Source: Saprospiraceae bacterium (GTDB taxonomy: Bacteria; Bacteroidota; Bacteroidia; Chitinophagales; Saprospiraceae). From it: 64,000 nucleotides of DNA. The stretch covers positions 1-64,000 of the forward strand of contig JALHQW010000040.1 of NCBI GenBank assembly GCA_022841745.1, given 5' to 3'. Below the pieces are notes generated by a model. That model worked only from the letters and a program-made list of their open reading frames with translations. It was not told the DNA's origin and made no database searches. Positions 1 to 64,000 of this stretch are shown in pieces; positions within the stretch are counted from its first letter, which is position 1; each line of letters opens with the position of its first letter. Made by a program: the position numbers and the translations under genes.

Positions 1-93
1 CTGATTTGATGCTTCGTATCAGGGTGTCTACCATAATGTGGTCTCTTTTGGCCCCCAAAGGTAGAACACGCCAAAATTTCAATCGAATACAAT

Positions 94-327
94 TTATTCT
101 AATAGCGAGAATCGCTGAATGGGTACATTCTGCAATGTGAATGCACCCAAACTATCTGTAACCGAACCAATAAGCGGTTGGGTGTTTAGGATTGAAACTT
201 CAGCAAATTGCATTGGTAAAGATGTTACTTTGTTAGTAACAATACCTTTTATTGTTTGGCTTGGTTGTGCCGTCGCAATGTGAATGCTCATTATCAAGAG
301 CAAGGAGGTGAATAATTTTTTTGTCAT
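94..327 (-). pseudogene. Truncated secreted protein with carboxypeptidase-regulatory-like domain
   Basis: The 77-residue product begins with a clear signal peptide (about residues 1-20, ending in TAQ) and continues into the start of a carboxypeptidase-regulatory-like beta-sandwich: a GIVTNK strand, a PMQFAEVSILN strand and an SVTDSLGAFTLQNVP turn. In Bacteroidota this module normally precedes a TonB receptor plug or another long outer-membrane protein. Here a TAA codon ends the frame just before the last strand of the domain. I see no convincing continuation of the domain in any minus-strand frame of bases 1-93. It is therefore probably a truncated or frameshifted gene, though a very short real protein cannot be excluded. 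A promoter-like sequence precedes it, and the PAS-LuxR regulator gene lies just upstream in the same orientation. Confidence 0.5.
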
Positions 328-349
328 CTTAAGTTTGATTTTGATGGCA

Positions 350-380
350 CAAAATTATTTACACCCTGCACGTGGTACAA
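350..380 (-). promoter_or_regulatory. Bacteroidota-type promoter of the truncated secreted ORF
   Basis: On the minus strand TAATTTTG (350-357) fits the -7 consensus TAnnTTTG, and TTG (378-380) lies 20 bases upstream as the -33 element. The start codon at 327 is about 20 bases downstream. Confidence 0.5.
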
Positions 381-398
381 TACTGATTAATCAGTATT
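379..398. promoter_or_regulatory. Perfect 20-bp palindrome, possible operator
   Basis: AATACTGATTAATCAGTATT is a perfect palindrome lying directly after the stop codon of the LuxR-type regulator and overlapping the -33 element of the next promoter. A 20-bp dyad at this place suits the binding site of a dimeric regulator. There is no T-run after it, so it does not look like a terminator. The regulator that would bind it is not known; the neighbouring PAS-LuxR protein is the obvious candidate. Confidence 0.4.
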
Positions 399-400
399 CT

Positions 401-1195
401 TTACTGTATAAGCCCATACTTAGTGGCAAAGATGATAGCCTCTATTGTGTTGTTAGCTCCTAGTTTCCATAGAAGCCTTTGTCTATGTGTATTTACTGTA
501 TGTACGCTAATAAATAACTTGTTGGAAATTTCTTTGCTTAACAAACCCTGTTTTACAAGCCTAAGTATCTCCAGTTCACGTTTGGTTAGTTCCAAACTTG
601 GTTTCTTTTCTACGCTTGAGGGTAGCATTTTACCTGTTCTGAAATTAAGAATTTGGCATTTAACCGAGGATTCTACATCTTGATTTGGCGATAAATCTAA
701 AGTACTCATCATAAGCCAAATCTGCCCAGTTGCATCCAATTCTAGCATTTGATATTGATCAATGACACGAACATATTTTCCAATAGAATTAAGCATTCTA
801 AACTCATATACTACTTTATGGTTTAGTTTCTCGTCATTTGAAAATTCTTTAAATATCTTAAGAGAAGATAGTCCAAACATTGCCAAGTCATACTTGTCAT
901 CGGGATGGATTTTAGCTTCAAAAAATGCATAATTAAGTGCCTCAAACTCATCTTTGTTATAGCCCAATAGATGAGCATAATTTTTTGAGAAGAATGCAAT
1001 TTTATTTTCATTCAAATCAAATATTTGAATGGAAGAATTGCTCAAATCAGCTAAGGATTCAACAACAAGTTTGTGCTTATCAAGCTTATGATAGTCAATG
1101 TTTTGAGGTTCAAATTGCAAGCCTGCCATATATTTCATCACTATTTCATATATAGCATTTCTTGGATCAATATTTTCAGTTTCGATTTTTGGCAT
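401..1195 (-). CDS. PAS domain LuxR-family transcriptional regulator
   Basis: This 264-residue protein has a PAS-like sensor region at about residues 50-170 (with FSKNYAHLLGYNKDEF and HPDDKYD, both typical of PAS/PAC) and a C-terminal LuxR-type helix-turn-helix at about 200-264, with LTKRELEILRLVKQG, SKEISNKLFISVHTVNTHR and LLWKLGANN. It lacks a receiver domain, so the signal is probably sensed directly by the PAS fold; the ligand is unknown. It starts at an ATG and its stop is about 75 bp before the start of the truncated secreted ORF in the same orientation. A perfect palindrome immediately downstream may be its operator. Its target genes cannot be read from this window. Confidence 0.85.
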   Translation of the reverse strand: MPKIETENIDPRNAIYEIVMKYMAGLQFEPQNIDYHKLDKHKLVVESLADLSNSSIQIFDLNENKIAFFSKNYAHLLGYNKDEFEALNYAFFEAKIHPDDKYDLAMFGLSSLKIFKEFSNDEKLNHKVVYEFRMLNSIGKYVRVIDQYQMLELDATGQIWLMMSTLDLSPNQDVESSVKCQILNFRTGKMLPSSVEKKPSLELTKRELEILRLVKQGLLSKEISNKLFISVHTVNTHRQRLLWKLGANNTIEAIIFATKYGLIQ

Positions 1196-1659
1196 ATTTA
1201 TGATGATTCAATTTTATGTGCGGTTGGATAGTTGCTTTATTTTTGCGCGTTTCTTGATTCAACTATCGTCGACTTACCCATACCCGCTACCCCATAGTGC
1301 CTATTACGCCTAATCTGTAGCAATAGCCGCTACTCAATTGCGCAGTATTGAGTTAGGCAAATATCGCTTTTTTTTTTCAAAGCGCCAGAAGGCAAAACGA
1401 TTTTTATTAGAAGAGGCAGAAGCGATTTCCTCAATCCCAGTAAATATTACGGTGCGCTGCACCTCTTACTTGGCGGTTGGAACTTGAAGCTACAAATATG
1501 GCGGTGCGCTGCACCTTATATGGCAAGTATGGGGGATAAAACCATGAAGCTATGAACCCTCATTGAGCGTACAGCGCACCCTATTAAGGGCGGGTGGGAT
1601 GCAACGATGAAGCAACGCAACAATTCAACAATGAGGCAATTCAACAATGAAACAATGAA
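1196..1659. repeat. Non-coding interval with REP-like palindromes GGTGCGCTGCACC
   Basis: No gene is visible in these 464 bases. The 13-mer GGTGCGCTGCACC, itself an inverted repeat, occurs at 1451-1463 and 1503-1515, and a diverged inverted copy (GTACAGCGCACC) at 1569-1580. An additional hairpin CTCAAT..ATTGAG lies at about 1333-1352. The right end (about 1617-1657) is a degenerate CAACAATT/CAACAATGA tract like the leaders found before several genes elsewhere in the window, although here it lies downstream of fdhD. The palindromes resemble REP elements; no RAYT transposase is present in the window. Confidence 0.5.
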
Positions 1660-2511
1660 TCAGCGCAGCATTACCCGTTCAGGGCAGCTATAAACATTGA
1701 ACTGCCCATTGCGCAGAAAGCCAACCAGCGTCATGCCTGCCTCCTCGGCCAGTGCCACGGAGAGGCTCGTGGGAGCGCCAACGGCAGCCAGTACGGCCAC
1801 GCCCGCCAGCGCCGATTTCTGTACCAACTCAAAGCCGGCACGGCCACTGACCAGCACGATTTTATCGTTGAGCGGTAACAGGTTCTGTTGCATCGCAAGG
1901 CCAATGAGCTTGTCGAGGGCATTGTGGCGGCCCACGTCCTCACGGGAGAGCAGCAATTGACCGCTGGCATCAAAAAGGGCAGCACCGTGTAGCCCGCCCG
2001 TGTGGTCAAAAATGGATTGTTGTTGTGCCAAAGCATTGGGGAAGGTATGCAAAATCTCAGCCTGCAAAAGCGGCGATGGCTCCGTATGTTCCCATTGCCC
2101 CTGCACCCGTACCGCTTCTATGCTGGCCTTGCCGCACACACCGCAGGAGGAACTGGTGTAGAAATTCCGCTCCAATCGCCCCAAGTCCACCGCCACATCG
2201 TCGTGCAGTTCCACCAACAGCACATTTTCCCTTGCCTCCTTCCAGCGCACGGGCGGGCGGCTGAACGTGCTTATCTGTTCAATGCTTTTGATGATGCCCT
2301 CCGTGAAAAGGAAGCCGAGCGCCAACTCCTCGTCGTGGCCGGGGGTGCGCATCGTCACGGAGATGGGCTTTTGGTGGCGGGCACCGTTTTTGGCAAAGCC
2401 CAACCGGATTTCCAGCGGTTCCTCCACCACCAAGTAGTCACTTGACTGGGAGGCCAGCGTTCCTGTCACCTTGGTGATTTCCGTTTTGGCGATGCCGATT
2501 TTGTTTTCCAT
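1660..2511 (-). CDS. fdhD: Formate dehydrogenase accessory sulfurtransferase FdhD
   Basis: The 283-residue product matches FdhD along its whole length. FdhD carries sulfur from a cysteine desulfurase (IscS in E. coli) to the molybdenum cofactor of formate dehydrogenase. Visible family features are RTPGHDEELALGFLFTEGI near residues 55-72, the essential SSCGVCGK loop with C123 and C126, and SREDVGRHNALDKLIG plus VSGRAGFELVQKSA in the C-terminal half. The start ATG at 2511 gives the usual length. No formate dehydrogenase or cofactor-biosynthesis gene lies in this window, so the client oxidoreductase must be encoded elsewhere. A promoter is visible about 95 bp upstream. Confidence 0.93.
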   Translation of the reverse strand: MENKIGIAKTEITKVTGTLASQSSDYLVVEEPLEIRLGFAKNGARHQKPISVTMRTPGHDEELALGFLFTEGIIKSIEQISTFSRPPVRWKEARENVLLVELHDDVAVDLGRLERNFYTSSSCGVCGKASIEAVRVQGQWEHTEPSPLLQAEILHTFPNALAQQQSIFDHTGGLHGAALFDASGQLLLSREDVGRHNALDKLIGLAMQQNLLPLNDKIVLVSGRAGFELVQKSALAGVAVLAAVGAPTSLSVALAEEAGMTLVGFLRNGQFNVYSCPERVMLR

Positions 2512-2603
2512 TTGTTAAAAAGCTGTTAGGAATTGTGCAACCCTGCAATTTTCCCCCTCTTGGCGTAAACTTCCGAAAGTTTTTCGTGGTTGAATCAAAA
2601 AGG

Positions 2604-2633
2604 CAAACGTAATGCTTCCCCAAAGCACTCAAA
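2604..2633 (-). promoter_or_regulatory. Promoter of fdhD
   Basis: On the minus strand TTTG (2630-2633) is followed after 18 bases by TACGTTTG (2604-2611), a full match to the Bacteroidota TTTG/TAnnTTTG pattern. The fdhD ATG is about 95 bases downstream. Confidence 0.5.
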
Positions 2634-2673
2634 GATTTTCGTTTATTTCATGAGATTATAATTTGTTTATGGC

Positions 2674-2705
2674 AGTCGCACCCACCGGGTGCGACTCTTT
2701 TTTTT
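2674..2705 (+). terminator. Hairpin followed by T-run
   Basis: A perfect 10-bp stem AGTCGCACCC/GGGTGCGACT with a 3-base loop is followed by CTTTTTTTT on the plus strand. It has the form of an intrinsic terminator, but no plus-strand gene lies upstream of it in this window, so it may end a transcript from the repeat region or be a dispersed hairpin of the GCGACT type also found at 24449 and 36871. The rest of 2512-2858 holds the two promoters and a CA-rich leader. Confidence 0.5.
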
Positions 2706-2784
2706 GCCCCAAGGCCAGCTAAACAGCAATCGAACAACCACGGCCTTCGTTGATGACTTGGCAACCATCTCCGCCCCTTTCTCG

Positions 2785-2792
2785 TAACTTTG
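2785..2792 (+). promoter_or_regulatory. -7 promoter element of the SdiA-regulated-like gene
   Basis: TAACTTTG is a full match to TAnnTTTG. The nearest TTG upstream (2758-2760) is 24 bases away, longer than usual, so only the -7 element is claimed. The leader to the start at 2859 is about 60 bases and consists largely of CAATAC/CAACAATC units. Confidence 0.4.
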
Positions 2793-2858
2793 CAAAAACA
2801 AATTGCTGAGGCCACCCCAACAATACAGCAATTCCAACAATCAAACAATCAAATCCAC

Positions 2859-3779
2859 ATGCCACAAATCGTCTTGCTCGGCCTTTTTTCCAGTTGGTTT
2901 TCATTTTTCGATTGGCTGAAAAACCCCTTCAAACCCAGTCACCCGCCGTTCCCTTACCACTTGAACGAACCAGATATTAATTTTGAACTGCCGGAAGAAA
3001 TCAAGGAAATATCAGGCCTCAGCATTGCAACGGACAGCGTTGGGGCACCAACACTCTTGGCGGCCATCAACGACGAAGCGGGCATTATTTTTTTGTTGGA
3101 TAAAAAAACGGGTGCCATCAAGTCGAGGATTCCTTTCAGGGAGTCTGGCGATTTTGAAGGCATTGAAATCGTGGGCAACGACGCCTGGGCCATCAAGAGC
3201 AGCGGCACCATTTACCATGTAAAGAATTACCAGCAGCCCAATCCACAGGTGGATAAATACAAATCGTTCCTCACAAGCGACAACGACGTGGAGGGCCTCG
3301 CCTACGACCCCGTCAAAAATCGCCTCCTGCTCGGCTGTAAGGGCAAGGGCGTGGACAGCCTCGGCACCCCGCTCAACAAAGCCATCTATACATTTGACCT
3401 TGCTACCAAGACCGTTTCCAATACCCCGGCCTACCTGCTTACCCTGCCCGATTTGACCGATTTCATTCAGAACAGCGGCGAGTTCGAGGCGGAGGAGAAA
3501 ATGGAACGCATCATCACCGCCGAGCGCACGGAAATCAAGTTCAGCCCATCGGGCATCGCCATCCACCCGCAAACAGGTGAAATCTATGTCACCTCTGCCC
3601 GTGGCAATACCTTGCTCGTGCTCGACGCAGCAGGCCAAATCAAGCATGTGGAACGCCTCAAAAAAGGCACCCACGCCCAGCCCGAAGGCATCTGCTTCGA
3701 TGCGGAGGGCGTGCTCTTCATCGCCAACGAAGCCGTGGACGGGACGCCAGGAAAGGTCTATGGATTTAATGGGAAATAG
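2859..3779 (+). CDS. SdiA-regulated-like beta-propeller protein
   Basis: I take the ATG at 2859 (306 residues, beginning MPQIVLLGL), because the in-frame extension to 2790 only translates the CA-repeat leader. The N-terminus has a hydrophobic stretch (residues 2-18) that may be a signal anchor. The remainder fits the SdiA-regulated/phytase-esterase-like six-bladed propeller family of Bacteroidota: EEIKEISGLS, INDEAGIIFLLD, SGDFEGIEIVG, DNDVEGLAYD, KFSPSGIAIHP, QPEGICFDAEG. The repeated G-[IL]-[AE] blade motifs (GL.Y, GI.I, GI.F) are visible through the protein. The biochemical role is not established for this family; extracytoplasmic location is inferred. It is followed by a hairpin and then by the convergent helicase gene. 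Confidence 0.75.
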   Translation: MPQIVLLGLFSSWFSFFDWLKNPFKPSHPPFPYHLNEPDINFELPEEIKEISGLSIATDSVGAPTLLAAINDEAGIIFLLDKKTGAIKSRIPFRESGDFEGIEIVGNDAWAIKSSGTIYHVKNYQQPNPQVDKYKSFLTSDNDVEGLAYDPVKNRLLLGCKGKGVDSLGTPLNKAIYTFDLATKTVSNTPAYLLTLPDLTDFIQNSGEFEAEEKMERIITAERTEIKFSPSGIAIHPQTGEIYVTSARGNTLLVLDAAGQIKHVERLKKGTHAQPEGICFDAEGVLFIANEAVDGTPGKVYGFNGK

Positions 3780-3812
3780 GTAGTTTTAAGTTGTCAACTT
3801 CGAGCTTCGAGT

Positions 3813-3847
3813 GCTGGCAAAGTATTGTCATTCAATGCTTTGCCAGC
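3813..3847 (+). terminator. Hairpin after the SdiA-regulated-like gene
   Basis: A 10-bp stem GCTGGCAAAG/CTTTGCCAGC closes a 15-base loop 33 bases after the stop codon. The flanks TAGTTTTAA and TTTAAAACTA could extend the pairing. A good T-run is missing, so termination is likely but not certain. Confidence 0.4.
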
Positions 3848-3875
3848 GTTTAAAACTACAAACCAATTTGAAGGG

Positions 3876-3917
3876 GCACAAAAAAAGGCAAAAGCAGGTA
3901 ACCCCACTTTTGCCTTT
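3876..3917 (-). terminator. Terminator of the DEAD-box helicase gene
   Basis: An 11-bp stem AAAGGCAAAAG (3884-3894) / CTTTTGCCTTT (3907-3917) lies 30 bases after the helicase stop. Read on the minus strand it is followed by a run of seven T, so it fits an intrinsic terminator for the helicase. Confidence 0.65.
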
Positions 3918-3947
3918 GTACTTTGTACTTTTTACTTCACTCGCCTC

Positions 3948-5447
3948 TTAGGCAAATTTCTTCTTCTTGAAAAACGGCTTGCTGTTGAACTTGCCGTTTG
4001 ACGAAGGCCTTTCCTTGCGGTCATAATAGCCTCCTTTCTCCGAGCGGCCTGCACTTGCTACTGGCCTTGGGCCGCCATGGCGCTCCAAGCTGTGTTTGCT
4101 TTTGAACCCGCCCGGGCGCTCCGGCTCCCTGATTTCAGGGTAGGCATTGGCGTTTAAGTGGCCGCCAAAATGCAATTGCAGCAGCGATGCGAGCAGTTGC
4201 TTGGGTTTGCCAGAGTTCAGGATGTCGGCAGCGAGGTCGTAGAATTCTTGCAGCGTCTCGCCCTCGGCGGCAGCAAACACCCGCTCCTTCATGGAATTGC
4301 GCTTCAGTTCTATCACCTCTTGGCCCCAGGGCAGCTGGCCTCGCTTAATTTCAGCCTTCGTCATCTGTTGCACCATTTGCAGCTTGCGCCATTCGCCCGC
4401 AGCCACGAAACTGATGGCCTTGCCCGTCTTGCCAGCACGGCCTGTGCGGCCAATGCGGTGTACGTAAGCCTCTGGGCTGTCCGGCATGTCGAAGTTGACG
4501 ACATGCGAGAGGTTGTTGATGTCAATGCCACGGGCTGCCACGTCGGTGGCCACGAGGATGGTCGCATGGCCGCCCTTGAACTTGGCGAGGATACGCTCCC
4601 GTTGCACCTGCGTCACGTCGCCGTGCAGTGCCTCCACATCGAAGCCGATATCGCTGAGTTTGCTGGCAAGGCGGTCGGCACCCAAACGGGTGCGGCAGAA
4701 AACCAGTGCGTAGAACTCCGGCTCTGTTTCGATGAGGCGGTGCAGGGCACGCAGCTTGTCCTTTTCATAGATTTCGTAGAAAACCTGCTCAACGGTGGTG
4801 GCCGATTGCTGCTTCGTAGCAACCCTCACCTCGTCGTACTGGCCCATGAACTTCTGGGCGAGTTTGAGGATGGGGCCGGGCATGGTGGCTGAGAAGAGCA
4901 GCATCCGGCGTTGCTCCGGTACGTGCGTGAGGATGTGTTCAATGTCTTCGACAAAGCCCATGTTGAGCATTTCGTCGGCCTCGTCCAGCACGACGAACTT
5001 CACGTCGTTCAGTTTCAGGGTTTTGCGCTCCAGGTGGTCAATGGCCCGGCCTGGGGTCGCCACCACGATGTCAACGCCCTGCTTGAGGGCCTTTAGTTGC
5101 GTGGCCATGCCTTGGCCGCCGTACACGGGCAGGATGGTAATGTTGCGGTTGCCCTTGAGGCTGTCGAGTTCTTCGCAAACTTGGTTGGCCAATTCACGGG
5201 TAGGGGCAAGCACGATGGCCTGTACCTTGCGCAGGCCGGGTGTGATGCGCTCGATGATGGGCAGGCCAAAAGCGGCGGTCTTGCCGGTGCCGGTCTGTGC
5301 CTGGCCGATGATGTCACGCTCGCCGCTGAGCAGCAATGGGATGGTTTGTGCCTGGATGGGCGTGGGGCTGACAAAGCCTTTTTTGGTAAGGCCGCTGAGG
5401 ATGTCGGCACTGAGGCCGAGGTCAGCAAATGTTTGGATGGAATCCAT
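3948..5447 (-). CDS. DEAD-box ATP-dependent RNA helicase
   Basis: The 499-residue protein has the complete DEAD-box core: Q motif (FADLGL..GFVSPTPIQAQT, about residues 7-35), Walker A AQTGTGKT (50-57), PTRELANQV (82-90), GGQ (110-112), TPGR (131-134), DEAD (155-158), SAT, and in the second RecA domain VATDVAARGID and YVHRIGRTGR. A basic, low-complexity tail (RHGGPRPVASAGRSEKGGYYDRKERP, ending in FKKKKFA) follows, as in CsdA/RhlE-like helicases that act on structured mRNA or in ribosome assembly, especially in the cold. The gene stands alone, with a terminator downstream and a leader of roughly 420 bases if the -7 element at 5868-5875 is right. Assignment to a particular E. coli paralogue is not possible from the sequence. 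Confidence 0.95.
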   Translation of the reverse strand: MDSIQTFADLGLSADILSGLTKKGFVSPTPIQAQTIPLLLSGERDIIGQAQTGTGKTAAFGLPIIERITPGLRKVQAIVLAPTRELANQVCEELDSLKGNRNITILPVYGGQGMATQLKALKQGVDIVVATPGRAIDHLERKTLKLNDVKFVVLDEADEMLNMGFVEDIEHILTHVPEQRRMLLFSATMPGPILKLAQKFMGQYDEVRVATKQQSATTVEQVFYEIYEKDKLRALHRLIETEPEFYALVFCRTRLGADRLASKLSDIGFDVEALHGDVTQVQRERILAKFKGGHATILVATDVAARGIDINNLSHVVNFDMPDSPEAYVHRIGRTGRAGKTGKAISFVAAGEWRKLQMVQQMTKAEIKRGQLPWGQEVIELKRNSMKERVFAAAEGETLQEFYDLAADILNSGKPKQLLASLLQLHFGGHLNANAYPEIREPERPGGFKSKHSLERHGGPRPVASAGRSEKGGYYDRKERPSSNGKFNSKPFFKKKKFA

Positions 5448-5867
5448 TTTTGAAAAAAAGATTGATGTTTAAAAAAGGGCTCGTAGTGTTCCAATTTACA
5501 TTCGTTGGGCACTTTACAAGGGGCGGTAAACCCGTTGCGAAGCAACCAAAGCAGGGCACACGCTGGCCGAATGGAGGCCATGTGGCTAAAAAATGGAACT
5601 CAACTTTGTACCCGAAGATTCAGACGTGCGTGAAGGCTAACTAGTCCCGGCATACTCGCAGTAGGCTGGCGATGGGCGAGTGTGGAGGCGGACTAACACG
5701 CTGAATATCAATCTCTTGGCAGCCAAATTACTCGCAATGAAGAGACGCCCGCAGGCTCTCTTTTTTTCTTCACCTTCAAATACCGTCCAAACTTTTTAAA
5801 CGGTTAAAAAATCAGGTCTGAAACAACCCCAATCAGTGTTTTGTTCGGAGTGTTTTCAAAATCGGTG
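5448..5867 (-). promoter_or_regulatory. Long untranslated leader of the helicase gene
   Basis: About 420 bases separate the helicase start codon from the only good -7 element. No open frame with coding character is visible on the minus strand. The segment is more GC-rich and structured than other spacers here, with short self-complementary pieces such as GAGAGCC..GGCGTCTC near 5739-5760, CTACTGCG/CGCAGTAG-like pieces near 5660, and GGTTGCTTCGCAACGGG near 5528-5545. Cold-shock helicase mRNAs often carry long regulatory leaders, so a cis-acting RNA is plausible (inference). Bases 5880-6062 hold no gene and form the upstream region of the methyltransferase. Confidence 0.35.
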
Positions 5868-5875
5868 CAAAGATA
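5868..5875 (-). promoter_or_regulatory. -7 promoter element upstream of the helicase
   Basis: TATCTTTG on the minus strand matches TAnnTTTG exactly. I cannot find a good -33 TTG at 19-20 bases upstream, so confidence is moderate. Confidence 0.35.
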
Positions 5876-6062
5876 CGTTTAATCATTTGGTAATCTTCCG
5901 TTTTTTTCGATAAAAATTTCGTGAACGATTTTTTGCGAGCGGTCGTTTGCCCCGCAAACAGACTAATTCGATTTTGGGGTGAAACCATCGGGCAATTGTC
6001 CGAAGCCCGCTTATCTTCGCCTGTCTGTTTTGGCGAACAACGTTCACCGCTTTTTTTACAAA

Positions 6063-6791
6063 ATGAAAATCAATATCCAACTCACACAATTGCTTTGGGT
6101 TTTCACGCTCCTGCTGCTTGGCTGCGGCAACGAAGACCCCATTGCGGAGCAAAACACCAAGGCTCCCAAGCCTGATACCACGGCGCAAGGGCATACTGGC
6201 GTTCCGGGCGATAGCGCCAGCCTCCAGAACCTCCTGAAGCAGTACGACCCGCCAGGCCGTGACGTGTGGCAAAAACCAGAGGTGGTCATCGGCAAGCTGG
6301 GCGAACTTGGCAAAAAGACCGTGGCCGACATTGGGGCAGGCTCCGGCTTCTTCTCCCGAAGGTTGGCACAACAGGCCAAAAGAGTCATTGCCGTGGACAT
6401 TGACCCCCGTTTCATCCATTTCATGGACAGCATCAAAAAAGTGGAGCTGAAACCGGAATACCAGCAGCGCTTCGAGACCCGCCTTGGCCTGCCCAACGAC
6501 CCCAAGCTGAACCCCAACGAGGCGGACATCGTGCTGGTGGTGAACACCTATATTTATATCCAAGACCGAGTGGCATATTTGAAAAACCTGCTCAATGTGC
6601 TGCCGCCGGGCGGCCAGGTCGTGGTCGTGGACTTCAAAAAGAAACGGATGCCCATCAAATACCCTACGGCCAATGTGCGCATGGAACTGTACGAGGTGGA
6701 GAACGAACTGGAGGCGGCCGGGTTTACGCAGATTCAATCGGACGATTGTGCGCTGGATTACCAGTATATTGTCATGGCAACAAAGCGATAA
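6063..6791 (+). CDS. Lipoprotein-type SAM-dependent methyltransferase
   Basis: With the ATG at 6063 the product is 242 residues and begins with a lipoprotein signal (MKINIQLTQLLWVFTLLLLGC), the lipobox being LLLG-C21; the longer frame from 5979 would hide this signal, so I chose 6063. The mature part has a class I methyltransferase fold: VADIGAGSGFFSRRLAQQ (SAM-binding motif I), VIAVDIDPRFI (motif II acid), ADIVLVVNTYIYI and LPPGGQVVVVDFKKK. A lipid-anchored periplasmic methyltransferase would be odd because SAM is cytoplasmic; such proteins are nevertheless widespread in Bacteroidota. The substrate is unknown. A terminator hairpin follows at 6808-6846. Confidence 0.8.
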   Translation: MKINIQLTQLLWVFTLLLLGCGNEDPIAEQNTKAPKPDTTAQGHTGVPGDSASLQNLLKQYDPPGRDVWQKPEVVIGKLGELGKKTVADIGAGSGFFSRRLAQQAKRVIAVDIDPRFIHFMDSIKKVELKPEYQQRFETRLGLPNDPKLNPNEADIVLVVNTYIYIQDRVAYLKNLLNVLPPGGQVVVVDFKKKRMPIKYPTANVRMELYEVENELEAAGFTQIQSDDCALDYQYIVMATKR

Positions 6792-6807
6792 ACACTTGTT
6801 TTGAACC

Positions 6808-6846
6808 AAAAAGGGCTTTCCAGCGATGTACTTGGAGGCCCTTTTT
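6808..6846 (+). terminator. Terminator after the methyltransferase gene
   Basis: The arms AAAAAGGGC (6808-6816) and GCCCTTTTT (6838-6846) pair fully, and a T-run is included in the right arm. It lies 17 bases after the stop codon. Confidence 0.65.
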
Positions 6847-6986
6847 GTATCAATGCAATCAACAAAATGCGCATCATCATGCCTTTGGGTGAGCATTGTC
6901 ACCAAATAGTCAGCATCAAGGGTGTTGTTTTGTAGTGCAGATAAGAAATTGAAAGATTCATATTTCGGGTGATTAAATAAATTGTC

Positions 6987-7013
6987 AGAGCGCCTTAAAT
7001 GGCGCTCTTTTTT
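6987..7013 (+). terminator. Terminator-like hairpin upstream of thioredoxin
   Basis: AGAGCGCC (6987-6994) and GGCGCTCT (7001-7008) form a perfect 8-bp stem with loop TTAAAT, followed by six T. It lies 55 bases before the thioredoxin start and 140 bases after the previous terminator. It may end a short unidentified transcript from 6850-6986 or act as an attenuator. Confidence 0.55.
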
Positions 7014-7067
7014 AGTGGGTCAAAAGAAATATGCACTGCATGGAATAACCAATCACATTGTTTCGAT

Positions 7068-7373
7068 ATGGACAAAAAAGTAAGCTTCAAAGAATTGCTC
7101 GAAGGCGAAAAGCCCGTACTGATTGACTTCACGGCCTCGTGGTGCGGCCCCTGCCGCATGATGGCCCCAGTGCTCGAAGACGTGAAAAAGCAAATTGGTG
7201 AAAACGCCACCATCGTAAAGGTGGACATTGACCGAAACGAAGCCTTTGCGGGCAGCATGGGCATCCAAGGTGTTCCAACCTTTGTGCTCTTTAAAGGAGG
7301 CAAAGAAGCCTGGCGACACGTGGGTATGATTTCCGGGCCACAGTTAAAGAGCGTATTGGAAAAACATGCTTAA
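7068..7373 (+). CDS. Thioredoxin
   Basis: The ATG at 7068 gives a 101-residue protein of normal thioredoxin length; the frame open from 6999 would add a tail that does not belong to the fold. The active site is WCGPC with C26 and C29, preceded by the buried D20 in LIDFTAS; the cis-proline loop GVPTF and the GG of FKGGKEAW are present. There is no signal peptide, so it is a cytoplasmic disulfide reductase. It stands alone between a hairpin and the GCS2-CBS gene. I do not assign trxA, since Bacteroidota usually carry several thioredoxin paralogues. Confidence 0.93.
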   Translation: MDKKVSFKELLEGEKPVLIDFTASWCGPCRMMAPVLEDVKKQIGENATIVKVDIDRNEAFAGSMGIQGVPTFVLFKGGKEAWRHVGMISGPQLKSVLEKHA

Positions 7374-7413
7374 AAGCTGACAAAACTCACCTTTTCTGCT
7401 TGCCGTTCGTCAG

Positions 7414-7443
7414 TTGAATGAGTGGCAATTGCGGCCATTTTTG
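7414..7443 (+). promoter_or_regulatory. Promoter candidate of the GCS2-CBS gene
   Basis: TTG (7414-7416) is followed after 19 bases by CATTTTTG (7436-7443), one mismatch from TAnnTTTG. The start codon is about 110 bases downstream. Confidence 0.35.
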
Positions 7444-7553
7444 GTGCGAAATTTCGTCTCCACATCTCGAATGCTCAGGACTTGGTAATACAGATAAGGG
7501 AATAAGCATGCCTGTGCCACTGACTTGGCCATTTGGGGTAAATCCCCACCACA

Positions 7554-9458
7554 ATGGGAGCTGAAAAAGTCGCCATCATCAAGGACAAGGAACAGCGCCT
7601 ACAGGCCACCGCCCATCTTTTGAAAGACCTCCGGGCCTTGGAAACGATGCTCCATCGGGGCATGTTCGAGACCGAAGTACAGCGCATTGGGGCAGAGCAG
7701 GAAATCTCCCTTGTGGGCTTGGACTGGAAGCCTGCTCCCGTGCTGATGCAGTTGCTGGAGGAAATCAACGACGACCGCTTCACCACGGAGTTCGCACAGT
7801 TCAACATGGAGGTGAACCTCGACCCCATCGTCTTCAAGGGTGACTGCCTGTCGCAATTGGAGCGTAGCCTTTGGCGGCTATTGGTGAAGGGCGAGAAAAA
7901 AGCGAACCTCCTGCAAGCCCATCTCCTGCTGGTCGGCATCCTGCCAACACTCCACCAGAGCGACCTCGACATCAAGCACATCACGCCACTGCCCCGTTAC
8001 CGCTATTTGATAGAGGCCCTACATGCCATGCGGGGCGACCACTTCGAGTTCAGGATTGCGGGCAAGGATGAATGGATAGACCGGGCGGAAAATTCCTTTT
8101 ACGAAAGTAGCAACACCAGTTTTCAGGTGCATTACCAACTCGCCCCCGAAGATTTTGCGGCAGCATACAATTGGTCGCTGGCTGTGACCGCCCCGCTGAT
8201 GGCCTGCTCCACCAATTCGCCGCTCTTTCTTGGCAAACGCCTTTGGCGGGAGACCCGCATCGCCCTGTTTCAGCAATCCACCGATGTGCGCAATTCGAAA
8301 GACAAGTATCGGGAGCGGGCACCCAGGGTTGATTTTGGTACCCGCTGGGTGAAAGGCTCCGTGCTGGACCTCTACCAGGAAAATGCCACCCGCCACCGCC
8401 CCATATTTGCCTCTACCCGCCACGAAGATGCCCAGGCCGTGCTTGAACAAGGCGGCGTACCAAAGCTCTACCACCTCTGCGTCCACAATGGAACGGTCTA
8501 TAATTGGAATCGGGCCTGCTATGGCATCACGGAAGGGAAGCCTCACCTGCGCATCGAAAACCGGGTCTTGCCCGCTGGACCAACCATTATTGACGAGGTG
8601 GCCAACGCCGCCTTTTGGCTTGGCATGATGAAGGGGATGCCTCCGGAACATGCCCGCATTGACCAGCGCATGGAGTTCGATGATGCGAAGCGGAACTTCC
8701 TCTATGCGGCAAGGCTTGGATTAGGGGCCAATTTCTATTGGGCGGGCAGCGACAAGCAAATCCGTTCGGACGAATTGATTCTCAAGGAGTTATTGCCCAT
8801 TGCAAGGGAGGGGCTTGCCAAGGCGGAAATTGACCAGGCAGACATTGACCGACTGCTCGGCATCATTGAGGAGCGGGTGAAAACCGGGAAGACGGGGTCG
8901 CAATGGGCCTTGGACGGCTTCAATCAACTCAGCAAGGAAGTGCATACAGATGAAGCATTGGTGGCCATCACGGCGGGTATGTCGAGGCGGCAGCAGGAGG
9001 GGCAGCCGGTGCATACCTGGGATTTGCCGACCAAGGAAGAGGCGGGCAGTTGGAAAAACCGCTATTGGACCATCGAGCAAATCATGAAAACCGACCTCTT
9101 CACGGTCAACGAGGACGACCCTATACAACTTGCCGCCAACTTGATGTACTGGCGCAATATCCGGCACATCCCGGTCGAGAACAGCGATGGGGAACTGACC
9201 GGCATGCTTACTTGTCGGCTAGTGATGCTGTATTATAGCAACCAGCACGTGGATGGCAACACGACCCCCGTCCGGGACATCATGGAGCGGAACCTGACCA
9301 CCGTTTCACCGCAAACCAAGACCATCGAGGCCATCGAACTGCTCAAGTCCACCCCCCTCGGCTGCCTGCCCGTGGTGCATGGCAACAAGCTGGAGGGGCT
9401 GGTGACGGAGCGTGACTTCATGAAATTGGCCGCTGAGTTGTTGAAGGAGATTTCCTGA
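7554..9458 (+). CDS. Glutamate-cysteine-ligase-like (GCS2) protein fused to a CBS pair
   Basis: The 634-residue protein has two parts. Residues about 40-480 resemble the GCS2-type glutamine-synthetase-like ligase fold: IGAEQEISLV, FTTEFAQFNMEVNLDP (acidic metal-binding positions), SSNTSFQVHYQL and HLRIENRVLPAGPTI. After a linker, residues about 510-634 contain two CBS motifs (IMKTDLFTVNEDDPIQLAANLMYWRNIRHIPVEN and IMERNLTTVSPQTKTIEAIELLKSTPLGCLPVVHGN), which normally bind adenine nucleotides and regulate the attached domain. The ligase substrates are not known for this fused family; an ATP-dependent amino acid ligase under adenylate control is the inference. The gene is monocistronic as far as can be seen. 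Confidence 0.8.
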   Translation: MGAEKVAIIKDKEQRLQATAHLLKDLRALETMLHRGMFETEVQRIGAEQEISLVGLDWKPAPVLMQLLEEINDDRFTTEFAQFNMEVNLDPIVFKGDCLSQLERSLWRLLVKGEKKANLLQAHLLLVGILPTLHQSDLDIKHITPLPRYRYLIEALHAMRGDHFEFRIAGKDEWIDRAENSFYESSNTSFQVHYQLAPEDFAAAYNWSLAVTAPLMACSTNSPLFLGKRLWRETRIALFQQSTDVRNSKDKYRERAPRVDFGTRWVKGSVLDLYQENATRHRPIFASTRHEDAQAVLEQGGVPKLYHLCVHNGTVYNWNRACYGITEGKPHLRIENRVLPAGPTIIDEVANAAFWLGMMKGMPPEHARIDQRMEFDDAKRNFLYAARLGLGANFYWAGSDKQIRSDELILKELLPIAREGLAKAEIDQADIDRLLGIIEERVKTGKTGSQWALDGFNQLSKEVHTDEALVAITAGMSRRQQEGQPVHTWDLPTKEEAGSWKNRYWTIEQIMKTDLFTVNEDDPIQLAANLMYWRNIRHIPVENSDGELTGMLTCRLVMLYYSNQHVDGNTTPVRDIMERNLTTVSPQTKTIEAIELLKSTPLGCLPVVHGNKLEGLVTERDFMKLAAELLKEIS

Positions 9459-9526
9459 GAAACAGCGCATTGTCTTAACAAAACTTTATACGCTGAGATG
9501 ACCAATGTCACCAAAGTCGGCTTGGA

Positions 9527-9958
9527 ATGTCTCGAATTTTGTGCTTACTTAAAATTGCACTTGTGACGCACCAAATCAGGTCATATCTACTCCTTTTGCT
9601 TTTCCTGTTCGGGATGCTCGTTCCCGGACAGACGCAGGAGGAATTGACTCGGTTGCCGATACTTTGGCATCACTTCCAGCTTCACAAATCACAATGCCCG
9701 GCAACCAGCTTTGCCGAATACCTCCAACAGCACTACGGAAAAGATTTTGTGCAGCACCGCTCAGCGCATGACCACTCGAAGTTGCCCATGAAAAGCGGAG
9801 ATGGCCACCTGCACACACCTGCGCCCGCCGATTTGCCAAAGCCAATTGAAATAGTGCTGCCAACTGTATCAATCAGCTGCCAACCTATTGTTTTCAAAGA
9901 CCAAGCTGCTCCGCAATCCTTCCTCAGCGACATCTGGCAGCCGCCCCGAAGCTGTTGA
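9527..9958 (+). CDS. Small secreted His-rich protein of unknown function
   Basis: This 143-residue protein starts with a hydrophobic segment (about residues 18-36, SYLLLLLFLFGMLVPGQTQ) that looks like a signal peptide with a long N-region. The mature part is rich in histidine (WHHFQLHKSQC, QHRSAHDHSKL, GDGHLHTPAP) and ends in DIWQPPRSC. Similar small His-rich proteins with a terminal WQPP are often seen near metal-efflux genes in Bacteroidota; that is recall of a pattern, not proof. I do not recognise a named family. The membrane-protein gene at 10076 follows after about 120 bases in the same orientation. Confidence 0.6.
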   Translation: MSRILCLLKIALVTHQIRSYLLLLLFLFGMLVPGQTQEELTRLPILWHHFQLHKSQCPATSFAEYLQQHYGKDFVQHRSAHDHSKLPMKSGDGHLHTPAPADLPKPIEIVLPTVSISCQPIVFKDQAAPQSFLSDIWQPPRSC

Positions 9959-10075
9959 GCTTTTCCTGTTTTCATCCAATATTATTTTCAAAAACATTGA
10001 CTGAACCTGCTGGGTTGGCTAACCCAATTTCCCTTGGGGACAAACAACAAGTTCACCAATCCAACCAATACAACA

Positions 10076-10597
10076 ATGGACGCAACACATGTGCATCTGT
10101 TGCTCAATCACTTCCCAATCATTGGGTCGCTGTTGGGCGTGGGCGTGATGGCCTATGGCTACCTCACGTCATCTGAACAAGTTAAGAAAGCCGCCCTTTG
10201 GACTTGGGCTGCAATGGCTGCTATCGCCATCCCTGTCTTCCTAACGGGCGAACCAGCCGAGGAGTCGGTGGAGGGGCTTGCAGGGGTATCCGAGGCGCTG
10301 ATGGAGGAACACGAAGAAGCCGCCACCGTGGCCATTTGGCTCATGGAGGCACTCGGCCTACTATCGCTCGTGACGCTGATAGCGGGCTGGAGCAAGGAAC
10401 GTCTTTCAAAGCCGCTGGTGCTGGTGGCTACGGTGCTCAGTTTGGCCACTTTCGCAGCAATGGCCCGCACGGGCTACCTTGGCGGGCAGATACGGCACTC
10501 GGAGATTCGTGGCGGTATAGCCGCCAACGGTGGTGTCGAGGCAAACGGCACTGAAACAGGCGGTGAATCGGAAGGAGAGGAGCAAGACGATGACTGA
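10076..10597 (+). CDS. Small membrane protein, DUF2231-like
   Basis: The 173-residue product from ATG 10076 begins MDATHVHLLLNHFPIIGSLLG, the conserved His-containing start of DUF2231-like inner-membrane proteins. Four membrane spans are visible at about residues 10-30, 40-58, 85-108 and 113-135, with acidic periplasmic or cytoplasmic loops (GEPAEESVEGL..EEHEEAA). The tail after residue 140 is hydrophilic, with GGESEGEEQDDD. The earlier frame from 10034 merely translates a leader. The conserved histidines suggest heme or metal binding, but no function is established. A G/C-rich hairpin lies after the stop. Confidence 0.65.
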   Translation: MDATHVHLLLNHFPIIGSLLGVGVMAYGYLTSSEQVKKAALWTWAAMAAIAIPVFLTGEPAEESVEGLAGVSEALMEEHEEAATVAIWLMEALGLLSLVTLIAGWSKERLSKPLVLVATVLSLATFAAMARTGYLGGQIRHSEIRGGIAANGGVEANGTETGGESEGEEQDDD

Positions 10598-10605
10598 TGG
10601 TGGGA

Positions 10606-10632
10606 AAGGGGGGTGAGCTTTATCAGCCCCCT
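10606..10632 (+). terminator. Terminator-like hairpin after the DUF2231-like gene
   Basis: AAGGGGG and CCCCCTT pair around a 13-base loop just after the stop codon, followed by CTTCTTG. The T-run is interrupted. Confidence 0.4.
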
Positions 10633-10725
10633 TCTTCTTGTGATGATGGTTACACTTATTGCGAAGCAGTACCACCATTTTTGTTTTTTATAGCCTCAAA
10701 AGCCAACTAACAAAGCAAAATTTTT

Positions 10726-12342
10726 ATGAAAATACCTTTTAAAACACTGGCTTTTGTTGCCCTCGCATGGGCGGCTCCCTTTTATTTGGCTGCGCAAAAT
10801 GCCCCGTTCAGCATCCACCTCGAACCGTTGAACATCCCCAACGTGGGCGGGATACAGTCCTATGCCTTTGCGCAGCACGAGGGCAAATGGCTCATCATTG
10901 GTGGACGCTTGGATGGGCTGCACCGCCGCCAGCCTTGGGCTACTTTCGATGTGGCGGGCCATAATATTTCGCTTATGGTGATAGACCCCGTTGCGCAGCA
11001 AAAATGGACTGCTCCGCTGACCTCGCTACCCGTGCCGCTGCGGGAGCAGTTGAGTTCCACGAACATGGAATTTGTGCAAGACGGCGACCACCTCTACCTC
11101 GTCGGCGGCTACGGCTACAGTGCTACCGCTGGCGACCATGTGACTTATGACAAGCTGACTGCCGTCAATGTGCCGGGCGTCGTGGAGGCTATTATGGGCG
11201 GGGAGCCAATTGCTGGTTTTTTCAGGCAAATAACCGATGCACAGTTCGCCGTGACGGGCGGGCATTTGAACAAGGTTTACGACACCTACTACCTCACCGG
11301 CGGCCAGCGCTTCGATGGGCGCTACAACCCGATGAACGGCCCCAGTTTCACCCAAACCTATACCGATGCCATCCGAAAATTCAAGCTGGTGGACGATGGT
11401 ACGACCCTCACTGTGACGCACCTGCCCGCCATCGTGGACACCGATAACCTGCACCGCCGGGACTACAACGTTGTGCAACAAATCATGCCCAACGGGCAAG
11501 AGGGGCTGACGGCCTTCTCCGGCGTTTTTCAAAAAACGGCGGACCTGCCCTTCCTCAACTGCGTGAACGTGGACAGCAACGGCTATGCGGTGAACAACGA
11601 TTTTTCGCAATACTATAACCACTACCACTGTGCTTTTATGCCGTTGTATTCAGCTTCGCAAAACGAGATGCACACGGTGTTCTTCGGCGGCATCGCCCAG
11701 TTTTACGACAGCCTCGGTGTGCTCGTACAGGATGACAACGTGCCCTTCGTGCGCACTATCGCACGGGTGACGAGGGACGCCAGCGGCCTCATGACGGAGT
11801 ACAAACTGCCCGTGGAAATGCCCGATTTGCTGGGTGCCAGCTCGGAGTTCATCCCCAACGATGGACTGCCGATGTTCACAAATGGCGTACTGAAATTGGA
11901 CGAACTGCCCAGCGACACGACCTTCGTCGGCTACATCTACGGGGGCATCGCCAGCTCGGCACCGAATGTTTTTTGGATAAACACGGGCACGGAAAGCACG
12001 GCCAGCAGCCAGATTTATAAAGTGTCTTTGGTTAAAAACGCCACCTCAGCCACGCACCAAGTCAATGCCCAAAGCCGCAGCAGCCTGCACCTGCGGGTGT
12101 TCCCGAACCCGAATAACGGCGAGTTTTGGGTGAAATTCAATTTGAAGAAAATCACGCCCGTGCAGTGGAGTTTGAGCGATTCGAACGGCGCTGTTTTGGA
12201 AAAAGGGACCTTGACGGACTTGGAAATTGGGGAAAACACCTACCTCAGCAAGGCGACGAAACTACAGGCAGGGAATGCCTACTACGTCAGCCTGAAAACA
12301 CCCACTGAGACGGCCAGTTTGAAGCTAATCGCAACGGAATAA
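10726..12342 (+). CDS. Secreted T9SS-sorted protein, possible Kelch-like propeller
   Basis: The 538-residue protein has a signal peptide (MKIPFKTLAFVALAWAAPFYLAAQ), a long central region and a typical type A type IX secretion C-terminal domain from about residue 455: LRVFPNPNNGEFWVKF, then WSLSDSNGAVLEKG and ending SLKLIATE. The central region has repeated short phrases such as HLYLVGGYGYS, TYYLTGGQRFDG and HTVFFGGIAQFYD, resembling Kelch blades with GG turns, so a propeller is likely. It should be exported by the Por/T9 system and anchored to or released from the cell surface. Function is unknown. No T9SS component gene lies in the window. Confidence 0.8.
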   Translation: MKIPFKTLAFVALAWAAPFYLAAQNAPFSIHLEPLNIPNVGGIQSYAFAQHEGKWLIIGGRLDGLHRRQPWATFDVAGHNISLMVIDPVAQQKWTAPLTSLPVPLREQLSSTNMEFVQDGDHLYLVGGYGYSATAGDHVTYDKLTAVNVPGVVEAIMGGEPIAGFFRQITDAQFAVTGGHLNKVYDTYYLTGGQRFDGRYNPMNGPSFTQTYTDAIRKFKLVDDGTTLTVTHLPAIVDTDNLHRRDYNVVQQIMPNGQEGLTAFSGVFQKTADLPFLNCVNVDSNGYAVNNDFSQYYNHYHCAFMPLYSASQNEMHTVFFGGIAQFYDSLGVLVQDDNVPFVRTIARVTRDASGLMTEYKLPVEMPDLLGASSEFIPNDGLPMFTNGVLKLDELPSDTTFVGYIYGGIASSAPNVFWINTGTESTASSQIYKVSLVKNATSATHQVNAQSRSSLHLRVFPNPNNGEFWVKFNLKKITPVQWSLSDSNGAVLEKGTLTDLEIGENTYLSKATKLQAGNAYYVSLKTPTETASLKLIATE

Positions 12343-12440
12343 ATTGGAAATTGGGATGTTAGTAAGCTTTTTTCGATTTTTTGTGTCTTTGCCAATCGAA
12401 CGACTGGCTTAGTTTTACAAATCGTATTCTTGCAATCGAA

Positions 12441-13805
12441 ATGAAGCAAAACGGCACCATACTTATTCTTGACGACGAGGAAGACATACTTTTCTCTTTG
12501 AAAATGCTGCTGAAGCCAGTATTTTCAAGGGTTTTTGCGGAACAAAATCCGCAGCACCTGCCCCGCCTGTTGCAGCAGTACGAGCCTGATGCGGTGCTGC
12601 TCGACCTCAATTTCAACAAAAACGACTCGACGGGACAAGTGGGCTTGGAATGGCTCGCCAAAATCAAGGAACTGCGCCCAAAGACCCAGGTCATTATTAT
12701 TACGGCGCACGGCGAGGTGGAAATCGTGGTGAGCGCCATGAAAATCGGGGCGAGCGATTTCATCGAAAAACCTTGGCGAAACGAGAAATTGCTGGAGGTG
12801 GTGAAGTCCGCGGTCGGCAGTCGGCAGTTTGACGACCGAAGGGAGGAAATCCCGGCGAGGAACGAGTCGGGACGGCAGGGCACGGGGTTTGATTTCTTGG
12901 GCGAATCGGCGGCGATGCGGGAGGTGTTCAAAACGATAGACAAGGTGGCTGGTACGGATGCCAATGTGCTCATCACGGGGGAGAACGGAACGGGTAAGGA
13001 ACTGACAGCCAGAGAGTTGTATCAAAAATCAGCAAGACCGGATAAACCCTTCGTGCAGGTTGATTTGGGCACGATTTCCGAGAGTTTGTTCGAGAGCGAG
13101 CTGTTTGGCCATGTGAAGGGCGCCTTCACCGATGCGAAGGAAGACCATGTGGGCAAGTTTGAGGCGGCCAATGGCGGCACGCTGTTTTTGGATGAAATCG
13201 GCAACCTGAGCCTGGGCCTGCAATCGAAATTGCTGACGGCGCTGCAAACCCGGAAAATCGTGCGGGTCGGCTCCACGAAGGAGATTCCAGTGGATTTCCG
13301 GCTGATTTGTGCCACCAATTTCGACCTCCCAAAAATGGTGGCCGAGAAGACCTTCCGGCAAGACTTGCTCTACCGCATCAACACCATCGAAATCAAGATG
13401 CCACCGCTGAGGGAGCGCCTCGGCGACATCCGGCTGATTGCGAAGCACTATCTCCTGCTTTATGTGAAAAAATACGGCAAGCCCCGTATGGACTTCGAGC
13501 GGGAAACCTTGGAAAAGCTGGAAAAATACGCTTGGCCGGGCAATGTGCGGGAGCTTCGCCATGCGGTGGAGCGGGCGGTGATTTTGACGGAGTCGGCCAA
13601 TTTGCAACCCGAAGATTTCAGCTTGCAGCCGGGTAGTGGCGGCAAGGTTGTTTTCCCACCGGACAATATGAACTTGGAGGAAATCGAACGGACGCTGGTG
13701 CAAAAAGCCGTGGAACTGCACCAAGGCAATATCAGCAAGGCGGCGGAGTCGCTGGGGCTGACGAGGGCGGCGCTTTACCGTAGGCTTGAAAAATTTGGAC
13801 TATGA
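12441..13805 (+). CDS. Sigma-54-dependent response regulator, NtrC family
   Basis: From ATG 12441 the protein has 454 residues in the usual order. A receiver domain (1-125) shows the acidic pair D11/D12, phospho-acceptor D55 in LLDLNF, T88 and K110. The AAA+ domain (about 150-390) has Walker A GENGTGKE, the sigma-54 contact loop as GAFTDA in place of GAFTGA, Walker B GGTLFLDEIGN and the R-finger region. A Fis-type helix-turn-helix ends the protein (NISKAAESLGLTRAALYRRL). The kinase gene overlaps its end by 4 bp, so they are translationally coupled. The near-consensus sigma-54 promoter at 15244 in front of the efflux genes is its probable target. Confidence 0.95.
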   Translation: MKQNGTILILDDEEDILFSLKMLLKPVFSRVFAEQNPQHLPRLLQQYEPDAVLLDLNFNKNDSTGQVGLEWLAKIKELRPKTQVIIITAHGEVEIVVSAMKIGASDFIEKPWRNEKLLEVVKSAVGSRQFDDRREEIPARNESGRQGTGFDFLGESAAMREVFKTIDKVAGTDANVLITGENGTGKELTARELYQKSARPDKPFVQVDLGTISESLFESELFGHVKGAFTDAKEDHVGKFEAANGGTLFLDEIGNLSLGLQSKLLTALQTRKIVRVGSTKEIPVDFRLICATNFDLPKMVAEKTFRQDLLYRINTIEIKMPPLRERLGDIRLIAKHYLLLYVKKYGKPRMDFERETLEKLEKYAWPGNVRELRHAVERAVILTESANLQPEDFSLQPGSGGKVVFPPDNMNLEEIERTLVQKAVELHQGNISKAAESLGLTRAALYRRLEKFGL

Positions 13806-15136
13806 AAGTACTCAACAGCTTCCGGGCTAGGGTCATTTTCCTTATCTCGCTGATTTTTCTGCTCATGCTGGCGGTGATGCTGCTCTATTTCCGAACGGAG
13901 GGGGACATGCCTTGGGTAGTGTTGGGTGGTTTGGTGATAATTGGGTTAATTATCCATTTATTCCGCATTATTTATGGCGTTAATCAGCAGATTGCTGATT
14001 TTTTGATGAGCATACGCTACGATGATTTTATCCGAACGTATCCAAAAACGGCGGAAGGCGAACCACATTCCAAGTTATTCTCAGAATTTAATGCCATCAG
14101 CGATAAATTCCGTGACCTGCGCTCGCAAAACGAGGCCGACCGACAGCTCATGCACCTTGTGCTGGAAAACGTGGACACGGGCATATTTTGCTTGGATAAA
14201 TCGGGCAAGGTTTTATTGGCAAATCGGGCATTAAAGACCATATTCCATAAATCTTATTTCCCAGATTTAAATGCTTTTAAACAACTTGACCCAACATTAT
14301 ATGAAGTGCTGGATACGCTGCCCGTTGGCGAGCGTATCGTGCAAAAAGTGGTGATAAACGACGAGGTGGTACAGGTGGCCATCCGCCATTTTGCCTTAAA
14401 GAATAAAGAGGACGAAATTAAACTCTATACTTTTTTTAATTTATCAGGCGAATTATCGAGCGAAGAGATTAAATCCTACCATAAACTCATCAGCATACTA
14501 TCCCATGAAATCATGAACTCGGTGACGCCCATCGCCAGCCTCAGCCAGTCGGCAGCGGATATGCTGAAAAGCGCCGACCCCGACAGCATGGAGGATATTG
14601 CGCAAGCGATGGAGGTCATCCAAAAGCGCAGCACGGGTCTGCTGACCTTCACGGAGAACTACCGCAAACTGACCAAAATCCCGCAAGTGCAGTTGCAGCA
14701 TATCGCCTTGGAGCCGTTCTTGAACCAAATCTTGACGCTTTTCAAGCATGAAGTGCCTAAGCGGGTACAGCTCGACCTTCAGTTTTTCCGCCCCAATATG
14801 CAAATCACGGGTGACCCCACCTTGCTCGAACAAGTGCTGATAAACCTCATCAAAAACGCCCTCGAAGCCGTGCAGGCCAACCCCGACGGCAAGGTGCTCA
14901 TCATCGCCGACCGGGACGAGCAGTTGCGCACCCTCATCCGCATTTCCGACAATGGGCAGGGCATTCCAGCCGAGAACCTGGAGCAGATTTTCGTGCCGTT
15001 TTTCACCACCAAACCCACGGGTTCCGGCATTGGCCTCAGCCTCGCCCGACAAATCATGCGGCAGCACCAAGGAGATATCCAGGTAGTGAGCGAAGTGGGG
15101 AGGGGGACGATTTTGACGTTGGTGTTTATGGGATAG
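13802..15136 (+). CDS. Sensor histidine kinase of the efflux locus
   Basis: The 444-residue kinase has two membrane spans near the N-terminus (about residues 9-28 and 38-57) with almost no periplasmic loop, a PAS-like region (about 110-200, with LVLENVDTGIFCLDKSGKVLLANRAL), and a kinase core: H235 in ILSHEIMNSVTPIASLSQS, N box LINLIKNALEAV, G1 ISDNGQGIPAENL, and GSGIGLSLARQIM. The absent periplasmic domain suggests that it senses a membrane or cytoplasmic signal. It overlaps the response regulator gene by ATGA and is its obvious cognate kinase. The efflux genes begin about 160 bases downstream. Confidence 0.93.
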   Translation: MKVLNSFRARVIFLISLIFLLMLAVMLLYFRTEGDMPWVVLGGLVIIGLIIHLFRIIYGVNQQIADFLMSIRYDDFIRTYPKTAEGEPHSKLFSEFNAISDKFRDLRSQNEADRQLMHLVLENVDTGIFCLDKSGKVLLANRALKTIFHKSYFPDLNAFKQLDPTLYEVLDTLPVGERIVQKVVINDEVVQVAIRHFALKNKEDEIKLYTFFNLSGELSSEEIKSYHKLISILSHEIMNSVTPIASLSQSAADMLKSADPDSMEDIAQAMEVIQKRSTGLLTFTENYRKLTKIPQVQLQHIALEPFLNQILTLFKHEVPKRVQLDLQFFRPNMQITGDPTLLEQVLINLIKNALEAVQANPDGKVLIIADRDEQLRTLIRISDNGQGIPAENLEQIFVPFFTTKPTGSGIGLSLARQIMRQHQGDIQVVSEVGRGTILTLVFMG

Positions 15137-15243
15137 TACTACCGTCCCAATCCGAACACCCCACTGTCCGAAATCGAACACTTTCCACCCAAAGATTTTT
15201 ATTATAATCTTCAAAGCATTGATTTTCAGCCACTTAATTTTAT

Positions 15244-15259
15244 TGGCATATCCATTGAA
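15244..15259 (+). promoter_or_regulatory. Sigma-54 promoter before the adaptor-ABC genes
   Basis: TGGCATATCCATTGAA matches the -24/-12 consensus TGGCAYRNNNNTTGCW at every defined position except one (TTGA for TTGC), with exact -24/-12 spacing. Transcription would start near 15271, leaving a short leader before the adaptor start at 15295 or 15304. A second, poorer TTGGCAT lies at about 15267. The NtrC-type activator encoded just upstream makes this the natural control point. Confidence 0.65.
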
Positions 15260-15294
15260 TCCATTATTGGCATGGTGAAAAACCACTGTCACAA

Positions 15295-16554
15295 ATGGAT
15301 ATAATGGATAAGAAAATCGAGAAAAAGACTTGGACGCCCCTTCGCATCGGAATCATTGCGGTGGTGGTGTTGGGCTTGGGCTTTGTGGGCCGCAGCTTTT
15401 ACAAGAATGCGGGCGTGAGCAAGTTGAACGTGAACACCGACCGCCTGACAGTGGCCACGGTGGAGAAGAACAAGTTCCAGGAGTTCATCCCCGTGACGGG
15501 TGTGGTGCTGCCGCTGCGCACCGTGCGCATGGATGCCATCGAGGGTGGCAAGGTGGAGGAGAAGTTCGTGGAGGACGGCGCCATCGTGGAAAAAGGCCAG
15601 CAAATCTTGCGGCTCTCCAACCCCGATTTGATGGTCAACTACCTGAACCAAGAGGCGAACATCATATCGCAAATCAACCAGATACGCAATACTTCGTTGC
15701 TCATGGAACAACAAAGCCTAAGCATGAAGGAGCAAGCGTTACAAGTTGATAACCTGATAAATACGACGGAAAAACGGCTGAAGCGCAACCGGGAACTGTT
15801 CAAGACGAACGTGATTTCCGCCGTGGAATTGGAGGAAATGGAAGACGAGGCCGTTTACCTTGCCGCCCGCCGCAAGATGCTGAAAGCGACGTTGAAAAAG
15901 GACTCCGCCTACCAAAACCTCCAGCAGCAGCAGATGAACTCCTCCTTGGATTTGATGCAACGCAACCTCGGCATCACCAGGCAGAGCCTCGAACAACTCA
16001 TCGTGAAGGCCCCGATTTCCGGCCAACTTTCTGGCCTGACCAAGGAACTGGGCGAAAGCGTGGCCCGCAGCGAGAATATCGGCCAGATTGACGACCTCTC
16101 CGCCTTTAAAATCCGGGTGCGCATTGACGAGTTTTATATCTCCCGCATCGCTGTGGAGCAGCAGGGCACGTTCACCTTGGCAGGCGAAAATTATACGCTT
16201 AAAATATCGAAGATATATCCGCAAGTATCCAATGGTTCATTTGAAGCGGATATGGTATTTATTGGCGAAGCGCCAACGAATATTAAGCGTGGCCAGTCCG
16301 TCACCGTTAAATTGGAACTGAGCGCCGAAGAAGAAGCCATCTTATTGGCGAGGGGCGGTTTTTACCAGTCCACGGGCGGCAATTGGGTCTATATCGTTGA
16401 CCCAAGCACCGGCAATGGCATTAAGCAAACCGTGCGGCTTGGCCGCCAAAACCCCAATTATTACGAAGTTCTGGAAGGATTAAAACCCGGCGACAAGGTT
16501 ATCACTAATAGTTATGATAACTATGGGGATAAGGATGTGCTGGTGCTGAAGTAA
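15295..16554 (+). CDS. HlyD/MacA-type periplasmic adaptor of an ABC efflux system
   Basis: This 419-residue protein (or 416 from the second ATG at 15304) has one N-terminal membrane span (about residues 15-36), then an adaptor built of a split lipoyl/barrel-sandwich domain (EGGKVEEKFVEDGAIVEKGQQILRL; VKAPISGQLSGLTKELGESV) around a long helical hairpin (about 125-225), and beta-barrel and membrane-proximal parts to the end (VRLGRQNPNYYEVLEGLKPGDKVITN). It would link an inner-membrane ABC permease with an outer-membrane channel. It directly follows the sigma-54 promoter and precedes two ATPase genes. No TolC-type gene is present in the window. Confidence 0.9.
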   Translation: MDIMDKKIEKKTWTPLRIGIIAVVVLGLGFVGRSFYKNAGVSKLNVNTDRLTVATVEKNKFQEFIPVTGVVLPLRTVRMDAIEGGKVEEKFVEDGAIVEKGQQILRLSNPDLMVNYLNQEANIISQINQIRNTSLLMEQQSLSMKEQALQVDNLINTTEKRLKRNRELFKTNVISAVELEEMEDEAVYLAARRKMLKATLKKDSAYQNLQQQQMNSSLDLMQRNLGITRQSLEQLIVKAPISGQLSGLTKELGESVARSENIGQIDDLSAFKIRVRIDEFYISRIAVEQQGTFTLAGENYTLKISKIYPQVSNGSFEADMVFIGEAPTNIKRGQSVTVKLELSAEEEAILLARGGFYQSTGGNWVYIVDPSTGNGIKQTVRLGRQNPNYYEVLEGLKPGDKVITNSYDNYGDKDVLVLK

Positions 16555-16559
16555 TTGTT

Positions 16560-16683
16560 GAATTGTTTTATTGCTGAATTGTTGCCCGTATAACGTGAAC
16601 CATGACAATTTAACAATCAAGCAATAATAACAATCCAGCAATTTAACAATCCAACAATCCAACAATAATAACAATCAAAATCA
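16560..16683 (+). repeat. CAACAATC-type tract before the first ATPase gene
   Basis: The spacer is dominated by variants of CAACAATCCAACAATC, AATAATAACAATC and TTTAACAATC up to the ATG at 16684. The same kind of tract precedes genes at 2859, 24509, 31999 and 36931. On the opposite strand it reads as ATTGTTG repeats, as at the left end of this spacer (ATTGTTGAATTGTTTTATTGC), giving local self-complementarity. Confidence 0.6.
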
Positions 16684-17370
16684 ATGATAAAAACAGTCCA
16701 ACTATCCAAAGTTTACCGCACCGATGAGGTGGAGACCACAGCATTGAACAGCGTGGATATCGAGATTAAAGCAGGCGAGTTCGTGTCCGTGATGGGGCCG
16801 TCCGGCTGCGGAAAATCCACGCTGATGAACGTGTTAGGCATGATTGACAACCCTTCGGCGGGCGAGTATTTTTTCAACGAGCAAGAGGTGGGCAAGCTCA
16901 GCGAGCGCAAGCGGGCCGACGTGCGTAAGAACAACCTCGGCTTCGTGTTCCAGAGCTTCAATCTGATTGACGAACTGACCGTGTATGAGAACGTGGAACT
17001 GCCCATGCTCTACACCAAAGTGCCAGCCGGTGAGCGCAAAAAGCGAGTGGAAGAGCTGCTCGAAGGCATGAACATCATGCACCGTCGCAACCACTTCCCG
17101 CAGCAGCTATCGGGCGGTCAGCAGCAGCGGGTGGCCGTGGCCAGGGCCGTGGTGAACAAGCCCAAGCTCATCCTCGCCGACGAGCCGACGGGTAACCTCG
17201 ACTCTGCCAATGGCGACGAAGTGATGAAAATCCTCGCCGACCTAAACTCCGCTGGAACAACTATTTTGATGGTGACGCACTCGCAGTATTGCGCCGAATT
17301 CGGCAACCGCATCATCCGGATGTTGGATGGGAAAGTGGTGACGGAGAACGTTGTGAAGCGCTATCTCTGA
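16684..17370 (+). CDS. MacB/LolD-type ABC transporter ATPase
   Basis: The 228-residue ATPase has Walker A GPSGCGKST (about residues 39-47), the family Q-loop region FVFQSFNLIDELTVYENVELP, signature LSGGQQQRVAVARA, Walker B LILADEPTGNLDS and the H-loop VTHSQYC. Length and motifs place it in the LolD/MacB/FtsE group, which energise FtsX-type permeases that act mechanically on the envelope and do not carry substrates through a pore. It follows the adaptor gene by 129 bases and is followed after 24 bases by a second ATPase, suggesting either a heterodimer or alternative ATPases for the permease array. Confidence 0.94.
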   Translation: MIKTVQLSKVYRTDEVETTALNSVDIEIKAGEFVSVMGPSGCGKSTLMNVLGMIDNPSAGEYFFNEQEVGKLSERKRADVRKNNLGFVFQSFNLIDELTVYENVELPMLYTKVPAGERKKRVEELLEGMNIMHRRNHFPQQLSGGQQQRVAVARAVVNKPKLILADEPTGNLDSANGDEVMKILADLNSAGTTILMVTHSQYCAEFGNRIIRMLDGKVVTENVVKRYL

Positions 17371-17394
17371 TTCATCATTCATCATTAAAAGAAG

Positions 17395-18081
17395 ATGATT
17401 AAGCTAAACAATATAGAACGCTATTACAACACAGGTTCCAATAAAACCTGGGTGCTTCGCAATATCACATTTAATGTGAATAAAGGCGAATTCCTCACGA
17501 TCATGGGACCGTCGGGTTCGGGTAAATCCACGCTGATGAACCTTATCGGGATGTTGGATAAACCGGACAATGGCGAATATTTTTTCCACGATGAACCTGT
17601 GCATACGTTTAATGAAAAGCGCCGCACGGAACTGCATAAACACAGCATTGGCTTTGTGTTTCAAGCCTACCATTTGATTGATGAATTGACGGTTTATGAA
17701 AACATCGAAATGCCGCTGCTGTACAAAGGCGTGAGCAAATCTGACCGCCAGAGCCTCGTGGCCGATATTCTCGACCGCTTTAATATCGTGGGTAAAAAAG
17801 ACCTGTTCCCAGCGCAGCTTTCAGGTGGGCAGCAGCAGTTGGTGGGCATCGCAAGGGCCATCATCGGCAAACCGAAACTACTGTTAGCCGATGAGCCGAC
17901 GGGTAACCTGCACACCTCGCAGGGCGAAATGATTATGGGCCTTTTAAAAGAGCTACACGATGAAGGCATGACGATTATCCAGGTGACGCACAACGAGAAA
18001 TTCGCCACGTATGGCACGAGGATTATCCAATTGGAGGACGGGTTTGTAAGAAGGGATGAGGGCACCGGAGGCAAAAGGTGA
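17395..18081 (+). CDS. Second MacB/LolD-type ABC ATPase
   Basis: This 228-residue protein is a paralogue of the preceding ATPase, with Walker A GPSGSGKST, FVFQAYHLIDELTVYENIEMP, signature LSGGQQQLVGIARA, Walker B LLLADEPTGNLHT and VTHNEKF. Two deviations are visible: the R following the signature glutamines is L (QQQLV), and the D-loop has H (NLHT) where the neighbour has D (NLDS). Since the D-loop works across the dimer interface, a heterodimer with the first ATPase would contain one normal and one altered site. The sequence alone cannot decide this. Confidence 0.93.
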   Translation: MIKLNNIERYYNTGSNKTWVLRNITFNVNKGEFLTIMGPSGSGKSTLMNLIGMLDKPDNGEYFFHDEPVHTFNEKRRTELHKHSIGFVFQAYHLIDELTVYENIEMPLLYKGVSKSDRQSLVADILDRFNIVGKKDLFPAQLSGGQQQLVGIARAIIGKPKLLLADEPTGNLHTSQGEMIMGLLKELHDEGMTIIQVTHNEKFATYGTRIIQLEDGFVRRDEGTGGKR

Positions 18082-18186
18082 TACCTCAGCCTTCCTATCC
18101 CTTGCAAATTAGCACACACTGGACGACCATTTTGAGGCGTCGCCTTATGCTGGGCAGCTTTCAGTCAAATTAAAAACAAAGGAATC

Positions 18187-18399
18187 ATGTGGACAATATT
18201 TTCAGACTATACGACCCAATTCGGCACTTGCTCCATGAGTGCATGGACTGCCAATTTCCCTTCCTTTTTCGAAGTAAATATGGCACCAATATATGCCCAA
18301 TTCGGCATTAAGATAATAGCTGCCGTTTTATTGACGCTCATGTTCCAAAGCGTTAAGGCGGTACTGGCAAGCCCTTCCAAACCATTTCGGAGCGAATAA
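18187..18399 (+). pseudogene. Remnant of a permease gene (C-terminal end only)
   Basis: The 70-residue frame ends FGIKIIAAVLLTLMFQSVKAVLASPSKPFRSE. This corresponds to the last membrane span and tail of the eight large permeases downstream, where it reads like LTVSFQSIKAALANPV.SLRSE. Its first half (MWTIFSDYTTQFGTCSMS) shows no clear similarity to them. The missing part would be over 700 codons. I read it as the 3' end left by deletion of a ninth array member, placed exactly where the first permease would be expected after the ATPases. A short expressed membrane peptide is a less likely alternative. Confidence 0.6.
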
Positions 18400-18427
18400 A
18401 AAAAGCAGCCTAACGATGGTCAGGCTG
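18398..18427 (-). terminator. Terminator of the first Uma2 gene
   Basis: CAGCCT (18406-18411) and AGGCTG (18422-18427) pair, and on the minus strand the stem is followed by a run of seven T. The hairpin lies 29 bases after the Uma2 stop codon and also directly follows the permease remnant, so it may serve both strands. Confidence 0.5.
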
Positions 18428-18455
18428 TCATTCTTGAAACGATTTTTTTTGAAGC

Positions 18456-18974
18456 TTAAACATCGAATACTTCTTCGATGGAAAGGCGAATATCAGTGGC
18501 GGGGTCATAAAATTCGCCCTTGTTGAAATAGGAGGTATCCATGCCTGGGGTCAGCAGAACAATGGTTTCGAGCTGAGGCAAAACTATCCAAACCGATTTC
18601 ACCCCGTTGGGGAAATAACGGCTGCGGGCCTTTTCGGTGATGTCGTCCAATGCTTGCCTTGGGGAGATGATTTCGACCAAGCTGATGGGCGGTTCTTTCA
18701 TTTTTATAACCGGCTCGTCCCGCTTCAAGTCCCTTTTAATTTTTGGATAAATGCAAAGGTCTGGTGTGGCGCCCTTGGGCTGAAATTCGAGGTCGAGTTC
18801 TGATGGAAAGGAGTACTGTTTGCCGTACTTGTTCATCAGCAATTGAGACAAACGGGCTTGGATGAGTGAGTGGTCGAGGCTTGGCATAGGCTTGTCACGT
18901 TGGGTTTCGTAGTCTTCGGTGTAATCGTACTCAACTTCGGGTTGAGTTTCGATAATAACGTCTTCTTTAATCAT
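18456..18974 (-). CDS. Uma2-family (DUF820) putative endonuclease
   Basis: The 172-residue protein has the Uma2 pattern: an N-terminal MPSLDHSLIQARLSQLL helix, then a PD-(D/E)xK-like core with ATPDLCIYPK (D), PISLVEIISPRQALDDITEKARSRYFPNGVKSVWIV (E and a following helix). The family is a large but poorly understood group of restriction-endonuclease-like proteins that are common in cyanobacteria and Bacteroidota. The gene is antisense to the transport genes and lies between the permease remnant and the first intact permease. Its own promoter sits inside the 5' end of that permease gene. A second copy occurs 3 kb away. Confidence 0.85.
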   Translation of the reverse strand: MIKEDVIIETQPEVEYDYTEDYETQRDKPMPSLDHSLIQARLSQLLMNKYGKQYSFPSELDLEFQPKGATPDLCIYPKIKRDLKRDEPVIKMKEPPISLVEIISPRQALDDITEKARSRYFPNGVKSVWIVLPQLETIVLLTPGMDTSYFNKGEFYDPATDIRLSIEEVFDV

Positions 18975-18994
18975 GGCTTAAATTTTATGCTTCA

Positions 18995-19025
18995 CAAAAG
19001 TAGCGAATAAAATGCTGCATAACAA
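18995..19025 (-). promoter_or_regulatory. Promoter of the first Uma2 gene, overlapping a permease start
   Basis: On the minus strand TTG (19023-19025) is followed after 20 bases by TACTTTTG (18995-19002), a full match to the phylum consensus. The -33 element lies inside the coding sequence of the permease that starts at 19012, so the two transcription units overlap head to head. Confidence 0.5.
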
Positions 19026-21399
19026 CTTAAAAATCGCCTACCGCAACCTACTGCGCCGCCGCAGTTTCACGGCCATCAACGTGGCCGGGTTGAGCCTTGG
19101 CATGGCCGCAGCCATCCTCGCTTTCCTTTGGGTAAAGAACGAGTACAGCTTCGACCAATACCACCCCGTTGCGGAGCAAACCTACCGCCTGGACACCGAC
19201 CTGCGGGTGAGCGCCGACGAGGTCTGGCATTGGGCCACCACACCGCTGCCGCTGGTGAAAGTTGTGGAGGAAGAAGTACCCGAAGCCATGAATGCCACTA
19301 CCATGACGGCCAATATGTGGCCCGTGGTGAATTTGGAGCGCAAGGGGCAAAAAATGCGCTGCGAAAAATACGGTTTTGTGGACGGCAATTGGTTCGAGAT
19401 GTTCAGCTACAAGTTCCTCGACGGCTCGGCGGAGGGCTTTCAGCAGAACTTGCACAGCGCCATTTTGACCCAAAAATTGGCGGAACGGATATTCGGGAAA
19501 ACGGAGGTAGTGGGCGAATCGTTCCGGCTCGACACGCTGGATTTCACGGTTCATGCTGTGGTGGAGAACCGACCCGCCAACACCAGCTTCGATCAGGAAA
19601 TGCTGCTGCCCATCAGTTTTCAAATGAGCAATGAAAACCAACGCACCACCAACGAATCCTGGGACAATTTCAACTTCCTAACCTTCGTGCAATTGCGCCC
19701 CGGCAGCGACCTCGCAGCCTTCAACGAAAAAATCACCACGCTCACCCGCAAGCACAAAGAAGCGGAAGACGACAATGTTTCCATCGTAGCACAGCCACTC
19801 TCGGAGGTGCATTTCGATGAAACGAGGGCGCACCCGGCCATGCTCACGGGCAGCCAAAAATCGGCCAATGTGGTGGGCATCATCGGTTTGGTCATCCTGT
19901 TTTTGGCCTGCGTGAACTACGTGAGCCTGACCACGGCGCAAGCGGGCATGCGGACGAAAGAAGTCGGCATCCGCAAAATCATAGGGGCGGGCGGGCAGCA
20001 GATTTTCAAGCTGTTGTTTTCCGAAAACCTAATAACGGCAATGGTTTCGCTCGCTTTGGCAATTGGTTTAGTTCAACTGGCGCTGCCGTTTTACAACAAT
20101 TACACCGAAAACAATTTCGACCTCGGCTTCACCAATCCCATGCTTTGGTTGGTGGCGGGCGGCACCCTTGGCGTCACGCTGCTGTTGTCGGGTGTGTATC
20201 CGGCCTTGTTCCTGACCGACTTCTCGCCGGGGCAGTTCCTGCGGGGTCAGAATTTTTTGAAAATGAAGAACACGGCCTTCCGCAAGGGCCTCGTGGTGGC
20301 ACAGTTCGCCATCACCACGGGCCTGATAATCGGGGCCATCGTCATCTACCAACAGCAGGAGTACATCCGCCACAAGAACCTCGGTTACGACCGTTCCCAA
20401 GTTTTTGAGTTTAACGTGCCATATAGTAAGACCCGACCGGACGCCGTCAACGCCATCCGCCAGTCGCTGACCACCGTGCCGAGCGTGGTGGCTACGGCGG
20501 CGTCCAATATGTCGGTTGTGAACATGAACAGCACCCACAGCGGCTCGATTGATTTTGAGGGCAAGCCGGACGACTTTGAGCCGGTGGTCTATCAAGCCTC
20601 CGTGGACGCCAGTTTTGAGGAACTGATGCAGTTGAAAATGGCCGATGGCCGATGGTTCCAACCCGACAACGAAGCCGACAAGCAAAACGTGGTGCTGAAC
20701 GAGGCAGCCGTCCGTTTTATGAAAATACCCGAACCCGTGGTGGGCCAGAAATTCAGTTTCCAAGGCAAGGACGGACAAATCGTGGGTATCGTAAAGGACT
20801 TCCATTACCTCAGTTTGCGGAGCAAAATAGAGCCGCTGGTGTTACAATTTCATCCCTCATCAATGGGTACTGTTTATGTAAAAACCACGGCTGGCAAGGC
20901 TTCTGAGGCCATCGCCGCCGCCGAGCAGGCCTGGGTGGCCCGCTACCCTGAACTACCCTTCGAGTACCGTTTCCTCAACGATGCTTTCAACCAAATGTAC
21001 AAGACCGAGGAGAAAAACGCCACCCTGTTCAAGCTGCTGGCGGGCCTGGCCGTGTTCATCTCCTGCTTGGGCCTTTTTGGCCTTGCTGTGTTCAGCACGC
21101 AGCAGCGCACCAAGGAAATCGGGGTGCGCAAGGTGCTCGGCGCTTCCATCCCGTCGCTGGTGGGCTTGCTCTCTAAGGACTTTCTGGTACTGGTCATTGG
21201 GTCGTTGGTCATTGCCACCCCACTGGCTTGGTATTTCATGAACAAATGGCTGGAGGACTTCGCCTATCACATTGATATTCAATGGACGGTGTTCTTGCTT
21301 GCTGGCGCAATGGCGGTGGCAGTTGCGTTCCTGACCGTCAGTTTGCAAAGCATCAAAGCGGCACTGGCGAACCCGGTGAAGTCGTTGCGGAGCGAATAA
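19012..21399 (+). CDS. FtsX-type ABC permease, array member 1
   Basis: This 795-residue permease shows the layout shared by all eight members: a first membrane span at about residues 20-42 after LKIAYRNLLRRRSF, a periplasmic MacB-like core domain (45-280), an FtsX block of three spans (about 285-400) with KEVGIRKIIGA near 315, another span near 425 followed by a second periplasmic core, and a second FtsX block (about 675-795) with RTKEIGVRKVLGAS near 700. Being internally duplicated, one chain may form a complete transmembrane part. It ends ALANPVKSLRSE. It is the first intact permease after the ATPases, separated from them by the remnant and an antisense Uma2 gene. Confidence 0.92.
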   Translation: MLHNNLKIAYRNLLRRRSFTAINVAGLSLGMAAAILAFLWVKNEYSFDQYHPVAEQTYRLDTDLRVSADEVWHWATTPLPLVKVVEEEVPEAMNATTMTANMWPVVNLERKGQKMRCEKYGFVDGNWFEMFSYKFLDGSAEGFQQNLHSAILTQKLAERIFGKTEVVGESFRLDTLDFTVHAVVENRPANTSFDQEMLLPISFQMSNENQRTTNESWDNFNFLTFVQLRPGSDLAAFNEKITTLTRKHKEAEDDNVSIVAQPLSEVHFDETRAHPAMLTGSQKSANVVGIIGLVILFLACVNYVSLTTAQAGMRTKEVGIRKIIGAGGQQIFKLLFSENLITAMVSLALAIGLVQLALPFYNNYTENNFDLGFTNPMLWLVAGGTLGVTLLLSGVYPALFLTDFSPGQFLRGQNFLKMKNTAFRKGLVVAQFAITTGLIIGAIVIYQQQEYIRHKNLGYDRSQVFEFNVPYSKTRPDAVNAIRQSLTTVPSVVATAASNMSVVNMNSTHSGSIDFEGKPDDFEPVVYQASVDASFEELMQLKMADGRWFQPDNEADKQNVVLNEAAVRFMKIPEPVVGQKFSFQGKDGQIVGIVKDFHYLSLRSKIEPLVLQFHPSSMGTVYVKTTAGKASEAIAAAEQAWVARYPELPFEYRFLNDAFNQMYKTEEKNATLFKLLAGLAVFISCLGLFGLAVFSTQQRTKEIGVRKVLGASIPSLVGLLSKDFLVLVIGSLVIATPLAWYFMNKWLEDFAYHIDIQWTVFLLAGAMAVAVAFLTVSLQSIKAALANPVKSLRSE

Positions 21400-21433
21400 A
21401 AAAAGGGCATTTGAAATGTCAAATGCCCTTTTT
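21398..21433. terminator. Bidirectional terminator between permease 1 and the second Uma2 gene
   Basis: A perfect 10-bp stem GGGCATTTGA (21405-21414) / TCAAATGCCC (21419-21428) is flanked by an A-run on the left and a T-run on the right. It therefore works in both directions between two convergent genes. Confidence 0.75.
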
Positions 21434-21450
21434 CTCCCGATTTGAAAACA

Positions 21451-21960
21451 TCATACCACCCGCTCAAAAATTTTGTCAATGGAGAGTTGGATGTTGGTAG
21501 CCGGGTCGTGCAGTTCCCCTTTGTCGAAATAGAGGTTATTGTCGCCTGGCAGCATGACGTGGACGGCCTTGAAAGCAGGGACGACTATCCATGCGGATTT
21601 TACGCCTGCTGGGAAATACTGCTCCCGCACCTTTTTCGCCATTGCTTCAAGTGATTGGCTGGGCGACAAGATTTCCACAGTGGTGAGAGGCATTTCTGCC
21701 TCTTTTGGTTGGATTTCGCTGCGGACAAAACTGGAACGTTTGGGGTAAAAACAGACGTCGGGCGTAGCTCCTGGTTCGAGTTTTAGGCTCAACTCAGTGA
21801 AAAAATCGAATTGGTCGTCATATTTCAAACGAAGTTGAAAAACGATTTCAGACTCAAGTTTTGCATGTAATAGGTTTGGCATAGGCTTGTTTCTTTCGGC
21901 AACATAGTCTTCTTGCTCGACTGCGGTGTCTGTGTCTATGAAGATTTCATCCTTAATCAT
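21451..21960 (-). CDS. Second Uma2-family putative endonuclease
   Basis: This 169-residue protein is a clear paralogue of the Uma2 protein encoded at 18456-18974. It shares KPMPNLLHAKLESEIVFQL, the core GATPDVCFYPK, TTVEILSPSQSLEAMAKKVREQYFPAGVKSAWIVVPA and the tail YFDKGELHDPATNIQLSIDKIFE. The matching tail DPATDIRLSIEEVF in the first copy indicates recent common origin. It is convergent with permease 1 and divergent from permease 2, with only 49 bases between the divergent start codons. Whether it acts on DNA and in what context is unknown. Confidence 0.85.
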   Translation of the reverse strand: MIKDEIFIDTDTAVEQEDYVAERNKPMPNLLHAKLESEIVFQLRLKYDDQFDFFTELSLKLEPGATPDVCFYPKRSSFVRSEIQPKEAEMPLTTVEILSPSQSLEAMAKKVREQYFPAGVKSAWIVVPAFKAVHVMLPGDNNLYFDKGELHDPATNIQLSIDKIFERVV

Positions 21961-21976
21961 AGGTTGATATTTTTTA

Positions 21977-21984
21977 CAAACTTA
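21977..21984 (-). promoter_or_regulatory. -7 element of the second Uma2 gene
   Basis: TAAGTTTG on the minus strand matches TAnnTTTG, 16 bases before the start codon. No good -33 element is seen at the right distance. Confidence 0.35.
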
Positions 21985-22009
21985 ATAATTTTCAAAGAAA
22001 ATACCGTCC

Positions 22010-24448
22010 ATGTTCATCAACAATCTCAAAATCAGCCTTCGTACGCTGCGCAAAAACAAGACCTACTCCATCATCAACGTGGTGGGGCTGACGGCGGGCA
22101 TTGCTGCCGTGCTGCTCATTTTCCGGGTAGTGAATTACGAGCTGAGTTTCAACAAAAACTTCCAAAACTACGACCGCATCGTGCGGGTAGTGGGTGAAAT
22201 CAACCTGCCCGATGGGGAGCAACGAAACAGTGTTTGCATACCAGTGCCTGCAGGAGAAATGCTCGTCAATTCCATTCCACAGTTTGAGAAAAAAAGCCGG
22301 GTAAAGGAGACTTGGACGACGCTTACCGTGCCCAATCCAACTGGTGGAGCACCCTTGAAGAAATTCACGCCGGACGATGACCAAATCGCCTTCATGGCAG
22401 AGCCTGACTTTATGCAAATGCTTGATTTGCAGGTGCTTGCAGGTGAGGGAGCTGCTTCCTTGAGCCAGCCAAACACCATCGTGCTTGGCAAAAATTGGGC
22501 GGAAAAATGCTTTGGAAATTGGCAGGCTGCCGTCGGAAAGACGTTGCTGCTCGACCATATTTTCCCAGTGACCGTGACGGGCGTTTTCGCCGATTTGCCC
22601 AGCAATTGCGACTTCGCTTTCCCCTACCTCATTTCATACGCTACGCTGAAGGGCAAAGAATATTATTTCTGGCTGGATGACGGCGACTGGGACAGTTGCA
22701 GCTCCAACAACCAAGTTTATGCCATGCTCTCCGACCCCAGCCAAATGGCCGCCGCCAGTGCTGCCGTGGCCCGTGTGGGCGAAAAGGAATACACCGACAA
22801 GAAGACCGGTAAACAAGCGAAAACCCATGTGCTTCAGCCTTTGTCAGACCTGCACTACAACGAACTTTACCAAAATTCCGGCACGCATATCATCCCAAAA
22901 AGCCGCATCCATGTGTTGTCGGCCATTGGGCTGTTGATTCTGGCATTGGCCTGTTTCAACTTCATCAACCTCGCCACGGCGCAGGCTTCCCTGCGGGCAA
23001 AAGAAGTGGGCGTGCGCAAAACGCTCGGCGGTAACCGTGGCCAATTGGTGAGCCAGTTCATGAGCGAGGCGGGCATCATCGTGGTGGCCGCTGTGGGGTT
23101 GGGTGCGGCCTTAGCTTCAATGGCTGCACCGTTGCTGCGGCACGTCTCCGAAATCCCCGCCGAGGCACCGTTCCTCTCCAACCCGACCATCGTGCTGTTC
23201 TTGGTGGTAACGGCGGTGGTGGTCACGCTGCTGTCGGGGCTTTATCCGTCATTGACTTTGGCGGGTTTTCAGCCAGTGAAAGCATTGCGGAGCAACGCCA
23301 GCAAAAGCATGACGGGCGGAGCGGGCTTGCGCAAATCGCTGGTGGTGGCGCAGTTTGCCATTGCGCAATGCCTCATCATCGGGGCCATCATCACCATCAT
23401 GCAGTTGGACTATATCCGCACACAGGACCTGGGTTTCAAAAAAGACCTCGTCTATACTTTTGGCTTTGGCAACGACAGCCTGACCCTGCAACGGCATATT
23501 GCATTGCGTCATGCCCTGCAACAAATCCCTTCGGTGGAATCGGTGAGTCTCAGCAGCGACCAGCCGTTTTCGGGCAATACCTGGAACGGCAATTTTCGCT
23601 ACGGCGACCACCCAGAGGACGAGAATTTCAGCACGACCGTCAAGTTTGCCGACGAAAAATACCAGGAAACTTATGGCATAAAACTGCTGGCAGGCCGATG
23701 GCTCGCCCCGTCCGACACGATGCGGGAGGTGGTCGTCAACCTCACGATGCTGCAAAAACTCGGCGTCCAAAACCCAGAAGAAGCCATTGGCCAGGACTAC
23801 CTGCTTTGGGGTAGCCGCAAGCTAAAAATCGTGGGCGTCACCGAGGATTTCCATGCGCACTCGTTCAGGGAGGCGCACCTGCCCCTGACCATTACTACCG
23901 AGAAGCAGTTCTTCTCTGAAGCGGGCATAAAAATCAGGCCGACCGACCCAGCGGGCACCGTGGCCGCTATCCAAAAAGCATTTGACGAAGTGCTGCCAGA
24001 GCAGGTGTTCGAGGGCCGTTATTTGGACGAAAGCATCGCCCGTTTTTACGAAGATGACCGCCGATTGGCCAACACCTGCAAGGGTTTCGGACTGCTGGCC
24101 ATCCTCATCTCCTGCCTCGGTTTGTTTGGCTTAGCCACCCATGCCGCCCAGCAGCGGGTGAAGGAAATCGGGGTACGCAAGGTACTCGGCGCAAGCACGG
24201 CAGGCATCGTGCAGTTGCTGTCCAAGGACTTCCTGTTGCTGGTCGCCGTGGCCTTGATAGTAGCCTCACCGCTCGCCTATTTTTTGATGGAAAAATGGCT
24301 GGAGGACTTCGCTTTCCGCATTGACATCAAATGGTGGGTGTTCGCCTTGTCGGGGGCGCTGGCAGTGGCAGTGGCCTTTGCGACGGTAAGTTTCCAGAGC
24401 GTGAAGGCGGCGCTGGCGAACCCGGTGAAGAGCCTACGAAGCGAGTAG
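22010..24448 (+). CDS. FtsX-type ABC permease, array member 2
   Basis: At 812 residues this member has the duplicated FtsX layout, with KEVGVRKTLGGNRGQLVSQF near residue 330 and VKEIGVRKVLGAS near 717. Its first periplasmic domain contains a lysine-rich stretch (GEKEYTDKKTGKQAKTH) not seen in the others. The C-terminus is ALANPVKSLRSE. It follows the divergent Uma2 gene, so it may need its own promoter. It is one of two members ending in TAG; in both, the stop codon runs directly into a GCGAC hairpin followed by a CAACAATC tract. Confidence 0.92.
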   Translation: MFINNLKISLRTLRKNKTYSIINVVGLTAGIAAVLLIFRVVNYELSFNKNFQNYDRIVRVVGEINLPDGEQRNSVCIPVPAGEMLVNSIPQFEKKSRVKETWTTLTVPNPTGGAPLKKFTPDDDQIAFMAEPDFMQMLDLQVLAGEGAASLSQPNTIVLGKNWAEKCFGNWQAAVGKTLLLDHIFPVTVTGVFADLPSNCDFAFPYLISYATLKGKEYYFWLDDGDWDSCSSNNQVYAMLSDPSQMAAASAAVARVGEKEYTDKKTGKQAKTHVLQPLSDLHYNELYQNSGTHIIPKSRIHVLSAIGLLILALACFNFINLATAQASLRAKEVGVRKTLGGNRGQLVSQFMSEAGIIVVAAVGLGAALASMAAPLLRHVSEIPAEAPFLSNPTIVLFLVVTAVVVTLLSGLYPSLTLAGFQPVKALRSNASKSMTGGAGLRKSLVVAQFAIAQCLIIGAIITIMQLDYIRTQDLGFKKDLVYTFGFGNDSLTLQRHIALRHALQQIPSVESVSLSSDQPFSGNTWNGNFRYGDHPEDENFSTTVKFADEKYQETYGIKLLAGRWLAPSDTMREVVVNLTMLQKLGVQNPEEAIGQDYLLWGSRKLKIVGVTEDFHAHSFREAHLPLTITTEKQFFSEAGIKIRPTDPAGTVAAIQKAFDEVLPEQVFEGRYLDESIARFYEDDRRLANTCKGFGLLAILISCLGLFGLATHAAQQRVKEIGVRKVLGASTAGIVQLLSKDFLLLVAVALIVASPLAYFLMEKWLEDFAFRIDIKWWVFALSGALAVAVAFATVSFQSVKAALANPVKSLRSE

Positions 24449-24469
24449 GGGCGACTCTTGCAGTCGCCC
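24449..24469 (+). repeat. Hairpin in the spacer after permease 2
   Basis: GGGCGACT-CTTGC-AGTCGCCC is a perfect 8-bp stem with a five-base loop, starting directly after the TAG stop. The same spacer, with a compensated stem change, follows permease 7. Confidence 0.65.
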
Positions 24470-24508
24470 AAACAATCATAGCAATCAAGCAATTCAACAA
24501 TCTACGCC

Positions 24509-26926
24509 ATGATTCAAAGTTATCTAAAAATCGCCTGGCGCAATTTGCTACGCCACAAGACCTTTTCCTTCATCAATGTCTTCGGGCTGGCACTCTCCAT
24601 GAGCGTTTGCCTTGTGGTTATTTGCATCATCAAAGATGCCTATAGCTACGACCTGTTCCATCCCGAAGGGTCGGAACGCACCTACCGCATTCTGACCGAA
24701 GTTGAGCGCAAAGACGGCGGCACGGAATCCTATGCCTCTTCGCCCTATATGGTGGCAAAAAAGCTCACCGAGGACTATGCCCAGGTAGAACTTTGGACGC
24801 CCATGCTGCTGTCGTTCAACGGCGACGCAAGGGTTGGCGGTAAGCAGTTGCTGAGCATACAGGGCATGTTCAGTGATGCTTCTTTTTTCAAAATGTTCGG
24901 CTATGAAATGGCAGTCGGCGACCCTGCTACCGCCCTGAACGAACCCTTTAGCATGGTGCTGACCGACGAAATGGCAGAGCGGTTCTTTCAGAATGAAAAT
25001 GCAGTGGGCAAGGAAATCGAAATGCCCGGCTACGGCAGTACGTTCAAAGTAACGGGCGTACTGAAAAAAGCCCCTGGCAAGTCGCACCTGGAATTCGATG
25101 CAATTGGCTCGCTCGCCACGCAATTGGCGCTGGAAAAACTGCCCGACGCCTGGGTCGTCACCAGCGACTGGCTCAACATCTACGGTGGCTACCAATACGT
25201 GCGCTTGCGACCTGGAGCGGACGTGAAGTCGGCGGAACTCGCCCTTGCCCAAATTGCCAAAACCCACTATGCCGACCTCGAATTGGAAAGCCGGGACGGC
25301 AACTACCGCTTTGAATTGCAGCCGTTGGGCAGCATCACGCCGGGTAGGATGCTCTCCCAAACGAGCAGTTTTGCCATCCCTGCGGCAGGGCTTTGGTTTT
25401 TGTCGGGGCTGGCGCTCATCATCATGCTGGCGGCTGCTTTCAACTACATGAACCTGACCATCGCCCGCTCATTGCTGCGCACCAAGGAAGTGGGCGTCCG
25501 CAAGGTCATGGGCGCCACACGAGGGCAGGTGTTCTGGCAATTGACGAGCGAGGCGGTGGTGACTTCCCTGTTGGCGCTGGGGTTGTCATACCTGCTTTTC
25601 AAGCTTGGAAAAGTGCTGCTCAACCAGGGTGCAACTGCCGAAGTCTTGAATTTTATGGGCAATGAAGACCTGGCGACGGCTGGTTGGTTTTTGCTCTTCG
25701 CATTGGTTGTGGGTTTATTTGCAGGTGCCTTGCCCGCTACTGTCCTGTCCAAGACCTCGCCCTTGCAGGTGTTGCAGAAGCTCCAGAACGTGAAGTTTAT
25801 CCAGAAATTCGGGCTTCGCAAAGCACTGCTCTGCTTCCAGTTTACCATCACGCTGGTTTTCCTGTTTTCGCTCACCATCATGCACCGGCAGGCCAACTTC
25901 GCCATCCACCAGAACTTCGGTTTCGACAAACCGCAAACCCTGTTGGTGGAGATGCAGGGGACGCCCTACGACAAACTCTCGACAGCGTTTTCCAAGGTAA
26001 AAGGCGTGGAAACCATCAGTGCCATTTCGCATCCGATGGGCACTTTTTCCGATATGTCGGAAGACGTGCGCAGCGATTCCGTGCCCGAAAAAACGGCTAT
26101 CCGCTTCTATTACGTTGACCCCAACTACATGGGCCATTTTGGACTGACTTTGCTTGCGGGGGAAAATTTCCCCGAAAACCAATCGCAAGAGCGGGAGCTT
26201 TTTGCACTGGTGAACGAGTCGTTTTGCGAGCGCTTCAAACTCGGCGCACCCGCCGAGGCAGTCGGTAAGCCGCTCACCATCGGCGACAGCCTGCAATTGG
26301 TGGTGAAGGGCGTCTTGGAAAATTTCCCCTTCAAGCCCGCTTTCTATTCCCCCGGTGAGCCAATGTTCCTTCGCAGCAGCCCCAATCACCTGAACATAAT
26401 GAACCTCGAACTGGCTGGCACCGACCACTCCGCCACGTTGTTGGAACTTGAGCGCACCTGGAAGCAAATCCAGCCGGAAAGGGATTTCGATGCAGAATTC
26501 TTTGACCAACGGATTCGGAGCAACTATGCGGAGATGGTCAGTTTTGCATGGGTGATAGGTTTCCTCGGGCTGCTCGGTATGGTGATAGCCTGCTTGGGAT
26601 TGCTCGGCATGACGATGTACACGGTAGAAACAAAAGCGAAAGAAATCAGCCTCCGCAAAATCTTGGGTGCCTCGGTGGGCGACCTGGCAATACTACTCTC
26701 GAAAAGCTATTTCATCGTGTTGGGCATCGCTGTACTGATTGCCACGGTATTGACGTGGTTGGTCGGCAGCGAGTTGCTAAAGGAGTTTGAACAGCGGATA
26801 TCCATGTCGCCGTGGCTGTTTTTGCCGGGCATACTGGTGCTGGCCCTGATTGCCGGCCTGACGGTCGGCTCGCAAACGGTCAAGGCAGCGCTGGGGAAGC
26901 CGGTGAAGTCGTTGCGAAGCGAGTAA
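24509..26926 (+). CDS. FtsX-type ABC permease, array member 3
   Basis: This 805-residue member is the most diverged in its second FtsX block: where the others have TKEIG[VI]RKVLGA it has AKEISLRKILGASVGDLAILLSKSY, and its last spans are followed by GKPVKSLRSE in place of ANPVKSLRSE. The first block has TKEVGVRKVMGATRGQVFWQL near residue 325. Its second span region contains CLGLLGMTMYTVETK where most members have CLGLFGLA.F.A..R. Divergence in the cytoplasmic coupling helix could mean a different ATPase partner. The start ATG follows a hairpin and CAACAATC tract by a few bases. Confidence 0.91.
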   Translation: MIQSYLKIAWRNLLRHKTFSFINVFGLALSMSVCLVVICIIKDAYSYDLFHPEGSERTYRILTEVERKDGGTESYASSPYMVAKKLTEDYAQVELWTPMLLSFNGDARVGGKQLLSIQGMFSDASFFKMFGYEMAVGDPATALNEPFSMVLTDEMAERFFQNENAVGKEIEMPGYGSTFKVTGVLKKAPGKSHLEFDAIGSLATQLALEKLPDAWVVTSDWLNIYGGYQYVRLRPGADVKSAELALAQIAKTHYADLELESRDGNYRFELQPLGSITPGRMLSQTSSFAIPAAGLWFLSGLALIIMLAAAFNYMNLTIARSLLRTKEVGVRKVMGATRGQVFWQLTSEAVVTSLLALGLSYLLFKLGKVLLNQGATAEVLNFMGNEDLATAGWFLLFALVVGLFAGALPATVLSKTSPLQVLQKLQNVKFIQKFGLRKALLCFQFTITLVFLFSLTIMHRQANFAIHQNFGFDKPQTLLVEMQGTPYDKLSTAFSKVKGVETISAISHPMGTFSDMSEDVRSDSVPEKTAIRFYYVDPNYMGHFGLTLLAGENFPENQSQERELFALVNESFCERFKLGAPAEAVGKPLTIGDSLQLVVKGVLENFPFKPAFYSPGEPMFLRSSPNHLNIMNLELAGTDHSATLLELERTWKQIQPERDFDAEFFDQRIRSNYAEMVSFAWVIGFLGLLGMVIACLGLLGMTMYTVETKAKEISLRKILGASVGDLAILLSKSYFIVLGIAVLIATVLTWLVGSELLKEFEQRISMSPWLFLPGILVLALIAGLTVGSQTVKAALGKPVKSLRSE

Positions 26927-26937
26927 AATGGTCATTA

Positions 26938-26996
26938 GCTGTTGGCTATTGGCTGTTGGCCATCGCAAGGGAAGCCAACAGCCAATAGCCAACAGC
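26938..26996 (+). repeat. Perfect 23-bp hairpin of GTTGGCT units between permeases 3 and 4
   Basis: The left arm (26938-26960) consists of overlapping GCTGTTGGCTATTGGCT units and pairs without mismatch with the right arm (26974-26996), leaving a 13-base loop. There is no T-run on the plus strand; AAAAAGC follows. It fills nearly the whole spacer before the permease 4 start at 27013. Confidence 0.8.
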
Positions 26997-27012
26997 AAAA
27001 AGCATTAACAAT

Positions 27013-29415
27013 ATGCTACAACATTTCTTCAAAATGGCCCTCCGTGGCCTTCGGCAAAACAAGTCCTTTTCCTTCCTCAACGTGGCTGGGCTTAGCACGG
27101 GCATGGCCGTGGCCATGTTCATCGGGCTTTGGGTCTGGAACGAATGGAGCTATGACCATTTCCACGCCAATGCTGACCGCATTTACCAAGTGAAAATGAC
27201 CGACACGGTGAACGGCGAAAGGCAGACTTGGAATTCAGTGCCACTGCCCTTGGCGGAGGCGCTGCCCAAGTCGTTCCCGGAGGTGAAGCGCACGGCGGAA
27301 ATGGACTGGGGCGGCGGCCACGGCCTGAAGAACGGCGACAAGATTTTTACGAAGGACGGTTATCAAGTCGGGCCCGACTTCCTCGAAATCTTCACTTTCC
27401 CGATGCTCGCTGGAGAGCCATCATCCGCATTGCGCCAGCCAAACAGCATCGTACTGACGGCGGAAACGGGCGAGGCCGTCTTTGGCCACAGCAACTACGC
27501 CGACATGGTGGGCAAGCCCCTCAAAGTGGATAATTCCTTCGACATGACCGTGTCGGGCATCGTGGCGAACCCACCCGTGAATTCAAGCCTGCGCTTCGAC
27601 CTGCTCCTGCCCTTCTCCACCTGGGAGACGCAGGATTGGGTGAAACAGAGCCGCACCAATTGGGGCAACAACTCCTTTCAGGTCTTCATGGAACTGCAAC
27701 CGGGCGTGGATGGCGCTGCTTTCGGGGAGAAAATAAAGGGCCTCGTGCAGCAGAACAACGAGGAGTCCAAGGCCGACGTCACCCTCCATGCCTGCAAGGA
27801 TTGGCACCTCTTCGACAAGTTCGAGAACGGCAAACTGGCGGGTGGCTCCATCGAAATAGTGCGGCTGTTCGGCATCATCGGCCTCATCGTGCTGGTCATA
27901 GCCTGCATCAATTTCATGAACCTGAGCACGGCCCGCTCCGAGGGCCGCTCCAAGGAGGTGGGCGTCCGCAAGACCTTGGGTTCAAGCCGTGGGGCACTCA
28001 TCGGGCAGTACCTCGGCGAGGCCATGTTCCTCTCGTTTTTGGCCTTCGGCCTTTCGCTTTTATTGGTGAAAATGACCTTGCCGAGTTTCAACCAACTGGC
28101 CGGGGGCAGCTTGGAAATGCCCCTCGGAAAACCAGTCTTCTGGGCAGTTTCTTTGGGCTTCACGCTTCTTGCCGGGCTACTGGCTGGCAGTTACCCAGCC
28201 TTCTTTTTGTCCAGCTTCAAGCCCATCCAAGTACTGAAGGGCTCGGTCGCCCCCTTTAGGGGGTCGGGGGGTAGTGGCATCGGCAAGGCCGCCCTCTTGC
28301 CGAGGAAGGTGCTGGTCGTGTCGCAGTTCGCCATTTCTACTGCGCTGATAATCAGCACCTTGGTAGTGCATCGGCAGATTGAGCACGGCAAAGACCGTCC
28401 CAAGGGCTACAACCCGGAGCAAGTGGTGATGGTGCCCATGTCTGGTGATTTGTCGGTCAATTTCGACCCGCTGAAAAACGAGCTGCTGGCCAGCGGAAAG
28501 GTGACGAGCGTTACAAAGGCATCCAGCCCAGTCACAGCTGTCTATGCAAATATGAAGGACGTGAACTGGAAGGGAAAAGACCCCGCCGACGATGCCATGT
28601 TCGCCACCGTGGCCACTTCCGAGGACTACTTCACGACGCTGGGCATGGAACTGGTTCAAGGACGTTTTTTTGATGCAAAACTGCACCCGTCGGACACCAT
28701 GGGCGTCCTTTTCAGCGAAACGGCCATCCAACGGATGGGGCTGGAAAACCCGCTGGAAGAGACCATCACCTGGAACGAGCAAAAGCTGCAAATTGTGGGC
28801 GTGGTGAAGGATGTGGTAATGGTTAACCCTTTTGGCAAGCAAGGCCCAGCCATGTATATATACAGCCCCACTTGGGTCAGCCACATGATGTTCCGCCTCT
28901 CGGCGAACGAAACGCCGCAGGCTGCGCTGGCGGCTATCGAACCTATTTTCAAAAAACACAACCCCAGCTTCCCTTTCGACTACAGCTTTGCTGACGAGGA
29001 ATACGGCAAGAAGTTCAACATGGCGGAGACGGTCGGGAAATTGTCGGCCCTGTTTGCTGGGTTGGCCATCTTCATCTCCTGCCTCGGCCTCTTCGGCTTG
29101 GCGGCCTACATGGCCGAGCGCCGTACGAAGGAAATCGGCATCCGAAAGGTGCTCGGTGCCTCTACGGCCAATCTTTGGGCCTTGCTCTCGAAAGAATTCG
29201 TGGCCTTGGTGGCCATTGGCTGTATCGTCGCCATGCCTTTGGCGGCCTATATCACAAAGGGTTGGTTGGAAAAATTCGAGTACAGGATAGAACTGGGCTG
29301 GGCCATGTTCGCCTTGGCGGCGGTGGCGGCCATCGCGGTTACGCTGCTGACGGTGAGCTTCCAGAGTGTGAAGGCAGCCTTGGCGAACCCGGTGAAGTCA
29401 TTGCGAAGCGAATAA
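27013..29415 (+). CDS. FtsX-type ABC permease, array member 4
   Basis: This 800-residue permease carries SKEVGVRKTLGSSRGALIGQYLGEA near residue 313 and TKEIGIRKVLGASTANLWALLSKEF near 704, and ends ALANPVKSLRSE. It differs from its neighbours in a glycine-rich insertion of about ten residues (PFRGSGGSGIGK, near 416-427) in the cytoplasmic link before the middle membrane span. That insertion is encoded by a G/C palindrome (28250-28263) and looks like a repeat that entered the gene in frame. The remaining core aligns well, so the protein should still be functional. Confidence 0.92.
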   Translation: MLQHFFKMALRGLRQNKSFSFLNVAGLSTGMAVAMFIGLWVWNEWSYDHFHANADRIYQVKMTDTVNGERQTWNSVPLPLAEALPKSFPEVKRTAEMDWGGGHGLKNGDKIFTKDGYQVGPDFLEIFTFPMLAGEPSSALRQPNSIVLTAETGEAVFGHSNYADMVGKPLKVDNSFDMTVSGIVANPPVNSSLRFDLLLPFSTWETQDWVKQSRTNWGNNSFQVFMELQPGVDGAAFGEKIKGLVQQNNEESKADVTLHACKDWHLFDKFENGKLAGGSIEIVRLFGIIGLIVLVIACINFMNLSTARSEGRSKEVGVRKTLGSSRGALIGQYLGEAMFLSFLAFGLSLLLVKMTLPSFNQLAGGSLEMPLGKPVFWAVSLGFTLLAGLLAGSYPAFFLSSFKPIQVLKGSVAPFRGSGGSGIGKAALLPRKVLVVSQFAISTALIISTLVVHRQIEHGKDRPKGYNPEQVVMVPMSGDLSVNFDPLKNELLASGKVTSVTKASSPVTAVYANMKDVNWKGKDPADDAMFATVATSEDYFTTLGMELVQGRFFDAKLHPSDTMGVLFSETAIQRMGLENPLEETITWNEQKLQIVGVVKDVVMVNPFGKQGPAMYIYSPTWVSHMMFRLSANETPQAALAAIEPIFKKHNPSFPFDYSFADEEYGKKFNMAETVGKLSALFAGLAIFISCLGLFGLAAYMAERRTKEIGIRKVLGASTANLWALLSKEFVALVAIGCIVAMPLAAYITKGWLEKFEYRIELGWAMFALAAVAAIAVTLLTVSFQSVKAALANPVKSLRSE
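28250..28263 (+). repeat. Palindromic repeat inside permease 4
   Basis: CCCCCTTTAGGGGG is a perfect palindrome followed by TCGGGGGG. Sequences of this kind are usually intergenic in Bacteroidota; here it is translated as APFRGSGG and keeps the reading frame. Confidence 0.6.
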
Positions 29416-29427
29416 AAACTAATTGAG

Positions 29428-29497
29428 AATTGAAAATGGAGAATGGAGAATGTCAACGCCTGCTCCATTTTCCATTCTCCATTCTCCATTTTCAATT
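29428..29497 (+). repeat. Perfect 25-bp hairpin of TGGAGAA units between permeases 4 and 5
   Basis: The left arm (29428-29452) has two GGAGAAT units and pairs without mismatch with 29473-29497, leaving a 20-base loop that itself contains another copy (CTCCATTTTC). The hairpin ends eight bases before the permease 5 start codon at 29506. Confidence 0.8.
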
Positions 29498-29505
29498 GAA
29501 TTGCC

Positions 29506-31947
29506 ATGTTCCAAAATCATCTGAAAATCGCTTGGCGTAATTTGAAGAAGCACAAGGTGTTTTCCTTCATCAATGTCTTTGGCCTATCGGCTGGGCTGGC
29601 GTCCTGCATGTTGATATGCCTGTACATTTACCATGAGTTGAGCTATGACTTGCACCACAAAAACGTCGAACAGTTGTACCAAGTCGGAACTGTTTTCGTG
29701 AGGGAGGATGGCGAGCAAAAAGCGCCCAGTACACCTGGTGCCTTGGCAAAAGCAATGCGGGATGAATTCCCAGAGGTGGTGAACACGACCAGGTTGGCGG
29801 GCCTATTTGTGGACGATAAGACCTTGTTTAGGTGCGAGGGCGAAAATGGCCCCAAAACCTTTTATGAAACCAAGGGGTACTTGGCCGACACCTCGTTTTT
29901 TAGCTTGTTTAATTATGATTTCATTGAGGGCGATATGGAAAAAGCACTGCGCAACCCAAAGTCCATTGTGCTATCAGCGGAAATTGCCCAGAAAATATTC
30001 GGAGCGGAACCAGCGCTGAACAAGGTCATTCATGTGGAGAGCAATACGAACGGCGATGGAGATTATTTGGTGACCGGCGTTTTTATGCCCAGTACTTTGC
30101 CTTCGCACATTGATGCCCGCTTTTTTATATCATACATAGGTGGCGGGCTGGAAGAATATATCAATTCACAAACCAGCATGTCGGGCAATAACCTGTTTTT
30201 TACCTATATCCAATTAGAAGAAGGTGCAAAATCCCAGCAACTGCAAGCCAAATTCCCTGCATTTGTTGACAAATACATGGGCAAAGACCTTAAAGCTGCA
30301 GGGTTTGGCAAAAAACAGTTTTTATTGTCCGTTAAAGATATTCACCTTAAATCGGGGATGGACCATAATGTGACAGCCAGTGGCAATATGTCCTACCTGT
30401 ATGTATTAATATCCATTGCGCTGTTTATTCTTTTAATCGCCTGCATCAATTTCATGAACCTATCCACGGCTCGCTCCTCCACAAGAACTGGCGAGGTGGG
30501 CATCCGAAAGGTGCTGGGTGCGCAGCGAAATGGCCTGATTCATCAATACTTGAGCGAGTCCTTGCTGACGACGGGCGTGGCCTTTGTTTTTGCATTGCTG
30601 TTCGTTCGTATGCTATTGCCCTTGTTTGAAAATGTTTCTGAAAAAACCTTTTCATTTTCATTGACGCAATATGGTTATTTACTCACCAGCTTTTTATTGT
30701 TGAGCATATTGACTGGTTTATTGGCGGGCAGCTATCCAGCTTTTTATTTATCTTCTTTTAATCCTATTAAAGTATTAAAAGGTCGGTTGGAGAACACCTT
30801 GTCGGCTGTATTCCTGCGAAAAGGCTTGGTGGTTTTTCAGTTCACCATTGCAGTCGTGTTGATTGCTGCCTCCGTGGTGATATACAAGCAAATGGATTTT
30901 CTGCGCTCCACTGATTTGGGCTTTGCCAAGGACCAGCAAATCGTCATTCCGTTGCGAAGCGAAACTGCCAAGGGCAGCTATTCCACTTTTAAAAATATGC
31001 TGGCCAGCACCAAAGACGTACAATCGGTTGGGGCATCGGCCTATTATCCCGGCATTTTCAACCCCGAAGACGCCAATTTCTACCGGGGTGGCCAAAACAT
31101 GAACGATGCCAAGCGTACCTACACCAACCGTGTTGACCTGACCTACTTGCCCACCTTGGGCATCAAGCCCGTGGCAGGCAGGATATTCGCCGAGCAATTT
31201 GCTGACAGCAGTTCCATGGTGCTGAATGAGACCGCCGTCCGTTCCATGGGCTTTGCAACCCCGGCGGAGGCGGTCGGCAAGAAAATCTATACTGAAAGGG
31301 AGGGCCAGCGTTTCGATTATACGGTGGTGGGCGTCGTCAAGGACTTCCATTTTGAGGATTTAAAAACCCCGATTTCTCCCTTTGGCTTCCAACTCAACCA
31401 AGGGGCAAATTACAATTACCTGATTGCCCATGCAAAAGCCGCCGATATGGCAAAAGTATTGGAAAGCATTGAGGTTTCCTGGCAAGCACTCAATCCCAAC
31501 GAGCCTTTTGAGTACAGCTTTTTGGACGAGGACTTCCACAAGAACTACAAGGCCGAAAACAGGCTGGCAACCGTCGTTGGGTATTTCACCTTGATGGCCG
31601 TGCTGATTTCCTGCTTGGGCCTGTTTGGGCTGGCCATGTTCACGGCCCAGCGCCGGATGAAAGAAATAGGGGTTCGCAAGGTATTGGGGGCAAGCATGGC
31701 TGGCATTGTTGGCCTGCTGTCGAAAGAGTTTATGGCATTGGTTGTGTTGTCCCTGATTATCGCCTCGCCGCTGGCCTATTTTTTCATGGATAAATGGCTG
31801 CAAAACTTCGCCTACCGCATTGACATTCATTGGACAGTGTTCGCTTTGGCGGGTGTGGCAGCGGTGGGTGTAGCGTTTTTGACGGTCAGTTTTCAAAGCA
31901 TAAAGGCGGCGCTGGCGAACCCGGTGGAGTCATTGCGGAGTGAGTAA
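29506..31947 (+). CDS. FtsX-type ABC permease, array member 5
   Basis: At 813 residues this is the longest member. Its first FtsX block has TGEVGIRKVLGAQRNGLIHQYL near residue 328 (G in place of the usual K before EVG) and its second has MKEIGVRKVLGASMAGIVGLLSKEF near 719. The C-terminus reads ALANPVESLRSE. Base composition in the middle (about 30100-30800) is visibly more AT-rich than in the flanking members, with stretches such as TTTTTATTTATC near 30741, pointing to a separate history for that segment. The start ATG is preceded by a 25-bp hairpin. Confidence 0.92.
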   Translation: MFQNHLKIAWRNLKKHKVFSFINVFGLSAGLASCMLICLYIYHELSYDLHHKNVEQLYQVGTVFVREDGEQKAPSTPGALAKAMRDEFPEVVNTTRLAGLFVDDKTLFRCEGENGPKTFYETKGYLADTSFFSLFNYDFIEGDMEKALRNPKSIVLSAEIAQKIFGAEPALNKVIHVESNTNGDGDYLVTGVFMPSTLPSHIDARFFISYIGGGLEEYINSQTSMSGNNLFFTYIQLEEGAKSQQLQAKFPAFVDKYMGKDLKAAGFGKKQFLLSVKDIHLKSGMDHNVTASGNMSYLYVLISIALFILLIACINFMNLSTARSSTRTGEVGIRKVLGAQRNGLIHQYLSESLLTTGVAFVFALLFVRMLLPLFENVSEKTFSFSLTQYGYLLTSFLLLSILTGLLAGSYPAFYLSSFNPIKVLKGRLENTLSAVFLRKGLVVFQFTIAVVLIAASVVIYKQMDFLRSTDLGFAKDQQIVIPLRSETAKGSYSTFKNMLASTKDVQSVGASAYYPGIFNPEDANFYRGGQNMNDAKRTYTNRVDLTYLPTLGIKPVAGRIFAEQFADSSSMVLNETAVRSMGFATPAEAVGKKIYTEREGQRFDYTVVGVVKDFHFEDLKTPISPFGFQLNQGANYNYLIAHAKAADMAKVLESIEVSWQALNPNEPFEYSFLDEDFHKNYKAENRLATVVGYFTLMAVLISCLGLFGLAMFTAQRRMKEIGVRKVLGASMAGIVGLLSKEFMALVVLSLIIASPLAYFFMDKWLQNFAYRIDIHWTVFALAGVAAVGVAFLTVSFQSIKAALANPVESLRSE

Positions 31948-31998
31948 CCCCAAAGGGTCAAGCAATCCCAACAATCCAACAATCCAACAATCAATCAG
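31948..31998 (+). repeat. Spacer with small hairpin and CAACAATC tract before permease 6
   Basis: ACCCCAAAGGGT directly after the permease 5 stop forms a short stem, followed by GCAATCC-CAACAATCC-AACAATCC-AACAATC and the ATG. The arrangement (stop, small hairpin, CA tract, start) is the same as after permeases 2 and 7. Confidence 0.5.
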
Positions 31999-34434
31999 AT
32001 GCTAACCAACAACATCAAAATCACCCTTCGCCGTCTCGGTCGCCAAAAGCTGACCACCTCCCTGCACGTCATCGGGCTGACGCTCGGCATGGCCGTTTGC
32101 CTGCTCATCGGCCTGTACCTGCGGCACGAGCTGACCTACGATAGCTACCACGCCAAGGCCGACCGCACCTATCGCATCAACTCTGAATGGACCGATGCTG
32201 GCGAAAAAAGCTGGCACTGGGCCACGCCGACGCCCTTTACCGAAGCCTTGCGCTCCGATTTGCCGGGCCTGGAAAACGTGGTGCGGGTAGTCCAGACCAG
32301 TAAGCCCATTATTGAAATCAACAAGGAAAAACGGTTCAAGCAGGAAAATGTCATGCTGACGGAGCCTGAATTCCTCGATGTGTTCGATGTGGAAGTGCTG
32401 GAAGGTAACGCCTACGAGACCTTGCGCAAGCCCTTCTATGCACTGCTCACGGAGTCCACTGCCGAGAAGTTCTTTGGCCGGGAAAGCGCCCTTGGGAAGA
32501 CCTTCCAATACAACAACGATTTCACCCTCACTGTGGGCGGCATCATTCGAGATTTCCCGGCGAACACCCATTTGGGCGCTTCCATGCTGGTCACTTTCCA
32601 CAAGGACGAGAAGTTTTTGAAAGGTGATTTCGATGGCTGGACGAACGTGAACGGCACTTCAGCATACGTCGTTTTACCAGTTGGGAAAAAGCCGGAGAGC
32701 CTTGCTGCCGGGCTGAAAGCCATTGCTGACGCAAAAATCAACAGTTCGGGAGGCATGCCCAAGGATAGCCGCTGGGACTTCAACGTGCAGCGGCTCGACC
32801 ATATCCATTTTGAGGATAAATATAGCCGAGGCAGCAGGTGGGTCGAGGCGGTTAGCACCACATGGCTTTGGTTTTTTGGCATCATCGGCTTGGCGGTGCT
32901 GACCTTGGCCTGCATCAATTTCGTCAACCTCTCCACTGCACAGGCCATGAACCGGGCCAAGGAAGTGGGGGTGCGAAAGGCCATCGGCGCTGGCAAGGGG
33001 CAGCTTATCCGCCAGTTCTTGGGCGAGGCTTTGATGCTGGCCTCGATTTCGGGAGCGGTTTCGGTTTTGATTGCAAAGTTGAGCTTGCCCAGTCTCAACC
33101 TGTTTTTAGAAAAAAACATCAGCTTTCATGCACTGGAATCGCTAGGCGTGCTGGGCGCCTTGTTGCTGGGCATTGTGCTGACCAGCCTGTTGGCAGGGCT
33201 TTACCCAGCTTGGGTCATAGCGAGGGTGCAGGCGGTCAATTCGCTAAAAACGGGCTGGTCGGCGGGCAACAAAAGCTCGGCAGGGCTTCGCAGGGGCTTG
33301 GTGGTAGCGCAGTTCAGCCTATCGGTGGGGCTGCTCATCGCATTGATGCTCATTGGCGAGCAAATGGATTTTTTGCGGAACAAAAACCTTGGTTTCGACA
33401 AAGACAACACAGTGATGATTGACTTGCCGGGTGGTGCCAATAAAACGGTCTTTAGCGCCGAACTCAGCCGCATTCCAGAAGTGACAGCCGTATCGTATTC
33501 CACCAGCCCGCCCAGCAGCGACGGGCATTGGGGCACCATCATGAGCCATACCAACGGCGATGACCCCAACCGCAAGGAGGTGAACACCATCCTAGCCGAT
33601 GAGCATTTTTGCCAGTTTTATGGGCTTGAACTGAAGGCTGGTCGTTTCCTTGAAGCAACCGATACGAACGCCGTTTCGGAATCATTGCCTGAGGGGCAGC
33701 GCTTCGCCAAATCGGTGGTGAATGAAGCATTGGTAAAGGCAATGGGCTATGCCTCCAACGAAGCGGCGCTTGGCCAGCAGTTTTGGATTGGGATGAATGA
33801 TTGGCGTGCCGAAATAACGGGCGTGGTGTCCGATTTCAATGCCAGCTCCCTGCACGAGGCCGTAAAGCCCACGCTCATCACCCAATACTTGCCTTGGGCA
33901 GAAACGGCCAATATCAAACTCAAGCCCGGCGAAGCATCTGCCGCCTTAGTTGCCCTCGAATCGGCCTACAAGCAGTCCTACCCCACCGAGGTTTTCGCCT
34001 TCGATTTCCTTGACCAGAAAATTGACGCTTTTTATAAATCGGAAGCCCGTTTGTTTTTCCTTTTCAAGTTGTTCGCCGGGCTGGCCATGCTCATTTCCTG
34101 CTTGGGGCTTTGGGGCTTGGCCACGTTTGCTGCGCAGCAGCGCACCAAGGAAATCGGCATCCGCAAAGTGCTCGGCGCATCAGTGCAGGGCATCGTGGCC
34201 ATGTTGTCGAAGGACTTTTTGCTGCTCGTCGGCGTCTCCCTCGCCATTGCATCGCCGTTGGCCTATTTCGGGATGAAAAAATGGCTGCAGGATTTTGCAT
34301 TCCGCATTGATATCCATTGGACGGTGTTTGCGCTGGCTGGCTTGGCGGCGGTGGGCGTGGCGTTTTTGACGGTGAGCTTTCAGAGCATAAAAGCGGCACT
34401 GGCGAACCCCGTGAAGTCATTGCGAAGCGAATAA
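31999..34434 (+). CDS. FtsX-type ABC permease, array member 6
   Basis: This 811-residue member has AKEVGVRKAIGAGKGQLIRQFLGEA near residue 321 and TKEIGIRKVLGASVQGIVAMLSKDF near 715, and ends ALANPVKSLRSE. Its N-terminal span (TTSLHVIGLTLGMAVCLLIGLYL) and the periplasmic phrase KADRTYRINSEWTDAGEKSWHWATPTPFTEAL resemble permease 1 (DEVWHWATTPLPLVKV) more than the other members, hinting that these two are closer relatives. Only 21 bases separate its stop from the start of permease 7, so those two are surely co-transcribed. Confidence 0.92.
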   Translation: MLTNNIKITLRRLGRQKLTTSLHVIGLTLGMAVCLLIGLYLRHELTYDSYHAKADRTYRINSEWTDAGEKSWHWATPTPFTEALRSDLPGLENVVRVVQTSKPIIEINKEKRFKQENVMLTEPEFLDVFDVEVLEGNAYETLRKPFYALLTESTAEKFFGRESALGKTFQYNNDFTLTVGGIIRDFPANTHLGASMLVTFHKDEKFLKGDFDGWTNVNGTSAYVVLPVGKKPESLAAGLKAIADAKINSSGGMPKDSRWDFNVQRLDHIHFEDKYSRGSRWVEAVSTTWLWFFGIIGLAVLTLACINFVNLSTAQAMNRAKEVGVRKAIGAGKGQLIRQFLGEALMLASISGAVSVLIAKLSLPSLNLFLEKNISFHALESLGVLGALLLGIVLTSLLAGLYPAWVIARVQAVNSLKTGWSAGNKSSAGLRRGLVVAQFSLSVGLLIALMLIGEQMDFLRNKNLGFDKDNTVMIDLPGGANKTVFSAELSRIPEVTAVSYSTSPPSSDGHWGTIMSHTNGDDPNRKEVNTILADEHFCQFYGLELKAGRFLEATDTNAVSESLPEGQRFAKSVVNEALVKAMGYASNEAALGQQFWIGMNDWRAEITGVVSDFNASSLHEAVKPTLITQYLPWAETANIKLKPGEASAALVALESAYKQSYPTEVFAFDFLDQKIDAFYKSEARLFFLFKLFAGLAMLISCLGLWGLATFAAQQRTKEIGIRKVLGASVQGIVAMLSKDFLLLVGVSLAIASPLAYFGMKKWLQDFAFRIDIHWTVFALAGLAAVGVAFLTVSFQSIKAALANPVKSLRSE

Positions 34435-34455
34435 AATCATTGAGCGATACAAGAC

Positions 34456-36870
34456 ATGATAGCAGCTTATCTAAACATCGCTTGGCGCCATTTCACCAAG
34501 CATCTTGGCATCTCGACCATCAACTTGGTAGGGCTGGCGCTTGGTGCGGCGTGCCTCCTCTTGGCCGTTGTTTTCTGGCTCGACGAGCGTGGGTTTGACA
34601 ATTTTCACGCAAAAAAAGACCAGCTTTTCAGGATTACCATGTCCATGAAAGAAAGCGCCGATGCGCCGAGCCAGATAGGTGGGGGTACCCGTCAAGCACA
34701 TGCAGCCCCATTCGCCGCTGCTGCGCCGGAGGTCAAGAAATGGGTGCGCTTGTTGGGCGGCGATGTGCGGGGCGATGTTCGGGTAGGTGAAAAGACGCTG
34801 AACCTCCAGATGCTTTTCGCCGATGAGCCTTTTTTTGAGATGTTCGATTTCCCGCTCCTTGCAGGTAACCCGGCCACGGTCCTAAATGATGTCAACTCCT
34901 GTGTGCTGACAGAAAAGACTGCCTTGGCGCTGTTTGGAACGACGGATGTTGTTGGCCGTTTTTTGCACCAAGACAACGACCCCTCAGCGGAGAAAATCGG
35001 CGACAAACCGATGATGGTAGTGGGAGTGGCCAAAAACCTACCTTCCAATTCCTCCATCCAGTTCGACATCCTGATGCCGATGCGGTATTTGCAAATCTCG
35101 TTCTTGGATGAATACTGGGTAGGTGGCTACCTTGGCACTTATGTTTTATTGGATGAAAAAGCCGATTTGACGGCGGTTTCGGCCAAGTTTGACCGGGTCT
35201 TTGCGGAAAAAGCCGCTCCCGAACTTTCAAAAATGGACTATGACCCGCAGGTGCGGTTTGGCCTACAACCGATTACCGACATCCACCTGAATGCCTATCT
35301 CGGTGGCAATGGCTGGCACGAAGGCGGTACGGTCGGCGAGTCGAAGGCGATTTACTCCAACCTGTTTTTATTGGTTGCCCTTTTCGTTTTTGGGATGGCC
35401 GCCATCAATTTCATCAATATCACGCTTGCCTCCTCGCTTTCAAGGGTGAAAGAAGTGGCTGTCAGGAAGCTGAATGGCGGCAGCCGCTGGTCAATTTTTC
35501 GGCAATTCCTGGGTGAGTCTTCGCTCGTTTGCGCAGTGGCTTTTGGCCTCGCAGCGGTCGTGGCATTCGCAGTTTTGCCACAATTCGAGACAATCGTTGG
35601 GCGAAAAATGAACGTGGGCATTGACCTCCGGTCGGCTGCAAGCTTGGTGCTGTTGTTTTTTGCAATTGTCTCGTTGTCAACAACTTATCCTGCTTATTTG
35701 ATTTCTAATTTCCGCCCTGTGGAGACGCTTTCGAGTAGGAATCGCCCACAAGCGCAGTCGTTTCTGGGAAAAGTGCTGGTCGTTGTTCAGTTCTCGCTCG
35801 CCATATTTTTGGTGATTGCCGCCACGGTTTTTTGGAGGCAATTGCAATTCATCGAGGAAAAGGACTTGGGCTATGCCCCTGAGTTGGTGATACGTTCCAA
35901 TATCAATGGCGACGTTGACTATGAATCCATCAAAACCCGCCTGAAGAACGAGGTTGCCCAACACGATTTTTTTGAAAAAATAGCCTTCGCAGGTGATTTC
36001 AACGCTTGGTCGCAAGGCACAGAGACAGCCGTCAACGGCCAAGTGTTCAAAGCGGCCTACCAGCGTGCGGATGAGAATTTCGTGGAGGTGCTCGGTATTC
36101 CGCTCCTTGCTGGCCGCAGCTTTTCCTCCCCAACGAGCCGTGAGGTGCTGGTCAACGAAGCCTTTGTGAAGGCCGCCGGTCTCAAAGACCCGATTGGCGC
36201 TTCTGTTCAGATGGAAGCCAATGCCGAAGAGAAACAGCCGCCCTACCTGATTGTGGGCGTTATAAAGGACTTTCATTATGAGTCCCTTCACAAGGCCATT
36301 AAGCCATTGGCCATTTGGCAGCAACCGTGGCACGAGGGAGGTATTTACCTGAAAATCAATCCTGCGGGGCGGCAGAAAGCCGTCGAGACCTTTGAGAAAA
36401 TCTACAAGGCCGCCATGCCCAATGCCTCGCTAGAATGGCGCTTTTTGGACGAGTACGTGGCCATGGATTACGTGCGGGAGCAGCGCATTCAGGCGGTCAT
36501 CGGTGCGGCGGCGGGCCTTGCGCTGGTCATCTGCGGGCTTGGCATGTTCAGCTTGGGGCATTTCGCAGCCCAGCGCCGCACCAAGGAAATCGGCATCCGA
36601 AAAGTCCTCGGTGCCACCACAGCGAGCATCTTCGGCATGTTGTCGAAAGACTTTTTGGCATTGGTCATTTTGTCTTTGGTCATTGTATCGCCCTTTGCTT
36701 ATTTCTTGATGAAAAAATGGTTAGATAATTTTGCTTATCGCATTGATATACAATGGTTTGTATTCCTGTTGGCTGGGCTTTTGGCAATTACGGTCATGTT
36801 CGTGGCCATCAGTTTTCAAAGCCTGAAAGCGGCGCTGGCAAACCCTGCTGATTCATTGCGAAGCGAATAG
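34456..36870 (+). CDS. FtsX-type ABC permease, array member 7
   Basis: This 804-residue member is diverged in the first block, where the motif reads VKEVAVRKLNGGSRWSIFRQFLGE (near residue 331) and the following spans differ from the others; the second block is typical, TKEIGIRKVLGATTASIFGMLSKDF near 708. The C-terminus is ALANPADSLRSE. The first periplasmic domain lacks the usual SYD.FH phrase and has RGFDNFHAKKDQLFRITMSM. The gene ends with TAG followed at once by a GCGACC hairpin and a CAACAATC tract, as after permease 2. Confidence 0.92.
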   Translation: MIAAYLNIAWRHFTKHLGISTINLVGLALGAACLLLAVVFWLDERGFDNFHAKKDQLFRITMSMKESADAPSQIGGGTRQAHAAPFAAAAPEVKKWVRLLGGDVRGDVRVGEKTLNLQMLFADEPFFEMFDFPLLAGNPATVLNDVNSCVLTEKTALALFGTTDVVGRFLHQDNDPSAEKIGDKPMMVVGVAKNLPSNSSIQFDILMPMRYLQISFLDEYWVGGYLGTYVLLDEKADLTAVSAKFDRVFAEKAAPELSKMDYDPQVRFGLQPITDIHLNAYLGGNGWHEGGTVGESKAIYSNLFLLVALFVFGMAAINFINITLASSLSRVKEVAVRKLNGGSRWSIFRQFLGESSLVCAVAFGLAAVVAFAVLPQFETIVGRKMNVGIDLRSAASLVLLFFAIVSLSTTYPAYLISNFRPVETLSSRNRPQAQSFLGKVLVVVQFSLAIFLVIAATVFWRQLQFIEEKDLGYAPELVIRSNINGDVDYESIKTRLKNEVAQHDFFEKIAFAGDFNAWSQGTETAVNGQVFKAAYQRADENFVEVLGIPLLAGRSFSSPTSREVLVNEAFVKAAGLKDPIGASVQMEANAEEKQPPYLIVGVIKDFHYESLHKAIKPLAIWQQPWHEGGIYLKINPAGRQKAVETFEKIYKAAMPNASLEWRFLDEYVAMDYVREQRIQAVIGAAAGLALVICGLGMFSLGHFAAQRRTKEIGIRKVLGATTASIFGMLSKDFLALVILSLVIVSPFAYFLMKKWLDNFAYRIDIQWFVFLLAGLLAITVMFVAISFQSLKAALANPADSLRSE

Positions 36871-36930
36871 GAGCGACCCTTGCGGTCGCCCAAACAATCC
36901 CAACAATCAAGCAATTCAACAATCAAAACC
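36871..36930 (+). repeat. Spacer after permease 7: hairpin plus CAACAATC tract
   Basis: GCGACC-CTTGC-GGTCGC (36873-36889) is the counterpart of the hairpin after permease 2: the stem pair T-A there is C-G here, so pairing is kept. The following CCCAAACAATC..AATCAAGCAATTCAACAATC is nearly identical in the two spacers, which have the same length (60 bp). Confidence 0.65.
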
Positions 36931-39327
36931 ATGTTTCAAAACCACATCAAAATCGCCCTTCGCAACCTCTGGAACCAACGGTTCTTCACAGGTCTCAACC
37001 TCTTTGGCCTCGCCATCGGCTTGGCCGTTTCGCTCACCTTGGGCCTGTTCGTGAAGAACGAACTTTCCTTCGACCGCTACCACAGCAAGGCCGGCCGAAT
37101 CCATCGGGTGAACCTTACAGCGCAGTGGGATGGCGAGGCGGAGAAAATGGCCACAGCGCCCAATATCACCGGCCCCACGCTGCGGGAACAGGTGAAGGAA
37201 GTAGAAGCACAGGTGCGGCTGCTGGACCACCAGTTCGGAAAGACGGCCTTTGTAAACTTTGGCGAAAAGCGTTTTACCGAAGACAAACTCTACTGGGCCG
37301 ACCAAGGGCTGTTCTCCGTTTTTGATATGCCGCTGAAGAAGGGCGACCAAGCCACGGCGCTCACCCGCCCCAAGACCGCCATCGTGAGCGAGGCCACGGC
37401 ACAGCGCATTTTTGGCGACGAAGACCCCATCGGAAAGACCATCAGCGTGGACAATGCCGACACGCTGGAGGTCACGGGCGTCTTTGCCGACCACCCGCAC
37501 AACTCCACCCTCGATGGCAATATCTACGGCTCGTTCATGACCGTGAAATGGGCCAACGAGCGGCTCTATTGGAGCAATGCCAGCTACGAGACCTTCCTGC
37601 TGTTGCAGCCCGGTGCCGACCCCTTGTCCGTTGAGCAACAGGCCAACGCCATCTTCGAGAAGGCCGTCCCCAAGGAAGACCGTTGGTTCAGCATGTACCT
37701 CCAGCCGCTGACTGCCATCCACCTGCACTCTACCGATGTACAAGGCCCCAACAGCTCCCGGCTCGGTGATTACAACCAAGTCCGCATCCTGGGAATTCTG
37801 GCCTTGGCTGTGCTGCTGCTCGCCTGTTTCAACTACATGAACCTCACCACGGCTCGCTCGCAGCAGCGCTTCCGGGAGGTGGGCATCAACAAGACGCTGG
37901 GGGCAAGCACAGGCGACCTCATGCGCCGCTACTTCGTGGAGACAGGGCTGCTAGTGGCGCTTGCACTCGGCATCGGCTTGGTGCTGGCGCAAATCAGCCT
38001 TCCCTCCATCCATGAAATGACCGGACGCAACCTCTCGCTCTCGGCCATTTTTGAAGGAAAATATGCGCTCGGCCTGCCGCTGCTATGGCTCATCACGACG
38101 CTGGGAGCGGGCATTTACCCGGCTGTTTTCCTCTCCCGTTTTACACCAAAACAAATATTGCAGCCGCAGTCGGCAACGGGTGGCAACAGCTTTTTCCGGC
38201 AAACGCTGGTGGTGAGCCAGTTCGTGGTCTGCGTGGGACTGATGGTGGCGGCCACGGTTTTTTACCAGCAACTGAATTTTATTTCGGATAAAAAACTGGG
38301 CTTCGATGCCGAGCAGGTGGTGAGCATCAACACGGGCGGGGCGCAGACCAGTGAACAGATTAACGGCCTGATGAACGAAGCCCGTGGGCTGGCCGCTGTG
38401 CAGGCTGTTTGCCGTGCACAGGCTTTCCCTTCGGGAAATGGGGCCAGTGGCCGCACCCTGCACCGCCCCAGCGACCCCGGAGAAGTGAACAAGGCACTCT
38501 CCACTAATCGGGTGACGCCCGGATTTGAGGAGGTATTGGGCATCAAATTGCTGGCAGGAAAGACCGTGCCTGACATGACCAGCGATACCGATACGCTGAC
38601 CGAGGTGGTGCTGAATGAAACCGCCATCGAATACATGGGCTGGACGCTGGAAGATGCCGTCGGCAAGCAACTGCCCGGCCTGTTTTGGGGGCACCAGAGC
38701 ACGGTCGTCGGGGTGGTGGAGGACTTCCACTTTGAGAGCCTGCACCAGCCCATCGGTGCCTATGCCTTCCACAACGCCAACACGGAGGGCCGCCCGCATT
38801 TGCTCGTAAAACTGGCCACCAAAGACCTGCGCAACACGATGGCGCAGTTGGAGGAAGCCTTCAAGCGCAACCTGCCCACTTCGGCCTTCGACTACACCTT
38901 CCTCGACGACCACCTCGATAAGCTTTACCGCACAGAGCGCACCTTGGCCAAGGTTGTTTTCATCTTCTCAGGGCTGGCCATTTTCGTGGCTTGCCTCGGT
39001 CTGTTTGGGCTGGCAGCCTTTGCCGCCGAGCGGCGCACCAAGGAAATCGGCATCCGTAAAGTGCTGGGCGCTACCGTGCAAGGCGTGGTCGGGCTACTGG
39101 CCAAGGACTTCCTCAAGCCCGTGCTGCTGGCGGTTTTGTTGGCTTCGCCAATGGCCTGGTTCGGCATGAAAAAATGGTTGGACAACTTCGCCTACCGGGT
39201 TGACCTCGGCTGGTCGGTGTTCGTGCTGGCGGGGCTGGCGGCACTGGCCATTGCCTTTGTGACGGTGAGCTTGCAGAGCGTAAGGGCGGCGGTGAAGAAT
39301 CCGGTGAAGTCGTTGCGGAGCGAATAA
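36931..39327 (+). CDS. FtsX-type ABC permease, array member 8
   Basis: I choose the ATG at 36931 (798 residues, MFQNHIKIALRNLWNQRF), since it aligns with the starts of the other members; the frame open from 36880 would translate the CA tract. The motifs are FREVGINKTLGASTGDLMRRYF near residue 314 and TKEIGIRKVLGATVQGVVGLLAKDF near 703. N replaces R in the first GIRK motif. The tail is AVKNPVKSLRSE. It is the last gene of the array; about 580 bases of non-coding, repeat-bearing sequence follow. Confidence 0.92.
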   Translation: MFQNHIKIALRNLWNQRFFTGLNLFGLAIGLAVSLTLGLFVKNELSFDRYHSKAGRIHRVNLTAQWDGEAEKMATAPNITGPTLREQVKEVEAQVRLLDHQFGKTAFVNFGEKRFTEDKLYWADQGLFSVFDMPLKKGDQATALTRPKTAIVSEATAQRIFGDEDPIGKTISVDNADTLEVTGVFADHPHNSTLDGNIYGSFMTVKWANERLYWSNASYETFLLLQPGADPLSVEQQANAIFEKAVPKEDRWFSMYLQPLTAIHLHSTDVQGPNSSRLGDYNQVRILGILALAVLLLACFNYMNLTTARSQQRFREVGINKTLGASTGDLMRRYFVETGLLVALALGIGLVLAQISLPSIHEMTGRNLSLSAIFEGKYALGLPLLWLITTLGAGIYPAVFLSRFTPKQILQPQSATGGNSFFRQTLVVSQFVVCVGLMVAATVFYQQLNFISDKKLGFDAEQVVSINTGGAQTSEQINGLMNEARGLAAVQAVCRAQAFPSGNGASGRTLHRPSDPGEVNKALSTNRVTPGFEEVLGIKLLAGKTVPDMTSDTDTLTEVVLNETAIEYMGWTLEDAVGKQLPGLFWGHQSTVVGVVEDFHFESLHQPIGAYAFHNANTEGRPHLLVKLATKDLRNTMAQLEEAFKRNLPTSAFDYTFLDDHLDKLYRTERTLAKVVFIFSGLAIFVACLGLFGLAAFAAERRTKEIGIRKVLGATVQGVVGLLAKDFLKPVLLAVLLASPMAWFGMKKWLDNFAYRVDLGWSVFVLAGLAALAIAFVTVSLQSVRAAVKNPVKSLRSE

Positions 39328-39575
39328 AATTGGGCAGTATAATTGGGGTTAATATTGACCAATGACGCCAATGACCCATGATGAAAAATTATAGGAATAG
39401 GAAGCTGCGGCCCGCCTCAAGGAATCCGGCATTCGCAAGTTGATGTTGTGAAAAATTACTATCTGTAAAAGTTGGAACAATTATTCCTATTATCTTTGTG
39501 CCCGATCACACACACACATCTTTATCGCAGCCTGATCATTTTGTAATGTGGTTTAGCCTTTTTCGCCTTACTATT
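39328..39575. other. Non-coding interval after the permease array
   Basis: No gene is visible between the last permease stop and the repeat element at 39576. The interval holds a -7-like TATCTTTG at 39491-39498, with a poorly placed TTG upstream, and a CACACACACACA run at about 39508. It contains no clear terminator for the array. Confidence 0.5.
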
Positions 39576-39708
39576 AATGTGAATCAAGGGTTAAAATTCC
39601 AAGTTGATAATCAGTGAGTTAGTGGGGAGACTTGCCAAGTTTTCAAAACTTGGCAAATCTTAAACTCAGATATTCAACACCATTCTTTTTGAACCCTTGA
39701 TGCGCATT
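39576..39708. mobile_element. 133-bp inverted-repeat element with internal palindrome
   Basis: The ends (39576-39597 and the complement of 39686-39708) share AATG.G.ATCAAGGGTT.AAAA, an imperfect 22-bp terminal inverted repeat with the perfect core ATCAAGGGTT. In the centre lies a perfect 12-bp palindrome TTGCCAAGTTTT (39632-39643) / AAAACTTGGCAA (39645-39656). The form is that of a MITE or nested hairpin repeat. There is no coding capacity. Confidence 0.5.
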
Positions 39709-39716
39709 GTTATTTA

Positions 39717-39879
39717 CAATGGTTCGTGAAGATTTAAGGTTCTATGGTTTTCGGGATTTGGGGCAAAACCTAATCGTAAATCATTTTTGACAAGGTTGGA
39801 AAAGCAACCTATCTTTTCAAAAACGGCTACTGTGCCGCAACCTTAGAACCCGGAAACCCGAAAACTTCACGAATCATTG
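39717..39879 (+). mobile_element. 163-bp terminal-inverted-repeat element, copy A
   Basis: It begins CAATGGTTCGTGAAG and ends CTTCACGAATCATTG, one mismatch from a perfect 15-bp terminal inverted repeat. The interior, including GGGGCAAAACCTAA and AAATCATTTTTGACAAGG, is nearly identical to the reverse complement of copy C at 62154-62316 and clearly related to copy B at 59860-60022, all three being exactly 163 bp long. It encodes nothing and lies 27 bases before a start codon. A MITE-like element is the best reading. Confidence 0.7.
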
Positions 39880-39906
39880 ATTTATCATACTGCAAACAAA
39901 ATTCTG

Positions 39907-41817
39907 ATGACACGTTTCTTGGTTTTATGCTTATTGTTCCTCCAAACTCCGTTGATTTCCCAACGCAACCTTCCAGACCCTGCGGACATTGCCCTTGCTC
40001 AGGAAATGAGCAAAACGTACCCAGATGAAGAGGTGGCTTCAATTAATTATTTGATCGATGTAACCTTTGATTACAACAAAGAGAAAGACTTGGTGACCGT
40101 GACGGTGAAGACCAATGAAACTTTGATCGGACTCCGCCCAAAATTGGACTTTACCATGGCAGAATTCTACAATGATCAGAGTGAGGTGGAGGAAATCGAG
40201 GTATTGAACAAAAAGGGGAAAAAGGTCATCCTTGACATAAAACGGGAAAACTACACTTCCGCCGGTATTTTTTACGATGATGCCAAGGTGGCATATTTTG
40301 AGGTAGATTTTCCGACCATAGGCACTTGTAATATTGTCCAAATCACGAAAACGTACAAAGACGTTCGCTACTTTGTTTCCGAGTATTTATCAGCCCATTA
40401 TCCTCGAAAAAAATCGACTTTACGCTTTACCGTACCTGCTTGGCTGAACGTGGATTTCAAAGAATTTAACTTTGACGATGTCAATAAAAAAATATCCGAG
40501 GACCCAAAAACAGGTGACAAGGTCTATGTCTTCGGGGCCGAAAATGTTGCCCCACAAGCCAAAGAAGACTACGGGAAAGGCCCTTCTCACTTGTACCCTC
40601 ACGTCTTGTTTTTGTACCAAGGCTATGATATCAAAGGCAAGTCCGACCGGGGCTTTAAAGAGGCAAAAGACTTGTACAAATGGTACCGGCAGTTGGCGGC
40701 AGATATTGGAAATGATCGGGCGATTGTTGTTAAAAAGGCTGAAGAACTGACGAAAAATGCGCTTACTGACGAAGAAAAAATAAAAGCCATCTATTATTGG
40801 GTACAGGAAAATATCCGCTATATCGCTTTTGAAGATGGGGTCGCTGGCTTCCGCCCTGATAATTGCCAAAATGTATTCAACAACAAATATGGCGACTGCA
40901 AGGGGATGGCCAACTTAACCAAGGAAATGCTCAATTCATTAGGCATGGACGCCAGGTTGGTCTGGATCGGAACCAAGCGGCTGGCCTATGACTATACTTC
41001 ACCATCACTGGGGGTGGACAATCACATGATATGTGCGGTAAAATCTGGTGATGGATTTTTATTTTTGGATGCAACCGAAGAGTTTAACGAACTGGGCCAT
41101 TATGCAGAAGGAATACAAGGCAGGCCTATCATGATTGAAGATGGTGAAACTTTTATATCGGCCAAGATCCCTGTGGAAAGCCATACGGGAAACACCACCA
41201 AGAAATACCAAGACTTAGCCATCGAGGACGAAAAACTGGTCGGGAAAGCCACACTTGAAATGGAAGGGGAAAGCAAGGCAGACCTCCTTTACCAAGTCAA
41301 TAACCTGCGCCAAAATTATAAAGACGATGCGATGCGAAGATATTTGGACAATGGGGACAAAACTTGCCAGGTCAGCAATATTAGTTCCTCTGACCTGACC
41401 AATAGGGACGGCAACATCACCATAACTTATGACTTTGCGTGGAGCAACGGGATTTCTGTTTTTGGAGACGAGCTATACCTGGACATTGATTTTGAAAAAG
41501 ATTTCAAAGACTTGGTTTTCGATAAGCGCAAAACGGATTACCTTTTCGACCACAAGATACACCGGGTGTCCGAGATTAAAGTAGCGGTGCCCGAAGGCTG
41601 GCAAGTTGTTTCCATACCGGAGGGCTTTGTTCGGGAACATGAAGATTTCTTCTTTAAAATTGATTATTCCCTACAAAACGAAAAGGTTCTTTTCACAAAA
41701 GAAATCGGCATTCCGAACAGTGAAATCAAAGCTCAGGATTTTGCTACTTGGAACGGCTTTGTCAAAGACTTGGCCAAGCAATACCAAGAACAAATTGTTC
41801 TTAAAAAAAAGCCATAA
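39907..41817 (+). CDS. DUF3857 protein with active-type transglutaminase core
   Basis: From ATG 39907 the protein has 636 residues and a signal peptide (MTRFLVLCLLFLQTPLIS). A DUF3857 beta-rich domain covers about residues 40-230, followed by a transglutaminase/protease-like core (about 270-400) whose triad is complete: C331 in NKYGDCKGMANL, H373 in DNHMICAV and D388 in FLDATEEF. The C-terminal 230 residues resemble the beta-rich ends of such proteins. These periplasmic proteins occur widely in Bacteroidota, often in tandem; their substrates are unknown. It is followed after 150 bases by a paralogue lacking the triad. A 163-bp repeat lies immediately upstream. Confidence 0.85.
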   Translation: MTRFLVLCLLFLQTPLISQRNLPDPADIALAQEMSKTYPDEEVASINYLIDVTFDYNKEKDLVTVTVKTNETLIGLRPKLDFTMAEFYNDQSEVEEIEVLNKKGKKVILDIKRENYTSAGIFYDDAKVAYFEVDFPTIGTCNIVQITKTYKDVRYFVSEYLSAHYPRKKSTLRFTVPAWLNVDFKEFNFDDVNKKISEDPKTGDKVYVFGAENVAPQAKEDYGKGPSHLYPHVLFLYQGYDIKGKSDRGFKEAKDLYKWYRQLAADIGNDRAIVVKKAEELTKNALTDEEKIKAIYYWVQENIRYIAFEDGVAGFRPDNCQNVFNNKYGDCKGMANLTKEMLNSLGMDARLVWIGTKRLAYDYTSPSLGVDNHMICAVKSGDGFLFLDATEEFNELGHYAEGIQGRPIMIEDGETFISAKIPVESHTGNTTKKYQDLAIEDEKLVGKATLEMEGESKADLLYQVNNLRQNYKDDAMRRYLDNGDKTCQVSNISSSDLTNRDGNITITYDFAWSNGISVFGDELYLDIDFEKDFKDLVFDKRKTDYLFDHKIHRVSEIKVAVPEGWQVVSIPEGFVREHEDFFFKIDYSLQNEKVLFTKEIGIPNSEIKAQDFATWNGFVKDLAKQYQEQIVLKKKP

Positions 41818-41967
41818 ATACCAAAGTGGAAATTAATTGAAATTTAGAAATTAAGACAAGTGATGGATAACCTGACTGATGTTTTATAATTTTTCAATTC
41901 TTTAATCTCAACTACTTTCTACGAAGTATTTAGCCAACCATATTTTATCAAAAAGAATCCAGCAACA

Positions 41968-44130
41968 ATGACCAATAAAATTTTCAACATACTGATTTTT
42001 TGCTTTTTGCCTTTAATTATTAATGCCCAATCGCGTATCGAGCAAGAATTGCAGGATAAAATCTGGGGAAAAACGGGCGCCATCTATCAAGACACGAAAG
42101 TTCCTGAAAAATGGAAAAATGAATCTGCCGTTATTTTATTTCAGGACTATGATTATTCTTTCGACAAAAGAGCAAATACCCTTGTGAACAGTACAACTTA
42201 CCACATTCGCATTGCGCTTCAGGACAAAAATGCGGTCAAAGAATATTCTGAGTTTTCTTTTTCCGAACGCTTTTCCGGTACGCAGAATTATCAATATTAC
42301 AGAGGTAGGACCTATACTGGATTTAAAATCATCAAGCCTGACGGAACCACAAAAATCGTAGATTTGGAAACCGCAGTTCCGGTGACTTCCGAATCCAATA
42401 GCTCAGAAAAAAAAATCGCCATACCCGATCTTCAAATAGGAGATATCATTGATTATTACTATCATCAGGAAGAAATCACCATCATAGCATACAATTTTCA
42501 TGTTTTCGAACCGGTCTTGACCACGCTTGCGTCCAGCTACCCCGCCAAATATGTCCGCCGCTGCTTTGAGGTAGAGAAAAAATTTTACATCAATTACAAA
42601 CCGATGAACGGTGCTCCCGAGCTCAAGGCATCAGAGGATGATAAGTTGAAGTTTTTTACATTGGAGGCCAAAGATTTAGATAAAATTGAGGGTACTGAAT
42701 GGATGTACGTTTACCGTTCCATGCCAGCCATAAAATTTCAAATCTTGTATGCCAAGAACACGATGATGGAAAGCCAATTTTATGTTTTTCATGGCAGCCC
42801 GGGCAAGGTTAATTCCAAGGTGACTGACGAAGAAATCATCAAGTTGGGCAAAAGATTTTTACAAACAGAAGCGCCCAAATATTTATTAAATAAATTTATT
42901 GAGAAATTGAAAGAGAATGGGATTGATTATGCCAGCCTTTCTAAACAAGAAAAAATAGATGAACTCTATCATTACTTGCATTATAAAAACGTGACCCAAG
43001 TGTTAGAGCCCTATTTCTTAAACAAAAGGGGAAGTGAACCTAATACCAACCAAACGGAGTTTGTCTCTGAGATGATTAAGTACTTATCATTAATGGGCAT
43101 TTCTGGCGACCTAATCTTGACCACCGACCGAGGCTACGGGACATTGGCCGACCTTTTATTATTACAGGAAATTGGAGTCCTGTTAAGAGTCGAAACCACA
43201 CCCGGTAGTTTCAGCTATTATTCCACCTATTCCCTCCATCCTTACCTTAAAACTATTTCGACCGATTATGAAGGCCAGCCAGCTTGGGCGATACCTTTTG
43301 GAAATGGTGATAGCAATGGGACAGAAGAAAAAATAACCTTGCCCGTTAGTTCATACACCCAGAACCAATCAACCATGACCTCGAAAGTAAAAATGAACGA
43401 AGATTTTGAGACACTTAATGCCTCAACCACTTATACCCACCAAGGCCACAACAAAGATTGGTACCAATATCGGCTAACCACCATCTATGATTACTTGCCA
43501 GGAGAATTAACACGCTATGGGGACAAGTCTTTCATTGAAGAAGTAGGCAAGAAAGAACAACATAAAGTTCAACAAGAAATTGATGAGTTAAAGAAAAAAC
43601 AGCAAAAAGATTTGGACGAAAGATTGGAGGAAATAATCAACGATGAATACAAATGTGAAGGCGGTAAGGTGACAAGCTTCAAAGTACTAAAAATGGGCCG
43701 ATACCAAGACCCTAATTTCGAGTACCAAATAAACAGTACTATCCCAGGCTTGGTCCAAAAAGCGGGGCCAAATTATTTGTTGAATGCTGGAATGCTGGTC
43801 GGTTCACAAAAAGAAATTGACGAAAAAGATAAAACCCGTAGCGTTGATATCTACATGAGCAGCGCACGTTCGTACCACACTGAAGTCACATTTGAAACAC
43901 CTAAAGGCTATATCGTCGAAGGATTGGAAAAGTTGACCTATAAAGTGGACAATGAAACAGGCGGGTTTATCAGTTCGGCACAAGTTGAAAAAGATGGCAC
44001 CTTGAAAATAATAACCAAAAAATGGTACGACCACCAATACGAAAAAGCTGAAAATTGGCCAAAGATGCTGGAGTTTTTAGAAGCAGCATACAATTTTACA
44101 CAGACCAAAATTTTAATAAAAAAGGGTTAG
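41968..44130 (+). CDS. DUF3857 protein with degenerate transglutaminase region
   Basis: This 720-residue paralogue has a signal peptide (MTNKIFNILIFCFLPLIINA) and a DUF3857 domain at about residues 50-250 (RIALQDKNAVKEYSEFSF, YYRGRTYTGFKIIKPDGT, IAIPDLQIGDIIDYYYHQEE). Where the first protein has GDCKG and NHMIC, this one has NQTEFVSEMIKYLSLMGISGDLILTTDR and later TYSLHPYLKTI, so the Cys of the transglutaminase triad is missing. It is probably a non-catalytic partner. A charged helical stretch (EEVGKKEQHKVQQEIDELKKKQQKDLDERL, about 525-555) follows. The pair is probably co-expressed. Confidence 0.82.
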   Translation: MTNKIFNILIFCFLPLIINAQSRIEQELQDKIWGKTGAIYQDTKVPEKWKNESAVILFQDYDYSFDKRANTLVNSTTYHIRIALQDKNAVKEYSEFSFSERFSGTQNYQYYRGRTYTGFKIIKPDGTTKIVDLETAVPVTSESNSSEKKIAIPDLQIGDIIDYYYHQEEITIIAYNFHVFEPVLTTLASSYPAKYVRRCFEVEKKFYINYKPMNGAPELKASEDDKLKFFTLEAKDLDKIEGTEWMYVYRSMPAIKFQILYAKNTMMESQFYVFHGSPGKVNSKVTDEEIIKLGKRFLQTEAPKYLLNKFIEKLKENGIDYASLSKQEKIDELYHYLHYKNVTQVLEPYFLNKRGSEPNTNQTEFVSEMIKYLSLMGISGDLILTTDRGYGTLADLLLLQEIGVLLRVETTPGSFSYYSTYSLHPYLKTISTDYEGQPAWAIPFGNGDSNGTEEKITLPVSSYTQNQSTMTSKVKMNEDFETLNASTTYTHQGHNKDWYQYRLTTIYDYLPGELTRYGDKSFIEEVGKKEQHKVQQEIDELKKKQQKDLDERLEEIINDEYKCEGGKVTSFKVLKMGRYQDPNFEYQINSTIPGLVQKAGPNYLLNAGMLVGSQKEIDEKDKTRSVDIYMSSARSYHTEVTFETPKGYIVEGLEKLTYKVDNETGGFISSAQVEKDGTLKIITKKWYDHQYEKAENWPKMLEFLEAAYNFTQTKILIKKG

Positions 44131-44171
44131 ACTTCACTCCCGCTAATGCCCATTAAAAATCAAATGACATC

Positions 44172-44609
44172 ATGGTTGACGTACTCACCTCCATCCACAT
44201 CCAAGCCCCCGTCGAGCGAGTGGCCGAATTTGCCTGCCAACCGGACAATGCGCCGAGCTGGTACGAAAACATCAAATCCGCCGAATGGAAAACGGAAAAG
44301 CCACTGCGGGTAGGCTCGCAGATTGACTTTGTCGCCCATTTCATGGGCAAAAGATTGGCCTATACCTATGAGGTCATGGAAATGAGCGATAGCCGTTTCG
44401 TGATGCAAACGGCGCAAGGTCCCTTCCCCATGAGGACGACCTACGAGTTTGAAAAAATCAGCAACTCCGAAACCCGCATGTCGCTCCGTAATACGGGCGA
44501 GCCGTCGGGTTTTTCCAAACTCTTCGCCCCTTTTATGAGCATGATGATGCGCAAGGCGAACAACAAGGATTTGCAGAAAATAAAATTGATTTTGGAAGGA
44601 AAGGGCTGA
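44172..44609 (+). CDS. SRPBCC-family protein
   Basis: The 145-residue product has the helix-grip fold pattern: an initial strand [38 protein letters not shown], then [27 protein letters not shown] and a long C-terminal helix after [24 protein letters not shown]. Such polyketide-cyclase/START-like proteins bind hydrophobic ligands in a cavity; the ligand here is unknown. There is no signal peptide. It follows the DUF3857 pair by 41 bases, possibly in the same transcript, but differs in base composition (GC-rich against AT-rich neighbours). Confidence 0.8.
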
Positions 44610-44768
44610 CGTCCGTGGCAGGTGTAGCGGCGTTTCCCAACTTGAGTAAATGTAATATCAGCACTTGAAAATTAGTAGCCAATGCCCACGGTTTGCTTAA
44701 TCCAACCCATTACTTACGATGACATTCCCATTTTACATGAAATGGGGTGATCGCAAGAGGATTAGGGG

Positions 44769-46043
44769 TTAAGCTTCCTGTAGCTGCATTTTCAAAATGC
44801 GCACTTTCTCCTTCGGAATCGAAAAGCCAATGGTTGTGCCTTGCCCCGTGGGTGGCTCCAACCAGATTATGCCACCGTGGTTCTGGATTACTTTTCGGCA
44901 GATGGTGAGGCCGATACCAGAGCCTTTGTATTCAGTGCGGTTGTGCAGTCGCTGGTATAGGACGAATATTTTATCCCGGAATTCTTCAGGGATGCCAATG
45001 CCATTATCCCTTACAAAAAACTGGTGTTCATCTTCTTGTTCAAGGTATTCAAAATGGATAACGGGCGCTTGGTCACGGCAGAACTTCAAGCTATTGGAAA
45101 TCAGGTTTTGGAAGGGCTGGGAGAACTGTTGGGGGTTTACTGGCAGTACAGGCAAATCGTCAGCAATAATGCGGCCACCGGATTTTTCTAATTGGTATTT
45201 CAGGTTGCTTTTTACCTGCAAAAGCAATTTCCCTAAGTCGGTTTCTGAGGGCTCGAACTGACGGTTTAGGCGGGAAAACTCCAAAAGATCATCCAACAGC
45301 CCAGACATTCGGGAAACGGCGTCCACGATGAATTGGAAATATTCCTTCGAGTTATTGTCAAACTGGTCTCTATGCTTTCGGTGGATGAGCTGGGTAAAAC
45401 TTTCAACAGTGCGGAACGGCTCCTTCAGGTCGTGCGAGGCTACGAAGGCGTACTGCTTTAGTTCTTCGTTGGAGGCTATCTACTGCAACTGGGCAATCTC
45501 TTTTTCCTCGGCCTCCTTCTTCAATACTTGATTGGAAACCAACAGTGCCTGTGCCTGCTTTTCTATTTGGTTTTTCTGTTGTTCCAAAGTGGCCGAATGT
45601 TCCTCGACGGATACCATGAGCTGGCTTATCCTGGACTCATACCTAAAGTTGTGTCGTTGGAATTCCAATATCAAAATGCTAAGAGACAGCAGCATGACAC
45701 CTGCATTGGCCCAGCCCAATTCAAGTGAGTCGTTCCCAGGTACTAAGGGAGAATGGTATTGATTATACCCTTCCAAGCCTACAAAAATACCAATATGTAA
45801 AATTGTCAGGAAAAATTTTGTGGTGGGCTTTTTGAAGAAAATTAGACTCGTTGCCAACATCCCGACAATGTAATAATGCGGGGTTCCCTTTATTCCAAAT
45901 ATGATCGCCAACCCAGTAGATCCCAACATTGGAATAGACCAGATAACGATTTTGGCCATTAGATTTTGCCCAAAATGCTGCAAGGGATAAGCTCGTGCTA
46001 AGCCTTTCTTGCCGAAGGAATATCGGCGCTTCACTTTCCTCAA
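44769..46043 (-). pseudogene. Membrane sensor histidine kinase interrupted by an in-frame amber codon
   Basis: The frame 46043-45480 encodes four probable membrane spans followed by a coiled coil (VEEHSATLEQQKNQIEKQAQALLVSN..EEKEIAQLQ), then a TAG codon at 45480-45482. Reading on without shift gives IASNEELKQYAFVASHDLKEPFRTVESFTQ, the dimerisation helix with the phospho-acceptor His (codon 45432-45434), and then a full ATPase domain to 44769 (NLISNSLKFC, VRDNGIGIPEEF, KGSGIGLTICRKV). A CAG-to-TAG change explains it. No ATG, GTG or TTG lies between the amber codon and the His, so restart would lose the His. The start at 46043 is TTG, overlapping the exporter stop by 4 bp; ATG 45959 is an alternative. 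Confidence 0.7.
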
Positions 46044-47857
46044 AACGACTGCAACTCCACCAATTTCCCGTATTCCCCGCCCCGCTGCATTAGTTCGTCG
46101 TGGGTTCCTCGCTCAATGATGCGGCCGTCCTTCAGCACCACGATTTCATCGGCGTGCTGCACGGTGCTGAGGCGGTGGGCAATGACGATGCTCGTGCGGT
46201 TTTTCATCAGCACATCGAGGGCGTCCTGCACCAGGCGCTCCGACTCAGAGTCGAGGGCAGAGGTGGCCTCGTCGAGGATGAGGATGGGCGGGTTGGCGAG
46301 TACGGCACGGGCCAGTGTGAGGCGCTGCCGCTGGCCGCCACTGAGTTTTACGCCTCGGTCGCCGATGTTCGTCTGGTAGCCATCGGGCGTCTCCATGATA
46401 AAATCGTGGGCATGGGCAATGCGGGCGGCCTGCTCCACGGCGGCCTGCGTCACGCCCGTCATGCCAAAGGCGATATTGTTGAAAATACTGTCGTTGAACA
46501 GCACCGGCTCCTGCGTCACGATGCCCATCAGGCGGCGGAGGTCACGCAGGCGGTAGTCTTGGATATTGGTTCCATCCAATAAAATCTCGCCCGAAGTCAC
46601 ATCGTAGAAGCGGGGCAACAGGTCGGCGAGCGTGCTCTTGCCAGCGCCAGATGGACCGACCAAGGCAACTATTTTTCCTTTATTGATGACCAAATCAATA
46701 CCCTCAACAGCGCTACGATTGCTGTTTGCGTAAGCGAACCCAACCTTGCGCAGCTCGATTTTATCCTCAAAATTATTGATGGGCTTGGCGTCCGGTTTTT
46801 CCAAAATCCGCAAATCGGCCTGACGGATGGAGTCAATGCGCTCCACGGCTGCCATGCCTTTTTGCACGTTGTAAAAGGCGGCAGCAAACTTCTTGGATGG
46901 CTCAATCATGCTGAAAAATGCCAGCAAGAGTGCGAAGAAGGTTGGCACCGTGAGCAGCCCTTTGTCCACCTCGTTGTACCCGTACCAGATGAGCACGGCC
47001 ACCGTGGCCACGCCAAGGAACTCGGTAAGCGGCGATGAGAGGTCACGCCGCCAGAGCAGCCTCACCAGCAACCGCCGATACTCGTTGTTTTCCCTTTGGA
47101 AATGGGCTGACTGGAACGGCTCGGCGTTGAAGCCCTTGATGATGCGCAGCCCGCCGATGCCCTCTTCCATCATCGAGAGCAGGCCGCCGAGCCGCTCTTG
47201 CACCAGCCTCGACTGCCGTTTGAGCAGCTTGCCCACCCGCCCGATGACCAGCCCCGTGAACGCCAGCAGCACCAGCACGAACAGCGTCATGCTCGGGCTC
47301 ACATAGACCATGAACCCGAAGGCCCCGATGATGAGCAAAGGCTCCCGGATGATACTCTCCAGCACGTTGAGGATGCTTGACTCTACTTCCTGTACGTCCA
47401 CCGACATGCGGGCCAATAAGTCGCCCTTTCTTTCCTCCGAAAAATAGGCCAACGGCAAGGCCAGCATTTTGTCGTACAAGCCCTGACGGATGTCCCGTAC
47501 CACGCCATTGCGCACGGGCGATAGGAAGAACTGCGAGAGGTAACGGAAGATATTTTTGAAAAAGTACAGCACTAATATCAACCCAAGCGCGTAGGCAAGT
47601 GCGGTACGTTTGCCTTTTTCAGCGATGATTTGGCTTAGGTAAAAATTGACGTGCTCCTTTGCATTGTCCAGTGTGAAAGTGTTCGGTGCCTCTGTCACTA
47701 GCGGCTGCTGATCGAGCAGGATGTTCAGGAACGGGATGATGGCCGGGATGCTCACCACCGAGAACGCCACCATGAGCAGGTTGCACAGGATATTGGCCAC
47801 AAGCAGGGGCTTGTAGTTGCGGAGGTGGGAAAGCAGGCGGAAGAAGGGCGTTTGCAT
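46040..47857 (-). CDS. MsbA-like ABC exporter (fused permease-ATPase)
   Basis: Starting at ATG 47857 the protein has 605 residues, the normal length of a half-size type IV ABC exporter; the frame extended to 47944 adds a Pro/Lys-rich tail that does not fit. Six membrane spans occupy about residues 1-320 (first VANILCNLLMVAFSVVSIPAIIPFL). The ATPase has Walker A GPSGAGKST, signature KLSGGQRQRLTLARAV, Walker B ILILDEATSALDSESE and H-loop IAHRLSTVQHADEIVVL. It probably exports lipid A precursors or another lipid or drug as a homodimer. It may be co-transcribed with the downstream interrupted kinase and follows a FtsX-type permease gene by 79 bases. Confidence 0.92.
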   Translation of the reverse strand: MQTPFFRLLSHLRNYKPLLVANILCNLLMVAFSVVSIPAIIPFLNILLDQQPLVTEAPNTFTLDNAKEHVNFYLSQIIAEKGKRTALAYALGLILVLYFFKNIFRYLSQFFLSPVRNGVVRDIRQGLYDKMLALPLAYFSEERKGDLLARMSVDVQEVESSILNVLESIIREPLLIIGAFGFMVYVSPSMTLFVLVLLAFTGLVIGRVGKLLKRQSRLVQERLGGLLSMMEEGIGGLRIIKGFNAEPFQSAHFQRENNEYRRLLVRLLWRRDLSSPLTEFLGVATVAVLIWYGYNEVDKGLLTVPTFFALLLAFFSMIEPSKKFAAAFYNVQKGMAAVERIDSIRQADLRILEKPDAKPINNFEDKIELRKVGFAYANSNRSAVEGIDLVINKGKIVALVGPSGAGKSTLADLLPRFYDVTSGEILLDGTNIQDYRLRDLRRLMGIVTQEPVLFNDSIFNNIAFGMTGVTQAAVEQAARIAHAHDFIMETPDGYQTNIGDRGVKLSGGQRQRLTLARAVLANPPILILDEATSALDSESERLVQDALDVLMKNRTSIVIAHRLSTVQHADEIVVLKDGRIIERGTHDELMQRGGEYGKLVELQSF

Positions 47858-47936
47858 CGGCTGTTCGTGGCCGCACCGCTTTGAGGCGGGCTTGGCGGGG
47901 GAAAGGTAGGGAGATTTTGGGGATAGCGGCGACCCC

Positions 47937-49340
47937 TTACCCATTCGCCAACGTCTCCGAAATATCCGTCCGCCTCGCTTGCAGCGCCGGAATCAGCGCC
48001 GCCACAAAGCCTACAGCCAATGCACCGAGGAGCAGCCAGCCTTCTTGCGGCAAGAACTGCGTACCACTGAACGAGTAGCGGTAGGTGTTTTTCATGAAAC
48101 CCGCCAGAATGGCCATGCCAAGGTGGCTTAACAGGATGCCGAGCATGTAGCCCATTGCGGCCAGCAACAAACCTTCGGTGATGATGAGTTGGAACAGGGT
48201 GCCACGGGAGCCGCCCATCACCCGCATCAGGGCGAGTTCGTAGCGGCGGTCGCGCAGCGAGGAGTAGAGCGAAATGAAAATGCTCAGGCCGGACACCACC
48301 ACGATGACCCAGGCCAGTGATTTCAACGCTTCGGCGCCGAGGCCGAGGTTGGTCTGCAAGCGAGCAATCTCGATGGGCGGGCTGGCGGCCATCAGGTCGG
48401 TATTCTCGTTGATATTGCGGCCCATGTTCAGCGCCTGGATATTGGTGCGGCTGCGGAACTTGACGAGGATGGCCGTGATGTCCTTGTCCGTTTGTGCCAT
48501 TAGTTCCAGCCGCTGTTGCTCCGCCAAATGGCTAATGGTCACAGAATCGTAAACAGTCGGCGCAACTTTCGTGTGAACATGCTCCCCGTGGTCGTGGTCG
48601 TGCCCATCATGCCCCTCCCCCGAAGCAGCAGCTTGACTGCCAACTGCCCCTTGTCGAACTGTCGAACTGTCTTCTGTACTCGTCTCGTCGGGAGACTGCC
48701 CGCTGCCACCTGCCGAACTGCCGCCTTCATGCTCGTGTGACTCCCAAATGCTCTCGCTCGGCGTCAGAATCAACTGGTCAATCACCGAGCCAGCGGGCTT
48801 GAGGATGCCCACCACCTTGAAATCGTGCTCGTGCTCCTCGATGCCCTCCACCAGCCCGTGCGAGCTTTTGAAGGTGTCACCAATGTGCAGGTGCAGCGCA
48901 TCGGCCACATCCGCCCCGACGGTGGCTTCCATGGGGTTGGCCCAGAGGTTGCCCTCTGCAAGGCTGGCATTGTAAAGCTGGAGTACGTCGTAGGTCGTGC
49001 CGACGATGCGGTAATTTCGGTAGCTGTCGCCAAGGGAGAGCGGCACGGCCTGCTTGAGCAGTGGGTGCTTGGGGTTTAGGAATGCCTTCGATTTTTCGAG
49101 GGGGATATTGCCCGTGGGGTTGTCCACATGGTACATGGCACAGAGTATCATCTGGAGCGGGCTGCCCTTTGCGCCGAGCACGAGGTCCACCCCGGCCAAG
49201 TTCTTGTTGAACCGCTCCTCGATTTGGTGGTTGAGGTTGAGCAACAGCGAAATGAGGCCCACGCCCAAGGCAAAGAGGATGAGCGAAAGCGCCATGTTCA
49301 GTGGCTTGTTGACCAGGTTTTTCCAGCTTAGTTTTAGCAT
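47937..49340 (-). CDS. FtsX-type permease with His-rich periplasmic loop
   Basis: The ATG at 49340 gives 467 residues beginning MLKLSWKNLVNKPLNM; upstream only an AAAACCCC repeat leader is translated. The protein has a single FtsX unit: span 1 at about 15-37, a large periplasmic domain, and three spans at about 340-465 with RDRRYELALMRVMGGSRGTLFQLI. Inserted in the periplasmic domain (about residues 200-265) is a low-complexity segment rich in G, S and H: ESHEHEGG..GEGHDGHDHDHGEHVH, which looks like a zinc/nickel-type metal-binding loop. A separate ATPase is expected but is not encoded next to it. His-rich FtsX-type permeases are known near zinc-related genes in other bacteria, so metal-linked function is a reasonable guess. 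Confidence 0.85.
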   Translation of the reverse strand: MLKLSWKNLVNKPLNMALSLILFALGVGLISLLLNLNHQIEERFNKNLAGVDLVLGAKGSPLQMILCAMYHVDNPTGNIPLEKSKAFLNPKHPLLKQAVPLSLGDSYRNYRIVGTTYDVLQLYNASLAEGNLWANPMEATVGADVADALHLHIGDTFKSSHGLVEGIEEHEHDFKVVGILKPAGSVIDQLILTPSESIWESHEHEGGSSAGGSGQSPDETSTEDSSTVRQGAVGSQAAASGEGHDGHDHDHGEHVHTKVAPTVYDSVTISHLAEQQRLELMAQTDKDITAILVKFRSRTNIQALNMGRNINENTDLMAASPPIEIARLQTNLGLGAEALKSLAWVIVVVSGLSIFISLYSSLRDRRYELALMRVMGGSRGTLFQLIITEGLLLAAMGYMLGILLSHLGMAILAGFMKNTYRYSFSGTQFLPQEGWLLLGALAVGFVAALIPALQARRTDISETLANG

Positions 49341-49347
49341 TGATTCA

Positions 49348-49399
49348 TGGTTTTGAGGTTTTTTGAGGTTTTGGGGTTTTGGGGTTTTGGGGTTTTGGG
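49348..49399 (-). repeat. AAAACCCC/AAAACCTC repeat leader of the His-rich permease
   Basis: Read on the minus strand, five or more 8-base units AAAACCCC and AAAACCTC run up to eight bases before the start codon. A similar leader precedes the DUF4175 gene at 55600-55680. Confidence 0.6.
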
Positions 49400-49573
49400 C
49401 TGCGCTTGGCCAGTGGGCTGGCAGGTGGGCAAAGCTAAGGGGTTTTGGGGATTTTGGGAGCTTGGTGTATGGTTGGAGGGGCAGGTGTGGAAGTTTGGCC
49501 AAAGTTTCGGTTCTTTGCATTGGAACTTGGCCGCTGCGATTGGTGGTTTGTCCATTTAGAAACTTTGCATCGT

Positions 49574-50830
49574 ATGAAAATAGAAATACAAAACCTCGGC
49601 CCGATACATCATTTTGAGTTCGACTTGGAGAAGGACTTGCACTTGTTGTATGGGGAGAATAATGTGGGGAAGAGTTTTGCGGTGAATGTGATGTATTGTC
49701 TTGTCAAGGTTTTGCTAAAGGAAAGAAAGGGGCATGGAGAAGTGATTTTAGGCGAGGAAATGGAAGATTACTTAAACTTAGCAGAACGAATAATTAGACA
49801 TTCTTTGGAAAAAGAGATAATTTCAGATTTCCATGATGCACTTAAAAATACTTATGATATTTTAACTCCTATTATTCCAAAGTCAAAAAAACAGTCCGTA
49901 TTAATTATAGATACTCATGATTTTCATACCCGACTTGTATTAAATAATTCAGGTAGATTTGATATTGATTCGTTCCAGTTATCCAATAGTCTCAAGAAGA
50001 CTTTGGATATTGCCAAAAACTCAAGTGAGAGACAACTATCAGGTGAAATGTTTAGTTTGCACAATGTTTCAAATTATTTATTTTCAAACATTTTCTTATT
50101 GCCTGCATCACGCTCGGGTTTATACCCCCCATTAAGTGGCATGGGTGAAATTTTGGCTCAACTTTCACTTTTAAGAAACTCCCTAAAAGCAAATATCGAA
50201 TTGCCAGCCCTATCTGAATCTGTTTCGGATTATTTTTTAAACCTCGTTAGTATTAATGGAAAAGCATCACTAAATGAATTAATCAAGTTGGCAGAGAATA
50301 TTGAAAATACTGTATTGAAGGGTAAAATAAATTTTAATCAGCAAACCAAAAAGATTTATTTCAATCCCAATGGAGCAAATGAAAATATAAGCATTTCTCA
50401 AACCGCCTCAATGGTTTCTGAACTAGCTCCATTTGTGCTTTATCTTAAACACCTGTTCCCAGAGAGGTTTGTCCCATATTTACTCATCATCGAAGAGCCC
50501 GAAGCCCACCTCCACCCCAAAGTTCAGGTGCAGCTCATGGAAATCTTCGCAGAACTGACCAAGCACAACGTGAAGGTCATCCTTACCTCGCACAGCAATT
50601 ATATGTTCAACAAACTGAGCAATATGCTGCTCAAAAAAGAGATAGCGCCAGAGAAAGTAGGCGTCTATCACATGATAATGACAGAGAATGGCAGCGTCGT
50701 AGCGCCCGACATGCAGGCCACCACGCAGGGCATCGAAGACCATAACTTCGCCGACGTAGCCAAGGAACTGTACCAAGAGCGGCTCGAAACTTATGACCTG
50801 CTAAACGAAGACCCTGATGCTGCTAAATGA
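49574..50830 (+). CDS. AAA15/OLD-like ATPase, candidate defence component
   Basis: I start at ATG 49574 (418 residues, MKIEIQNLGPIHHFEF), the canonical opening of SMC/RecF-like AAA15/AAA21 ATPases. Walker A is GENNVGKS (27-34). The middle (about 50-290) is helical and poorly conserved, LPASRSGLYPP resembles the phrase after the insertion in such ATPases, and NENISISQTASMVSELAPF stands where the signature helix lies. Walker B is LLIIEEPEAHLHP with E307/E308, then VKVILTSHSNYMFNKL. No Toprim domain follows, unlike OLD nucleases. The coding sequence overlaps the next gene by 14 bp, so the two proteins surely work together. Composition changes from AT-rich to GC-rich near 50480. Confidence 0.82.
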   Translation: MKIEIQNLGPIHHFEFDLEKDLHLLYGENNVGKSFAVNVMYCLVKVLLKERKGHGEVILGEEMEDYLNLAERIIRHSLEKEIISDFHDALKNTYDILTPIIPKSKKQSVLIIDTHDFHTRLVLNNSGRFDIDSFQLSNSLKKTLDIAKNSSERQLSGEMFSLHNVSNYLFSNIFLLPASRSGLYPPLSGMGEILAQLSLLRNSLKANIELPALSESVSDYFLNLVSINGKASLNELIKLAENIENTVLKGKINFNQQTKKIYFNPNGANENISISQTASMVSELAPFVLYLKHLFPERFVPYLLIIEEPEAHLHPKVQVQLMEIFAELTKHNVKVILTSHSNYMFNKLSNMLLKKEIAPEKVGVYHMIMTENGSVVAPDMQATTQGIEDHNFADVAKELYQERLETYDLLNEDPDAAK

Positions 50831-51332
50831 CCTTAGAGCCGACGCCTCGCTCGCCCCATATATTCATCAATTCAGTTGCGAAAATGATGTTTGCGTGGAC
50901 TTTGACCCCGCCATTCCACAGGAGGACTATCTCGTTGTCAAAGTGGATGATTTTTATAATAAATTAGGTTTGCCGAACACGCCAAAATCACCAGATTGCT
51001 TAATCGTTCAACGTTGCATGGATGGGCGTTTTCATTGGCATGTAGTGGAATTAAAGAACGTCAAGTACCAAAGCGAACTTGATGCTGGGGACATTTGGGA
51101 CAAGTTTCATACCTGCTTGACCGATTTTATGAGCAACCGTTTTCGAAGCCATTTTTACAACGAAAACTATGATTTCAAGCTACGCTTGTATCTCGTAGCT
51201 GGTAAGGTAAATGACAATTTCACCAAGAACTTCAAGTTTGATTTTTTACTGGCTATGCGGCCATTGCAGTTTGCCAACAAGTTCTATGGCGTCAAACCCG
51301 AAAACCCCAATCCGCTCGTGCGTACCTGCTGA
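50817..51332 (+). CDS. Small PD-(D/E)xK-like protein partnered with the ATPase
   Basis: The 171-residue product is not a family I can name. It contains a pattern compatible with a PD-(D/E)xK nuclease core: PD at residues 59-60 (KSPDCLIVQ), then after a beta strand ELK at 78-80 (FHWHVVELKNVKY), followed by an amphipathic helix (LDAGDIWDKFHTCLTDFMSNRF) and a strand LRLYLVAGK. The first 40 residues (SCENDVCVDFDPAIPQEDYLVVKVDDFYNKL) are acidic. It starts inside the ATPase gene (14-bp overlap), which indicates coupling. An ATPase plus small nuclease pair is the layout of several two-gene anti-phage systems. Nuclease activity is inferred from the motif only. Confidence 0.6.
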   Translation: MLLNDLRADASLAPYIHQFSCENDVCVDFDPAIPQEDYLVVKVDDFYNKLGLPNTPKSPDCLIVQRCMDGRFHWHVVELKNVKYQSELDAGDIWDKFHTCLTDFMSNRFRSHFYNENYDFKLRLYLVAGKVNDNFTKNFKFDFLLAMRPLQFANKFYGVKPENPNPLVRTC

Positions 51333-51439
51333 AAGAATGACCACGCCAATAACGTTACCAACTTTGAAACCCGGCCTGAGGCAACGCTTAGATTTTGATT
51401 TCCACGGATAAATACCGAACTTCGCAAAAAATCATCCAC

Positions 51440-51688
51440 ATGGAAAATACAACCTTGGCGGGCGTGAAAACAACCCTCATCATCAAGCCTTCTGAATTGG
51501 AGTTTGTGCTGAACCTGTTGGGAGCGTTGAAATTGAAGGGCCTCATTGATTTTCAGGTAGAAAAAGAGCCGGACTTGGAGCCGCCCTTCCGCCAACTCAC
51601 CGCTACGGAACTCAATGCCATCGTCGAGCGGGCTGAAAACAGCAAGGACATCTCACTCGAAGCGTTCAAAGCAAAGCACCAACTATGA
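51440..51688 (+). CDS. Antitoxin of a type II toxin-antitoxin pair
   Basis: From ATG 51440 the product has 82 residues (MENTTLAGVKTTLIIKPSELEFVLNLLGALKLKGL..AKHQL). It resembles the short, charged antitoxins that precede RelE/ParE toxins in Bacteroidota: a beta strand at the start (KTTLIIKP), helices, and a C-terminal part (LTATELNAIVERAENSKDISLEAFKAKHQL) likely to wrap the toxin. No standard DNA-binding motif is obvious. The TGA stop overlaps the toxin ATG (ATGA), which supports the pairing. It lies 107 bases after the nuclease-like gene. Confidence 0.75.
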   Translation: MENTTLAGVKTTLIIKPSELEFVLNLLGALKLKGLIDFQVEKEPDLEPPFRQLTATELNAIVERAENSKDISLEAFKAKHQL

Positions 51689-52008
51689 TTATTGGTGGCA
51701 GGGAGGTCGTTATTAAGCAGCAGTTCGATGAAATGCTGGACGAAATGCTGGCTTGGTTCCTTTCTGAAGGACACGACCAATTTGCCCAAAAATTTGTGAG
51801 GGAACTCTACGACGCTATTGTTGAAAAAATCGCCCCAAATCCAGAACGCCATACGGAATACCCTTTCAAAAAAACAGCCGACAAGAGTTACCACCGTTTC
51901 ATTTTCCGCAAAAAATACTGCGTGATTTTCAAAGTCACACCCCTGAAATTGGAAATTCTCGCCATCGTTTATTCAAAACGGGATTTGAGCAAGCTGCCGA
52001 TTGAGTAA
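51685..52008 (+). CDS. RelE/ParE-family toxin
   Basis: This 107-residue protein shows the RelE/ParE fold order: a first helix pair (FDEMLDEMLAWFLSEGHDQFAQKFVRELYDAIVEKIAPNPERHTEYPF) followed by beta strands YHRFIFRKKYCVIFKVTPLKLEILAIVYSKRDLSKL. The basic strand FIFRKKYCVIFKV and the conserved YSKRD near the end are typical of Bacteroidota ParE-like toxins. Such toxins either cleave mRNA on the ribosome or inhibit gyrase; which applies here cannot be told. The gene is translationally coupled to its antitoxin by a 4-bp overlap. Confidence 0.85.
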   Translation: MIIGGREVVIKQQFDEMLDEMLAWFLSEGHDQFAQKFVRELYDAIVEKIAPNPERHTEYPFKKTADKSYHRFIFRKKYCVIFKVTPLKLEILAIVYSKRDLSKLPIE

Positions 52009-52016
52009 ACCATTTC

Positions 52017-52024
52017 TATTTTTG
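52017..52024 (+). promoter_or_regulatory. -7 element before the TMTC-like gene
   Basis: TATTTTTG matches TAnnTTTG; the -33 partner is poor (CTG at 18 bases). The start codon is 68 bases downstream. Confidence 0.3.
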
Positions 52025-52091
52025 CCCGGCCTCAATGCCATCAACCTCAATCACCGTCAACCGTAAGCCGTCAACCGTCCACCGATAAATC

Positions 52092-54164
52092 ATGTCAAAA
52101 CGCAAACCCTCCTCCCCCGCCAAGCAACCCCTTGATGCCGGAAGCACTTCGGCCAGCAAGTTCCGCCGCAACGCCAGCATTGGCCTGTTCCTGCTCGGCT
52201 TTTTGCTCTATGCCAACAGCCTTTTCTTCGACTATGCCGTGGACGACGCCATCGTCATCTACGACAACGAGTTCACCTGCAAGGGCACGGCGGGCTTCGC
52301 AGGGCTGTTGAAATATGATACTTTCCGGGGCTTTTTCAAGGTGGAAGGCAAGGAGAAGCTCGTGTCCGGTGGGCGCTACCGCCCGCTCACGCCGCTGATG
52401 TATGCCACGGAGGTGCAGCTTTTTTCACCTAAAAAAAAGGACTTAGCAGGCCAACCCGTAAAGGATAAGGACGGCGACACAGTCTATGACCCCAACGAGG
52501 GCGGCAAATTGAACGCCGTGAAATTTGTCGGGCACCTCGTCAACGTGCTGCTCTACGGCCTGACAGGGGTCATCGTTTTTTGGTTTTTGTTGAAAATCCT
52601 TTCACCAGACGGCAAACCGTTGGGCAGTTCGGGCTTTGGGCCATTCGTGGCCTTGGCGGCGGCTGCGCTGTTCGTGGCGCACCCCATCCATACCGAGGTG
52701 GTGGCCAACGTGAAGGGTAGGGACGAAATCGTGAGCTTGCTGGGCAGTTTGGCGGCGCTGTACCTGTCGCTCAAGGCATTTTACGAAGGCAAAAATGGGC
52801 TGAACATTGCGGCGGCAGCTGCCTTCTTTTTGGCGCTGCTCTCCAAGGAAAACGCCATTACGTTCTTGGCCATCGTGCCGCTCACATACTGGTTTTTCAC
52901 GAAGGCGAGCATGGGCAAAATCGTGGTCCAGACCCTGCCTTTCATTGCTGGGGCGGCGGTTTTCCTGGTCATCCGCTTTGCCGTGCTAGGTGCCGATTTT
53001 GGTGGTGCGCCACGGGAGTTGATGAACAACCCGTTCCTAAAACTCGTTGGCAGCCAATACGTTGACTTCAGTTTTGCGGAAAAAATGGCCACCAATTTCT
53101 TCACCCTTGGCAAATATTTGGTGCTACTGCTGTTCCCCCATCCGCTTAGCCACGACTATTATCCGAGGGCGATCGAGATTATGACCTTCGGCAATGTTTC
53201 GGTCATCCTGAGCGTGTTGGTACACCTGGCGCTGCTGGTTTTTGCGCTCGTTCGCCTTCCAAAACGTGACCCCCTGAGCTACGCCATCCTGTTCTACCTC
53301 ATCACCTTGAGCATTGCCTCGAACTTCATTTTCCCCATCGGCACGAACATGAACGAGCGTTTTCTCTACATGCCGTCCATCGGTTTTGCGCTGCTGGTCG
53401 GCGTACTGGTCTATCGCATGACGGGCAGTTGGGGCAAGCCGAAAATGGCGGTCATGGCCGTGGGCGCATTGGTCATTTTGGCGCTGGGCGCAAAGACCGT
53501 GAGCCGGAACATGGCTTGGAAGGATAATTTCACGCTCTTCACCACCGATATCAAGACCGTGCCGAACAGTGCCAAATTGCGGAACGCAACCGGCGGCGAA
53601 CTCGTCGCGCAATCGCAAAAGCCAGAAAACGCCGCCCGCAAGGACGAGATGCTGAAAGAGGCTGTGGGACATTTGCAAGAGGCGATGAAAATACACCCCG
53701 GCTACAAAAATCCGTTGCTCATCATGGGCAATGCGTACAATTATTTGCAAGAGTACGAGGCCAGCATACAAGCCTACGAGCAGGCCCTGAAACTCGACCC
53801 CGAATATGGTGAAGCCAAAAACAACCTCGCCATCACGTACCGACAGGCAGGGCAGTTTTATGGGGAGAAAAAAGGCGACCTCGCTAAGGCATTGCAGTAC
53901 CTTGGCAAAGCCTACGAACTTAACCCGAACGAGTACGAGACGCTGCGCCTGCTCGGCGTGGCCAACGGCGTGAGCGGCAACTCCGCTAAGGCCATCGAGT
54001 TTTTCACAAAGGCATTGGAAAAAGAGCCAAAGCTCGCCGCCGCCTACTACAACCTTTCGGCTGCCTACGGCAATGCGGGGCAAATGGACAAGGCAGGGGA
54101 GTTCATGGCGAAGGCAAAGGAGTTGAACCCGAATATTGAGGCGGAGATGCGGGGAGGGAAATAA
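52092..54164 (+). CDS. TMTC-like membrane protein with TPR repeats
   Basis: The 690-residue protein has about ten membrane spans in its first 470 residues and tetratricopeptide repeats in the last 200. The membrane part resembles the GT-C type TMTC family (DUF1736): VDDAIVIYDNEF near residue 50 with the acidic pair expected in the first loop, HPIHTEVVANVKGRDEIVSLLGSLAALYLSLKAFY near 195, and YLVLLLFPHPLSHDYYPRAIE near 340. The TPRs are clear in the form HPGYKNPLLIMGNAYNYLQEYEASIQAYEQALKLDPEYGEAKNNLAITY and NPNEYETLRLLGVANGVSGNSAKAIEFFTKALEKEPKLAAAYYNLS. By analogy it may transfer mannose from a lipid donor to proteins. No partner gene is adjacent. Confidence 0.8.
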   Translation: MSKRKPSSPAKQPLDAGSTSASKFRRNASIGLFLLGFLLYANSLFFDYAVDDAIVIYDNEFTCKGTAGFAGLLKYDTFRGFFKVEGKEKLVSGGRYRPLTPLMYATEVQLFSPKKKDLAGQPVKDKDGDTVYDPNEGGKLNAVKFVGHLVNVLLYGLTGVIVFWFLLKILSPDGKPLGSSGFGPFVALAAAALFVAHPIHTEVVANVKGRDEIVSLLGSLAALYLSLKAFYEGKNGLNIAAAAAFFLALLSKENAITFLAIVPLTYWFFTKASMGKIVVQTLPFIAGAAVFLVIRFAVLGADFGGAPRELMNNPFLKLVGSQYVDFSFAEKMATNFFTLGKYLVLLLFPHPLSHDYYPRAIEIMTFGNVSVILSVLVHLALLVFALVRLPKRDPLSYAILFYLITLSIASNFIFPIGTNMNERFLYMPSIGFALLVGVLVYRMTGSWGKPKMAVMAVGALVILALGAKTVSRNMAWKDNFTLFTTDIKTVPNSAKLRNATGGELVAQSQKPENAARKDEMLKEAVGHLQEAMKIHPGYKNPLLIMGNAYNYLQEYEASIQAYEQALKLDPEYGEAKNNLAITYRQAGQFYGEKKGDLAKALQYLGKAYELNPNEYETLRLLGVANGVSGNSAKAIEFFTKALEKEPKLAAAYYNLSAAYGNAGQMDKAGEFMAKAKELNPNIEAEMRGGK

Positions 54165-54343
54165 TATTTATGTAATTTTAAAATTGAATTTTAAATCTAT
54201 ATAAATCTGACAGAACAGCTACCTATGGCTGATTTTAGTGCTAAGGCCAACAGATTGAGTTTTGACGAGGTTTTAAGGCTTCACCCAAAACCTTGCTCCC
54301 TCCTCAATCAGTTAAAAAACATAGTAGCAGGAAACAAAATACC

Positions 54344-55468
54344 ATGCGTCCACTCATACCATTCTTCCTGTTTTGTTGTTGGCTAACCCCCTCCATTGCA
54401 CAGCAAACCGAATTTGCCATCATCGCCTACTATGCGGGCAATGACAAGGCCATTGACGGCTACCCCGTCGAGAAACTGACCCATATCATTTACAGTTTTT
54501 GCCACCTGAAGGGCAACCAACTGGCCGTTGACAGCCCAGTGGACAGCCTGACCATCAGGCGCTTGGTATCGCTGAAAGCACAGAACCCTAAACTGAAAGT
54601 TTATCTCTCGCTGGGCGGATGGGGTGGGTGCAAATCTTGCTCGGAAGTGTTTTCGACCAAAAAAGGCCGGAGGCAGTTTTCAAAATCCGTGAAGAAATTG
54701 CTCAAGGAATACCAAACCGACGGCATAGACCTGGACTGGGAATACCCGGCCATAGAAGGGCATCCTGGTCACCCTTGGAAGCCTGCCGACCGGCCCAATT
54801 TCACCCAATTGGTCGAGCGGCTGCGAAAAGACCTCGGCTGGGGCCACGAGTTGAGCTTTGCCGCTGGCGGCTTCACCAAGTTCTTGGAGGAATCCATCGA
54901 ATGGGGCAAGGTGATGCCGTTGCTCGATTATGTGAACGTGATGAGCTACGACCTTGTGCATGGCTACAGCACGGTGACGGGCCACCACACGCCGCTTTAT
55001 TCCACCAAGGAGCAGGCTCAATCAACCGACCGGGCCGTGCGCTTTTTGGACTCCATTGGTGTGCCAATGAAAAAGGTCATCATCGGGGCAGCGTTTTATG
55101 GCAGGGTTTGGGAGAATGTCGCCAACGTCAACAACGGATTGTACCAGGCGGGCAAATTCAAACGGGGCGTATCGTTCAACGCTATGCAAAAATTCATGCA
55201 AGAGCACCCCGGATTTCGGCAATACTGGGATGATGTTGCGCAAGCACCATACTTATACAATATGGACAAACAACTCTTCCTCACCCACGACAACCCACGT
55301 TCCGTTTCCCTGAAAACAAAATACGCAAAAGAAAAAGGGCTGGGTGGCATCATGTTCTGGCAGTTGGCGGAGGACATTCCAACCAAAGTGAAACTGGAAC
55401 GGAAGGAAGGGGAAAAAACCGAAAGCCTGCTCGACGCCATTTACAAAGCGGCGCATCATGCCAACTAA
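54344..55468 (+). CDS. GH18 chitinase-like glycoside hydrolase
   Basis: The ATG at 54344 gives 374 residues with a signal peptide (MRPLIPFFLFCCWLTPSIAQ); the longer frame would begin at TTG and put 17 polar residues in front of it. A complete GH18 barrel follows, starting with FAIIAYYAGNDKAIDGYPVEKLTHIIYSF. The catalytic motif is DGIDLDWE (D126, D129, D131, acid E133), and the barrel motifs YLSLGGWGGC, YVNVMSYDL, IGAAFYGRVW and GGIMFWQLAED are present. It should hydrolyse beta-1,4-GlcNAc polymers such as chitin, outside the cytoplasm. No carbohydrate-binding module or T9SS tail is seen. There is no neighbouring chitin-uptake gene. Confidence 0.93.
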   Translation: MRPLIPFFLFCCWLTPSIAQQTEFAIIAYYAGNDKAIDGYPVEKLTHIIYSFCHLKGNQLAVDSPVDSLTIRRLVSLKAQNPKLKVYLSLGGWGGCKSCSEVFSTKKGRRQFSKSVKKLLKEYQTDGIDLDWEYPAIEGHPGHPWKPADRPNFTQLVERLRKDLGWGHELSFAAGGFTKFLEESIEWGKVMPLLDYVNVMSYDLVHGYSTVTGHHTPLYSTKEQAQSTDRAVRFLDSIGVPMKKVIIGAAFYGRVWENVANVNNGLYQAGKFKRGVSFNAMQKFMQEHPGFRQYWDDVAQAPYLYNMDKQLFLTHDNPRSVSLKTKYAKEKGLGGIMFWQLAEDIPTKVKLERKEGEKTESLLDAIYKAAHHAN

Positions 55469-55524
55469 ATTGCTCATTGTTGTTCATTTTTTATGCCTCC
55501 GCAACTAAGCATGCAGCCCAAGCG

Positions 55525-55555
55525 TTTGAGTCTGGTCTTTTAATGCTTATTTTTG
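55525..55555 (+). promoter_or_regulatory. Promoter of the DUF4175 gene
   Basis: TTTG (55525-55528), then 19 bases, then TATTTTTG (55548-55555): a full match to the Bacteroidota consensus with good spacing. The leader to ATG 55690 is about 128 bases and includes the CCGAAAACCTC repeat. Confidence 0.6.
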
Positions 55556-55599
55556 GCCTACATCAATGGAGAGGATTTTGCAGTAAAAGACAGCCACTA

Positions 55600-55680
55600 C
55601 CCGAAAACCTCAAAACCCGAAAACCTCAAAACCTCAAAACCCGAAAACCTCAAAACCTCAAAACCCGAAAACCTTAAACC
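55600..55680 (+). repeat. CCCGAAAACCTCAAAA tandem repeat leader
   Basis: Units of 8 bases (CCCGAAAA, CCTCAAAA) are arranged in a 16-base and then two 24-base periods, ending ten bases before the DUF4175 start codon. The composition is A/C only apart from G in CCCGAAAA, as in the leader at 49348-49399. Confidence 0.7.
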
Positions 55681-55689
55681 TATAGTACC

Positions 55690-58600
55690 ATGTCGCACAA
55701 GGATAATTACCAACTGCTCATCGAAAAGCTCGACCAGTTCATCAGGAAGTACTACGTGAACCAACTGATACGTGGGAGCCTGTACAGCCTGGCGCTGCTG
55801 CTGCTGCTGTTCCTCGGCCTCAACTTCCTGGAGTACCATTTCTACTTCAAGCCGGGCACGAGGCAGGCGCTGTTCTTTTCCTTTATCGGCATTTCCGGGG
55901 TGGCGCTGGCCATTTGGGTGGCATTGCCGCTGCTGCACTATTTCCGGCTGGGCAAGGTGATTTCGCATGAAAAAGCGGCGAGCATCATCGGCAACCATTT
56001 CACCGACGTGAAGGATAAGTTGCTGAATATCTTGCAGTTGAAGTCGCAGGCGGATACCAATACGGTGAGCCGTGACCTGATTTTGGCGAGCATCAACCAA
56101 AAGTCGGAGGAGGTGAAGCCCGTGCCCTTCCAGCGGGCCATTGACCTTGCGCAGAACCGCAAATACCTCAAGTACGCCCTGCCACCGCTCCTCCTTTTGA
56201 TTGTGGTGTTGTTTGCAGCGCCGAGCCTCATCACAGACAGCACGGGCAGGTTGATAAAATTCAACTCGGAGTTTGAAAAGCCAGCCCCGTTCCGCTTTGT
56301 GGTGAACGAGGACAGCCTGAACGTGGTGCAGTTTGGCGAATACCCCCTGACGGTCAAGGTTGAGGGCGATGCATTGCCCAACGAAGCCTTCATTGACATT
56401 GACAATATCCAGTACCGCCTGACGAAAATAGATAACAGCACTTTCGCCTATACTTTTAGCAATGTGGCGAAGGACACCGAGTTCCGCTTCTTGTCCGGGG
56501 CCATTGAGTCGAAGGGCTATACGCTGGAAGTGCTCGAAAAGCCGAACATCGTCGGCTTTGAAGTTAAATTGGACTATCCGGCCTACGTCGGCCGCTCGGA
56601 CGAGGAACTGAAAAGCACGGGCGACCTCGTGGTGCCCGCCGGGACGAATATTGACTGGATTTTCAATTCGCAATTCACCGACAATATTTCCATCCGCTTC
56701 GCAAACGCTTCGCAAACGGTGGAAACGAAGCGCTTTTCCGATGAGCTTTTTACCTTTAAGAAAAGGGCGCTGAAGGACGAGATTTACCGCCTCTATATTT
56801 CAAACAACGACCTACCCAACGCAGACTCGGTGACATACAGCATCACCGTGGTGCCGGATTTGTACCCGACTATCAAGGCGGAGAAGTTCGAGGACAGCAC
56901 CAACGCCAAGGTGCTCTACTTCGCTGGCGATGCAACCGACGACTACGGTCTGCTCGGCCTTTCATTTAATTATAGGGTAAAAAATGGTGGCAAAGAAGGC
57001 CCGTTGAAGACGCTGAAATTGCCAAAATCGGAGGGCAAAAGCACGGCTTTCCGCCACATCTTCGACCTGAACGAGCTTGGCCTCAAGCCCGGCGACGAAG
57101 TGACCTATTACTTCGAGGTCTTCGACAATGATGGCGTGAACGGCAGCAAATCGAGCCGTACCACGCTGATGGTCTTCGCCATGCCGACCTTGGAGGAGAT
57201 GGAGAAAAAGCAGGAAGAAAACAGCGAACAAGTCAAGGACAACCTCGAAAAGGCCATCAAGGAGAGCCAGAAAATACAGGAGGAGATGAACAAGCTGCGC
57301 GACAAGGTCTTGCAGCAAAAGGACATGGACTGGCAGACCCGCAAGGAACTCGAAAAACTGCTGGAGCGCCAGAAAGAACTGCAAAAGCAGATAGACGAAG
57401 CGAAGGAAAAGTTCAAGGAAAACCTCGAACAGCAGCAGGAGATGGAGCAGCCCAGCGAGCAGATGCAGGAGAAGCAAGAGCAGATGGAAAAGCTCATGGA
57501 GGAGACCATGGACGACGAGATGAAGGAACTGATGAAGAAAATAGAGGAACTGCTGCAAGAGATGAACAAGGACCAAGCCCTCGAACAAATGGAGGAGATG
57601 AAGGACCAGCAGGAGCAGAAGGAAAAGGACATGGACCGGATGCTGGAGCTTTACAAGCAATTGGAGTTTGAGTATGAAATGGAGAAGACCATTGACAAGC
57701 TGAACGAACTGGCCGAAGAACAGGAGAAGCTCAGCGAAGAAACCGAGAAGGCCGACCAGAACGACCAACAGCAATCGGCTGAGGAGCAGAAGAAAGAGCA
57801 GGAAGAACTTGCCGAGAAGCAGGAGGAACTGAACAAGAAGATGGAAGAAATCTCCAAGAAGATGGAAGAGCTTGAGAAGAAGAACGAGGAGATGCAGAAC
57901 AAAAAGGACTTCGACCAGCAGAAGGAAGAGCAGGAGTCCATCAAGCAAGACCAGAAGGACAGCAAGCAGAATATCCAGAAAAAGGACAACCAAAAGGCTG
58001 GCCGCAAGCAGAAAAGCGCCTCCAAGAAGATGAAGGAAATGGCTGAGCAGATGCAATCCTCGATGCAGGGCCAAGAGCAGGAGCAAATGGAGGAGGATCT
58101 GAAGGCATTGCGGCAGCTACTCGAAAATATCACGACCCTGTCCTTTGAGCAAGAGGAGGTGATGGACAATTTCAACCCAATTGAAATCAACACGCCCCGC
58201 TACGTGACGCTCACGCAGGAGCAGAAGAAGATTCAGGACGACTTCAAAATCGTGGAGGACAGCCTCTACGCCCTCGCCAAGCGGGTGGCGCAGATGGAGA
58301 CCTTCATCACCGACAAGGTGGGCGAGATAAAGGACAATATGCGCAAGGGCCTCGACCACCTTGAGCAGCGCCAGAAACCCAATGCAGCGGAGCAGCAGCA
58401 GCGGGCCATGAAGAACCTCAACGACCTTGCGCTCATGCTCAGCGAGGTCATGCAGCAGATGCAGATGCAGATGTCGAGCGGGATGCCTGGCAGCCAGATG
58501 TGCAGCAAGCCCGGCGGCAGCAAGGGCAAGGACGGAAAGGAACCGAAAGACACCCCAGCCTCCGAAGGCCAGCAGAAGCTGAACGAGGACATGAAGAAAA

Positions 58601-59106
58601 TGGGCAAAGGCCAAAAAGGTGGCAAGGAGGGCAAAGAAGGCGATGGCGGCAAGGAGGGCAGCGAGGGCGAGAACCCCAGCAGCAAGGAATTTGCCCAGAT
58701 GGCCGCCCGACAGGCCGCATTGCGCAAGCAACTGGAAGCCAAGCAAAAGGCCATGAAAGAGCAGGGCAAGGGCGACAAGGAACTTCAGGACATCATTGAC
58801 CAGATGAACAAAATCGAGAAGGAGTTGGTGAACAAGCGCCTCAGCAACGAATTGCTCAAGCGCCAGCAAGACATCCTCACCCGCCTCCTTGAACACGAGC
58901 GGGCCGAGCGCCAGCGTGACCAAGACAATAAGCGCAAATCGGAATCCGCCGAGGACAAGGAGCGCAAGATGCCGCCATCGCTCGAAGAGTACATCAAGAA
59001 GCGGGAGGCCGAAATCGAGCAGTACAAGACGGTCAACCCGTCGCTCAAGCCTTATTATAAGAACCTGGTAGAGGAGTACTACAAGTCGTTGAAGGGGACT
59101 AAGTAA
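55690..59106 (+). CDS. DUF4175-family membrane protein with very long coiled coil
   Basis: The 1138-residue protein has three membrane spans in its first 180 residues (LIRGSLYSLALLLLLFLGLNFL, ALFFSFIGISGVALAIWVALPLL, YALPPLLLLIVVLFAAPSLI), a beta-rich extracytoplasmic region (about 190-495), and then about 400 residues (500-900) of almost uninterrupted E/K/Q/M-rich coiled coil with QMEKLMEE, EEQKKEQEEL and similar heptads. A Gly/Lys-rich linker (about 940-1000, GKEGKEGDGGKEGSEG) and a last helical part follow. This fits DUF4175 of Bacteroidota, whose function is unknown. A strong terminator follows 20 bases after the stop, and a good promoter precedes it, so it is a single-gene unit. Confidence 0.85.
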   Translation: MSHKDNYQLLIEKLDQFIRKYYVNQLIRGSLYSLALLLLLFLGLNFLEYHFYFKPGTRQALFFSFIGISGVALAIWVALPLLHYFRLGKVISHEKAASIIGNHFTDVKDKLLNILQLKSQADTNTVSRDLILASINQKSEEVKPVPFQRAIDLAQNRKYLKYALPPLLLLIVVLFAAPSLITDSTGRLIKFNSEFEKPAPFRFVVNEDSLNVVQFGEYPLTVKVEGDALPNEAFIDIDNIQYRLTKIDNSTFAYTFSNVAKDTEFRFLSGAIESKGYTLEVLEKPNIVGFEVKLDYPAYVGRSDEELKSTGDLVVPAGTNIDWIFNSQFTDNISIRFANASQTVETKRFSDELFTFKKRALKDEIYRLYISNNDLPNADSVTYSITVVPDLYPTIKAEKFEDSTNAKVLYFAGDATDDYGLLGLSFNYRVKNGGKEGPLKTLKLPKSEGKSTAFRHIFDLNELGLKPGDEVTYYFEVFDNDGVNGSKSSRTTLMVFAMPTLEEMEKKQEENSEQVKDNLEKAIKESQKIQEEMNKLRDKVLQQKDMDWQTRKELEKLLERQKELQKQIDEAKEKFKENLEQQQEMEQPSEQMQEKQEQMEKLMEETMDDEMKELMKKIEELLQEMNKDQALEQMEEMKDQQEQKEKDMDRMLELYKQLEFEYEMEKTIDKLNELAEEQEKLSEETEKADQNDQQQSAEEQKKEQEELAEKQEELNKKMEEISKKMEELEKKNEEMQNKKDFDQQKEEQESIKQDQKDSKQNIQKKDNQKAGRKQKSASKKMKEMAEQMQSSMQGQEQEQMEEDLKALRQLLENITTLSFEQEEVMDNFNPIEINTPRYVTLTQEQKKIQDDFKIVEDSLYALAKRVAQMETFITDKVGEIKDNMRKGLDHLEQRQKPNAAEQQQRAMKNLNDLALMLSEVMQQMQMQMSSGMPGSQMCSKPGGSKGKDGKEPKDTPASEGQQKLNEDMKKMGKGQKGGKEGKEGDGGKEGSEGENPSSKEFAQMAARQAALRKQLEAKQKAMKEQGKGDKELQDIIDQMNKIEKELVNKRLSNELLKRQQDILTRLLEHERAERQRDQDNKRKSESAEDKERKMPPSLEEYIKKREAEIEQYKTVNPSLKPYYKNLVEEYYKSLKGTK

Positions 59107-59126
59107 AACGTTTCCAACCCAAAATG

Positions 59127-59167
59127 AAAAAGCGGCGACGGCATATTTGATGCCGTCGCCGCTTTTT
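59127..59167 (+). terminator. Strong terminator of the DUF4175 gene
   Basis: An 18-bp perfect stem with core GCGGCGACGGCAT / ATGCCGTCGCCGC, a loop of ATTTG and a run of six T make this the clearest intrinsic terminator in the window. Confidence 0.9.
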
Positions 59168-59183
59168 TACTTTATAGTTTAAT

Positions 59184-59368
59184 CATTGGTTCGTGAAGGT
59201 TTCAGGTTTCATGGGGTTTCAGGTTTTACGGGAGCACCTGCTGGAATCATTTTTTAGAAAGTTGTTTAGGCAAACAAACCGTCTCAAAAATGCGATGCAC
59301 TAGTAATTGAGCCAAGAATCCCGTGAAACCTGAAATCCCATGAAACCTGAAACCTTCACGAACCATTG
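59184..59368. mobile_element. 185-bp diverged relative of the 163-bp inverted-repeat element (copy D)
   Basis: The ends are CATTGGTTCGTGAAGGTTT and AAACCTTCACGAACCATTG, so the terminal inverted repeat matches that of copies A-C. The interior differs: it has GTTTCAGGTTTCATGGGGTTTCAGG on the left and a matching inverted run on the right, and only AATCATTTTTTA reminds of the others. It abuts the stop codon of the SRPBCC gene. Confidence 0.6.
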
Positions 59369-59839
59369 TTAAGCCAAAGCACTTTTTTGTAAAAGCCTAT
59401 TTTTCAGGCCAATATAGCCTGCCTTCATCACCTTGTCGTGGTTCCAGGTGAAAATGGGCTTTGCAATTGGGGCGAGCAGGCGCATCCATGTCTTGGTGGT
59501 GTTCACGAGCCAGTCGTATTGAACAGTTGTTTTGCCGTTTTCGGAAGAAAAAGTCCAGATTCCTTTGCCTTTCAGCTCCCCGAAAGCACGGCCCTCCATC
59601 CGCTTGAACCGCTCAAGTCCAGTGAGTTCGGAGTCAAATGTGAGGGTGTAGGGCAGGGCCGTTTTCCAAGTGATACGGCGAATGGAGTTGATTTCATCCA
59701 CATCACCGGGCTGCAAAAGCTCCACCTTGGCGACGTATTTCCACCAACTTGGCCAGGCATCCATTTGTTTGATTTCATGCCAAACCTCTCCCAGAGGTGC
59801 TTCAAACTCCCAGATGGTAATGAATTGATATTCAGGCAT
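59369..59839 (-). CDS. SRPBCC-family protein
   Basis: The ATG at 59839 yields 156 residues (MPEYQFITIWEFEAPLGEVWHEIKQMDAWPSWWKYVAKVELLQ), the standard opening of the polyketide-cyclase/SRPBCC fold; the frame open to 59920 would translate part of repeat copy B. The remainder has YTLTFDSELTGLERFKRMEGRAFGELKGKGIWTF and TTVQYDWLVNTTKTWMRLLAPIAKPIFTWNHDKVMKAGYIGLKNRLL, where the last helix closes the cavity. No signal peptide is present. The ligand is unknown. It is flanked on both sides by inverted-repeat elements (D directly after its stop, B about 20 bases upstream of its start). Confidence 0.85.
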   Translation of the reverse strand: MPEYQFITIWEFEAPLGEVWHEIKQMDAWPSWWKYVAKVELLQPGDVDEINSIRRITWKTALPYTLTFDSELTGLERFKRMEGRAFGELKGKGIWTFSSENGKTTVQYDWLVNTTKTWMRLLAPIAKPIFTWNHDKVMKAGYIGLKNRLLQKSALA

Positions 59840-59859
59840 AATAATAGGGTTTATAAGTT

Positions 59860-60022
59860 CAATGGTTCGTGAAGTTATAAGGTTCTGGGGTTTTAGGGTT
59901 TGGGGGCAAAACCTAACCACAAATCATTTTTGAAAGGATTGAAAACCTAACCAACCATTTCAAAAACAGCTATTAGGCCACAACCTTAGAACCCCAGAAC
60001 CCGAAAACTTCACGAACCATTG
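59860..60022 (+). mobile_element. 163-bp terminal-inverted-repeat element, copy B
   Basis: It starts CAATGGTTCGTGAAG and ends CTTCACGAACCATTG, a perfect 15-bp terminal inverted repeat. The interior follows copy A in the same orientation (GGGGCAAAACCTAA, AAATCATTTTTGA, CAACCTTAGAAC) with more substitutions. The length is identical to copies A and C. Confidence 0.7.
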
Positions 60023-60084
60023 TGAGTTGAATAAAGCAATGATAGGCAACCAAACGCTTTCTTCTCATTGTACTTGATTCAACA

Positions 60085-60495
60085 TTATTTGCAAGCTTCA
60101 ATATGTTTAGCTGTGTCGATATAATGCCGAAGCCCGATGACTTTTCCCGCCTCATTGAAAGTCCAGAGATGCATTTCCTCGTCACGGAAGGTTTTACCTG
60201 TTGCATTCACGGTTAGCTCAATGACGAATTCCACAGCGATTTTATTGCCGCCGTCCATCAACGAAAGTACCTGAAAATCAGTGACTTGCATCTCAGTGCC
60301 GATAAATTGGAAAAAAGATAAAACGCCCTCCTTCCCATTTTTGGCCAGCATCCAGGGCACACCAGCTTTTTGAGCCGAGTTGTCCGCCCATGATTCCCAT
60401 TGCACGTCGTCGTCCAATTCTTCTAAAATGCCTGGAACATCGCCTTGGCCGAAGCAGGCATAGATTTGCTGCACAGTTGAAAGATTGTTGCTCAT
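60085..60495 (-). CDS. NTF2/SnoaL-like protein, paralogue 1
   Basis: This 136-residue protein has the NTF2-like pattern of the SnoaL/ketosteroid-isomerase type: an N-terminal helix LSTVQQIYACFGQGDVPGILEELDDDVQWESW, then strands ending in VEFVIELTVNATGKTFRDEEMHLWTFNEAGKVIGLRHYIDTAKH. FGQGDVPGI is a phrase shared, with small changes, by three further proteins of this cluster. There is no signal peptide. Family members range from isomerases to non-enzymatic binding proteins; catalytic residues cannot be assigned. It is the last of the cluster in transcription order before repeat B and the SRPBCC gene. Confidence 0.85.
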   Translation of the reverse strand: MSNNLSTVQQIYACFGQGDVPGILEELDDDVQWESWADNSAQKAGVPWMLAKNGKEGVLSFFQFIGTEMQVTDFQVLSLMDGGNKIAVEFVIELTVNATGKTFRDEEMHLWTFNEAGKVIGLRHYIDTAKHIEACK

Positions 60496-60521
60496 TTTGG
60501 AATATGTTTTTAAGTAAAAAA

Positions 60522-60968
60522 TTAAGCACTGAACTGCTTCAGATGGTGGTCAATATGCCGCCACATCAGCCGACCCCAAGCCTTTTTGGAGAGGTTGCCA
60601 AAAACCGGGCTTGCTTGAAAACCATCCGCTTCGGCGAACCTTGCAAGGCTGGTCAAAAGAACTTTCCTATCCGACTCAATGGAAGTAGGCGAGGGAAGTC
60701 CAGTGCCGGGCAGAAACTGCTTGGCGGTCGGCGCTCCTTTGGGCCAAGGCAAGAACCAAACGATGGCCCGACCAAAAGGCGAGTCGTAAAAAACGCTTTT
60801 TTCGTGCGGAACTTCCGAGTCGCCCAAGGCAACCATGAGCGGCGCATTCAGGTGTGGGAATAACTCATGGATGGTCAATTTCCCCCAATTTCGTTGGCTG
60901 TCAGGATGCAGTTTCTTGAGCCGCTCGATAAGTTCGGAGCGGTCGGTGGAATTGAGAAGGTTTTTCAT
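60522..60968 (-). CDS. DUF1569 (DinB-like) protein
   Basis: From ATG 60968 the product has 148 residues; a longer frame to 61082 would run through the small lipoprotein gene described next. It matches the DUF1569 pattern: RSELIERLKKLHPDSQRNWGKLTIHELFPHLNAPLMVALGDSE, then FLPWPKGAPTAKQFLPG, and at the end WGRLMWRHIDHHLKQF. Histidines at about 34 or 38 and in the final HIDHH are at positions where DinB-like four-helix bundles bind metal. A detoxifying thiol-transferase or a simple metal protein are both possible. It is followed after 26 bases by the first NTF2-like gene. Confidence 0.78.
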   Translation of the reverse strand: MKNLLNSTDRSELIERLKKLHPDSQRNWGKLTIHELFPHLNAPLMVALGDSEVPHEKSVFYDSPFGRAIVWFLPWPKGAPTAKQFLPGTGLPSPTSIESDRKVLLTSLARFAEADGFQASPVFGNLSKKAWGRLMWRHIDHHLKQFSA

Positions 60969-60981
60969 AAATACTTGATTT

Positions 60982-61152
60982 TTAGCTTGTTGTATTTGTC
61001 GCTTCCCTTGAATTAACCTTGAGTGCTTTGTTGTTTTCAATTTTGGATTGCAGAACTTCCAACTGCTGTTTTTCCATGTCACTGCTGTTAATTTGATGGC
61101 ACGAGAAGGTTGTTGCCAATACTATTCCGGTAAAAAATGTAGCGAATTTCAT
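60982..61152 (-). CDS. Small putative lipoprotein
   Basis: A 56-codon frame begins at ATG 61152 with MKFATFFTGIVLATTFSC, a short but convincing lipoprotein signal with the lipobox Cys at 18, followed by a polar, helix-forming mature part of 38 residues (MEKQQLEVLQSKIENNKALK at its centre). It ends 13 bases before the DUF1569 start, and 61 bases after the stop-to-start boundary of the NTF2-like gene upstream, so it fits the operon. I know no family for it; a truncated gene is also possible. Another frame overlapping it on the same strand is an extension of DUF1569 and lacks coding character. Confidence 0.5.
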   Translation of the reverse strand: MKFATFFTGIVLATTFSCHQINSSDMEKQQLEVLQSKIENNKALKVNSREATNTTS

Positions 61153-61213
61153 GGAGGAGAAATTAAATTAAAAGAAGCTGGCAGGTTAGGGGAATCCCTG
61201 CCAGCATTTCATT

Positions 61214-61633
61214 TCAATTGGCGAGCCCCATCGCTTGGGCGATGTTGTAGGTGTCGAGGCAGAAGTAGTGGCTGCTCACCTTGCCCTCGTCGTTCACTCG
61301 CCAGGTCATGCTCCATTGAGCGGCAAATGCATTGCCCGTTGCACGGGCAGTACCTGCACAAAAGCCGTTGGCGACCACTTTGTTGCCTTGTGTAATGTAC
61401 TCGTTCACGTCAAATTGCGTGAGGTTCAGGCGCTCCATCAGCTTCGGAAAAAAAGCGGCGACTGCTGCTTTTCCATCCCGCAGCCCTACGTAGAGGTCCC
61501 CAACGTGCCCGGGGTCTTGCCACTGCACGTCGTCCGTAAGGGCATCCAGTATGCCGGGGATATTGCCGGTGGCAAAGTCGGCATAGCACTGCTGCACGAC
61601 TTCCTTCGGTGAAATTTCGATTGCTGTTTCCAT
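61214..61633 (-). CDS. NTF2/SnoaL-like protein, paralogue 2
   Basis: The 139-residue product reads METAIEISPKEVVQQCYADFATGNIPGILDALTDDVQWQDPG, then LRDGKAAVAAFFPKLMERLNLTQFDVNEYITQGNKVVANGFCAGTARATGNAFAAQWSMTWRVNDEGKVSSHYFCLDTYNIAQAMG. The ATGNIPGI phrase and DDVQW are shared with the other members of the cluster. A predicted Asp (DDVQW) and the following strand are where SnoaL-like enzymes hold their catalytic residues, but this is weak evidence. It has no signal peptide. About 85 bases separate it from the third paralogue. Confidence 0.85.
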   Translation of the reverse strand: METAIEISPKEVVQQCYADFATGNIPGILDALTDDVQWQDPGHVGDLYVGLRDGKAAVAAFFPKLMERLNLTQFDVNEYITQGNKVVANGFCAGTARATGNAFAAQWSMTWRVNDEGKVSSHYFCLDTYNIAQAMGLAN

Positions 61634-61718
61634 TTTTTTATGATTTAAATGGTTGAAAATGAGTAGTTTGAGTCAGGTGGCAACCCAAAAGTTGCCGCCT
61701 GCCTTCAAGGCTGTTCTA

Positions 61719-62120
61719 TCATTGAAATGCAGCCTCTACACTGGCGACATCACCAGTGGCTGCCCATGAGGTTGCCTTTCCATCCCCATTGAACTGCCAT
61801 TTCACCGTGATGGTGCTGTCGTAGTTCTTTCCTGTCGGAATCACATTGGCGGAGATTTGCAGGTCAGTTATAATTTCTTCTTCCGAACCTCGGAAATTCA
61901 TTGGTTGAAAAGCTGTTACTTGTACGTTGTCACCAACCTTTTGGAAGAAGTCGGCAAGCCCTGCCTTGCCATTAAACGTACCGAAGAAGGGCACTACCTT
62001 GCTATCGCCAACATGCGACCACACGGCGTCATCCGTGAAAGTGTCAATGATGCCTGGAATGTCGCCTTGAACGAACCGGGCATAATTATCTTGGACAGTT
62101 TGAAGATTTGAATTTTTCAT
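61719..62120 (-). CDS. NTF2/SnoaL-like protein, paralogue 3
   Basis: I use ATG 62120 (133 residues, MKNSNLQTVQDNYARFVQGDIPGIIDTFTDDAVWSHVG), which aligns with the other paralogues; the frame extends 12 codons further to 62156 but that part lies in repeat C. The central part FFGTFNGKAGLADFFQKVGDNVQVTAFQPMNFRGSEEEIITDLQISANVIPTGKNYDSTITVKWQFNGDGKATSWAATGDVASVEAAF is closest to paralogue 4, with which it shares the ending. It has no signal peptide, in contrast to paralogue 4. Repeat copy C (62154-62316) separates the two genes. Confidence 0.85.
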   Translation of the reverse strand: MKNSNLQTVQDNYARFVQGDIPGIIDTFTDDAVWSHVGDSKVVPFFGTFNGKAGLADFFQKVGDNVQVTAFQPMNFRGSEEEIITDLQISANVIPTGKNYDSTITVKWQFNGDGKATSWAATGDVASVEAAFQ

Positions 62121-62153
62121 TTGATAAAATTTTTGATTGTTGAGAATCAGTTT

Positions 62154-62316
62154 CAATGGTTCGTGAAGTTTTCGGGTTTTCGGGTTCTAAGGTTGCGGCA
62201 CAGTAGCCGTTTTTGAAAAGATGGGTTGCTTTTCCAACCATGTCAAAAATGATTTACAGTTAGGTTTTGCCCCAAATCCCGAAAACCATAGAACCTTAAA
62301 ACTTCACGAACCACTG
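62154..62316 (-). mobile_element. 163-bp terminal-inverted-repeat element, copy C
   Basis: Its plus strand begins CAATGGTTCGTGAAG and ends CTTCACGAACCACTG. Reverse-complemented it follows copy A almost base for base across 163 bp (for example GGGATTTGGGGCAAAACC and GGCTACTGTGCCGCAACC), so it is inserted in the opposite orientation. It separates paralogues 3 and 4 of the NTF2-like cluster. Confidence 0.7.
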
Positions 62317-62323
62317 AGTTTGA

Positions 62324-62776
62324 CTATTTGCTGAATGCAGCATTCACGCTGGCAAAATCGCCAGCCGCTTCCCAGCGAACGACCTTCCCATTGGCATCAA
62401 TTTCAAAAGTAAATACGGAGTTTTCGATATATGCCTTGCCAGTGGCCAAGGCGATGGCCTCTACCCGCACGTCGTTCATCACTTTGTTGCCGTCCACCCT
62501 GAAATTGGAGGGCTGGAACAGGGTAATGTTGGCGTTTTGTCCAAGCAATTGAAAAAACTCGATAGCCCCGGTTTTGCCCTGGCGGACGCCTCCGAAAGGC
62601 ACTACGCTTGGGTCGGCGCCATGTACCCACTCGACATTGTCGCTCAGTTTGGCGATGATGCCGGGCACGTCGCCCTGCCCAAATTTTGCGTAGATGTCCT
62701 GCACGGACTCAAGGTTGGCCTGGGCTGAAACACTGAATGCGACAGCCATAAGGACGGAAATTGCGATTGCTTTCAT
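62324..62776 (-). CDS. Secreted NTF2/SnoaL-like protein, paralogue 4
   Basis: This 150-residue protein has a signal peptide (MKAIAISVLMAVAFSVSAQA, cut near residue 20) and then the same fold as paralogue 3: NLESVQDIYAKFGQGDVPGIIAKLSDNVEWVHGADPS, then GGVRQGKTGAIEFFQLLGQNANITLFQPSNFRVDGNKVMNDVRVEAIALATGKAYIENSVFTFEIDANGKVVRWEAAGDFASVNAAFSK. It is thus an exported member of an otherwise cytoplasmic group. It follows the lipoprotein gene by 60 bases in the same orientation, and the lipoprotein is also exported, so a joint role in the periplasm is likely. Confidence 0.88.
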   Translation of the reverse strand: MKAIAISVLMAVAFSVSAQANLESVQDIYAKFGQGDVPGIIAKLSDNVEWVHGADPSVVPFGGVRQGKTGAIEFFQLLGQNANITLFQPSNFRVDGNKVMNDVRVEAIALATGKAYIENSVFTFEIDANGKVVRWEAAGDFASVNAAFSK

Positions 62777-62836
62777 TGATGATAAATTTTGTTTTGTTGA
62801 TGAATGAAAACCCCGTTTTAGAGGTTTGAATTTTGA

Positions 62837-63535
62837 TTATTGCACGATGACCGTATTGTAAAGCGGGTACATCGTTGGCGCAGCAGTTACACCTTTCGAC
62901 GCAAGGATGGGCATCAGCACATCCCCGAAGGCTTTGAATTGTGCCTCGCTTTCCCAAACATCTATCACCTGGATGCCGTCGGCGGTCCGGTAAGCGACAT
63001 GGTACATCCGCCCGGACGGAGCGCCTGCCCCTTTTGCCTCCAGTTCACTAATAACATTGGTATAGACCTCGGCACTCATGTTTGTCTGGGCGAAAGAAGC
63101 CACAAAAGCAGTGGCTGGCTTCCCGGCGGGCTGCGCCCCAACGATGATGTTCTGCACCTCATGCACCTGCGGGGTTGGCGAAGTGATGCCCAATTTTGTG
63201 AGGGCTTCTTTCAGTTTACCTCGCCTATGGTCAAGTGCTGACTGGCTCGGATAGACACCCATCGTGAAAAACCCCTTTGGCTGAATGGTGCCGATGGCGT
63301 GATAAGTCCAGTCATTCATCCACTCACCGGAGGCAGAAAGTTCTGCGACTACCTTGTCGTAATCCGCCGTTGTCAGTTCCGTGGCTATGGTGATGCTCAC
63401 CACGCCCTTGCTTTCAGGAGCGGCGGTTGGCGTTGGTTCGGGGGTTGTGGCTTCGGCTTGCCCTGTATCCGTTTGCGAACAAGCCGTCAGCGAAACGGCC
63501 AAGAAGGCCATGAACAACAATTTGGAAGTTTTCAT
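62837..63535 (-). CDS. Lipoprotein with two ABM/EthD-like ferredoxin-fold units
   Basis: The 232-residue product has a lipoprotein signal with lipobox LTAC (Cys at about 19), a Thr/Pro/Glu-rich linker (about 22-44), and then two similar halves. The first (about 45-135) contains VVSITIATELTTADYDKVVAEL..FFTMGVYPSQSALD and the second (about 140-232) AFVASFAQTNMSAEVYTNVISELEAKGAG..IQVIDVWESEAQFKAF, the usual order of a dimeric alpha-beta barrel (antibiotic-biosynthesis-monooxygenase-like) domain. A tandem fusion would form the dimer-like barrel within one chain. The substrate is unknown. It seems to be the first gene of the NTF2-cluster transcript on this strand. Confidence 0.72.
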   Translation of the reverse strand: MKTSKLLFMAFLAVSLTACSQTDTGQAEATTPEPTPTAAPESKGVVSITIATELTTADYDKVVAELSASGEWMNDWTYHAIGTIQPKGFFTMGVYPSQSALDHRRGKLKEALTKLGITSPTPQVHEVQNIIVGAQPAGKPATAFVASFAQTNMSAEVYTNVISELEAKGAGAPSGRMYHVAYRTADGIQVIDVWESEAQFKAFGDVLMPILASKGVTAAPTMYPLYNTVIVQ

Positions 63536-63692
63536 TTTTAAAAAATTTATGGTGTAAAATGTGATTGGAAGAAGTAGGCAGGCAGCCTTTCATGAAAACT
63601 CCAAAGGACTGCCCACCGACCATTAGCCTCGTAAGCTAATCTTTCACCATTAGCGCTCGACCAAAGTTTGTGGCCAAGCACTAATGGCGCAA

Positions 63693-64000
63693 TCAACGCT
63701 TGACGAAGTTGTTCAGATAAAATCTGTACTCCTTGTTTTTGGAATCCCTTATGAAACCAAAACTTGTGGGGTAGTAAAGACCCGGTTGCGGATAACTTGC
63801 AGGTTGCGGGATTGCTTTTTCAAAGTTTTGTTGGCTGTCAACGAACGCCTTGGTAATCATCGGTTCCCAAAATGTAACCTCACCATTGAAGGTGCCAACT
63901 ATCCATGTTTCATCAAAAACATGTAGATGTTCTGGATCCAGCTCTTTTGCAGCACTGTTCAGCCAGTGGTTTCCCATTAGCGGCACCACGCCAGTTGGAA
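63693..64000 (-). CDS. DUF5602/TTHB210-like protein, C-terminal part, cut by window edge
   Basis: The frame enters the window from the right edge and gives about 100 residues: PTGVVPLMGNHWLNSAAKELDPEHLHVF..TWIVGTFNGEVTFWEPMITKAFVDSQQNFEKAIPQPASYPQPGLYYPTSFGF. The phrases MG.HW, F-x(4)-G-TFNGEVTFWEPMIT and IPQPASY are those of the DUF5602/TTHB210-like domain, which I recall as a metal-binding jelly-roll-type domain of secreted proteins. The N-terminus and any signal peptide lie outside the window. It is transcribed in the same direction as the lipoprotein and NTF2-like genes, 157 bases upstream of the former. Confidence 0.6.
   Translation of the reverse strand, partial: PTGVVPLMGNHWLNSAAKELDPEHLHVFDETWIVGTFNGEVTFWEPMITKAFVDSQQNFEKAIPQPASYPQPGLYYPTSFGFIRDSKNKEYRFYLNNFVKR

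Follow-up and report, generated by a model that had tools for sequence, protein, structure and literature searches.

An OLD/AAA15-type ABC ATPase and a small putative PD-(D/E)xK nuclease are encoded by overlapping genes in the window (the whole stretch of 64,000 nucleotides of Saprospiraceae DNA analysed here, from a genome of 8.4 Mb in 178 contigs), and the two form a conserved unit. The pair and its relatives are best read as an uncatalogued branch of the class of systems that combine such an ATPase with a PD-(D/E)xK nuclease. Their role is probably that of a mobile two-gene phage-defence cassette, in which the ATPase would be the sensor and gate and the nuclease the effector. The family would add a mainly Bacteroidota branch to the ATPase-gated nucleases, a class of which WonAB is, in the literature cited, the member with a studied mode of action; its 34 sequences and their exact residues offer a basis for testing phage sensing by the ATPases and cutting by the nucleases.

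Layout of the locus

The features of the locus are listed in Table 1. The ORF positions, the protein lengths (418 and 171 aa), the 14-bp overlap, the residues D60, E78 and K80 and the 107-bp spacing were all as given in the first-pass annotation; the 107 bases lie between the stop of P0002 (51332) and the ATG of the antitoxin-like gene (51440). That annotation had taken the four genes for a candidate defence islet, and the pair for its best candidate for an undescribed system. Its nuclease and its conserved unit are retained below, whereas the membership of the toxin-antitoxin genes and the novelty of the layout are given up.

Table 1. Features of the ATPase-nuclease locus (positions are those of the window).
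Feature	Position	Strand	Basis
OLD/AAA15-type ABC ATPase P0001, 418 aa, without Toprim	49574..50830	+	ORF, Pfam, PADLOC, model
Small protein P0002 with predicted PD-(D/E)xK-like fold, 171 aa	50817..51332	+	ORF, conservation, model
14-bp overlap of the P0001 and P0002 frames	50817..50830	+	Frame positions, suggesting translational coupling
Antitoxin-like P0003, 82 aa, outside the ATPase-nuclease pair	51440..51688	+	ORF, locus searches
RelE/ParE-like toxin candidate P0004, 107 aa, outside the ATPase-nuclease pair	51685..52008	+	ORF, relatives
Lower-GC block, unaligned with congeners at both flanks; insertion and rearrangement	49354..52052	.	GC, congener alignment

The ATPase

P0001 matched the Pfam families AAA_15 (1.3e-21) and AAA_21 (2.1e-12), and Toprim was absent from the nine Pfam families listed for it at E<=1, in agreement with its initial description as an AAA15/OLD-like ATPase without a Toprim domain. 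Its best match in PADLOC was PD-T4-4_A (9e-27), followed by PDC-M47A (3.3e-25), HEC-02A and AriA; 119 PADLOC families were matched in all. The landmarks of the protein are Walker A K33, a conserved R180, Walker B E307/E308 and H340. Across 22 aligned ATPase rows G27, G32, K33, S34, P177, R180, S279, M280, E283, E307, E308, P309, E310, H340 and S341 were invariant, as expected for an ABC-type ATPase.

The predicted structure of P0001 (pLDDT 80, pTM 0.81) resembled Septu PtuA (8eea; Z 16.2, rmsd 4.0, 285 residues aligned) as well as retron PtuA, Rad50 and SMC heads, with Z of 14-16 for the PtuA, Rad50 and SMC matches. An OLD/AAA15-type ABC ATPase without Toprim is a defining component of systems of the WonAB, PD-T4-4 and PDC-M47 kind, and P0001 is such a protein.

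Fold and conserved residues of the small protein

No significant match to P0002 was found in Pfam, NCBIfam, PADLOC or the PDB sequences; the PDB search returned one chance match with the sequence (E 1) and none with the profile. No PADLOC model matched at E<=1, which upholds the earlier statement that P0002 is distinct from GajB, PtuB and AriB.

The predicted model of P0002 was confident (pLDDT 95.3, pTM 0.90). D60 stands before a strand at 61-66, E78 and K80 are on a strand at 72-81, and a helix follows at 90-108, the order of strands and helix expected of a PD-(D/E)xK core. Foldseek gave weak matches (best E 0.03, zero at E<=0.001; best E 1.1e-3 in the viral library). The 50 rows obtained with VIA-align were mostly PD-(D/E)xK enzymes, every one with Z below 8: the top row was Upx (Z 6.3, rmsd 4.2, 124 aligned), and HamA of Hachiman (Z 5.5, rmsd 4.1, 121 aligned), FokI (Z 5.3, rmsd 3.5, 119 aligned), Can2, Card1, Cfr10I, EndoMS and SgrAI were also present. 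The motif, the strand order and the match list thus agree on a PD-(D/E)xK fold, without a single strong match.

D60 and E78 were present in 34 of 34 family members, that of the window included, and K80 in 33, the remaining one having R; as judged from the aligned sequences, this conservation exceeds chance. On the model, a nuclease-like fold is assigned with high confidence. The reading of D60...E78-x-K80 as a PD-(D/E)xK nuclease, made before any search, is very probably right, given the conserved residues, the confident model and structural matches that are individually weak; structure prediction of 50817-51332 did not yield a fold devoid of a nuclease core, the outcome that had been named as counting against it. 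A small adjacent nuclease of this kind is also a defining component of the WonAB, PD-T4-4 and PDC-M47 class, and P0002 is predicted to be one.

P0002 has cysteines at positions 21, 61, 67 and 171. In the family, cysteines at columns 20, 61 (adjoining D60) and 67 and at the C-terminal 171 co-occur in 28 of the 34 nucleases; the nuclease of the window has S20, but C21, and one to four of these cysteines are lost in L047, L083, L084, L085 and L115. It is quite unlikely that the nucleases make up a separate family in which a cysteine switch or a metal site sets activity. If they did, the P0002 family would bring redox or metal gating into the class of ATPase-nuclease defence systems.

Conservation and distribution of the pair

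In genome_contigs 27 loci were found; four of these lie on the contigs that also yielded L010-L013. With L083-L085 from predicted viral contigs, L115-L117 from further genomes and the window, the family has 34 members. The ATPase gene was found directly upstream of the nuclease gene in 33 of the 34 loci (26 of the 27 in genome_contigs), the contig of the 34th (L028) starting at that point. The ATPase and the nuclease are therefore, with high confidence, a conserved two-gene unit, as had been supposed from the window. The ATPase frame is split in L026, L041 and L044 and truncated by the contig end in L021 and L029. In 21 intact pairs elsewhere the two frames either share as many as 29 bases or are separated by a gap of at most 12, with start codons chosen by the analyst.

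The closest named relatives of P0002 (L021, 76%; L022, 60%; L023, 47%) are Saprospiraceae/Bacteroidetes records. Bacteroidota account for 21 of the 27 loci, and one is unclassified; the other five are from Armatimonadetes, Aminicenantes, Lachnospiraceae and, in two cases, a single Deltaproteobacteria MAG, all of these non-Bacteroidota records being single MAG contigs for which misbinning is possible. Strong matches were obtained in 5 of the 396 genomes scanned from the order and in 4 of the 296 scanned from the phylum, the window's own genome being counted in both; in the order scan, 7 of 12 matches were discarded as chance (E >0.001, short, four with stops).

The ATPase and nuclease distances were correlated (Mantel r 0.78, 22 pairs, 0 of 5000 permutations), and shared descent may account for part of this correlation, possibly all of it. 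The dN/dS ratios for L030/L033 were 0.14 (nuclease) and 0.21 (ATPase). For the nucleases of the window and L021 the ratio was about 0.08 with dS 1.9, near saturation, and L039/L042 was saturated.

Searches with P0002 (tblastn) gave zero matches in plasmids and phages, and alignment A1 gave zero in viral_contigs; P0001 gave zero in plasmids and viral_contigs. With the ATPase alignment A3, 30 viral loci were retrieved, three of them belonging to the P0002 family.

Genomic context

The ATPase gene has a GC content of 38.5%, the nuclease gene one of 43.6% and the toxin-antitoxin genes one of 46.2%, as against 57.7% in the left and 55.2% in the right flank; across the pair it ranges from 33 to 49% in 500-base windows. 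In congeners the left neighbour was located in 12 and a close right neighbour in 11. On the left, homology with these extends no further than 49353, and on the right it resumes no earlier than 52053. None of P0001 to P0004 was found in these 23 congeneric loci (about 1.5 kb of flank each), and a search of four whole congener genomes for the nuclease gave zero matches. The left and right neighbours are on different contigs in 11 of 11 congeners, so rearrangement is involved; with the flanks rearranged, a clean empty site was not found among the 23 loci. The ATPase-nuclease pair bears signs of horizontal spread, namely its GC content, the gap in congeners, its presence in several phyla and its copies on predicted viral contigs.

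Six 16-nt copies of a repeat of the TTTTGGGG type occupy 49351-49458, marking both the left boundary of the lower-GC block and the end of congener homology.

To look for a recurring third gene, we scanned 150 of the 170 neighbour ORFs (15 were dropped as >720 aa or unreadable, and five short ones by choice). PADLOC matched 147 families at 1e-8, the commonest of those listed in 4 of the 150 neighbours; Pfam matched 227 families, the commonest in 3 of the 150, and those listed were largely housekeeping. Of 10 hand-picked neighbours one matched PADLOC at 1e-8, a type II methyltransferase that had been picked for its methyltransferase look. Occurrence of the pair solely beside conserved housekeeping neighbours, which the first-pass annotation had set against a defence role, was not found, no Pfam family being present in more than three of the 150.

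The mad3 (MADS ATPase) model was matched by 4 of the 150 neighbour ORFs of L021-L047, so some copies of the pair may adjoin other ATPases of this kind.

The toxin-antitoxin neighbour

P0003 and P0004 gave chance-level matches only in Pfam, NCBIfam and PADLOC, as did P0004 in the PDB. Their position, 107 bp beyond the nuclease gene, had been given correctly, but curated models do not support the RelE/ParE label then attached to them; a toxin-antitoxin pair at 51440-52008, with overlapping frames, is plausible. Of 198 order genomes searched, 19 (its own included) carry relatives of P0004 of about 100 aa. Each of the nine such loci examined has a small ORF immediately upstream, the C-terminus of which is, by eye, like that of P0003 in about five of the nine; phmmer with P0003 against these upstream ORFs gave zero matches.

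In the 27 other pair loci P0003 and P0004 were absent by tblastn, and by phmmer on 1543 ORFs. As a positive control, P0001 was found in 26 of these loci and P0002 in 27, and 25 of them carry at least 700 bases downstream. The toxin-antitoxin genes are a neighbour and not a component of the ATPase-nuclease unit, and their earlier inclusion in a defence islet is withdrawn.

Comparison with known systems

The layout cannot be called undescribed, since WonAB, 'OLD-ABC ATPase + Novel REase', PD-T4-4 and the PADLOC candidate pairs PDC-M47 and PDC-M29 are already of this kind. WonAB is a two-gene operon of an OLD-like ABC ATPase (unlike the Toprim-bearing OLD) and a small PD-(D/E)xK nuclease, and its authors place PD-T4-4 and an 'OLD-ABC ATPase + Novel REase' operon in the same group (PMC12137116). 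In that system, protection against ICP1 is lost in ATPase and nuclease mutants, the overproduced nuclease is toxic only alongside active ATPase, and simple sequestration was ruled out by the authors; genomic DNA stays intact, translation halts, and the authors suggest rRNA or tRNA as the target (PMC12137116). The window's pair is like WonAB (cholerae WASA) in the kind of both components. Set against the description of WonB in that paper, which gives about 16 kDa and K71, the nuclease of the window differs in having 171 aa and K80. The WonAB look-alikes among our loci, the PDC-M29-like pairs L103 and L107, lie outside the ATPase clade of the window family. The nuclease of L103 is 145 aa long and, like WonB, carries a lysine at 71, which is at most suggestive of a link between PDC-M29-like pairs and WonB.

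PDC-M47 (PDC-M47A and PDC-M47B) has the same layout, an ATPase with a small D...ExK protein directly downstream. PDC-M47B was matched by 2 of 28 family nucleases (best 9.7e-6) and not by that of the window at E<=1, and the ATPase tree puts the PDC-M47 ATPases and those of the window family in distinct, supported clades. PD-T4-4, a system with phage-defence data that came out of an E. coli functional selection (PMC9519451), is described as two genes with a PD-(D/E)xK partner (PMC12137116, PMC10952713). It is alike in these respects and in that PD-T4-4_A is the best PADLOC match of P0001. It differs in that the ATPase clade of the window family is apart from the PD-T4-4-like row L049; PD-T4-4_B was matched by 0 of 28 family nucleases at E<=1 and weakly by the viral relative L085 (0.0044).

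Septu PtuAB and retron PtuAB share the ATPase fold and the combination of an ATPase with a separate nuclease. PtuB is an HNH protein, whereas P0002 carries D...ExK and has neither a PtuB match in PADLOC (E<=1) nor an HNH family in Pfam. Gabija is set apart by the absence of Toprim and helicase families from P0001 and P0002 (Pfam, PADLOC), the GajA models covering just the ATPase part of P0001, and PARIS by the absence of an AriB match to P0002 among PADLOC models at E<=1. Weak library matches of the 28 nucleases, one each, were to SduA (2.6e-4), Cas11f (0.0069) and PDC-S05 (0.031); that to SduA is consistent with the superfamily and not with membership.

In hhalign comparisons the family gave probabilities of 2.6% with PDC-M47B, 2.8% with PD-T4-4_B-like, 0.2% with PDC-M29B-like, 45.0% with FPDGIF and 6.6% with L086 partners; the best of 53 controls reached 2.4%, so that one partner family is below and two are barely above it. 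The PDC-M29-like L103, L104 and L107 stood in for WonB, of which they are possible counterparts. All five partner families aligned across the ExK motif, at low probability (0.2-45%). In the ATPase tree the window family is one clade of 28 rows (support 100/98), and it stands next to a group that contains PDC-M47, the PD-T4-4-like L049, L086 and L051 (join 90/82 only); the tree is midpoint-rooted, with a program warning of long branches, and excludes the paralogues L002, L005 and L006 (no frame found) and L048 (split frame). A separate ATPase clade with the same layout points to the same kind of system, on a branch of its own. A search with narrow terms, confined to open-licence PMC papers, found no paper on this branch. 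PADLOC 2.0.0 has no match to the nuclease of the window and matches only a few of its relatives, and those weakly, so annotation with it misses the family.

Proposed function and alternatives

Phage defence is proposed as the role of the pair with moderate confidence; sensing, gating, target and abortive outcome are modelled, by analogy, on WonAB. The ABC ATPase would dimerise on ATP and serve as sensor and gate. The PD-(D/E)xK nuclease would be the effector, inactive or scarce as long as no phage infection is detected by the ATPase. The ATPase dimer would most likely sense infection, and license the nuclease, through a change driven by ATP. The licensed enzyme would then cut either DNA or, following the suggestion made for WonB, RNA, a target proposed with low confidence; cutting would stop the infection and probably arrest the host cell as well.

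Overlapping frames, a small effector, patchy spread and copies on predicted viral contigs would also suit an addiction module resembling toxin-antitoxin systems, with the nuclease as toxin and the ATPase as regulator, that mainly maintains itself or its carrier element. We consider this unlikely by analogy with WonAB, for which simple sequestration was ruled out by the authors and the nuclease was toxic only with active ATPase (PMC12137116). A Rad50/Mre11-type pair with a housekeeping role in repair or recombination seems very unlikely: the ATPase model does resemble Rad50 and SMC heads, and to much the same degree as PtuA, but the pair is rare and patchy in both genome scans (5 of 396 and 4 of 296, own genome counted), its GC is lower, and no Pfam family recurs in more than three of the 150 neighbours. 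That all four genes, toxin-antitoxin included, act as one defence islet is highly improbable; the 107-bp spacing, the common strand and the shared congener-unaligned block would fit it, but P0003 and P0004 are missing from the 27 other loci by both searches, and elsewhere the P0004 relatives adjoin small genes of their own.

Further ATPase and small-protein pairs

A further family of an ATPase with a small protein, the latter bearing FPD[GC]IF...E[LM]K, was seen on predicted viral contigs (L089, L091, L092, L094 and L095); two of its small proteins were scanned and had no PADLOC match at 0.01. L086 and L087 combine a PD-T4-4_A-like ATPase (2.9e-43 in L086) with a partner of 199-207 aa bearing SVDHVLL...IEMK, and the L086 partner had no PADLOC match at 0.01. 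Among the known partners (L049/L113 and L050/L114), the PD-T4-4_B member of G545 was weakly matched by the PDC-M47B model (5.6e-4), as was the PDC-M47B member of G651 by the PD-T4-4_B model (5.3e-4); given these reciprocal weak matches, PDC-M47B and PD-T4-4_B are probably related.
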